Shown here piece after piece: positions 1 through 42,335 of a DNA stretch of 42,335 bases. Every line of letters begins with the position of its first letter. Within the stretch, counting starts at the first letter, position 1. The notes under the pieces are model-generated. The model ran no database searches, had not been told where the DNA came from, and saw nothing but the letters and a program-made list of their open reading frames with translations. A program made the position numbers and the translations under genes. The stretch spans positions 1 through 42,335 of the forward strand of contig JAKQHE010000116.1 in the NCBI GenBank assembly GCA_029573155.1, written 5' to 3'. The DNA is from a bacterium. Its GTDB lineage: Bacteria; UBP6; UBA1177; JAKLFG01.

Positions 1-237
1 GAGGACATCGTAGACACCGGACTCACCCTCGAGGTCTTCTCGGCGGCGCTCAAAGGCGCCGGCGCCCGGTCGGTCCGCATCTGCTCGTTCCTCGAGAAAA
101 GCGAGGTGAACAGGGGCCGCGTGAAGATAGATTTCCTCGGCTTCCCGATACCCGACAAGTTCGTCGTCGGCTACGGGCTCGACTGCGACGAGAAGCACCG
201 CGACCTGCCCCATGTCGCCATCTTCGACGAAGACTGA
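1..237 (+). CDS. hpt: Hypoxanthine phosphoribosyltransferase, C-terminal part (5' truncated by window edge)
   Basis: Frame 1 reads EDIVDTGLTLEVFSAALKGAGARSVRICSFLEKSEVN...KIDFLGFPIPDKFVVGYGLDCDEKHRDLPHVAIFDED*; EDIVDTGLTL and VGYGLD are HPRT motifs. Confidence 0.93.
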   Translation, partial: EDIVDTGLTLEVFSAALKGAGARSVRICSFLEKSEVNRGRVKIDFLGFPIPDKFVVGYGLDCDEKHRDLPHVAIFDED

Positions 238-238
238 C

Positions 239-847
239 ATGCTCCAGCCGATACGCCCCGGCGTCGCCCTGCCGACCGAGACCATAGCGGACCGCCCGCT
301 CGATCTCCCGGCGCTCTTCCCGGGTCTTGTCCGCTTCGAGTGTGAGATCGGTTTCTGCTCCGCCATCTTCCTGAACGAATACGCCAACCGGCATCCCGAC
401 ACCGGCATACTCGGCATCGAAAAGAAACGCTCCTATTTTCTGCGCGGCCTGCACAATCTCGAACGGAAACTGAAACAGGACAATGTCCGCATCATCAATT
501 TCGACGCCCACCCGGTGTTCCTGATGCTCGTTCCCCCCGCCACGCTGGACGCGCTTCACATCTACTTCCCCGATCCGTGGCCCAAGAAGCGGCACCTGCG
601 CAACCGGTTGGTGAACCGCGACAACCTTCGGATGTTCCACGACCGTCTGCGGCCCGGCGGACGGATATACCTCGCGACCGACCATCCCGACTACGCCGCC
701 TTCATCGAACGGGAACTGACGGCGGTCGCCGAACTGTTCACGCGACGGCCCTACGGCACCGCCGACCGCGAAGTGTTGACCAAATGGGAGAGAAAGCAGA
801 TAGAGAACGGGACCCACGTCAATTACTACCTGCTGGAAAAACGCTGA
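239..847 (+). CDS. trmB: tRNA (guanine-N7-)-methyltransferase
   Basis: EIGFCSAIFLNEYA, FLRGLHNLE, HIYFPDPWPKKRHLRNRLVN, LATDHPDYA; in-frame start possible at 212 or 239. Confidence 0.92.
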   Translation: MLQPIRPGVALPTETIADRPLDLPALFPGLVRFECEIGFCSAIFLNEYANRHPDTGILGIEKKRSYFLRGLHNLERKLKQDNVRIINFDAHPVFLMLVPPATLDALHIYFPDPWPKKRHLRNRLVNRDNLRMFHDRLRPGGRIYLATDHPDYAAFIERELTAVAELFTRRPYGTADREVLTKWERKQIENGTHVNYYLLEKR

Positions 848-861
848 ATGGAAAGAAAAAA

Positions 862-948
862 TGGTGCCGGGAACAGGAATCGAACCTGCACAGGGTTGCC
901 CCCACTAGAACCTGAATCTAGCGCGTCTGCCAATTTCACCATCCCGGC
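862..948 (-). tRNA. tRNA-Leu, anticodon CAG, CCA encoded
   Basis: Reverse complement GCCGGGATGGTGAAATTGGCAGACGCGCTAGATTCAGGTTCTAG...GGTTCGATTCCTGTTCCCGGCACCA; 7-bp acceptor GCCGGGA/TCCCGGC, anticodon loop TTCAGGT, long variable arm. Confidence 0.95.
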
Positions 949-974
949 ACCCGGTTGTCAAAAAACCGTTCCCG

Positions 975-1001
975 ATTATACACGGCGGCGGCCATTGTCA
1001 A
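975..1001 (-). promoter_or_regulatory. Sigma70-like promoter of tRNA-Leu
   Basis: Minus strand TTGACA - 15 nt - TATAAT upstream of the tRNA. Confidence 0.6.
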
Positions 1002-1023
1002 GAAATATCGGGCCGACGGAGGC

Positions 1024-1052
1024 TTTACTTTCATTTCGCGGCTCGCTATAAT
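1024..1052 (+). promoter_or_regulatory. Sigma70-like promoter upstream of the Fic-derived ORF
   Basis: TTTACT - 17 nt - TATAAT, about 30 nt before the ATG at 1082. Confidence 0.5.
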
Positions 1053-1081
1053 CCCTCCCGTATTGCAGGGAGAGAACGCCC

Positions 1082-1492
1082 ATGACCTTTGACCCGACCA
1101 AACCCTTTAACGATCTACCGCTACTCCCCCCGGCCGTCGACATCGAAACGCGGCCGATACTCAAACAACTGGCCCATTCCCGCAGCGCCCTCGCCGAACT
1201 GAAAGGCTACGCCGACATGATACCGAACAAGCGGCTCCTGCTCGACGCGGTCGTCCTGCTGGAGGCCAAGGACAGTTCCGCCATAGAGAACATCGTCACC
1301 ACGCACGACGAACTGTATAAGGCGCTGGTCGCCGACCCCGCCACGCTGGTCGCTCAAGGTCTGTGCGAACGGCGCACGGCGAGCAAGTATCTCTCTGAAC
1401 TGGAAGCGGCCGGGCTTCTGATCTCACAAAAAGACTGGAAAACCAAGATCTTTATCAATACGCCGCTCTTCGACCTGTTAAAAAGAAGTTGA
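1082..1492 (+). CDS. Fic-family derived protein: Fic N-terminal domain plus C-terminal winged-helix, lacking the Fic catalytic core
   Basis: N-term DIETRPILKQLAHSRSALAELKGYA...LLLDAVVLLEAKDSSAIENIVTTHDELYKA is Fic_N-like with S-x3-E-N; C-term LCERRTASKYLSELEAAGLL...FINTPLFDLLKRS matches the Fic C-terminal HTH; no HPFxxGNGR. Confidence 0.8.
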   Translation: MTFDPTKPFNDLPLLPPAVDIETRPILKQLAHSRSALAELKGYADMIPNKRLLLDAVVLLEAKDSSAIENIVTTHDELYKALVADPATLVAQGLCERRTASKYLSELEAAGLLISQKDWKTKIFINTPLFDLLKRS

Positions 1493-1545
1493 GCATCATG
1501 AGCATAAAATTGCTTTTTATGCACACGACAGCGTGCTCATGAGCA
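1493..1545. repeat. Nested inverted repeat between the Fic-derived ORF and a lipoprotein gene
   Basis: ATGAGCATAAAA ... TTTTATGC ... TGCTCAT; GCATAAAA/TTTTATGC inner stem, palindrome TGCTCATGAGCA. Confidence 0.6.
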
Positions 1546-1546
1546 A

Positions 1547-3142
1547 ATGAGGTACATGATCTTAAAAAGCGAAACGACGGGTACGGTCTGCGGCTGGCGA
1601 ACCGCGTGGGGGGTTTTGCTCCTTCTCTTCGCCGCCTGCACCTCACACGCCACCAAGAACGACACCGACACGGTACCGATCGATAGTGATTGGGTGGTAA
1701 CGGATGATGCAGGGGTGCTGGAAGAAGAATCTGGCATCCTCGATGAAGATATAGTCAATGACGAGACACTGGAAGACGGAGATTTCAAATCCGATGCCGA
1801 CACCCACATCGGTCCCGGTGACAAGGAGCCGGTCGAGGTGGATGACGATCCGTGGGCTGGCATGTTGGAACGGGTGCCGTTCGTATGGTACAACACGAAA
1901 CCGGAACAGTCATCCGATCCAGACGGGATAAAAGAACTTTGGTATCAATTGAGAATAGAGGAACGATGGCCTCTTTCCGAATGTACGCCGAAGATATATG
2001 ACCAGTGTGCGGAGAACTATCCGCACGAAGCGGTGACGCGCGCTCCCTGTGGGGAATTTATCAGCACGGATCTCGACCCCAAAATACTCCAGAACTCCTA
2101 TGACTATATTCTTACACCATATTGTTGGGATACCTCTTCCATGGAATTTCCTCTTTATTCCCTGAATGGGGGGCTACTTTCTTTTTATTCCAGCACCGCT
2201 TCTCCGTATGACTCAGGTTATTTCACATACGACCTTGTCTCTAGAAAACTCTCTAGAATTGGTCGAGGAATGGCGGTTTCTCCTTTTTCTAACGGAGAGT
2301 ACTTCTTTGCCAGAACAACGGACTACTCTACGGTGTGGGAAGAAAGTTATGAAGAAGTAGTTTTCTACTATCACTTTGGAAATAAGACTTACGGGAACGC
2401 ATGGAAGATGCCTCAGAAACTCTCGTATGTGCGAAACATTGTTGCCAGCGATCAGTATATAGCCATGAATCTCGTGCCTCTTACGGGCAATCGCAATGAG
2501 CCCCTGCGCGGATACTATACCAAGATCGGCGAGTGGGACAAATGGGTCGAATTGAATTTCGGGACCTACCCCTCCTATGGTATCGGGCGTCCGGAGATAC
2601 AGGGAAGTTATTTGGTTTCCTATAACTACATCGACAATCTCTTGCGCGTATTTTTCTGCGATCTCGCCAAAGGCGAATCAAGTTGCAGGATTGTGAGCAA
2701 AGCGGGAGAGACCGCCCGCAAACCGATATGGGGTATCGAGAACACTTTTTACTACTCGGTTGAAACGGAAAACGAGGGAGCGACTGTTTATCAGGCAACC
2801 GTGGAGGTTACTGGAGAGCAAGAAACAACGGCGACATCGGCTCCTCTTTTCTCATCAGACGAATATATGCAGGTATACCAAGCAAACGAGGATTTTCTTC
2901 TCTACCTTAAATTCATAAAAGCAGGCAGTCCTTCCGACATATACAATCTTTGTTATTATCGTTTTTCGGACAAAAAGCATTTCTGTCTGGAAGATGGCAT
3001 TAACAGCGATATTGAATATCAAGACCCGTATTTTCACGACAAATGGATCGTGTTTCGGTCAAAATACGACTTAATAATACGAGACATGAACGGCTACTGC
3101 AAAGAACACTCGGCGAACTGTCCTTTCGAGGAACTGAAATGA
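1547..3142 (+). CDS. Secreted lipoprotein with acidic linker, function unknown
   Basis: Lipobox LLLLFAACTS followed by D/E-rich segment; long coding frame, visibly AT-richer than neighbours. Confidence 0.75.
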   Translation: MRYMILKSETTGTVCGWRTAWGVLLLLFAACTSHATKNDTDTVPIDSDWVVTDDAGVLEEESGILDEDIVNDETLEDGDFKSDADTHIGPGDKEPVEVDDDPWAGMLERVPFVWYNTKPEQSSDPDGIKELWYQLRIEERWPLSECTPKIYDQCAENYPHEAVTRAPCGEFISTDLDPKILQNSYDYILTPYCWDTSSMEFPLYSLNGGLLSFYSSTASPYDSGYFTYDLVSRKLSRIGRGMAVSPFSNGEYFFARTTDYSTVWEESYEEVVFYYHFGNKTYGNAWKMPQKLSYVRNIVASDQYIAMNLVPLTGNRNEPLRGYYTKIGEWDKWVELNFGTYPSYGIGRPEIQGSYLVSYNYIDNLLRVFFCDLAKGESSCRIVSKAGETARKPIWGIENTFYYSVETENEGATVYQATVEVTGEQETTATSAPLFSSDEYMQVYQANEDFLLYLKFIKAGSPSDIYNLCYYRFSDKKHFCLEDGINSDIEYQDPYFHDKWIVFRSKYDLIIRDMNGYCKEHSANCPFEELK

Positions 3143-3915
3143 TGTTGCTTGCACTGATGCTACTAACCATCTCCGAATACGACCTTCTGCAAAAGGCCGC
3201 TGCCGATGGCTTCCTCTATCGCAATGTCGCCGTTGAAACGGTCGAGAAATGCCCCGCGAAAGCGACCTGCATCACCGCCGAGGGGTCGACCTACCTGCTC
3301 AAACGGCTCGACACCACCGCCGTCACGCTCGAAAAGAGCGCTGACGGCTTCGCGCTGACCATCGCACCCGACAAGAACTTCACGAACTACCGCCTGTTCA
3401 TCCGCGAAGAATCGACGGTGCGCCGCATAGAGGTGACTCAGAAACGGGTGACCGTACTCGACAAGGGATCGGTGACCGCCCTGCAACTGGTCGGCGTCGG
3501 CGCGCAGGGACCGGTCGTCATCTGGCAGAAGGATGTCCGCGCCACAGCGATCGAACCCTTCACCGGCGACCTCCTCGGCTCGATGAACGTACTCCGCAAA
3601 AAGGCGGGCCTGCCGCCGCTCACCATCGATAAAACACTCGCGCCGTTCGCCGCCGAGACCATCGCTCGTGTCAAAAAAGGAGATCTTTCGCACTACTCGG
3701 GCAGCACCGGGAGCATCCGTCACTCGGGTGTCCGCGCCAAGGAACTGGGCGAGAACCTCTTCTCGGCCACGACACTCGAACGGGCGTGGCTCATGATGCT
3801 CGCCTCGCCGTCGCACCTTTTCAACATCCTTTCCCCCTCGTTCCGCCGCTGTTTCGTCGGGACCCTTCCCGCCGAGAGCGGGCTCATCCCCGGCATCGTT
3901 ATCTTCGCCGACTGA
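3139..3915 (+). CDS. CAP/SCP-like domain protein
   Basis: Start overlaps upstream stop (ATGA); C-term LLGSMNVLRKKAGLPPLTIDKTLAPFAAETIARVKKGDLSHYSG...GENLF...AWLMMLASPSHLFNILSPSFRRCFVGT resembles the CAP fold. Confidence 0.7.
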   Translation: MMLLALMLLTISEYDLLQKAAADGFLYRNVAVETVEKCPAKATCITAEGSTYLLKRLDTTAVTLEKSADGFALTIAPDKNFTNYRLFIREESTVRRIEVTQKRVTVLDKGSVTALQLVGVGAQGPVVIWQKDVRATAIEPFTGDLLGSMNVLRKKAGLPPLTIDKTLAPFAAETIARVKKGDLSHYSGSTGSIRHSGVRAKELGENLFSATTLERAWLMMLASPSHLFNILSPSFRRCFVGTLPAESGLIPGIVIFAD

Positions 3916-3978
3916 CCGCCATTGACGGGACCTTGTTTTTAGCGTAGGATGCGCCATGACGACCGAACGGAGGCCGCA

Positions 3979-4722
3979 ATGAAGATATTTTTCCTGACAC
4001 CGTACCATGGAGAAGCACCGGCCAGCGACGATGTCACGCGGATCGCCGCCGCCCTGCCGAAGATCGATGCCACCGTGACGACCGGAACACTCGACCTGCG
4101 GGGGGTCGACCTCGACGCGATGCCGCTCGACAAGGCCCGGTCGCTTTTCGAGAAACATCACGGGCGGATGGCCGCCGCCGACATCATCCACTCGTTCAGC
4201 CGCGCCGCTCTCCTGTTACGGCCGCTTTTCCCCGCGACGCTCATCGTGACGATACTCGACACCGAAGCGGTCGCCTCCTTCCTTCCCCGCCCCGGCGAAC
4301 CGGGCATCGAGATGCTTCCGGTGGCCGAATGCCGCGACGGGGCGACGCTCCTCGGTCATTATCGCCGCATCCTTAACAACAAGAAACGACACGACACGCG
4401 GCCGTGGGGCTCATGGGAGTCGCTCCGGCTCATGGATGACCACAAGGTGAAGCACATCTATGTCGCTCCCGGCGAGAAACTCTCGCTCCAACTGCACCAC
4501 CGCCGGAGTGAGGTCTGGACCGTCGTCGCCGGTTCCGGCACCATCACCGTCGGCGACAAGGCACTCCCGGCCGGTCCCGGACAGGTGTTCATAATCGGCA
4601 AGGAACAGATCCACCGCGCCGAGGGTGGTCCCGACGGGCTTCATTTCATCGAGGTGCAGACCGGCGACTATCTCGGCGAGGACGACATCGTCCGACTCGA
4701 GGACCGCTACGGACGCTCCTGA
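3979..4722 (+). CDS. Two-domain protein: GT-B-like N-terminal segment plus mannose-6-phosphate isomerase type cupin
   Basis: C-term RPWGSWESL...HIYVAPGEKLSLQLHHRRSEVWTVVAGSGTITVGD...IGKEQIHR typical of type II M6P isomerase cupin; N-term MKIFFLTPYHGE, later GHYRRIL as in GT4 proteins. Confidence 0.7.
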   Translation: MKIFFLTPYHGEAPASDDVTRIAAALPKIDATVTTGTLDLRGVDLDAMPLDKARSLFEKHHGRMAAADIIHSFSRAALLLRPLFPATLIVTILDTEAVASFLPRPGEPGIEMLPVAECRDGATLLGHYRRILNNKKRHDTRPWGSWESLRLMDDHKVKHIYVAPGEKLSLQLHHRRSEVWTVVAGSGTITVGDKALPAGPGQVFIIGKEQIHRAEGGPDGLHFIEVQTGDYLGEDDIVRLEDRYGRS

Positions 4723-4836
4723 GCCGCTCCGCGCGCGCGAAACTAACTGAAAAAACTTGACGAAACGGCACTTTATCATTAAAGCCCTCTATGCTTGCGA
4801 CTTTGATTTGAAAAGACACGACCATCGGAGGAACGA

Positions 4837-6900
4837 ATGGCTTCTTACACGAGCGACAAGTTACGAAATGTGTGCGTCGCCGGACACGGCACCACCGGAA
4901 AAACGACCCTTGTGGAATCGATCATGTTCCAGGCCGGCGCCATAAACCGGCAGGGAACGGTCGAGGCGGGCACTACGGTGTCCGATTTCACCGAAGAGGA
5001 AATGAACCGCGGCATCTCGATATCGGCGGCCGTCTGCTCCGTCGAATACCGGAAGGAACTCGTCTGCCTCGTGGATGTGCCGGGTTACTTCGATTTCTCG
5101 GGCGAACTCGCGGCATCCATGCCGTTCTGCGAAGCGGCCCTGCTGACCGTCAAAGGGACCGCCGGTGTCGATGTGGGCACCGAGAAGGCCTTCAACCTCG
5201 CTCGCCGTTACGGTCGATCGGTCGCCTTCTTCATCAACGAGATAGACAAGGAGAACCTCGCGGCCGACGAGGTGATCGCCGGCATCGAGAGCGCGCTCGG
5301 CATCCGGGTGGCGCCGCTGAGTTACCCCGGCGCGGTCGGCCCCGCCGCCGACACGGTCGTCGATGTGCTTAAAGGCAAGGCCTTCAAATACGCCGAGGGC
5401 AAACGCGCGGGCGAAGGCGCTCTTTCGGACGATGTCGCGGCGATGATAGCCGAGTTCAAGACCAAGATCATGGAGGCGGTCGCCGAAAGCGACGAGGCGC
5501 TCATGGAGAAATATTTCGCGGAGGGCACGCTTTCCGACGACGAGGTCACCATCGGGCTCGGTAAGGCCTTCGCGAAGGGAACGATATGCCCCCTCTTCTT
5601 CGGCGCCCCGAACAAAGGCATCGGCACCGATATCGTGCTCGACGCGATCATCGACTTCTTCCCCTCCCCCGCCGTCAAACCCGACATCACCTACCCCGAC
5701 ACGACCGTCACGCTGAACCCGGCCGAACCGCCGCGCGCCGTGGTGTTCAAGGTCAATGTCATCCCGCAGTTCGGCGAGGTGTTCCTTTTCAAGATGCTCG
5801 CCGGCGAACTGGCGGAAGCGACCGAGTTCTATAATGTGTCGTCCTCTGCTTCAGAGAAGTTCGGCCAACTCTTCGCCGTGCGCGGCAAGGAGCGCACCGC
5901 CCTCAACAAGGTGGTCGCCGGCCAGATAGCCGCGACGGTGAAACTCAAGAACACCCGGACGGGCGACCAGTTCGTGAAGGACAAGAATGCCCAGCCACTC
6001 CCCCTGAAACTCATCGAATGGCCCGAGGCGATAGTGCGCGGCGCCTTTGTCGGAGAGTCGAAAGAGGATACCGACAAGGTGGCGACCAACCTCCGCAGGA
6101 TACAGATAGAGGACGCGTCGTTCCGCCTGACCGCCGACCCGGAACTCAAACAACTGTTCGTCGACGGGCTGGGCGAACTTCACCTTGATGTGCTCGCCAA
6201 ACGACTCCGCAACCAGTACAAACTCAGTGTCCGTATCGAGGAGCCGAAGATACCCTACCGCGAAACGATACGCGGCAACAGCGAGACCAGTTACCGCCAC
6301 AAGAAGCAGACCGGCGGTTCGGGTCAGTTCGCCGAGGTCCATCTGCGGCTCGAGCCGAATCCGGAAGGGTTCGAATTCGTCAACGCCATCGTCGGCGGCG
6401 TCATATCGGGCCGGTTCATCCCCGCGGTCGAAAAGGGCGTCCGCGAGGTGATGGAGGACGGCGTCTTCGCCGGCTACAAGTTCATCAACTGCCGGGTCAC
6501 CCTTTTCTTCGGCAAGGAACATGAGGTCGATTCGAACGAGATGGCGTTCAAGATCGCCGCCTCGATGGCCTTCAAGGACGCCGTCATGAAGGCGAAACCC
6601 ATCCTGCTCGAGCCGATCTACACCGTCGAGGTCGAGGTGCCCGACGAATATGCCGGGTCCATTATGGGCGACATATCGAGCCGCCGCGGCAAGCCGCAGG
6701 GGATGGATTCTCGCGGTCGCAATCAGGTGGTGCGGGCGCTCGTACCACTCAAAGAAATGCATGGCTATTCGACCCAACTGCGCTCGATGACCAACGGGCG
6801 CGGACTCTACACCATCAGTTTCTCCCACTACGATCCGGTGCCGCCCGATATCCAGCAGCGGCTCATGGACGAATACCAGAGATCGCGGTCCCAACAATGA
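4837..6900 (+). CDS. Elongation factor G-like translational GTPase (FusA2/EF-G-like family)
   Basis: GHGTTGKTTL (G1), DVPGYFDF (G3), NEID (G4), full-length EF-G domain order to SFSHYDPVPPDIQQ. Confidence 0.92.
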   Translation: MASYTSDKLRNVCVAGHGTTGKTTLVESIMFQAGAINRQGTVEAGTTVSDFTEEEMNRGISISAAVCSVEYRKELVCLVDVPGYFDFSGELAASMPFCEAALLTVKGTAGVDVGTEKAFNLARRYGRSVAFFINEIDKENLAADEVIAGIESALGIRVAPLSYPGAVGPAADTVVDVLKGKAFKYAEGKRAGEGALSDDVAAMIAEFKTKIMEAVAESDEALMEKYFAEGTLSDDEVTIGLGKAFAKGTICPLFFGAPNKGIGTDIVLDAIIDFFPSPAVKPDITYPDTTVTLNPAEPPRAVVFKVNVIPQFGEVFLFKMLAGELAEATEFYNVSSSASEKFGQLFAVRGKERTALNKVVAGQIAATVKLKNTRTGDQFVKDKNAQPLPLKLIEWPEAIVRGAFVGESKEDTDKVATNLRRIQIEDASFRLTADPELKQLFVDGLGELHLDVLAKRLRNQYKLSVRIEEPKIPYRETIRGNSETSYRHKKQTGGSGQFAEVHLRLEPNPEGFEFVNAIVGGVISGRFIPAVEKGVREVMEDGVFAGYKFINCRVTLFFGKEHEVDSNEMAFKIAASMAFKDAVMKAKPILLEPIYTVEVEVPDEYAGSIMGDISSRRGKPQGMDSRGRNQVVRALVPLKEMHGYSTQLRSMTNGRGLYTISFSHYDPVPPDIQQRLMDEYQRSRSQQ

Positions 6901-8882
6901 GACCGACCGACCGCAGGTCTTCTCTGATATCCCCGAACACCCTTCTTTTCATTTCCGCGACCCTCTTCGTTCTCCTTGCCGGCTGCAAGGCCTGCAAACA
7001 AGATCCGGACGAGCAGCCTATATCGGCCACCGATACCGTCGATCCGCAGGCGGAGATATACCGCGTGGAGCGCGGGGATTCCCCCCTCATCGGCGATGCC
7101 GCCGCCCCGGTCACCGTCATTAATTTCTCCGATTTCCAATGTCCCTTCTCCAAGCGGGCCTTCGAACTCTTCGAACGCCTCCTGAAGGAAAAAGGCGACC
7201 GCGTCGCGTATGTCTACAAACATTACCCGCTGGCGACCCATCGCGAAGGGCGCCGCGCCGCGAAGGCGGCCATCGCGGCGGCACGGCAGGGGAAATTCGT
7301 CGAGATGTACCGGAAACTGTTCGAGAACAATCTGGCCATCAGCGAGGAGAACATCACCCGTTGGGCGCAGGATATCGGCATGGACGCCGACGCGTTCGCC
7401 AGGGACTACGCCGACCCCGACACCGACCGCCGGCTCCATGAGGATGTCACCACCGGCAACATCTTCGGGGTGCGCGGGACCCCCACCATCTTCATCAACG
7501 GCAGACGCATATCGGGCGCGAACACCGATCAGATAGAACGACTCATCGCCGAAGAAATGGAAAAGGGTGAGTCCCTGAAAAAGAACGGCGTCACCGATCC
7601 GTACGCCGATATCATCAAGAACGGTCTTTCCCGCTATGTGCCGCCCAAACGCCCGCTCCCGGTCGTCCCCAAGGACATCTATGCGGTCGCCATCCCGCCG
7701 CATGCGCCACAGCGTGGGGCACCTGGCGCCATCATCACCCTGATCATCTTCACCGACCTCGAATGCCCCTTCTGCGCCCGCTTCGTCTCGACGCTCAGCG
7801 AACTGGAAAAGGAATTCGAAGGCAAACTGCGCGTCATTTCCCTGAACCTGCCTCTTACGATACACCCCCTTGCCGTTCAGGCCGCCAAGGCGGCCATCGC
7901 CGCGGGACGGCAGAACAAATTCTGGGAGATGCACGACACCCTGTTCGCCGAACAGCCGGAATGGAAAAAAGGCGCCAACTTCGACCAGTATCTCGACGGG
8001 GTGGCGCAACGGCTCGCCCTCGATATGGTCAAGTTCAAGAAAGATATGGAAGACCCGCGATCCATGGAGATCATCCAGCGCGACATCGCGCTCGCCGACC
8101 TGATCGGCGTTCGCGGCACCCCCGGCATCTTCATCAACGGGCGCTATGCGAGCGGCGCGTTCCCCATCGAGACATTTCAAGTGACCATCCGCGAAGAGAT
8201 CGAACGGGCGCGACCTCTTATCGATGCCGGCACAAGCGGTGATGCGCTCTACCATGAATTGATCCGCAACGGCAAAGAGGCGGTATTCGAGAACAGCCCC
8301 GCCGCAAAGGACGCCGGTCGGGTTCACACGATAAAACTCTCGGGGCAGGAACCGTCCGTCGGCAAGAAAAGTGCGCCCGTCACTATCGTCGAATTCTGCG
8401 ATCTTCAGTGCCCGTTCTGTGCCAAAATGAGCGTTTCGCTCGACGAGATACAGAAAGAGTACCGCGACTCCCTGCGGATAGTGCACAAGCAGTTCCCTCT
8501 TCCCCAGCAGCACCCGCTATCCGAGGAAGTGGCACGGATCGCCCTTTCGGTCAAGAAACTGTACGGTGACGATAGATATCGTACCCTGCGCGGGAAACTC
8601 TTCGCGAAACAATCAGAGTGGACGGGATCGGTCGACGGCATCGGAACGATCAGGAAAATCCTTGTCGAACTCGGCATCGACCCCGACAAGGTGCAGAAAG
8701 AAAAGATCTCCCCCGCCATCGAGACCATTCTTTCCGAGGACCGCGCCGAGGCGGCCAAGAACAATGTGCGTTCCACGCCGGTGATCTTCATCAACGGCAG
8801 AAAGGTCAACGGGTCCCAGCCCCCCGAACGGCTCAAGGTGCTGATAGAAGAAGCACTGAAGGAACAACAGGCAAAGAAATAA
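6897..8882 (+). CDS. Lipoprotein with three tandem DsbA/thioredoxin-like domains
   Basis: Lipobox LLAGCKAC; three repeats with DFQCPFSK, DLECPFCA, DLQCPFCA, each ending GTP/STPxIFINGR; ATGA overlap with upstream gene. Confidence 0.88.
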   Translation: MRPTDRRSSLISPNTLLFISATLFVLLAGCKACKQDPDEQPISATDTVDPQAEIYRVERGDSPLIGDAAAPVTVINFSDFQCPFSKRAFELFERLLKEKGDRVAYVYKHYPLATHREGRRAAKAAIAAARQGKFVEMYRKLFENNLAISEENITRWAQDIGMDADAFARDYADPDTDRRLHEDVTTGNIFGVRGTPTIFINGRRISGANTDQIERLIAEEMEKGESLKKNGVTDPYADIIKNGLSRYVPPKRPLPVVPKDIYAVAIPPHAPQRGAPGAIITLIIFTDLECPFCARFVSTLSELEKEFEGKLRVISLNLPLTIHPLAVQAAKAAIAAGRQNKFWEMHDTLFAEQPEWKKGANFDQYLDGVAQRLALDMVKFKKDMEDPRSMEIIQRDIALADLIGVRGTPGIFINGRYASGAFPIETFQVTIREEIERARPLIDAGTSGDALYHELIRNGKEAVFENSPAAKDAGRVHTIKLSGQEPSVGKKSAPVTIVEFCDLQCPFCAKMSVSLDEIQKEYRDSLRIVHKQFPLPQQHPLSEEVARIALSVKKLYGDDRYRTLRGKLFAKQSEWTGSVDGIGTIRKILVELGIDPDKVQKEKISPAIETILSEDRAEAAKNNVRSTPVIFINGRKVNGSQPPERLKVLIEEALKEQQAKK

Positions 8883-8924
8883 AGGTAGATACAAGGAGGA
8901 ACGGGAACCTAATCGGGAAGCGCC

Positions 8925-10823
8925 CTATTCCTTGAGCGCCTTCTTCGCCTTCTTGTAGTATTTGTTGTCGTTCGGAACGAGTTTCATGACCTCTTTGAAT
9001 TTCTCCTTAGCCGCCTCGGGGTCGGACTCCTTGAGCGAGACCGCCTCCATGTAGAGGGTCTTCGCCTTCCCCTCGTCATACGAGCCGCCACCGCCGTCCG
9101 ATGACGATCCTCCCGAAGCGAACTCGTCGACGGAATCCGATCTCTTCTTTTCGGGCGCGCTTTCTTTCTTGTTCAATTCGGTGATATCGTCCTTGAGTTT
9201 GCCGCCCGATATCTGTTTGTCGAATATGGTGGCCTTTTTCGCGTCCTTCTTGTCGTAGGCCTGCTTGAACTTCTTTATCTTATCAATGAGGTCCTTCGCC
9301 TTCTTGGCGACCTTCTTGTCTTTGGTACCGGTCATCGATTCAAGCCGCGATATCGCACCGTCGAAATCCTTATAAGCGTAAGTGTCTATCGCGCTGTTTA
9401 TGTCATCCATCGTGTACTCGGGCTTCGTGTCCACGATCGATTCCGGCTCGGGCTTAGGTTCGGGTTTTTTAACCACGACCGGACGCGGCTTAGGCGCGGC
9501 TTTTATCTTGCCCTTGCTGATAAGTTCCTTCTTGCGTTGTTCCCGCTCGGCGATCTCCTTTTTCTTTTCCTCCTTCTCCTTGGCGACGGTCGTTTGTATC
9601 GTCTCGACCTTTTGGGCGCCGACCTGCGCCTTTACCTGTGCCATAAGTTCGGCCGCCTTTTTGTTCGCCGGATCATCGACAAGCAGTGCCGATATCTTGC
9701 GGACCGCGTCATCGGTCTTATTCGTCTTGATGAGTTCCTCTATCTGAGAGAAGACCCAGGAATCGACGGTCTCCTTACCGACCAGCGCGACCACTTCGGG
9801 ATAGAATATCGAGTCGTCCGGTATGAGGCGGAAGGCGCGATACGCCTCGTCCGTATTGTTCTCCGAAAGGTATTTCTGACCCTGATCGAAACGGGAAGCG
9901 TAGGTCTTTTCCTTTTGGACGAGCGCCTTGTTCTTCGTTATCTCACGGACCTTCACGCCGGGGTATTTCATCAAGAATTCGTCTATGGAGCGCTCGGCGT
10001 CGGCGAACTTCCGTTCCTCTATGAGTTGGTCGATGCGGTCGAGCAGATCTTCCTGCGCGAGTTTCAGGCGCAGTTCCTGCTGTTGCTGATGCTGGGTGTA
10101 GAACAGATACACGCCCGCCCCGCCAACCACCAGCACGAGCAGTATTGCGATCCACGCCACCACCGGCGTACGCGATTTGGCCATGATGACCTCGACATCG
10201 GCACCGGAGGGCATCTTGCGCGAATATTTCTCCTTGAGCGCCTCGTTCAGCACCTCGAATCGAATGGTACGGGCACCGGCCGTGACAAGGTCGCCATCGA
10301 ACAGGAGGGTGCTCGTTTCCTTCTTCCCGTTGACACGGATACCGTTGCCGCTCCCCATATCCTCGACCTTGAACCCGTCGGTGTCGCGCACTATTTTGAA
10401 ATGCTTACGGGACACCGATATGTCACTGATGACGAAATCGTTATCGAGACTTCGCCCGCAGATAACCTCATCTCGCGTGAGATCGAGCGCCTTACCTTCG
10501 TCCTTGCCATCGGTGATGACGATGCGGGCATCGGCATTCTGGCCCGAAAGGGCGGCAAGGTCTATGATGGCGGTCTTTTCGGCCGCCATTCCCTCTTTTT
10601 CGTCATCGTCATCATCGGCGAGTTCGGGCCGGGACGAGGGGGGGAGCGGCGGTAACGGCGGCTTCGGCGCCGTCATCTGGGGAGGCAACGGGGGCAGTGA
10701 TTCGGTCTCGACCGACTGCCCGCCTTCTCTTTTCGCTTTTTCCGCCTTTATCTTTTCGGCTAATTTCTTCAGATACTCTTTGTCGATCGCCGGCTTGCCA
10801 CCTTCAACTTTCTTTTCATCCAT
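8925..10823 (-). CDS. FHA-domain membrane protein with C-terminal periplasmic helical/TPR-like repeats
   Basis: GRSLDNDFVISDISVSRKHFKI (FHA core), TM helix VVAWIAILLVLVVGGAGVYLFY, Lys-rich repeats. Confidence 0.85.
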   Translation of the reverse strand: MDEKKVEGGKPAIDKEYLKKLAEKIKAEKAKREGGQSVETESLPPLPPQMTAPKPPLPPLPPSSRPELADDDDDEKEGMAAEKTAIIDLAALSGQNADARIVITDGKDEGKALDLTRDEVICGRSLDNDFVISDISVSRKHFKIVRDTDGFKVEDMGSGNGIRVNGKKETSTLLFDGDLVTAGARTIRFEVLNEALKEKYSRKMPSGADVEVIMAKSRTPVVAWIAILLVLVVGGAGVYLFYTQHQQQQELRLKLAQEDLLDRIDQLIEERKFADAERSIDEFLMKYPGVKVREITKNKALVQKEKTYASRFDQGQKYLSENNTDEAYRAFRLIPDDSIFYPEVVALVGKETVDSWVFSQIEELIKTNKTDDAVRKISALLVDDPANKKAAELMAQVKAQVGAQKVETIQTTVAKEKEEKKKEIAEREQRKKELISKGKIKAAPKPRPVVVKKPEPKPEPESIVDTKPEYTMDDINSAIDTYAYKDFDGAISRLESMTGTKDKKVAKKAKDLIDKIKKFKQAYDKKDAKKATIFDKQISGGKLKDDITELNKKESAPEKKRSDSVDEFASGGSSSDGGGGSYDEGKAKTLYMEAVSLKESDPEAAKEKFKEVMKLVPNDNKYYKKAKKALKE

Positions 10824-11036
10824 CGCATTCTCTCCTAAATGAACGCCTCTTTTTTCTTGCCAGCACCATTTTTCAAAAACAATGCCGAAAGTCAACTATT
10901 TGGCGAATAATTATACAATCGCGGCCCAACCGACGATTTTGACTGGAAAACCGTTTCTTCTTGCATTTCGCCCCATTATGGACTATATACCAAACTCATG
11001 GTGATCTCATGTACGATCGAGGGGGGGATTCCAACA

Positions 11037-12995
11037 ATGAAAGGCACGGCTCTTTTGTTCCTTATCGCTCTTTCAGTCTTTTTTTCATCCTGCTCAGACA
11101 GCACGCCGCAACAACCGGGCGACGACGAAGATGCCATCGGTACCACCGACGAGACATCTGAATCTGAAAAGGGATCCGCTCTCCCCGACACCGCCGACCA
11201 GGAGACCGTTGACGGTGAACAGGACGATGCGCTCATCGCCGATGATGATGACGAGAAGGATATTGATATCCCGTTGAACGATGATGACGATCCCGGCGAC
11301 GATTCGCTTGTCGACAGCGATTCAGCGCATGCCGGCATGGGACCGGGGACCGAGAACGGGTACGATGATGGGTCCTCGAACGCCGACAATGTGAAGGTGA
11401 ACGAGAACGGCGAACTTGAACTGGACAACGGGTCCGACTCGGTCCAGACGCTCCTGCGATATGTCTGGGTCCCCAATTCGGCGGACGGCACCATCTCCAA
11501 GATAGACTCCTTCACTCAAGTCGAGGTGGCTCGCTATCATGCCGGTCTCTCGGCCCTTTCCAATCCTTCGCGCACCAGCGTCGATCTGGCGGGGAATATG
11601 TTCGTCGGCAACCGTGACGATAGTACCGTGACCAAGATAGCGGGGCATCCGGAATACTGCGTCGACCGCGACCTGAGCGGCACCATCGAGACCTCGACCG
11701 GCCCGACCGATGTCCTGCCGCGCGGCGTCGACGGCCGATCGACCGACGAATGCGTCGTCTGGACCCGACTCTTCGACGCATCCGACCTCAACAGTCCCTA
11801 CGCCTGCGGCGGCATCCGCGGCGTCGCGGCGACACCTGAAACGGGGGCGAACTTCGAGTACACCGGCCACCTGATGCTCGGATGCTACCTGGGCAACCCT
11901 TTTTCCTACCGGCTGAATGGCAACACCGGCGATATCATGCAGATATTCTCGATGACCAGCACGACCGATCAGACCTGTCGCCCCTACGGCTATGTCCTCG
12001 ACAAGTACGGTCGCAACTGGGTCTCGTGCAGGTACATCCCCGAGTGGCAGACACCGGTCACCGGCGGTCTCGCGTGGTTCGACATCAACGATGTGACCGA
12101 ACAGATACACTATGTGCCCGACATACCCGCCTATGGCGGTGCGGGAGGTTACTACGGCATTGCCATAGATAAAGATGACAACATCTGGGTCACCTCCTAC
12201 ACCGACGGTTTCGTACACCGCTACACCCCCGACGATTCCCCCTTCGCCGACAACGGGACCTGGACCTCCCTTCAGATCTCGACCGCTCACGGCTTCCGCG
12301 GCATCGCCGCCGACGATTCCGGATTCATCTGGACCATCTCGACCGAAGAGGGCACCGGGATCGATTCGCGTATATACATGATAGACTCCTCGATCTACCC
12401 CGATCCCTCATCGATACACGGTCCCTATATCCTCGGTGACGACACGACCCATCCGTTCCAAGGGACCGGCGTCGGGATCGATTTCAAAGGCAACGTCTGG
12501 GGCATGTCGCGCTGTAACGCCGGGCAAGGATACGTGACCTATCTCCCGGTCGACCGGTCGACCCCGGTCCCGACCGTCGTCGAGGCGGGGAAAAAGATCA
12601 TCGCGGTCGGTAACGGCCCCTATGTCTACTCCGACATGATCGGGTACAACCTCAAGAATTTCGCATCGAAAGAGGGTTGGTTCCGCCACATATTCGAGAT
12701 CTGCGCCTCTTCTCTTTCGACCGATTGGCAACAGATATACTGGGACGCCGAGGTCCCAGCGAACACCCGCGTCATCATACGGGCGCGCACCAGCAACGAT
12801 ATCCTGAAACTAGCGACCGAGCCGTGGCAGATCATCGTCGAGGTGCCTTCGGACCTTTCCCCGAAGGTGATACCTGACACCCTGCCCGAGGGCCATTACA
12901 TAGAACTCGAGGTACGCCTCTATTCCAAGGAGGTCGGCATTTCGCCGGTCATCGGACAGATCGCCTTCGACTACGAATGCGTCGACCCGTCGTGA
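11037..12995 (+). CDS. Secreted lipoprotein, Asp-rich linker plus NHL/Vgb-like beta-propeller
   Basis: FFSSCSDS lipobox; DDEDAIGTTDE...; WVPNSADGTISKID..., DKDDNIWVTSYTDGFVHRY propeller-like repeats. Confidence 0.75.
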   Translation: MKGTALLFLIALSVFFSSCSDSTPQQPGDDEDAIGTTDETSESEKGSALPDTADQETVDGEQDDALIADDDDEKDIDIPLNDDDDPGDDSLVDSDSAHAGMGPGTENGYDDGSSNADNVKVNENGELELDNGSDSVQTLLRYVWVPNSADGTISKIDSFTQVEVARYHAGLSALSNPSRTSVDLAGNMFVGNRDDSTVTKIAGHPEYCVDRDLSGTIETSTGPTDVLPRGVDGRSTDECVVWTRLFDASDLNSPYACGGIRGVAATPETGANFEYTGHLMLGCYLGNPFSYRLNGNTGDIMQIFSMTSTTDQTCRPYGYVLDKYGRNWVSCRYIPEWQTPVTGGLAWFDINDVTEQIHYVPDIPAYGGAGGYYGIAIDKDDNIWVTSYTDGFVHRYTPDDSPFADNGTWTSLQISTAHGFRGIAADDSGFIWTISTEEGTGIDSRIYMIDSSIYPDPSSIHGPYILGDDTTHPFQGTGVGIDFKGNVWGMSRCNAGQGYVTYLPVDRSTPVPTVVEAGKKIIAVGNGPYVYSDMIGYNLKNFASKEGWFRHIFEICASSLSTDWQQIYWDAEVPANTRVIIRARTSNDILKLATEPWQIIVEVPSDLSPKVIPDTLPEGHYIELEVRLYSKEVGISPVIGQIAFDYECVDPS

Positions 12996-13020
12996 ACCTC
13001 TTTACCGGAGTTCTTCCCTC

Positions 13021-14247
13021 ATGAGATACTCTCTTGTTTTCCTCTTGATGCTCGTACCGAGCTTCGCCGGCGCGGACGAGCTCTGCGGTCTGCCTCCCGA
13101 ACTGCTCCCTCCGCCCGATAGCGGTCAGAAGTGTTACGATCCGGGACCAGCGGATGAAACGGAAAAAGACCCCAAGCAGGTAGCGAACATCGAGGAAAAG
13201 AAAAAAGAAGAAGAGGAAAAAGAGGAGGAGAAGGACAAGGATTCGGGCATCGTCGCCTTCCCGATAGCGTTCTATACCTCCGACACCAGTTTCGGGTTCG
13301 GCGGCACCGCGATACTGTTCAAGAAAAGTTACGAGACCGAGGAGGAGAAACGGTCCGATTCGTTCACGACGGTCATCTTCTACACGCTGAACAATCAGAT
13401 ACTGAACGCCAACGCCGGCACCCTATATATGGACAATGGGAATTTCAAAGCGAACGCCGTGTTCGTGGTCTCGAAGTACCCCGACGAATTCTACGGCATC
13501 GGGCCCGACAGCGGCTGGGATGACGGTGAAAAGTACACCCCGCTCACGATAAGGGGAGAGATCTCGTTCTCGGCACGGCTTTGGGAAAAGATATACGGCG
13601 GGCTGACCGTCCTGCAGGGATACCACGAACTGATGAAATACGACCGGAACGGTGTGCTCGCCGATTATCTGCGCGACAACCGGACCGACGGCTTCTTCTC
13701 GGGGCTCGGCCTCCTGTTCACCCGCGACAGCCGAGACAACTCGCTGTACCCCCGCACCGGCGCCGTCACGACCTTTTCCGTTCTCTCTTTCAACCGGCTC
13801 CTGCTGAGCGACTACACCTTCAGCACCCTCCTATTCGATCACCGGCAGTATCACTCCCTGCCGCTCGACAGCGTGATCGCATGGCAACTGCATTTCAATT
13901 CGGTGCTCACCGGCAAACCACCGCTCCCCTACCTCCCGGCGCTCGGCAGCCAGAACCTGATGCGCGGCTATCCACAGAACCGTTACCGCGACCGGAATTT
14001 CATGGCGGCGCAGGTCGAATGGCGCGTCCCTATCTGGTGGCGGTTCGGCGCGGTCGTCTTCGCCGGACTCGGCACCGTTAAGGGTTCGATCGACGACTAC
14101 CTGTTCACCGACCCGAAATTCGCCGCCGGCGCGGGGCTCCGCATCACGCTCTCGAAGAAGAACAACATCAACTTCCGGTTCGATTTCGGCATGTCGGCTG
14201 AACGGCCCTACCTGAAACTTTACTTCAATCTGCTGGAAGCATTCTAA
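13021..14247 (+). CDS. BamA/TamA-family surface antigen beta-barrel without POTRA domains
   Basis: Signal peptide, charged KKKEEEEKEEEKDK linker, then FGFGGTAILF..., LFTRDSRDNSLYPRTGAVTTFSV, LMRGYPQNRYRDRNFMAAQVEWRVPIWWRFG..., C-terminal aromatic end. Confidence 0.85.
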   Translation: MRYSLVFLLMLVPSFAGADELCGLPPELLPPPDSGQKCYDPGPADETEKDPKQVANIEEKKKEEEEKEEEKDKDSGIVAFPIAFYTSDTSFGFGGTAILFKKSYETEEEKRSDSFTTVIFYTLNNQILNANAGTLYMDNGNFKANAVFVVSKYPDEFYGIGPDSGWDDGEKYTPLTIRGEISFSARLWEKIYGGLTVLQGYHELMKYDRNGVLADYLRDNRTDGFFSGLGLLFTRDSRDNSLYPRTGAVTTFSVLSFNRLLLSDYTFSTLLFDHRQYHSLPLDSVIAWQLHFNSVLTGKPPLPYLPALGSQNLMRGYPQNRYRDRNFMAAQVEWRVPIWWRFGAVVFAGLGTVKGSIDDYLFTDPKFAAGAGLRITLSKKNNINFRFDFGMSAERPYLKLYFNLLEAF

Positions 14248-14249
14248 AG

Positions 14250-14276
14250 AAAAGGGCGGCCCGCAGGCCGCCCCCA
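14250..14276 (-). terminator. Rho-independent terminator for the LPP20-like gene
   Basis: GGGCGGCC-CGCA-GGCCGCCC perfect 8-bp stem (14254-14273), followed on the minus strand by TTTTCTTT. Confidence 0.85.
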
Positions 14277-14300
14277 AAAGCGTAGAGCCGTGAAGCGATC

Positions 14301-14867
14301 TTACTTGGTCGCCTCGTCGAGTTCGTTGAAGGCCTTGTTGGCGCGCTCCACGACGGCCGCGCGGACCTTTTCGTCGAGCTGTTGCATCTGGTTGATGGCT
14401 CCCTTGAACTTCTCGACATCCATGCACATCTGGACATACAGCGTGCCGGTCTTCGAGATCCAGGTGTTCTTCTGCTCGGTGCCGCTGAGGGTGGTGTCGG
14501 TGATCTGCTTGGACACATCCTCAATGTGCTGTTCGTCGTTCGCCGCCTGACCGAAGGCCTCGCCGCCGGTGGTGGTCGACTGGTAATCCTTCAGCATCGA
14601 TTTCACCTTGACCTGAAGCGCGCGCGCGATCGCGGTGCGTCCTCTGCCCTGCGCCGCAGTGCGGGCGAGGGAGACATTGCGGGTACCGGTCGCCGAGCCG
14701 ACGCCGCAGATAAGACCGCTACCGCCAGCCGATTCGGCAAGCACCCACTCGGGCGCGCCATCAAGTTCGTTCTGCATCGCGTTCGCCGGCGCCTTCTCGC
14801 TGGAACCACAGGAAGCGATGAAAAGAGCCACGCCGAGGATCGCCATAAGGACCAACATCTTCTTCAT
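14301..14867 (-). CDS. LPP20-like lipoprotein
   Basis: MKKMLVLMAILGVALFIASCGSS; PEWVLAESAGGSGLICGVGSATGTRNVSLARTAAQGRGRTAIARAL. Confidence 0.7.
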   Translation of the reverse strand: MKKMLVLMAILGVALFIASCGSSEKAPANAMQNELDGAPEWVLAESAGGSGLICGVGSATGTRNVSLARTAAQGRGRTAIARALQVKVKSMLKDYQSTTTGGEAFGQAANDEQHIEDVSKQITDTTLSGTEQKNTWISKTGTLYVQMCMDVEKFKGAINQMQQLDEKVRAAVVERANKAFNELDEATK

Positions 14868-15037
14868 TCTACCACTCCTTTCCATTATGGTTGATAAAAC
14901 CGCCCTAGCGCCATGTTGCACAACGCCTTATATCGCATCGACCTCATCAAGTCAAATTTTTCTCCGGCACCGCGAACAGGCGGTACAGACCCGTACAAGA
15001 GGTGGTTATTCGAAGATATTTCGAGGTCTTTGATTTG

Positions 15038-16267
15038 TCAAAAGAAAGCGGTCGCCGAAAGTTTTAGCCCCAGACTGTCGGGCGAGGCGGCCCCTTCGGC
15101 GAAATTCATAAAGAAATAGACCGCCGGACGGACATACCCGCCGATGAGATACCCCCCGCCGACCTCCAGCCGCGTCTGGAAGAGACCGTATTCCCACTCC
15201 GGCGGCCTGATCATCATCTCATCGAACTTGAGGTGTAGCCGCGCAGAAAGTTCCAGCCCGACGATAGGGTGACCCTGTATCTCGAAAAAGGGCCAGACCG
15301 GCAGATACCATTTTTTGCCCGGATGTTTCTCGATGAGTAGCACACCGCCCGTCGAGAGCGCCAGTTTGCGATCGAACAACCATTGCCGCACCTGCAGGGC
15401 GATCGAACGGCTCACATAGCGCATCGGCGCAACGGCATACTCGTGATAGAACCAGCCGAACAGATCGGTATCAGTCGTGAAATTCCAACGCCCTTTTATG
15501 TAGAGCGCCAACCGGTCCTTATCGTTGAGCGACCCAGCCTCTTCCCTCTTGTAATAGAGGGCATAGGAGAGATGCAACCGCTTGTCGAAGAACAGTTCCC
15601 CCCCACGCAGACCGCCCCGGAACCGGAGCAGGTCGAAGGCGTCGCTCGCGTTGAGATCATCGCTGTAGAGAACGCCGGCGAACGGTTCAAGGGCCGGGAA
15701 TATCTCGTAGGAAAGGTCGCCGTAGGTGAACAGGTCGGTATCGCGGATGACGCCGCTCCCCTGTTCAGGATCGACCGCGAACGAACGGGAGACCACGCCC
15801 GTCGAGGCCGTGAAGCGAAGTCCTTCCAGCGGCTCGGCCGTCAGGTAGAGTTCTTCGTGCAGATGGTCGCGACGGTAGCCTCCGAGCGTCGCGCGTCCCT
15901 GCGTGATGCTTTTCGCGTAGTCGCCCGAATCATCGGATATCGAGGCGTGGGTCACCGTGCCTATCTTCACCTTCGGCCAGTCGTACTGGACCAGTAGTCT
16001 CCCTCGACCGAGCAGATAACTCGTTTCGACGAGGTTGGTCATATCGTGCTCGGGGAACCCGTGCAAGAAGAACAGATCGCCGCCGATGAAAAAGCCATCG
16101 ACCGGCTCGTAGAGAGCGTGCCCTGTCACGAAATAGTAACCAGGCGCCGCCGGGTCGGTCGGCTTCGACTCCATGAAAGGAACATATCCGCCTGCCGTCA
16201 CCTCACCCCCGCCATACAGTGCCACGCTCAGAGCAGAGAGCATCATCAGCGCGGCGAGGCGCCTCAT
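15038..16267 (-). CDS. Outer-membrane beta-barrel protein, last gene of the ferredoxin operon
   Basis: Signal peptide MRRLAALMMLSALSVALYGGG; alternating amphipathic strands; C-terminal ...LKLSATAFF; ATGA overlap with upstream ferredoxin. Confidence 0.75.
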   Translation of the reverse strand: MRRLAALMMLSALSVALYGGGEVTAGGYVPFMESKPTDPAAPGYYFVTGHALYEPVDGFFIGGDLFFLHGFPEHDMTNLVETSYLLGRGRLLVQYDWPKVKIGTVTHASISDDSGDYAKSITQGRATLGGYRRDHLHEELYLTAEPLEGLRFTASTGVVSRSFAVDPEQGSGVIRDTDLFTYGDLSYEIFPALEPFAGVLYSDDLNASDAFDLLRFRGGLRGGELFFDKRLHLSYALYYKREEAGSLNDKDRLALYIKGRWNFTTDTDLFGWFYHEYAVAPMRYVSRSIALQVRQWLFDRKLALSTGGVLLIEKHPGKKWYLPVWPFFEIQGHPIVGLELSARLHLKFDEMMIRPPEWEYGLFQTRLEVGGGYLIGGYVRPAVYFFMNFAEGAASPDSLGLKLSATAFF

Positions 16268-16527
16268 TGCGGCCTCCCGGTGATCGCCTGATATGGACAT
16301 TCGCGGACGCAGATACCGCATTGGGTACACTTGTCGGGGTCCACGACCGGCTTGTCCTCAGGGCCATAGAAATGTATCGCATCGTAGGGACAGGCCCGTT
16401 CGCAGACACGGCAGGTCGACCCGACACAGCGGTCGTGGTTTATCGTTATCGGGCTGTCGAGAGACGGGTCCATCCCGCAGGAGACAAGCATCCCGCCGAG
16501 CAGAAGCACGCGGATGAGGCGTCTCAT
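16264..16527 (-). CDS. 2x[4Fe-4S] ferredoxin-type lipoprotein
   Basis: MRRLIRVLLLGGMLVSCGMD lipobox; CVGSTCRVCERACP and CTQCGICVRECP. Confidence 0.88.
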   Translation of the reverse strand: MRRLIRVLLLGGMLVSCGMDPSLDSPITINHDRCVGSTCRVCERACPYDAIHFYGPEDKPVVDPDKCTQCGICVRECPYQAITGRPQ

Positions 16528-16715
16528 TTCTTCACCTCCCGCTCGACCGGAGCACCGAAAGAACAGGCCTTCACGCACAGACCGCAGTCGATGCACTTCT
16601 CAGGATCTATGACCGCCTTCCCCGTCCGCAGCACGATAGCCTTGGTCGGACAGACCGGGAGGCACTCACGGCAACCGGTACAGCGCGCCTGTTGAATATA
16701 TTGGACTTTTTTCAC
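16524..16715 (-). CDS. 2x[4Fe-4S] ferredoxin domain; annotated GTG start, probably the 3' part of a frameshifted polyferredoxin
   Basis: CTGCRECLPVCP and CIDCGLCVKACS; no Shine-Dalgarno before the GTG; frame stays open upstream to the A9 tract. Confidence 0.85.
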   Translation of the reverse strand: MKKVQYIQQARCTGCRECLPVCPTKAIVLRTGKAVIDPEKCIDCGLCVKACSFGAPVEREVKK

Positions 16716-16768
16716 CGCAGGGGGGATGGCTTGTCTCGGCGAAGACTTCTCGGAGCCGGAAGCGTCAA

Positions 16769-17053
16769 TTATTTCGTTTTTTTTTCAGCCGCGGGTTTAA
16801 CGGTCGGTCCACGGATCGCCTTGGTCGGGCATTTCTGAACGCACAAGGTGCAGTTGATACACCTCTCGGGATCGATGATGGCTTTGCCGTCCTTCATCAC
16901 TATCGCTTTTGATGGACAGGACTGCACACAAAGGGCACAGCCGATGCAGGTCTTCGGATCGACCTGATGTTTCTCCTCTTTTGAGGCAGCAGATAGAAAC
17001 AACGAGGTCACTGCGAGGAGGCAGAAAATCAGAATAAGCGACGTGCGCGGCAT
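16769..17053 (-). CDS. Exported 2x[4Fe-4S] ferredoxin (Sec-type signal peptide)
   Basis: MPRTSLILIFCLLAVTSLFLSAAS; CIGCALCVQSCP and CINCTLCVQKCP; ends GAAAAAAAAACGAAATAA. Confidence 0.9.
   Translation of the reverse strand: MPRTSLILIFCLLAVTSLFLSAASKEEKHQVDPKTCIGCALCVQSCPSKAIVMKDGKAIIDPERCINCTLCVQKCPTKAIRGPTVKPAAEKKTK
16777..16785 (-). promoter_or_regulatory. Candidate -1 frameshift slippery site (A9 run, A AAA AAA)
   Basis: 0-frame GAA AAA AAA ACG AAA TAA; a -1 shift reads AAC GAA ATA ATT GAC ... GTG AAA AAA GTC CAA with no stop into the next ferredoxin. Confidence 0.5.
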
Positions 17054-17056
17054 CGG

Positions 17057-17191
17057 TCACTCCGTGATCAGGATATCGGTGTCAAGGGCCCCATCGGGCT
17101 GGCGCGGGCCGTTCATGAGTTCGTCTCGATCGAAGTTGTCGCCGCATCCGGCAAGCAACATCGCGAAGATCACGACCAGCAGGCGGCTCAT
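17057..17191 (-). CDS. 44-aa small lipoprotein heading the ferredoxin operon (below ORF-track cutoff)
   Basis: Minus-strand ATG at 17191: MSRLLVVIFAMLLAGCGDNFDRDELMNGPRQPDGALDTDILITE*; lipobox LAGC; 3 nt before the next start. Confidence 0.7.
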   Translation of the reverse strand: MSRLLVVIFAMLLAGCGDNFDRDELMNGPRQPDGALDTDILITE

Positions 17192-17277
17192 GGGTTCTCC
17201 GTGCCCAGATTTCGGAGCGTTATACCTTCTCTGACGAAAAGTGCAAGAGAAAAGTTCCGGCGGATCGCGATTCTATT

Positions 17278-17305
17278 TTGCAATCGATCTTCTTTTTACT
17301 ATAAT
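17278..17305 (+). promoter_or_regulatory. Sigma70-like promoter of the carotenoid cluster
   Basis: TTGCAA - 16 nt - TATAAT, 33 nt before the ATG. Confidence 0.6.
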
Positions 17306-17337
17306 CGCCTCACGCTCACTGTTCAGGGAACGAAGCC

Positions 17338-18168
17338 ATGGCCCATAACGCCACGAAAGGAAAGATATTCCTGAAAGGCAGCAAGACATACTTCACCAGT
17401 TCGATATTCTTCCCGCCGCAGGTGCGCGCCGATGTCTTCACACTGTATGCCTTTCTGCGGGTCGCCGACGATCTGGTCGACTGCATACCCCAACGGGCCG
17501 ACGAGTTCTATGAGATGCGCAGGAAATGGCGCATCGCCTGCACCGGGACCCCGGCACACGACCCGGTCATCGATGATTTCGTGGCGCTCGCCGAACGGAT
17601 CGGCTTTGAACCGGAGTGGACCGAGGCCTTCTTCCACTCGATGGAACTCGACCTCGCCAAGAAAGAGTACAACACCCTCCCCGAAACGCTCGAATATGTC
17701 TACGGATCTGCCGAGGTGATCGGTCTCTACATGATGTGTATCATGGGCCTGCCGCCTGAATCGGAACACCCGGCACGGATGCTCGGCCGCGCGATGCAGT
17801 ACATCAATTTCATCCGGGATATCAACGAGGACATCGGGCTCGGCCGCCGTTACCTGCCGTTGCGCGATTCGTTGCTCACCTCGCTTCTGCCCGATGAGAC
17901 GCACAAGAAACCCGACGCCTTTCGCCGCTTCATCACCGAAGAGATAGAACGCTATCTCGGCTGGCAGAAGGAGGCCGAAGCAGGGTTCTGTTATCTGCCG
18001 CGCCGCTACCGGATACCGGTGGCGACCGCCTCCGACATGTATGCATGGACCGCCGCCACGATACGGCGCGACCCCTTCGTCGTGTACGAACGCAAGGTCA
18101 AACCGTCGCGTCTGCGGATAGTCGCCAACATCATTCGCCGCTTCGCGGCCATCAGGGAGTGCCCATGA
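17338..18168 (+). CDS. crtB: Phytoene/squalene synthase family protein
   Basis: SSIFFPPQVRADVFTLYAFLRVADDLVD; MQYINFIRDINEDIGLGRRYLP. Confidence 0.93.
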   Translation: MAHNATKGKIFLKGSKTYFTSSIFFPPQVRADVFTLYAFLRVADDLVDCIPQRADEFYEMRRKWRIACTGTPAHDPVIDDFVALAERIGFEPEWTEAFFHSMELDLAKKEYNTLPETLEYVYGSAEVIGLYMMCIMGLPPESEHPARMLGRAMQYINFIRDINEDIGLGRRYLPLRDSLLTSLLPDETHKKPDAFRRFITEEIERYLGWQKEAEAGFCYLPRRYRIPVATASDMYAWTAATIRRDPFVVYERKVKPSRLRIVANIIRRFAAIRECP

Positions 18169-19220
18169 AGAAGTACCTTGCCGCTTCCAAGGAACGGACC
18201 ACCGCCTATCTCGGGCGATTCCTCGCCGACAAGGAGACCGAACTGGCCCCCATCGGGCCGCGCGCTGCGGCGGTGGCCCGTGACATCCACGAGTTCTGCA
18301 CGCGCGGCAAGATGATCCGCGCCGCGATGACACTGCTGGGCTGGGAGGCGGCCGGCGGCAGACCGAGCGACACCGTCATACCGGTCGCCGCCGCGATGGA
18401 GATGATCCACGCGGGACTGCTCATCCACGACGATGTGATGGACCGGGATGACTTCCGGCGCGGCAAACCGGCGTTCCACCGCCGCTACGCCGACGCGCTT
18501 GCCCACGAGACCAAGGAGCCGCGCCACACCGGCGAGGCGCTCGCGATCTGCGCCGGCGATGTCGCCTTCTTCCTTGCCGCCGAGTCGGTCATGACCGCCG
18601 CGATACCCGATCCGCACGGTGCCGCGATGCGCCGGACCTTCTTTCGCGAATGTGTGCTGGTCGGCCTGGGTCAGATGGACGATGTCTACCTCGGCGCACG
18701 GCTCGCGCCGGTGACGGTCGCCGATATCCTGCCGGTATACCGCTACAAGACGGCGCGATATACGTTCTCCATGCCGCTCATCCTCGGCGCCATCGCGGCC
18801 GGAGGCGATGCGAAGGTACGCGACGGACTCGATGCCGTCGGCGAAAAGATAGGTACGCTCTTTCAGATAAAAGACGACGAACTGGGACTCTTCGGCGAAG
18901 AGGCCGACATCGGCAAGCCGACCGGCTCCGACATCCGCGAGGGAAAGAAGACCATCCTCTTCTCGCTTCTCACCGACATGGCGCACGGCACCGACAAAGA
19001 GCGGCTGTCGCGGACGCTCGGGAACCCCGATATCGGCTCCGACGACATCGCCTTTGTCCGGACACTGGCCGAAAAGAGCGGCGCGCTGGGCAAGGTCCGC
19101 GCGCAGGCGGCCACCATCGACGGCGAGGCGCGCGGTCTTATCGCCGCGCTCACTGTCGGCGACGAGGTGAAACGGCTCCTGAACGAACTCATCGACTACA
19201 ACCGCGACCGGGGATTCTAG
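18165..19220 (+). CDS. crtE: Polyprenyl (geranylgeranyl) diphosphate synthase
   Basis: LLIHDDVMDRDDFRRGKPAFHRRY; QIKDDELGLFGEEADIGKPTGSDIREGKKTIL; ATGA overlap. Confidence 0.93.
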   Translation: MKKYLAASKERTTAYLGRFLADKETELAPIGPRAAAVARDIHEFCTRGKMIRAAMTLLGWEAAGGRPSDTVIPVAAAMEMIHAGLLIHDDVMDRDDFRRGKPAFHRRYADALAHETKEPRHTGEALAICAGDVAFFLAAESVMTAAIPDPHGAAMRRTFFRECVLVGLGQMDDVYLGARLAPVTVADILPVYRYKTARYTFSMPLILGAIAAGGDAKVRDGLDAVGEKIGTLFQIKDDELGLFGEEADIGKPTGSDIREGKKTILFSLLTDMAHGTDKERLSRTLGNPDIGSDDIAFVRTLAEKSGALGKVRAQAATIDGEARGLIAALTVGDEVKRLLNELIDYNRDRGF

Positions 19221-19894
19221 TGAGCGCCTATTTGGCCGTCAACCTCTGCGTCATCGCCCTCCCGCTTTTATTCTCGTTCGATAAACGGGTCGCCTTCTGG
19301 CGCAAATGGCCCGCAGCTCTCACCGCCATCGTCACGGTCGGCGCCATCTACCTCGCGTGGGACAGCCATGCGACCGGCGCGGGGCACTGGGCATTCAACC
19401 CCGCCTATGTCGGCGATCTGCGACTGGCCGGACTCCCTATCGAAGAGTGGCTCTTTTTCGTCACGGTCCCCTATGCGTGCCTCTTCACCTACGAATGTAT
19501 CCGCGTCTATCTCGCACCGGGCCGTGTCCCCTTCATGCGCCCCGTCCTCGCGGCGGCGGCGGTCGCCGCCATCATCCTCGCCTTTCTAAGCGTCGGGAAA
19601 GGATATGCCTTCCTTGCCTTCTCGGGGCTCTTCCTCGTGCTGGTCTTCTATCTGGTCTTCCTGCCGCGGCTCACCGAGGAACGATCGTTCGTCGTCGCGA
19701 TGGGGATATTCTTCCTCCTGTTCGGCATCGTCAATTCGGTGCTGACCGGCATACCCATCGTCACCTATGACCCGGCGGCGATCACCGGCCTGCGCATCGG
19801 CACCATCCCGATAGAGGACTTCGTCTACAACTTCATCATGCTCGCGGGACATCTCGCGATATATCGCACCATCCTCGATCGGAGATCGGCATGA
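19220..19894 (+). CDS. Lycopene cyclase, CrtYc/Yd fusion-type membrane protein (GTG start)
   Basis: Start overlaps the crtE stop (TAGTG); WHATGAGHW-like segment HATGAGHWAFNPAYVGDLRLAGLPIEEWLFFVTVPYACLFTYE and GTIPIEDFVYNF are lycopene cyclase domain repeats. Confidence 0.88.
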   Translation: MSAYLAVNLCVIALPLLFSFDKRVAFWRKWPAALTAIVTVGAIYLAWDSHATGAGHWAFNPAYVGDLRLAGLPIEEWLFFVTVPYACLFTYECIRVYLAPGRVPFMRPVLAAAAVAAIILAFLSVGKGYAFLAFSGLFLVLVFYLVFLPRLTEERSFVVAMGIFFLLFGIVNSVLTGIPIVTYDPAAITGLRIGTIPIEDFVYNFIMLAGHLAIYRTILDRRSA

Positions 19895-21366
19895 AGCGGA
19901 TCGCGGTCATCGGCGCGGGGTTCGGCGGGCTTGCGGCCTCTGCGATACTGGCCCACCGCGGCTACGCGGTCGAGGTCTTCGAGCAGCAGTCCGGTCCCGG
20001 CGGCAAGGCGGGCGACCTGCGCCTCGACGGCTGGCGCTTCGACACCGGACCGTCGCTCTTCACGATGCCGGCGGTCTTCGAGAAGTGCTTCGCGCTGGCA
20101 GGCGGCGACCTGAACGCGGCGCTCACCCACGAACCGATGGAACTCATCACCCGCTACTTCTGGGATGATGGCTCGACGCTCGACGCATGGCAGGACACCG
20201 ACCGTTTCGCCACCGAGGTCGAAAAGAAACTGGGGGACGGCGCCGAAGCGGTAAAACGCTATCTCAAGCGGGCGAAAAAGATATACGACACCACCGCCGA
20301 CATCTTTCTCTACGGGGACCCGTGGGACCCCCTGAACATCGTTCGTCTCTCGGGTTGGCGGGCGCTCGCGGGACTCCCCTTCATCGCCCCCTTCACGACG
20401 ATGGACCGCTTCCACCGCCGTTATTTCAAAGATGAACGGACGATACAACTCTTCGACCGCTACGCCACCTACACCGGGTCCGACCCCTACCGCGCTCCAG
20501 CGACGCTCGCCATCATCCCTCATGTCGAATACGCCATCGGCGCCCGTAACCTGCGCGGCGGGGTGACGGCGCTCGTCCGGGCGATGCATACGCTCGCCGA
20601 AAAGAACGGCGCGATATTCCACTTCAATGCGCCGGTCGACCGGATACTCAAGAAGAACGAACGCGCCGCAGGCATCGTCACGGGCGGCGCGGACATCCCC
20701 TTTGACGCGGTCGTCTCCAACGCCGATGTCACCCACACATACCTCTCGCTCCTCCAGAGCGAGTCGGAGGCGGCCGATCGCTACCAGCGGCACGAACCGT
20801 CGGTATCGGGCGTCGTCTTCTACTGGGCGATGCGCGAGACCTTCCCCGAACTGACCGTCAACAACATCTTCTTCTCCGCCGACTATCGCCGCGAGTTCGA
20901 GGAGATATTCGACCGCCATCGATGCGGATCGGACCCGACCGTCTATGTCAACATCACCTCGAAGTTCGACGCGGCCGACGCACCGGCGGGCGGCGAGAAC
21001 TGGTTGGTCCTCGTGAACGCCCCCTACGACGACCATCAGGATTGGGATATCGAGGTGACCCGCCTGCGCGACACCGTCATCGCGAAGGTCTCGCGGCTCA
21101 TCGGGCGCGACATCGAGCCCTTCATCGCCCACGAACAGGTCCGCACCCCGAAAATACTACGCGAACTCACCAACACCAATCACGGTTCCATCTACGGCAT
21201 CTCCTCCAATGACCCGATGGCCGCCTTCCGCCGCCAGCCGGCGAGATGCGCCGATCACCCGGGAGTGTTCTTCTGCGGCGGTTCGGCCCACCCGGGCGGC
21301 GGGATGCCGCTCGCGACCCTGTCGGGGATGATGGCAGCCGACGCCGTGACGCGGAGGATGAAATGA
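19891..21366 (+). CDS. crtI: Phytoene desaturase
   Basis: AVIGAGFGGLAASAILAHRGYAVEVFEQQSGPGGKAG FAD motif; C-term FFCGGSAHPGGGMPLATLSG. Confidence 0.94.
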   Translation: MKRIAVIGAGFGGLAASAILAHRGYAVEVFEQQSGPGGKAGDLRLDGWRFDTGPSLFTMPAVFEKCFALAGGDLNAALTHEPMELITRYFWDDGSTLDAWQDTDRFATEVEKKLGDGAEAVKRYLKRAKKIYDTTADIFLYGDPWDPLNIVRLSGWRALAGLPFIAPFTTMDRFHRRYFKDERTIQLFDRYATYTGSDPYRAPATLAIIPHVEYAIGARNLRGGVTALVRAMHTLAEKNGAIFHFNAPVDRILKKNERAAGIVTGGADIPFDAVVSNADVTHTYLSLLQSESEAADRYQRHEPSVSGVVFYWAMRETFPELTVNNIFFSADYRREFEEIFDRHRCGSDPTVYVNITSKFDAADAPAGGENWLVLVNAPYDDHQDWDIEVTRLRDTVIAKVSRLIGRDIEPFIAHEQVRTPKILRELTNTNHGSIYGISSNDPMAAFRRQPARCADHPGVFFCGGSAHPGGGMPLATLSGMMAADAVTRRMK

Positions 21367-21983
21367 AGAAGCACTGGTTCATCATCGCGCTCAGTATTTT
21401 CTACCTCGTTGGCATCGCGGGGCATCTTTTCGCCGAGACCTTACCATTTTTCCTGTCGATAACGCCGCTCGTGCTCCTTGCTTTCACGCTCATCATGCTC
21501 GTCCCGTCGGTGCGCGACGATAAAAAGATGCTCCTCTGGTTCCCGCTCACCTACGCCGCCACCTTCGCGCTCGAGGCGCTGGGGGTTGCGACCGGCCTTG
21601 TCTTCGGCCCCTACCACTACGGCGCGACGCTCGGTCCCAAAGTACTTGCCGTGCCGCTAATCATCGGGGCGAACTGGGTGATCGTCGTGCTGGGGGCGCT
21701 CCGCCTCTCGGAACGACTGACGGTGCGACCGCTTTCCTCGGCGCTCGTCGTCGCGGCGCTCGCCACCGGGTTCGACTGGGTGATGGAGCCAGTCGCGATA
21801 CGGCTCGACTACTGGAACTGGCATACGGCGGAGATCCCGCTCCAGAACTACGCCGCGTGGTTCATCACCGCCGCCATCGCAGGCTATATCTACCGCCTCT
21901 TCAAGATGAAGACAAAGACCATTCTCCCCGCGTGGTATTTCATCATTCAGTTGGTGTTCTTCGCGGTATTGCGCTGGGCGTGA
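21363..21983 (+). CDS. Carotenoid biosynthesis membrane protein, CruF/DUF422-type hydratase
   Basis: FALEALGVATGLVFGPYHYGATLGPKVLAVPLIIGANWVI; DWVMEPVAIRLDYWNWH; ATGA overlap with crtI. Confidence 0.85.
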   Translation: MKKHWFIIALSIFYLVGIAGHLFAETLPFFLSITPLVLLAFTLIMLVPSVRDDKKMLLWFPLTYAATFALEALGVATGLVFGPYHYGATLGPKVLAVPLIIGANWVIVVLGALRLSERLTVRPLSSALVVAALATGFDWVMEPVAIRLDYWNWHTAEIPLQNYAAWFITAAIAGYIYRLFKMKTKTILPAWYFIIQLVFFAVLRWA

Positions 21984-21989
21984 AGGAAG

Positions 21990-23618
21990 TTACCCTGACC
22001 GGTGGCGGGGCAGATGGACCTTGAAGGTCGTTCCCCTGCCCGGCGCACTTTCCACCGTGACGAAACCGCCGTTCTGCGTGACGATGCCGTAAACGGTCGA
22101 AAGTCCAAGGCCGCTCCCCTTCTCCTCCCCCTTGGTGGTGAAGAACGGCTCGAAAAGATGATCGAGCACCTCTGTGGTCATGCCGCTTCCGTTATCGCTG
22201 ATGGTCAGGCGAACGAAGTCACCGGGAATATGGTCGGGATGGGCGCCACAGTGGGCCTTGTCAAAACTCTCGTTGCGGGTCTCGATGACGATCCTCCCCG
22301 CATCGGCGATGGCGTCCCGCGCATTGACGCAGAGGTTCGCCACGACCTGTTCGACCTGCCCCGGATCCATCCACACCGGCCAGAGGTCGGCGGCGAGTTC
22401 CCGATCGAGCGCGATGGTTTCGCGGATAAGCGGTCGGAGCATCTTCAACATCCCATCCACGCTCTGGTTCAGGTCGAGCGATCGGGGCACCGTCTCCTGT
22501 TTGCGGGCAAAGGCGAGCAGTTGGCGGGTGATATCGGCTGAACGCTTGGCGGCGTTCGCGATCTCCTGAAAGTAACCGCGGGCCGGATCGTCCGGTCTGC
22601 TTTTCGATATCCCCATCTCGGCGCAGCCGAGTATGATGGTCAGCATATTATTGTTGTCGTGGGCCATGACCCCGGCAAGACGGCCGACCGCGTCCATTTT
22701 CTGCGCCTGCCGCAACCGCTCGTTCGCCTCGGCCAGATGGCGTGTCCGGACCCGTAACTGCCAGCGCAGGAGAAGTATGAAAAGTATCGCCAGTACAAGC
22801 AGGCCCCCGACCACTCCTATGCCCCACACAAGATGCGGCGGAACGATCACCGCGGGCGGACGATCCATCCAGCGCCACAGCGCTTTGTAGTAGGTCGATT
22901 CGGGTTCCGACTTCATGGCTCGCAGATCTTTGTCTATGGCTGCAAGAAGGTCACCGTTGGTATCGGGGGTGGTCGCAAAGAAGAGCGAGACCGGCTGAAA
23001 AACGACGGGGGTCTTTTCAAGTCCGTACTGCCGGTGGAAATGATCGCCCGAAAGATGGTTCGCGACGACCGCATCGGCCTGTCCCTCCTCCACGAGCCGG
23101 TAGGCCTCCTCGAACGAATTGGCCTCGACGAAGGTGATAGCGAACCCGAACCCCTTCGCCATCTCCTCCAGCGTCGTCTGCTGGATCGACCCTTTGAGCA
23201 CAGAAAGGCGATGACCGTGGAGGTCCGCCATCCGCTCTATCTCCCGTCTGCTCGGCGCATAAACGGCCGACCAACTGTTTACCACCTCCTCCTTATGGAA
23301 ATCGAATCGGCGCGATCGATCGGGCGAGAGGGCGACATCGGGCAGGAGGTCTATCTGACCGGCGCTCAACAGTTCGAGACAGTCGAACCACTCGCACCAC
23401 ACATAGGTCACCCGCCACCCCTCTTTCCGTGCGATCTCCTCCAGTATCGAGATGAATATACCCGACGCATTCCTCTGTTCATCGGTGAATATCTTCGGCT
23501 TGTTCTCATAGACCCCGACCCGGACCGGCCGCCCGTCGGATTCCCCGCCCCCGTACAGTGCGAAGGCAAAGCAAAGGATCAAGTGAACAAAGAGAAGACG
23601 ATATTCTTTCCAACGCAT
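21990..23618 (-). CDS. Sensor histidine kinase with periplasmic SBP_bac_3 domain
   Basis: VRVGVYENKPKIFTDEQRNASGIFISILEEIA... (SBP), one TM, GVMAHDNNNMLTIILG H-box, DNGSGMTTEVLDHLFEPFFTTKGEEKGSGLGLSTVYGIV. Confidence 0.9.
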   Translation of the reverse strand: MRWKEYRLLFVHLILCFAFALYGGGESDGRPVRVGVYENKPKIFTDEQRNASGIFISILEEIARKEGWRVTYVWCEWFDCLELLSAGQIDLLPDVALSPDRSRRFDFHKEEVVNSWSAVYAPSRREIERMADLHGHRLSVLKGSIQQTTLEEMAKGFGFAITFVEANSFEEAYRLVEEGQADAVVANHLSGDHFHRQYGLEKTPVVFQPVSLFFATTPDTNGDLLAAIDKDLRAMKSEPESTYYKALWRWMDRPPAVIVPPHLVWGIGVVGGLLVLAILFILLLRWQLRVRTRHLAEANERLRQAQKMDAVGRLAGVMAHDNNNMLTIILGCAEMGISKSRPDDPARGYFQEIANAAKRSADITRQLLAFARKQETVPRSLDLNQSVDGMLKMLRPLIRETIALDRELAADLWPVWMDPGQVEQVVANLCVNARDAIADAGRIVIETRNESFDKAHCGAHPDHIPGDFVRLTISDNGSGMTTEVLDHLFEPFFTTKGEEKGSGLGLSTVYGIVTQNGGFVTVESAPGRGTTFKVHLPRHRSG

Positions 23619-23691
23619 GAGGCACCCCACCCGGTGATCCGCTAAAGATTCTATCCGACAGAAAAAAAATCGCAAGGTTTCCGGAATGTTC

Positions 23692-24363
23692 CTAAACCAA
23701 CCGCCCGTCCACGATCTCGACGATGCGGTCGCAGGTCTTCGCGATGGCGGCATCGTGGGTGACTATGCAGAAGGCGGTGCCGTCGGCCTTGTTGATCTCG
23801 CGCAGGAGGGTGAAGACCTCGGCTGAACTGACGCTGTCGAGATTGCCGGTCGGCTCGTCGGCGAGGATGACCGCCGGCCGCATGGCGAGCGCCCGGGCTA
23901 TCGCCGCCCGCTGACGCTGGCCGCCCGATACCTCGTCGGGTTTGTATTTCAGCCGTTCGCCCAGCCCCACCCGCTTGAGCAGTTCGGTCGCCGACTCGCG
24001 CATACCGGGCATCTCGCGCCCCTTGTCGGCCATCATTGGCATCATCACATTCTCAAGGATGGTGAGCGCCGGGAGGAGATGGTGGAACTGGAAGACGAAC
24101 CCGAGCGTCCGGCCGCGCAGGGCCGTTATCGCCTCATCGTCCATACCGGCGGTATCGGTGCCGTTGACCAGCAGGTTCCCGGTCGTCGACCGGTCGAGGA
24201 GCCCCATGATGTTCAGAAGCGTCGTCTTGCCCGACCCCGACTGCCCGGTGATCGCGAGGAAATCGCCGCGCGACACCGTGAGGTCGATGCCGTGGAGCAC
24301 CTGCGTCTTGATGCGGGTGCCGTAGGTCTTGGTGATGCCGCGCAGATCGAGTATGGCACTCAT
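23692..24363 (-). CDS. ABC transporter ATP-binding protein, LolD/MacB-type
   Basis: GQSGSGKTTLLNIMGLLD Walker A, SGGQRQRAAIARALAMRPAVILADEPTGNLD. Confidence 0.94.
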   Translation of the reverse strand: MSAILDLRGITKTYGTRIKTQVLHGIDLTVSRGDFLAITGQSGSGKTTLLNIMGLLDRSTTGNLLVNGTDTAGMDDEAITALRGRTLGFVFQFHHLLPALTILENVMMPMMADKGREMPGMRESATELLKRVGLGERLKYKPDEVSGGQRQRAAIARALAMRPAVILADEPTGNLDSVSSAEVFTLLREINKADGTAFCIVTHDAAIAKTCDRIVEIVDGRLV

Positions 24364-25574
24364 CAGTGCACCACCTGCGCGGGATCTATCCGCGCCGCCT
24401 GCCGCGCCGGGAGCGACGCCGCGATGATGCCGACCAGCGTCGCGATGAGGATGAAGACGACATATTCTGAAAGTTCGTAACTGATCGGGAACCGCGGCGT
24501 GCCGTCGGGGTTCTTGGCCGAATCGCGGAAGAACATCGCAAGCCCGGTCCCGATGAAACAGCCGACGGTCGAGCCGAGGAGTCCCACGACCGCCCCCTGA
24601 ATGAGGAATATCCGCGTCACGACCGACCGTTTGGTGCCGAAGGCGCGCAGGATGCCGATCTCGGCCCGTTTCTGCACGACCGACACCACCAGCACGCTGG
24701 CGATGCCGAGCGCCACCGCCACCATCACGAAGAACTGGATGAGATAACTCGAACTCGACTGTGAGCGAAGCGCGATGAGGAGTTGCGAATTCTGTTCCAT
24801 CCACGATATCGTCTCGATGCCGGTCTCCTTCTCGAGCCTTCGCGCTATCTTTTCGGCCTCGAATATCTCGCCGACCCGCGTATCGATCTGGTTGATATCG
24901 CCCGGCGCACCCAGTAGCGCCTGCGCCTGCCGCAGGGAAACGAACACCTGATTCTCGTTGACCGATCGGTTGCCGAGGTCGAACACCGCGCTGATGAGGA
25001 AGTTGACCGCGCCGCCGCGCGTCTGAAGCGCCACCCGGTCGCCCACCGTCACGCCGAGGTCGTCGGCAAGGTCCTTGCCGACGAATATCTCGTCGCCCAC
25101 GAGGTCGTAGCGCCCCGCGACGACGCTTTTCGCGAGCGGTATGATGGTGGTGAAACTATCGGGTTCGATGCCGCTCACCCCTACCGGGCGCGTCACATCG
25201 CCGCGCCGCAGAAGCGCCGCGCCGGTCAGCCGCGGGGCGACCGCGACGATGCCGGAGGAGGCGGCGACCGCTTCGATCCGGCGGGGCCAGTCTGAGATCA
25301 TCTGCGGCCGGTCGAACCCGCGCTCGACCCGCGCCATGACCGCCGTATCATTGCCAGACTCGGCCAGCGGCCGGGGCTTTTCCTTGTTCGCGTTGAGAAT
25401 GATGTGCGCCTGACTGCCGAGCGTCCGGTCGACGAGCGACCGCTGAAGCCCCGATATGAGCCCGTAGAGGAACACCATCACCGCCACGCCGATGGCGCAG
25501 GCCGACATGATGAAAAGCGTCTGCCGCTTCTCGTCGAGCAGATATTTGAACGCGATGAATACCGAAAAGGGCAC
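24363..25574 (-). CDS. ABC transporter permease, FtsX/LolC/MacB-type (GTG start)
   Basis: [68 protein letters not shown]. Confidence 0.9.
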
Positions 25575-26776
25575 TAACAGCCTCCCGTCTCTTTGGCGAC
25601 CGCCTTCATCCCTTCGACCGGCTGCGACTTGTCGCCGGGAACGACCACCAGATCGCCCGGGTTCACCCCCTCCACGATACGGACCTTGCCGTTCTCCTTC
25701 TCGGCGGCGATGACCGGTCGCTTCTCGACGCGCCCGTCGTTAAGGACCAGCACGGCCGTCCCCTTCCCCTCGCCGCTCACCGCGACGGCGGGAACGAGGA
25801 GCGCCGAGGTTATCTTCTCCACATCGAGATCTATCGAGACGGTCATGTCGGCCCGCAGATACTCGGGCTTCTCGGCGACCGCCAATTTCACCCGGACGGT
25901 GCCGCGCTGGGGATCGACAGTGCGCGCTATCTGATAGACCGTCGCGTCGAAGCGGCGGTCAGGAAACGATTCGGACGATACGATCGCGTGCTGTCCTTCA
26001 TGGACCATGCCGAGATTGCGCTCCTCGATATCGGCGGCGAGGTAACACTCCTTGGCCGCCGCGACGACCATGAGCGTCTGTCCCGGCTGGGCGACCGCCC
26101 CCGGTTCAACGGTCCGCGACAGCACCATCGCCTCGAACGGAGCATAGATGCGGGCGTCGGTGAGCCGCTGGCGGGCGAGATCGCGGTTGGCCATCGCCTG
26201 TTCGAGAGCCGCCCGGGCGAGATTGTAGTCGTTGCCTCCCTTGGCGATGGAGCGTTCGCGGGTCGCGGCGATGTCGTACTGACTTTGCGCGGTCTTCACC
26301 GCAAGTTCGGAGCGTTGCATTTCACTCTGCGAGAGCGCCTGTTTGTCGAAGAGTTGTTTATCGCGCTCGAAGTTCTTCTGCGCGTCGGAAAGTTTGTTCT
26401 TCGCGTCGTTGAGCGATTCCTCGGCGACGCGCGCCTCGGTCCCGCCGATCTGTTCGAGTTTGGCGCGCGACTGAGAGACCGCCGCCTCGGCCACTTTGAG
26501 GTTCGCCTGCAATTCCTTCTCGTCCAGCGCGATGAGGAGCGAACCCTTCGCCACCGTCTCGTTCTCCTGCGCCGTCACCTCTTTGACGCGGCCCGGAAAG
26601 GTGGTCGCGACATTGATGGTCGCCTGCGGCGTCACGCGCCCCATGACCACGAGCCGCCGGTTGAGATCTTTGGTCTCGACTCGGCAGACCGCCACTTCGG
26701 CGGGGCGCGACGAGAGATACCAGATGCCGCCGATGGCGGCGATAACGACGATCGCGATCACTATCTTCTTTTTCAT
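25574..26776 (-). CDS. HlyD/MacA-like periplasmic adaptor subunit
   Basis: RVTPQATINVATTFPGRVKEVTAQENETVAKGSLLIALDEKEL; coiled coil; ARIYAPFEAMVLSRTVEPGAVAQPGQTLM. Confidence 0.9.
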   Translation of the reverse strand: MKKKIVIAIVVIAAIGGIWYLSSRPAEVAVCRVETKDLNRRLVVMGRVTPQATINVATTFPGRVKEVTAQENETVAKGSLLIALDEKELQANLKVAEAAVSQSRAKLEQIGGTEARVAEESLNDAKNKLSDAQKNFERDKQLFDKQALSQSEMQRSELAVKTAQSQYDIAATRERSIAKGGNDYNLARAALEQAMANRDLARQRLTDARIYAPFEAMVLSRTVEPGAVAQPGQTLMVVAAAKECYLAADIEERNLGMVHEGQHAIVSSESFPDRRFDATVYQIARTVDPQRGTVRVKLAVAEKPEYLRADMTVSIDLDVEKITSALLVPAVAVSGEGKGTAVLVLNDGRVEKRPVIAAEKENGKVRIVEGVNPGDLVVVPGDKSQPVEGMKAVAKETGGC

Positions 26777-26913
26777 GGGACACTCCGTTACGGTTCAAAG
26801 CGATATTAGAGAGAAGCGAGGGAAGAGTCAATGAAACGGGTCAATATCACCATGAACACCCTCATCCCCGCCCCTTCTCCCTATACAGGGCGAAGGAGAT
26901 AGCGGTGAAGGTC

Positions 26914-27339
26914 TCAGTACACTATCTTTATGAACAGTGTGCGCCCTTTGCCGTCGTGGGCGAACTTCGCCTCGTCGAAGTTGGGGGCGCGGAAGAACTT
27001 GGTGATGTTGTTCGACACCGCGATCCCCTCTTTCGGTATCCCGAAGGCTCCGGTATCGACCACCGCGTTGCCGTTCTCGTCGTGGAGCACCGCGATGGCG
27101 TAGGTTCCGGCGGGCAGTTTGTCGAACAGGACGCTCATCGTGGCGGCGGTCACCTTGACACTGCGGGAATCGCGCGCCTTCTTGTAATCGCCGGGGAACC
27201 CGTCGGACTTGTCGAAGAGCGTCACGAGCAGGTCGCCCGTCACCTTGAGCCCCGATACCGACACCGTGACACCGCCCGGCTCCTGCGCCATCAGATGAAC
27301 CGCGCATAGAAGAACGGAAAGGAACAACAAACGCCGCAT
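26914..27339 (-). CDS. DUF2141-like secreted protein
   Basis: Signal peptide; LFDKSDGFPGDYKKA, LPAGTYAIAVLHDENGNAVVDTGAFGIPKEGIAVSNN. Confidence 0.85.
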   Translation of the reverse strand: MRRLLFLSVLLCAVHLMAQEPGGVTVSVSGLKVTGDLLVTLFDKSDGFPGDYKKARDSRSVKVTAATMSVLFDKLPAGTYAIAVLHDENGNAVVDTGAFGIPKEGIAVSNNITKFFRAPNFDEAKFAHDGKGRTLFIKIVY

Positions 27340-27347
27340 GAGACCTC

Positions 27348-29429
27348 CTACTCCCGTTCACCATAATCGTAGCATTCGCCGTTGCCGCCGCCGAACTCAT
27401 CATCGAACGGCGTCACGGCGCTCACCCATGTTTCATAGATAGCATGGTCCCATATGGTAACATTGCGACACTGGGCCGAACGGAACCGACAGACTTTCTC
27501 GTGGGTCGTCGGGACATCGTGGACGACCGCGTCCCCCAGCCAATCCGGTGTCGAAGGGACAAGGGTGCCGTCCCAAGTGAAGGTCCCGATGACGATCCAC
27601 TCGTAGGGACGGATGACGAACTCGGCCCGGCTCAGCACTTTATCATCCTGCGTACCGGCCCGCGGCGCCAACTTGCCGTCCACGAATATCTCAACCTTCG
27701 CATGGACATTGTATTCCGCCCCACCGTCTTGGCACGGAGCATCATCATAACCCGGCTGAAGGCTTTGGCAGTGGTTGTATTGCACCATCACCAGATACTC
27801 GTCGTCAAAAGGGGTCACATCGAGAACCCCGTCCTTACCGTGCACGCCGGTGCTGTTATTCTTTTGATCGATCACCGACCCGAGGTTTATTATTTCAGGA
27901 TTTGCGTAGTTACCGCCACCCCATCGGTTGTCAAGGTCGTATACGGCATGCCAGCCGATCGTCTTGAACTCGCCGTTGCAGTCGGTGAAAAGATATTCGC
28001 CATTCAGCCCCAGATCGTCCCAGTGGCAGTCGTCATGGGTCGGCGTGTCTATCGGGAGGCCGGGGCGCGACATGACGGTGCACATGAGTCCATCGGCGCC
28101 GACCTCGTTCCCGCAAGCGTCCATGCCTTTTTTCTTGATAAGGTGAAGGTCGAGATCGACCGCCACCCCTTCCGGTCGATCGAGTTCGGCGCGGGTCTTC
28201 AATCCCTCCTTCCATGTCAACTGCACCATGACGCGGGCCGCCGAGATGATATTGGGAGTGTCTATCTTTTCGACGATATCGCTTTCCAACTGGGTCTGCT
28301 TGTCTATCGTCATCGCCTGTATACTTACCTTGTAGTATTTGCCCTCGGGTGTCGGGGTGATCATGTGCCCCTTGAACGAGGCGAGCGTCGGATCGAATTC
28401 TCCGCAGGCAGGATACCATGTGCCTTCGCCACCGCCCGGTATGTTACCGAAACCGATACGGGTCTCGGGCGCGAGAGGCGTCGGCGTCTCTATCATCTCC
28501 CAGCGATAGGCGATGCAATAGCGATCCTTCCAGTCCTTCCAGTCGGCTAGGCAACATTTTTCCTTGAACTCGGCCGCTGTTATCGTTTCATCGCTCACGA
28601 CCGTATCGGAAATGATCTTGCCGCAGGTCATCTCATCGGCGCCCTCTTTTCGCGGACAGGAGAGGTTGACCTCCATATTGACCCAGTCCTTGATGACCCG
28701 GTGGTCCTTGTAACCGCCGATCGGGCTCGAATATTCCAGGCCGATGAACGGTTTGGGAGGTGTCTGGGGAGAACGATAAATGGGAATGCGGAACGAGTTA
28801 CCCTGCGTGCAGGTGGCGCTTTCGATCGGATTCGCATAATCGTTCACGCACAATTCGACATAATAGGTCCCATCGCTTTTGAGTTTGTCAACGGCCAACG
28901 CCGCATACTGCTCCGTCGTCAATCCACGATAAGTCACCCGGATGGTCAGCGCGGTATTGTGATTCGCGGCATCGAAACCTTTCTTGCATTTCCCCTCCGA
29001 GTCAAGAGGACACAGCGGCGCGACGATAGCGGTCCCGTCGGGATAACGGTTCTCAAAATGATTCTCCTCGACAGGCATGAACCCCGCGACCACCGTACCG
29101 TGCGCATCGCTGACCGTGGATCGTTCTATCGAAAAAAGGGCCGAACGAAGCGCATCCGACAGCACCGTACCCTCCGGAGACAGGAAGTTGATGCTATAAA
29201 TGCGAAGCGCCGCTCCTTTCCCGGTGTTTCGGATAACAAAATCACGCCGCATGAAAGGGAGATCGGTGCCATCCCCCGCCGTATAGTGACCATCGGCCGC
29301 CGCCTCGCTGACCACCGGTCCTACATGCCAACTGGCCGGCTCCGCCACGGTCAGAGGCGGAGATGTTACCTCCTTGCATCCATACAGGCAGAGAAACATG
29401 ACCGACACCGTGACAAGGAAGTTCTTCAT
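27348..29429 (-). CDS. Lipoprotein, paralogue A, with YfaP-like DLDLHL domain
   Basis: MKNFLVTVSVMFLCLYGCKE lipobox; VAVDLDLHLIKKKGMDACGNEVGADG...DLDNRWGGGNYANPEIINLG; C-term GNGECYDYGERE. Confidence 0.8.
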   Translation of the reverse strand: MKNFLVTVSVMFLCLYGCKEVTSPPLTVAEPASWHVGPVVSEAAADGHYTAGDGTDLPFMRRDFVIRNTGKGAALRIYSINFLSPEGTVLSDALRSALFSIERSTVSDAHGTVVAGFMPVEENHFENRYPDGTAIVAPLCPLDSEGKCKKGFDAANHNTALTIRVTYRGLTTEQYAALAVDKLKSDGTYYVELCVNDYANPIESATCTQGNSFRIPIYRSPQTPPKPFIGLEYSSPIGGYKDHRVIKDWVNMEVNLSCPRKEGADEMTCGKIISDTVVSDETITAAEFKEKCCLADWKDWKDRYCIAYRWEMIETPTPLAPETRIGFGNIPGGGEGTWYPACGEFDPTLASFKGHMITPTPEGKYYKVSIQAMTIDKQTQLESDIVEKIDTPNIISAARVMVQLTWKEGLKTRAELDRPEGVAVDLDLHLIKKKGMDACGNEVGADGLMCTVMSRPGLPIDTPTHDDCHWDDLGLNGEYLFTDCNGEFKTIGWHAVYDLDNRWGGGNYANPEIINLGSVIDQKNNSTGVHGKDGVLDVTPFDDEYLVMVQYNHCQSLQPGYDDAPCQDGGAEYNVHAKVEIFVDGKLAPRAGTQDDKVLSRAEFVIRPYEWIVIGTFTWDGTLVPSTPDWLGDAVVHDVPTTHEKVCRFRSAQCRNVTIWDHAIYETWVSAVTPFDDEFGGGNGECYDYGERE

Positions 29430-29441
29430 CGTATCTTACCG

Positions 29442-30497
29442 TTACTCCCGTTCACCATAATCGTAGCATTCGCCGTCGCCGCTGGCGAAAAAGTCTTGCG
29501 GAACATCCGGCGCGGTCACCCACTCTTCATAAGCGGCCACATCCCATATCGGGAGATCACGACAACGGTTCGAGTTGAACCGACAGACCTTTTCATGACT
29601 TACGGGAACATCGCGGACGATCGCGTCGCCCGGCCATCCGGAAACGGCCGATACGAGAGGGCCGTCCCAGATGAAGGCACCGATGACGATCCACTCGTCC
29701 GGACGGATGACGAACTCGGTCCGGCTCAGCGACTTATCGTCCTGCGTGCCGGCCTGCGGCGCCACCTTATCATCCACGAATATCTCGACCTTCGCGTGAA
29801 CATTGTAATAAGCCCCTCCTTCTTTACATCTCTCCTGCGGCCCGTCCCACGGTTCCGTCAGGTCCCGACAGTTGTTGTAGTTCACCACTATCAGATACTC
29901 GTCGTTGAACGGGTGCACATCGGGGAATCCGTCCTTCGGCTCCTCGTCGGCTATCGGGCCGAGGATCACGACCTCCGGGTCCGCGTAGTCGTCGCCACCC
30001 CAGCGGTTGTCGAGAACGAACGCCGCGTGCCACGCGATCGTTCTACACTCTCCTTCGCATCCGCTACAGTCGTAATACACTGCGTTTTCCCCGACATCAT
30101 GCCAATAACAATCATCATGGGTAGAGGATTCTATGGTCGTTCCGGCAGGCGTCATCATCACCGTACACATCCTGCCGTCGGCGCCGACCTCGTTCCCGCA
30201 GGCGTCCATCCCCTTCTTCTTGATGAGGTGCAGGTCGAGATCTACCGCCACCCCTTCCGGTCGATCGAGTTCGGCGCGGGCCTTCAATCCCTCCTTCCAT
30301 GTCAACTGCACCATGACGCGAGCCGGCGGCACCTTAACGACATCCTCATCGACGACGATCGCCGCATCATCTTCCGCTTCCGTATCGGGTCCGACATCGG
30401 ATCCGGCATCGCTTTCGACATCGGTCGGCATCTCGATCGTGTTCCCGCAGGAGACGCACAACAACAGGACCGCAAAAGTGATGAACATCTGTTTCAA
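29442..30497 (-). CDS. Lipoprotein, paralogue B, shorter tandem copy (likely TTG start)
   Basis: MKQMFITFAVLLLCVSCGN; Asp/Glu-rich linker; same DLDLHL domain and C-term GDGECYDYGERE. Confidence 0.78.
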   Translation of the reverse strand: MKQMFITFAVLLLCVSCGNTIEMPTDVESDAGSDVGPDTEAEDDAAIVVDEDVVKVPPARVMVQLTWKEGLKARAELDRPEGVAVDLDLHLIKKKGMDACGNEVGADGRMCTVMMTPAGTTIESSTHDDCYWHDVGENAVYYDCSGCEGECRTIAWHAAFVLDNRWGGDDYADPEVVILGPIADEEPKDGFPDVHPFNDEYLIVVNYNNCRDLTEPWDGPQERCKEGGAYYNVHAKVEIFVDDKVAPQAGTQDDKSLSRTEFVIRPDEWIVIGAFIWDGPLVSAVSGWPGDAIVRDVPVSHEKVCRFNSNRCRDLPIWDVAAYEEWVTAPDVPQDFFASGDGECYDYGERE

Positions 30498-30631
30498 AAG
30501 GACCGCTCCCTTCCTGATACGGTAAAATCTATCGCAACTTGAAAAGCAAGTCAACCGCTTTCTTTCATTAAATTTATATTGCCAAAACGGCCACCCCGTT
30601 TATACTGCGCACCGCACCGACGGAGGATCCG

Positions 30632-31471
30632 ATGAAGGACATACAGAACCAGCGCGACGATCGCGGACTGCCGGTCGACATGGTCGGTGTCTCGGCCATC
30701 CGCTACCCGATAACGGTCAAGGACAAACTGCGCGGCATGCAGGAGACGGTCGCGGCGGTATCGATGAGCGTCGAACTGCTCCCCGAATTCAAGGGGACCC
30801 ACATGAGCCGCTTTATCGAGATACTCAACCGCTACCGTGGCGAGATCACGATGGGCAACATCCGCGACATCCTCAAGGAGACCCGCGAGAGTCTCGGATC
30901 GCCCAAGGCGATGATGTCGCTCGAGTTCCCCTACTTCATCGAGAAGAAATCGCCCGTTTCCGAGGCGCGGTCGCTTTTCCCGGTCGATGTCCTGTTCGAC
31001 GGCTACGGCGACGGGAACGGCACCAGTTTCATCCTCGGTATCCGCGTGCCGGTCACGACGCTCTGCCCCTGTTCGCAGGAGATCAGCGAGTTCGGCGCGC
31101 ATAATCAGCGATCCTACATCACCGCCTACCTCTCGTTCGATCATTTCATCTGGCTTGAGGACATCGTGGACAGACTCGAGGACTGCGCGAGTTCCGAGAT
31201 ATATCCGCTCCTCAAGCGGCCCGACGAGAAATATGTCACCGAAAAGGCTTTCACCCGCCCCCGTTTCGCCGAGGACATCGTGCGCGGCGCGGCCGAACTA
31301 CTGCTCGCCGAACCGCATATCCACTGGTTCATGGCCGAAGCGACCCACCTCGAGAGCATCCACACCCACAACGCCTACGCCCGCATCGAACGGTTCCGCG
31401 ACAAGCGGCCGATCCTTACGGCGCATCTGCAGGTTTTCAAGGGATTCAGACAGCGGACCGGAACCTATTAG
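30632..31471 (+). CDS. folE2: GTP cyclohydrolase FolE2
   Basis: VGVSAIRYPI, VTTLCPCSQEISEFGAHNQRSYITAYL, VEATHLESIHTHNAYA-like C-term. Confidence 0.95.
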   Translation: MKDIQNQRDDRGLPVDMVGVSAIRYPITVKDKLRGMQETVAAVSMSVELLPEFKGTHMSRFIEILNRYRGEITMGNIRDILKETRESLGSPKAMMSLEFPYFIEKKSPVSEARSLFPVDVLFDGYGDGNGTSFILGIRVPVTTLCPCSQEISEFGAHNQRSYITAYLSFDHFIWLEDIVDRLEDCASSEIYPLLKRPDEKYVTEKAFTRPRFAEDIVRGAAELLLAEPHIHWFMAEATHLESIHTHNAYARIERFRDKRPILTAHLQVFKGFRQRTGTY

Positions 31472-31474
31472 TTT

Positions 31475-33931
31475 TTACCGAACGCACCGTACCGCGCCCG
31501 AAAGGGTCTTCACCTGCGAACCGGTCGAGCCACCGCTCGTGAGATAGTAGGCGGCGGTCGGCGCATCGGGACGCGAGGTCGAGGACCAGAAAGCGTAGGA
31601 AGAGAATCCGGGGAAATCGGCCGGCGGCGTCGCCCAGGTACGGTCGTAGGTGGTCCCCAGTTCGTTGATGCTGGGAAGACGCCAGTCGGTGTAGCCGGCG
31701 AACTCGCCCGTCTCGCAATACGCAAGCGCCTCGGTCCAATCGGACACCGGCACCACATCGCTGTACCAGTAGTCGCCGGTCCACATGAGACCGGTCTGGT
31801 CGTCGAGATACACCTCGTCGCCGCCGCGCCACTCATGCGTGAAGGTCTTGGTATCCGTCGGGAAGAAGGTCCCCCGCACGCAGATCGCCTTGTACTGCGA
31901 GGTCTTGGGGGCCGGCTGACTGGTACCTATCGCGAAGTAGGTCGCCCACGCGCTCATCGTCGGGTTGGCCACATTCTCGGTCGAACTCCAGAAATACTCG
32001 GCGTCGAACATCGTGAAAACGCCTTCCGGCACCATCGGAACGATGCCGCTGTACTCGATGATGCTCTCGAGTTCCTTGTCGGTCGGCAGGCGCCAGTCGC
32101 TGTAACCGCCCGACATCGAGTTCTCGCAATAGGTCACCGCCTGAGCCCAAGTGCAGTACATCTCGCTGTTGCAGTCGCTGTACAACTGCGGGACCATCTG
32201 GTGCCACTGCAGGCCGGTGTAGTCATCCCCCACCACATCGGTGACCACCATGGAGATGTACTTTCCCGAACCGCCGTACTGTGCATCCTGCCCAAAGAAA
32301 TCGGCTCCCGGAGCGGGGCACCCGGCCCCCATCTCCGCGCTGTTGTCGTAGCACTGTCCCTGCGCCGTGTCGGGCACATAATTGCCTTTGAAATAGCACA
32401 GGTTGAAATCGGCGCCCGAGAGATAGTCGGGGTAGCCCTCACAGTCGGCGCTCATCTTGCAGTAATTCTCATCGTATCCGTCGCAGGTAGCGATGCAGGG
32501 CGCCATACCGAACATGTAGATGCCGTTGATCTCGGGGCAGGCCTTCATCCCGCCGTCACAGGTCTCGGGGGTAGGAGTGGTATCGAGGATGCCGTTGCCG
32601 CAGGTGGGGATGACGACCTCATCGTCGTCGGGCGCTATCAGATCATCCTCTCCCACTATCATATCGTCGTCGGGAAGCGGCGTGTCATCATAGACCGGAC
32701 GGACGCCGCCGGTGAGGGCACGCGGCGCCAGCGGCGCATCGCCGGTGATGTCGACATCGAGCAGGCCGCTGTCGGTATGGAGCGTGAAGACCGCCACCAT
32801 GTTGCCGAACTGCTGCTGTTCCGACTGATCCCAGTAGGAATACCCGCCGGTGTAGGTGTGCTCCGTGAAGGAGCCGCCGGGTTGAGACATGTAGAACTCG
32901 CTGTAGTCATTGAAACTCATGTCGAGCATATATTCCTGCTCTTCCTCATTCCACATGATACTGATGTGACTCAGGCCACCGTCAAAATCCCACTCGCCCA
33001 GCAGATCCTGCGGGTCGAGTACCACAAGTTCGTCGGGCAGAAGAGCGTCCTCATCGGTCGGGTCGACCTCCTTCGTCTCGTTGTCGGTCGGGCCGGCATC
33101 GTCGGACACCGGATCCTCTTCGGTGTGTATCGCATCGTCGTCGTTATCATCGTACAGGCCGCAAGCCGCGACCTCGGTGGCGCACTTCTCATCCGAACAG
33201 GTCTTGCACTCCTCCTGCGTATCGGCCGACATACAGAATTCGCCACACTGCTCCTCGCCGCAGGAACGGAGCGCATCGAACTGCGCCTGCGCCTCGGCGG
33301 TGCCTTGTTCGCGACAGGCCGAAGCACACTCAAGATCCATACCGCACGGGAACGCGCAGTTTATCAGTTCCACGCAACTCTTGTCGCCCGTCACACCAAC
33401 GACATAGACCGCGAAGTTCGAGAAGTGACCGACCTGCGACATGATGGGATCGCCCGCCATGATCGGGTCGCCCGCCATGATCGGATCGCCCGCCATGATC
33501 GGATCGCCCGCCGCCGCCGCGCCGACCGCGCCGGTGCCGTTGCTGTACCCGGCTGAATGCCACCCGCCGTCCCGCTCCACCGCGACGACCGCCACCGGCC
33601 CCGCCTCCTTGGCGGCGTCGATCTTGATGGTCATCGTGACCTCTTTCTTGAACACCAGCCCCTCGGGGCCGAACTTCCAGACCGCACTGGAGAGTTTGCC
33701 GCTCTCGGGGCGCCCATCCTTCGAGAGTTTTTCTATCGTTATCTCGGTGTCCTTGTCGAGCGCGTCGGCCGGTATGTCGACCGATGCCTCCCCGTCCTTA
33801 CTCTCGACGGTGCCGCCCTCCGAGGCCTTTATCGTCTTTTTCACCACATCGTCGGTCTTCTTCGCGCCGTCGCATCCGACCGCGAACGGCAGAGCGGCGC
33901 ACAGCATAAGTACCCAGAACATCTGTTTCAT
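31475..33931 (-). CDS. Lipoprotein with ZU5-like domain, Cys-rich segment and two DUF1566 domains
   Basis: AVGCDGAKK lipobox; GGTVESKDGEASVDIPADALDKDTEITIEKL; SDWRLPTDKELESIIEYS and TDWRLPSINELGTTYD with YFWSSTE/AFWSSTS. Confidence 0.85.
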   Translation of the reverse strand: MKQMFWVLMLCAALPFAVGCDGAKKTDDVVKKTIKASEGGTVESKDGEASVDIPADALDKDTEITIEKLSKDGRPESGKLSSAVWKFGPEGLVFKKEVTMTIKIDAAKEAGPVAVVAVERDGGWHSAGYSNGTGAVGAAAAGDPIMAGDPIMAGDPIMAGDPIMSQVGHFSNFAVYVVGVTGDKSCVELINCAFPCGMDLECASACREQGTAEAQAQFDALRSCGEEQCGEFCMSADTQEECKTCSDEKCATEVAACGLYDDNDDDAIHTEEDPVSDDAGPTDNETKEVDPTDEDALLPDELVVLDPQDLLGEWDFDGGLSHISIMWNEEEQEYMLDMSFNDYSEFYMSQPGGSFTEHTYTGGYSYWDQSEQQQFGNMVAVFTLHTDSGLLDVDITGDAPLAPRALTGGVRPVYDDTPLPDDDMIVGEDDLIAPDDDEVVIPTCGNGILDTTPTPETCDGGMKACPEINGIYMFGMAPCIATCDGYDENYCKMSADCEGYPDYLSGADFNLCYFKGNYVPDTAQGQCYDNSAEMGAGCPAPGADFFGQDAQYGGSGKYISMVVTDVVGDDYTGLQWHQMVPQLYSDCNSEMYCTWAQAVTYCENSMSGGYSDWRLPTDKELESIIEYSGIVPMVPEGVFTMFDAEYFWSSTENVANPTMSAWATYFAIGTSQPAPKTSQYKAICVRGTFFPTDTKTFTHEWRGGDEVYLDDQTGLMWTGDYWYSDVVPVSDWTEALAYCETGEFAGYTDWRLPSINELGTTYDRTWATPPADFPGFSSYAFWSSTSRPDAPTAAYYLTSGGSTGSQVKTLSGAVRCVR
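33441..33512. repeat. 18-bp tandem repeat, 4 units, coding for (AGDPIM)4
   Basis: ATGAT(C/G)GG(A/G)TCGCCCGCC repeated four times with a few mismatches. Confidence 0.95.
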
Positions 33932-34131
33932 CGACTCCTCCTTTTCTTGTTTCCACAGAACAAAGGCCGAACGCCGCGATGATACCAAGCGGTGGCGCGA
34001 AAAGCAACGAAAAGATGCGGAACATCGCCCTTTATTCAGCCAAAAACGGGCGGGCGGCGATATCGTGCTTGATTTTAAGGCCAAACCCCGTATGATGCTT
34101 CGGGTATGTTGTCTGAAAGAGGGAGACGCGT

Positions 34132-34425
34132 ATGTACAAGTGCTTCAACTGCAACAAGGCGCTCGATGAACTCGACGATATCCGCGGCAAGGTCGGTCGG
34201 CAGGACACCTGCCCCCACTGTTACGCCGACCTCCACTGCTGTATGAACTGCCGGTTCCACGAACCGGGCTACCCGAACGAGTGCCGCGAGACCTCGACCG
34301 CCTTCATCCGCGAACGGGACAAGCAGAATTTCTGCGCCGCGTTCGAATTCAAGCACGCCGAGGAGGGTGATGACAACGAGGAACTCGACGCAAAGGCGAA
34401 ACTCAACAGCCTGTTCAAATTGTAG
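34132..34425 (+). CDS. Small zinc-ribbon protein
   Basis: MYKCFNCNKALDEL...CPHCYADLHCCMNCRFHEPGYPNECRE; several CxxC pairs. Confidence 0.75.
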   Translation: MYKCFNCNKALDELDDIRGKVGRQDTCPHCYADLHCCMNCRFHEPGYPNECRETSTAFIRERDKQNFCAAFEFKHAEEGDDNEELDAKAKLNSLFKL

Positions 34426-34461
34426 CGTTTCGACCGCGATAACGGGGGAAGGGAGCCGGTC

Positions 34462-35187
34462 ATGACAAAGCGTTTTTACAAACTCATGTGCTTCGCGACG
34501 GCGGCAATGATGTCCATCATCGGGTGCAATAAGACCACTTCCGGCGACAATGACCAGTATCAGGAAAATGAATTTAAGGACACCCTCTACGGCTGCGAAT
34601 CAATCTACTACGACGAGGCGGATGTCGACCAGCCAAATATCCCCGACATCGATGAAGACCACTATTACTCCGACACGGTGTACGGTGACCCCGGCGTCGA
34701 CTTTGACGACTCGGTCGACAACGATGCGAATGTCGACGAAGATGTCGATGATCATTCTGTTATCACTCCTGATGTAGACGAACCCGATGTGCAAGGCGAC
34801 GAGTACGCATGCCCCTATGCGACCTTCCATGTTGACGGCAAGGCCGCCAATACCAATGGCGATCCCATTCGCGGTGTCAAAGTGACAGCGCAATATCATT
34901 TCTCTTCGTACCCAAAGACAACGGCCACTAAAAGTGATGGCTCCTTTTTGATCGAATCCGAAGAGTGGACGTCTTTCAGCGATACGGAATATGTCCTCCT
35001 TAATTTCGAGGACATTGATGGGGAACTTAATGGCGGGCTGTATGTCACCCAAGAACTGAACATTCAACTGGATCATCTAGCGGGTTCCGGAGGATGGGAT
35101 TGGGGCACCTACGAAAAAAAGAACCTCTTTGTCACGCTCTACAGAGTCGGCGAGACCGATGACGATACACTTCTTTCCGACGACTGA
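34462..35187 (+). CDS. Putative rSAM-associated lipoprotein 1
   Basis: MTKRFYKLMCFATAAMMSIIGCNK; LYGCESIYY and VYGDPGVDF; YACPYATFHVDGKAANTNGDPIRGVKV; tail TDDDTLLSDD. Confidence 0.78.
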   Translation: MTKRFYKLMCFATAAMMSIIGCNKTTSGDNDQYQENEFKDTLYGCESIYYDEADVDQPNIPDIDEDHYYSDTVYGDPGVDFDDSVDNDANVDEDVDDHSVITPDVDEPDVQGDEYACPYATFHVDGKAANTNGDPIRGVKVTAQYHFSSYPKTTATKSDGSFLIESEEWTSFSDTEYVLLNFEDIDGELNGGLYVTQELNIQLDHLAGSGGWDWGTYEKKNLFVTLYRVGETDDDTLLSDD

Positions 35188-35280
35188 AACATACCAGAAA
35201 AACTGGAAAAATCGACGCGATAGGATAAGGTTGTCCTGTTCTTGCCACTAAAAGGGCGCTCATCGGAAAGGGAGCCGGTC

Positions 35281-35646
35281 ATGACTAAGCGTTTTTACAA
35301 ACTCATGTGCTTCGCGACGGCGGCGGCGATGTCCATCATCGGTTGCGGTCCCGAGGACGATCCGACGGTCGAATACGGTGCGCCGACTGATCTGGATCAG
35401 TACCAGACCGACAACGACGAATACACCGACGCGACCAAATACGGCGTCCTTGATGCCGATTATGCCCCGACCGACGATATGCTCCCCGATGCCGACGAAC
35501 CGCTGGTCATCCCCGACGAACCGGCGATGGAATACGGCCCGGTGCAAACCGACTATGACGATCTCAAAAGCGATGCTATCATCGAACAGCCCGACGAGAT
35601 GACCACCGACTACGGCCCGATATCGCGGCCCTTCGTCAAGAAATGA
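35281..35646 (+). CDS. Putative rSAM-associated lipoprotein 2, short, multi-motif
   Basis: MTKRFYKLMCFATAAAMSIIGCGPED; EYGAPTDLD, KYGVLDADY, EYGPVQTDY, DYGPISRPF; stop overlaps rSAM start. Confidence 0.75.
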   Translation: MTKRFYKLMCFATAAAMSIIGCGPEDDPTVEYGAPTDLDQYQTDNDEYTDATKYGVLDADYAPTDDMLPDADEPLVIPDEPAMEYGPVQTDYDDLKSDAIIEQPDEMTTDYGPISRPFVKK

Positions 35647-36740
35647 GTATCAAACGCGTCGCCAAACGGGCGCTCCTGCCGCTCAAACAGCATTACGAGC
35701 GCCGTCTCCACGAACTGCGCTACATCTTCTTCGAACTGACCCACCGCTGTAACCTCGCCTGCATCCACTGCGGCAGTGACTGCCAGAAGAACGACACCAT
35801 CCCCGACCTGCCGACGGAGAAGATACTCGAGACGCTCGACGGCATCAAGACCAAGTACGATAGCCACAAGGTGATGATCGTCCTGTCGGGCGGCGAGCCG
35901 ACGATCTACCCCGGCGTCTGGGATCTCGGCAAGGAGATCATCAAGCGCGAATTCCCGTGGGGGATGGTGACGAACGGCTTTGCGTGGGACGCCGACATGA
36001 TAAAAAAGGCGAAAGAGGCGCGGATGCATTCGGTCACCGTGTCGCTCGACGGCCTTGAAGAGACCCACAACTGGCTGCGCGGCGACAAAAAATCGTTCCG
36101 CAAGGCGCTCCACGCGATAGAACTGCTCCTCAACGACCCCTTCTACCGCGTGATGGATGTCATCACCTGCGTCAACAAACGGAATATCGGCGAACTCGAC
36201 AAGATATACGACCTTGTGAAGTCGATGGGACTCAAGCGGTGGCGTTTCTTCACCATCTCCCCCATCGGCCGCGCGGTGCAGACTCCCGATCTCTTCCTCG
36301 ACAAGGAGCAGTTCCATTACCTCATGCAGAAGATACTCGCCTACCGCCGCCGGCCCGGGATGAAGGTCACCTACTCCGAATCGGGCTATCTGGGCTGTTA
36401 CGAACACCGCGTCCGCGGCCACGACTGGTTCTGCCGCGCCGGGGTGAATGTCGCCGGCATCATGGTCAACGGCGACATACTCGCCTGCCCCAATATCGAC
36501 CGCCGTTTCAAACAGGGGAATGTCTTCGAACAGCCGTTCATCGATGTCTGGGAGCACGGCTACAAAGAGTTCCGCGACCGGAAATGGATGCGGACCGGCG
36601 ACTGCGTGAAGTGCTCCGAATGGCGTTTGTGTCAGGGAAATCCTATGCACCTGTGGGATCTGGACGCCAACCAGACGAAGCTCTGCCATCTGAAGCAGTT
36701 CGAACTCGACAAGCCGCTCCGCGGACCCGACCTCGACTAG
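35643..36740 (+). CDS. Radical SAM/SPASM enzyme of the rSAM/lipoprotein-system type
   Basis: ELTHRCNLACIHCGSDC; LSGGEPTIYPG; GMVTNGFAWD; VSLDGLEETHNWLRG; SGYLGCYEHRVRGHDWFCRAGVNVAGIMVNGDILACPNIDRRFKQGNVFE; CVKCSEWRLCQGNPMHLWD. Confidence 0.92.
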   Translation: MSIKRVAKRALLPLKQHYERRLHELRYIFFELTHRCNLACIHCGSDCQKNDTIPDLPTEKILETLDGIKTKYDSHKVMIVLSGGEPTIYPGVWDLGKEIIKREFPWGMVTNGFAWDADMIKKAKEARMHSVTVSLDGLEETHNWLRGDKKSFRKALHAIELLLNDPFYRVMDVITCVNKRNIGELDKIYDLVKSMGLKRWRFFTISPIGRAVQTPDLFLDKEQFHYLMQKILAYRRRPGMKVTYSESGYLGCYEHRVRGHDWFCRAGVNVAGIMVNGDILACPNIDRRFKQGNVFEQPFIDVWEHGYKEFRDRKWMRTGDCVKCSEWRLCQGNPMHLWDLDANQTKLCHLKQFELDKPLRGPDLD

Positions 36741-37003
36741 CGTTCCAGATAGACCTCTTTGCGATGGCCGATGCGCACGACGAGTATCACGATGCGTTCA
36801 TCGTCTTTGGTGAAAACGACCCGATAGTCGGCCACCCGCAGACGGAAAAGCCCACTGCCGGTCAACCGTTTGATGTTCGGCGCCAGCGTCGCCGGATCGG
36901 CGCACAGGAGCTCCAGTTTCTCTTTAATGATGACCTGCACGGTGCGATCGAGTTTCGCCAGTTCTTTCGCCGCCGACCGTTTGAATGCGAGCCGGTAGGT
37001 CAC
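36737..37003 (-). CDS. RelE/ParE-family toxin (GTG start)
   Basis: MTYRLAFKRSAAKELAKLDRTVQVIIKEKLELL...LTGSGLFRLRVADYRVVFTKDDERIVILVVRIGHRKEVY. Confidence 0.9.
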   Translation of the reverse strand: MTYRLAFKRSAAKELAKLDRTVQVIIKEKLELLCADPATLAPNIKRLTGSGLFRLRVADYRVVFTKDDERIVILVVRIGHRKEVYLER

Positions 37004-37218
37004 AGACCCAATTCCTCCCAGACCTTTTCGGCGGGAACCACTTCATCCTTCTTGTCGGCGAGTCGTTTCTCGGCAAGACGCACATCGAGAAAGTCGAAGA
37101 AGTAAAGAAGCGATTTTTCGACCAGCCCGCTCCGCGTCGTCTCAAGTTCTTTTGCCACCGATTCCAGTTCGCGCAGTATCTCGGCATCCACCGTGAATGT
37201 CGCCCGTTCGCGTCCCAT
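37000..37218 (-). CDS. Ribbon-helix-helix antitoxin
   Basis: MGRERATFTVDAEILRELESVAKELETTRSGLVEKSLLYF; GTGA overlap with toxin start. Confidence 0.85.
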   Translation of the reverse strand: MGRERATFTVDAEILRELESVAKELETTRSGLVEKSLLYFFDFLDVRLAEKRLADKKDEVVPAEKVWEELGL

Positions 37219-37245
37219 GAGAACCTCCGTCACACAAAAGTGACC

Positions 37246-37265
37246 ATAATCATACAAATGATTAT
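37246..37265. promoter_or_regulatory. Candidate antitoxin operator palindrome
   Basis: ATAATCAT-acaa-ATGATTAT, perfect 8-bp inverted repeat 28 nt upstream of the antitoxin start. Confidence 0.6.
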
Positions 37266-37294
37266 ATGAACGAATGCGCGCATGTCAAGGGAAA

Positions 37295-37489
37295 TTATTC
37301 GTCGTTGACGAGCGTATCGTCATCGTTGGCAACATCGTCATCGATTGCGACATCCTCATCGACGACATCCTCGTCGGGCGAAGTATAATCAGTGTCTATA
37401 ACGCCATAATCAGTCGATCCTCTGTTGCAACTCGACGCGAGGAAGAACCCCAGCGCCACGACCATGAGCCGGTAAAAGTGCCTGAGCAT
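37295..37489 (-). CDS. Putative rSAM-associated lipoprotein 3, minimal 64 aa
   Basis: MLRHFYRLMVVALGFFLASSCNRGSTDYGVIDTDYTSPDEDVVDEDVAIDDDVANDDDTLVNDE. Confidence 0.72.
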   Translation of the reverse strand: MLRHFYRLMVVALGFFLASSCNRGSTDYGVIDTDYTSPDEDVVDEDVAIDDDVANDDDTLVNDE

Positions 37490-37517
37490 CCCTCTCTCCC
37501 CCACCGATAGACTCAAT

Positions 37518-38234
37518 CTACAATTCCTGTGTATACTGTTGCCCGCAAGCACGACATGAATAAATTATCTTATTTTCCTGCGCATCGACCTCAAAATCCT
37601 TCTGACATCGGGGGCACTGAAGATTCTTAGGCATGGCGGCATTTTTCACATCTTCAAGATAATTCTTCATTTGAGCGAATTTCGGCGTCCATCCCGAAAT
37701 GACCAACCGATTCATCGACTGGTGTTCCGGGTCTATGTAAGATATTGTGATTTCTTTTCCCCGGCGTCCCCCTCTCTCTATGTCTTCACTCGGATCATGG
37801 TAATGAAAATCCACCACCAGCCGCCACGGAAGAAACAAAGTGCGGTCATACCATAAACCGGAACGGTCAAAAACCAACTCATGAAAAGGCATGAACATTT
37901 GTCGAAGGGTGGTCTTTCTGCGGGTGAGCTGCACCACCATAAAGATGCCGACAAAAGCGAACGCGGCCAAGCCACTAATTGCCTTCACCCGTTCTTTCCG
38001 CTGTTTTTCGGCATCTTCTTCTAGGGGACTTTTCAATCCCCACGACCGGTATGCTTCCAACTGTTTCTCATTGTACTTGTTCTCTATCGCGGCCGGTTCC
38101 TTGAAGAGCCCATAGGCAAGATAGAGAGAACAAACCAGCGACAGAATAAGGCCCCAGAGCGCCGGGTTGAAAAGGAGATATCGATAACGCTCGTTTTCTT
38201 CCGGCGCCATTCCCGGATCAGCAGTCGGTCCCAT
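37518..38234 (-). CDS. Membrane protein with C-terminal zinc ribbon
   Basis: Two TM helices (LWGLILSLVCSLYLAYGLF, AISGLAAFAFVGIFMVVQL); LQCPRCQKDFEV...IIYSCRACGQQYTQEL. Confidence 0.72.
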   Translation of the reverse strand: MGPTADPGMAPEENERYRYLLFNPALWGLILSLVCSLYLAYGLFKEPAAIENKYNEKQLEAYRSWGLKSPLEEDAEKQRKERVKAISGLAAFAFVGIFMVVQLTRRKTTLRQMFMPFHELVFDRSGLWYDRTLFLPWRLVVDFHYHDPSEDIERGGRRGKEITISYIDPEHQSMNRLVISGWTPKFAQMKNYLEDVKNAAMPKNLQCPRCQKDFEVDAQENKIIYSCRACGQQYTQEL

Positions 38235-38250
38235 TAGACAGCCTCTTTTT

Positions 38251-38814
38251 TCAATCCTTCAGCAGGGTATCGTCGTCGTTACCGACCTTGTCGAGTTTGA
38301 CCTCGATATCGCTCTTTTTGTAGGCACAGGGATCCCAGCCATAGCCATTATTGTAGTCCCACGGCAACACGACATCCACCTTCTTACTCTCGAAATTGCC
38401 CCCGTTCGCAGAACCGTCGGTGTCGTTGAAGGTTAACGGCACCGTTTCCGGGTCGCCGATATCGCATCCGTAGTTGCTTTTCAGAACAAGACTGAATGCG
38501 CCATTCTGATCAGTTCTCGTGCTCGCGGCTATAGATGTACCAGCATACATGATAGCCTCGATATTGGGAATGGGCACCCCCTGCTCGTTTAAAACGGTCC
38601 CCTGCACATCAAATTCGCATCCGATGCAACCGTAAAGAGTGTTGTCTACATCCTCGTCGGGCGTTATGGCTTCGCTTTCGGCAACATCCTCATCGACCGT
38701 GCCGTCATCATAATCGGTGTAAATATTGCCGTACTTCGGCGTGGCCTCGCCGCAACTCGACGCGACGAAGAACCCAAGCGCCACGACCATGAGCCGATAG
38801 AAGTGTTTGAACAT
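38251..38814 (-). CDS. Putative rSAM-associated lipoprotein 4
   Basis: MFKHFYRLMVVALGFFVASSCGEATPKYGNIYTDYDD...LYGCIGCEFDVQGTVLNEQGVPIPNIEAIMYAGTS; tail GNDDDTLLKD. Confidence 0.78.
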   Translation of the reverse strand: MFKHFYRLMVVALGFFVASSCGEATPKYGNIYTDYDDGTVDEDVAESEAITPDEDVDNTLYGCIGCEFDVQGTVLNEQGVPIPNIEAIMYAGTSIAASTRTDQNGAFSLVLKSNYGCDIGDPETVPLTFNDTDGSANGGNFESKKVDVVLPWDYNNGYGWDPCAYKKSDIEVKLDKVGNDDDTLLKD

Positions 38815-38831
38815 GCACGCCTCCCCCTCGC

Positions 38832-39905
38832 TTACTCATCCGGGAACAGGATATCGTCGTTGTTGCCGACCTCGTCAAGCGCGATGACAAGGTCCATCTT
38901 CTGGTATGTGCAGGGGTTTACCAAAGACTCTGTCCACGGCAGTACGGCATCCACCTGCTTACTTTCGAAGTTGCCACCATTCGCGACGCCGTCGGTGTCA
39001 TTGAAAATTAACGGGATCGTCTCCGGTTCACCGATATCGCATCCGTAGTTGGACTGAAGATCTAACTTAAAAATGCCGGTCGCCCCCGTCCTCACGCTTG
39101 TTTCAAAGGAGGTCCCCGCATACGCGACCACTTCGATACCGGTCAAGGTGTCGCCCTGCGCATTCATGACGGTCCCTTGGATACCGAATTCGCATCCCTC
39201 GCAAACATCCGCGCCGGCACAGTTCGGGTCGCTCTGACAGAGGAAGGTCTCCTCATCGCACGAGAAACATTGGGAATTCGGGACAGTGGCGTTGTATGTC
39301 TGGCATTTGCTCTCGCCCACCTTGCAGGCGGACGGAACGCACTGCTTGCCGTCCATGTAAATCTCACCCTGCTTGCAGATGCCGCAGGTCTGGAGCGTCG
39401 CCGTCGAAAGACATTTGATCGACAGGAATCCCTTCGTGCCATAACAACAACCGGATGAACATTTTGTCTCGCCGCAGGCGCTGTCGGTGGCGGTCGTGTT
39501 CAGGCAACGGCTGAGGGCCCTGTTGCATTTTGTTCCGGCGTAGTTCAGGCAGTCGGCATCGGACTGACAACCTTCGGCACACTTGGCGTTGACGCAGATG
39601 AGGCAGGAGCCACACTCATTGTCGGTCTTACAGTTTTTACCGATGTTCCCGTTGTCACAGGCGCTACTGTCGGCATCGATATCGTCATCGGGCTTCACGA
39701 CATCAGGATCGTTGACATCAAGGTCGCTCACATCCATATCGACGCTATCGGCTATATCTTCGTCAAACACATCTTCATCCGCGACACCGTGATCGACCGT
39801 ATCGAGATCGTTATTGATGACGCGCCCCCCCGCACAAGCCATCGTCAAAGTGACGAACAACGCCGCCAGCGCCACGACCATGAGCCGATAGAAGTGTTTG
39901 AACAT
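38832..39905 (-). CDS. Putative rSAM-associated lipoprotein 5 with Cys-rich insert
   Basis: MFKHFYRLMVVALAALFVTLTMACAGG; Cys-rich segment; CEGCEFGIQGTVMNAQGDTLTGIEVVAYAGTS; tail GNNDDILFPDE. Confidence 0.78.
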   Translation of the reverse strand: MFKHFYRLMVVALAALFVTLTMACAGGRVINNDLDTVDHGVADEDVFDEDIADSVDMDVSDLDVNDPDVVKPDDDIDADSSACDNGNIGKNCKTDNECGSCLICVNAKCAEGCQSDADCLNYAGTKCNRALSRCLNTTATDSACGETKCSSGCCYGTKGFLSIKCLSTATLQTCGICKQGEIYMDGKQCVPSACKVGESKCQTYNATVPNSQCFSCDEETFLCQSDPNCAGADVCEGCEFGIQGTVMNAQGDTLTGIEVVAYAGTSFETSVRTGATGIFKLDLQSNYGCDIGEPETIPLIFNDTDGVANGGNFESKQVDAVLPWTESLVNPCTYQKMDLVIALDEVGNNDDILFPDE

Positions 39906-40056
39906 GCACGCCCTCCCTCGCCGACGACCGCGGCGAAAACCGTTCACATAGTATCAGACCGGAAATTTAAGTCAACCGTTCCTCCTTTTTACCTCTAAAA
40001 TTGCTTTTTCCCCATTTTTTGGTTACCTGTGCTGAACATTTTCTTGGGAGTACGCC

Positions 40057-42335
<2,279 letters not shown>

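Follow-up and report, generated by a model that had tools for sequence, protein, structure and literature searches.

A conserved run of nine or ten adenines as a probable recoding site between two exported ferredoxins in an uncultured bacterial order

The ferredoxin operon and its overlapping frames

The window, by which we mean the whole 42-kb stretch of DNA that was analysed, belongs to a 2.69-Mb genome (G000) and, like all the sequences considered here, derives from a metagenome assembly. The host order is a little-known, uncultured bacterial lineage. On the minus strand the window carries an operon in which a small lipoprotein is followed by two ferredoxin frames (ORF1 and ORF2), a ferredoxin lipoprotein and a barrel-like protein, in that order. 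Its features are as follows.

17057 to 17191, minus strand: small lipoprotein of 44 aa (MSRLLVVIFAMLLAGCGDNFDRDE...), first gene of the operon; lipobox LLAGC recognized by direct reading
16769 to 17053, minus strand: ORF1, an exported 2x[4Fe-4S] ferredoxin of 94 aa (Pfam Fer4/Fer4_7); ATG start with GGAG upstream
16777 to 16785, minus strand: A9 slippery run, GAA AAA AAA ACG in frame, containing A AAA AAA; identical in G001, G002 and G004
16524 to 16787, minus strand: ORF2 open frame, a linker and a second 2x[4Fe-4S] ferredoxin (Pfam), -1 relative to ORF1
16713 to 16715, minus strand: GTG, in G000 the only ATG, GTG or TTG that the ORF2 frame offers ahead of the first cysteine; no Shine-Dalgarno sequence, preceded by CATCCCCCCTGCG
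16524 to 17053, minus strand: trans-frame product of 176 aa, an exported four-cluster (16-Cys) ferredoxin predicted from a -1 change at the A9 run
16264 to 16527, minus strand: ferredoxin lipoprotein of 87 aa with two cluster motifs; GGGAGG upstream, ATGA overlap with the ORF2 stop
15038 to 16267, minus strand: exported 409-aa protein with a C-terminal Phe, a putative outer-membrane beta-barrel

ORF1, the zero-frame product of the slip site, begins with a signal peptide that has no twin arginine; the ORF2 frame, opened by a TGA at 16787-16785 and closed by a stop at 16526-16524, has no signal peptide of its own. Both score above the cut-off for Fer4 and Fer4_7, and each domain carries two CxxCxxCxxxC motifs, the final motif of ORF2 ending in CS rather than CP. 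The 3′ end of ORF1 reads GCG GCT GAA AAA AAA ACG AAA TAA, the TAA beginning 5 nt past the A9, which is the longest homopolymer of the whole window. The first-pass annotation had described this ending, an A9 followed by a -1 frame that stays open into the second ferredoxin, and had noted that the only start available to that ferredoxin is a GTG lacking a Shine-Dalgarno sequence. Both observations proved correct when the sequence was re-read, the latter for the stretch before the first cysteine in G000. Across the junction the trans-frame protein would read ...PAAEKK-NEIIDASGSEKSSPRQAIPPAVKKVQYIQQARCTGC..., with one signal peptide and four cluster motifs.

The remaining genes of the operon are less readily classified. 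The counterpart of the small lipoprotein carries an extra ferredoxin domain in G006, in G018 and in a paralogous operon of G004. Of eight loci, seven have a homologue of the 409-aa protein behind the ferredoxins (identity 27-81% for the relatives), the exception being G006, where none could be established. The protein had no match in Pfam, NCBIfam or, by profile search, the PDB, and AlphaFold2, run on it with three relatives, returned an uninformative model with a pLDDT of 25; its signal sequence, terminal Phe and synteny suggest that it is probably an outer-membrane beta-barrel. Beside the operon, and divergent from it on the plus strand, lies a carotenoid-type gene cluster (17338-21983) that begins with a phytoene synthase recognized by Pfam (17338-18168) and continues with open reading frames that by appearance are prenyl-synthase-like, cyclase-like and desaturase-like. 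Phytoene synthase adjoins the ferredoxin operon in G001, G002 and G004 as well.

The proposed slip site and its relatives

The arrangement recurs in six loci of five genomes, to which we refer as the slip loci. Four of the genomes (G000, G001, G002 and G004) represent two genera of one family, f1, and at least two separate submissions lie behind their public records (JAKLFG/JAKLIW and CALMRE); G004 contributes a second, paralogous copy of the whole operon, and the fifth genome, G006, belongs to another family of the same order. A scan of viral contigs found no relatives. The four f1 genomes share an identical 24-nt end of ORF1 (GCGGCTGAAAAAAAAACGAAATAA), together with the A9, the stop and the open frame at -1. 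Codons at the slip site are identical in 8 of 8 columns, against 41 of 103 other conserved-residue columns, for which a simple product gives P of about 6e-4, a value that overstates independence given the kinship of the f1 genomes; part of this identity may reflect coding in two frames. In the paralogous operon of G004, which lies within G004:C1:147500-155000, ORF1 ends GAA AAA AAA AAG TAG, an A10 from which a -1 change is needed to enter an open, acidic linker of 63 codons, and G006 reads TCA AAA AAA AAA TAA, again an A10 that needs -1. These two loci still require -1 because their 3′ contexts (AAAAAAAAAATAA and GAAAAAAAAAAGTAG) differ from that of f1. Comparison of run length and frame in relatives, which the first-pass annotation had proposed, thus yields an A9 or A10 with -1 geometry in every slip locus; it did not yield the closed frames and independent ribosome-binding sites that would have spoken against a frame change, the overlap being open in all six.

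Homopolymers are prone to sequencing and assembly error, and the real gene could be an ordinary fusion with ten adenines, as it is in genome G022, where an in-frame fusion carries an A10. The first-pass annotation had itself named a true run of ten as the sign of such an error. But nine adenines are read in four genomes, from two genera and at least two submissions, so that a shared homopolymer error is unlikely, and the loci that do have ten need a -1 change all the same, their 3′ context being different. We regard this explanation as extremely improbable.

The frame beyond the run appears to be constrained. The ORF2 linker is free of stops in all six slip loci (168 codons summed), its length differs between loci by whole codons, and all eight ORF2 cysteines are kept in each of them. 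By shuffling, the openness of the longest linker alone (the 63 codons of the G004 paralogue) has a P of 0.02; multiplied over the six loci as though they were independent, the probability falls to about 10^-4.25, a figure that overstates the case because four of them are close kin. By sequence comparison, the combination of run, stop and -1 geometry is more than chance, recurring as it does in six loci of five genomes.

ORF2 might instead be a separate gene, translated from its own GTG or ATG or by termination and reinitiation past the ORF1 stop. Such an internal start is conceivable in G002 and G004 because an ATG lies three codons ahead of the first cysteine, and G000 has the GTG at 16715-16713. 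Neither ATG is accompanied by a Shine-Dalgarno sequence or a signal peptide, the GTG of the window is replaced by GTA or GTT in relatives and lacks a Shine-Dalgarno sequence too, and G001 and G006 have no ATG, GTG or TTG at all in the stretch of ORF2 that runs from its opening stop to its first cysteine. Independent translation would also leave open -1 linkers of up to 63 codons to be accounted for, and its product would have no signal peptide, yet the fused homologues whose N-terminus is visible are exported. Separate genes therefore seem to us improbable.

The fused homologues hold both ferredoxins in a single frame and are found in G022, a genome of the same order, in G018, in a Cloacimonadota metagenome-assembled genome (L049) and in G030 (L016). 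Their existence indicates that the long product is a natural form of the protein. Like the window locus, the ferredoxins of G022, L049 and L016 consist of a signal peptide, two 2x[4Fe-4S] domains and a linker; unlike it, they need no frame change. L049 and L016 are the more distant of these exported four-cluster proteins. The fused gene of G018 has no A-run, and an assembly gap of 100 N's conceals its N-terminus. That of G022 (L131, G022:C195:6500-14500, 3678-3687) has ten adenines at the corresponding position of the linker, GAA AAA AAA AAG GTC. Since its default frame is already fused, slippage in G022 would shorten the protein: translation would end five residues past a -1 slip, or 21 past a +1 slip, giving a short form. 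The A10 of G022 may be incidental, lysine-rich linkers favoring A-runs.

The known fused homologues could also be taken to mean that the window holds a decaying pseudogene, a once-fused gene split by a frameshift mutation. Decay is hard to reconcile with a slip state that spans genera and another family, or with an ORF2 that has retained its frame and all its cysteines, and we give this explanation almost no weight. Phylogeny did not discriminate between a single and a repeated origin of the slip state, or between slip and fusion as the ancestral condition.

Long A-runs are rare in these genomes, with 19 distinct runs of nine or more in the 2.69 Mb of G000 and 15 to 23 nine-base A matches per f1 genome. 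We screened the 68 distinct runs of at least nine adenines in G000, G001, G002 and G004 for an open reading frame that ends at the run with a long new frame beyond it, the G004 paralogue being handled outside this screen. A genuine start-less fusion junction was found only at the ferredoxin runs among the 68, with three runs flagged as +1 transitions (L147, L176 and L198) judged by the flag alone. Other candidates were set aside on inspection. L195, the sole other start-less -1 hit, consists of antisense frames beside mscL; at L143 and L188 the A9 precedes GGAGG and an ATG, that is, an ordinary start; and L146, with its counterpart L185, is a +1 case at the 3′ end of a mazG-like gene, where the downstream frame has its own start.

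The slip loci thus present a conserved slippery run at the overlap of two frames, a constrained downstream coding frame and a downstream start that is missing from G001 and G006 and weak or not conserved elsewhere, all of them among the marks by which programmed frameshifting or slippage is recognized. The proposal that a -1 change at the A9 fuses the two ferredoxins is supported by the six loci, by the fused homologues and by the lack of an ORF2 start in G001 and G006. We conclude that the A9 or A10 is very probably a conserved programmed recoding site which, by whichever mechanism, yields exported ferredoxins of two and of four clusters.

Polymerase or ribosome

We suspect that the process unfolds in the following way. 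Most messages or ribosomes would remain in the zero frame and stop at the nearby TAA, giving the exported two-cluster ferredoxin. A fraction would be read in the -1 frame and give the exported four-cluster ferredoxin. The likeliest cause is an extra A inserted by RNA polymerase within the run; the other is a backward slip of the ribosome by one base on A AAA AAA. From the comparative evidence we infer that slippage does occur in the cell.

Slippage by RNA polymerase is efficient at nine A's or T's (PMC5009743), and all six slip loci have a homopolymer of at least this size. Classical -1 ribosomal frameshifting, which would differ in mechanism only, is a real if less probable alternative. Every slip locus has A AAA AAA in phase, as in -1 frameshifting of the Escherichia coli dnaX type, and in the G004 paralogue A AAA AAG abuts the TAG stop; both heptamers are known sites of programmed ribosomal frameshifting (PMC3711429). 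The stimulators that accompany the E. coli dnaX type were not found at the slip loci: folding of 70 and 100 nt downstream of the run gave no consistent RNA structure (z between -1.25 and +1.38), and upstream of it nothing resembling a Shine-Dalgarno sequence was seen. Nine to ten adenines are moreover retained where seven would suffice. The G000 genome encodes tRNA-Lys with both UUU and CUU anticodons, a situation cited for Thermus dnaX as unfavorable to ribosomal slippage at AAG (PMC5009743), though with little bearing on an AAA AAA site. With no stimulator in evidence and a run as long as those at which polymerase slips, we favor transcriptional slippage over the ribosomal shift as the somewhat more probable mechanism; the A10 kept in the fused gene of G022 leans the same way. 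Both kinds of slippage may act together.

Several known systems resemble the one proposed. Among them are the -1 genes for the Mg/Co chelatase subunit ChlD (PMC3711429, PMC9227772), which also combine an A-run, a -1 change and a shorter zero-frame product, with single-ORF homologues elsewhere, in a protein family unrelated to ferredoxins. For chlD the frameshifting has been measured, and its efficiency increases with the length of the run: in E. coli, -1 poly-A cassettes yielded 10% with a run of 7 A's, 40% with 9 and 63% with 11 (PMC3711429). In Citrobacter rodentium, transcriptional slippage of 20-25% was demonstrated experimentally at an A11 in tssM (PMC4256274), where, as at the window locus, an A-run precedes a premature stop with no nearby stimulators and two length variants result. 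Extra A's restore the full-length frame of tssM, as we propose for the ferredoxin A9; the ferredoxin case, unlike tssM, is known from comparison of sequences alone, yet it has been kept across genera and families. The dnaX gene of Thermus thermophilus, following the account in PMC5009743, resembles the window locus in its run of nine (T's in this case), its two products and its two tRNA-Lys species. Its zero-frame product is the long one, whereas that of the window locus is the short one; the default product of G022 is likewise long.

Export and biological meaning

Models for TatC and TatA/B/E matched none of 25 genomes of the order, many of them more than 95% complete; the same models matched all three genomes of the phylum's other order and 11 of 14 controls. 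With Tat missing from the order, the ferredoxins probably leave the cytoplasm through Sec, and the ORF1 signal peptides, which have no twin arginine, are of a piece with this. The ferredoxins would then probably be exported unfolded and acquire their clusters afterwards, which would be unusual. We suggest that the proteins of the operon pass electrons among exported partners and so form an extracytoplasmic chain.

That a sequence as mutable as a homopolymer has been retained in different genera and families speaks for a use of both ferredoxin lengths, or of the ratio between them, in the cell; we infer that both forms matter. One may speculate further that polymerase slippage throughout the order sets the ratio of two- to four-cluster exported ferredoxins, with the default reversed in G022, where the A10 is kept, and that these Tat-less hosts load Fe-S clusters outside the cytoplasm and use ferredoxins, lipoproteins and barrel as a route to the cell surface. 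We consider this broader scheme rather unlikely in its entirety.

In the open-access literature we searched, no case was found in which recoding alters how many Fe-S clusters an electron carrier holds. The mechanism of recoding is known; its use in a ferredoxin, and the conservation of that use, appear to be undescribed in that literature. Gene finders would split a gene of this kind, and ORF2 would pass for a separate cytoplasmic ferredoxin. Read as one recoded gene, the locus brings into view a lineage in which several Fe-S proteins are exported in the absence of Tat.
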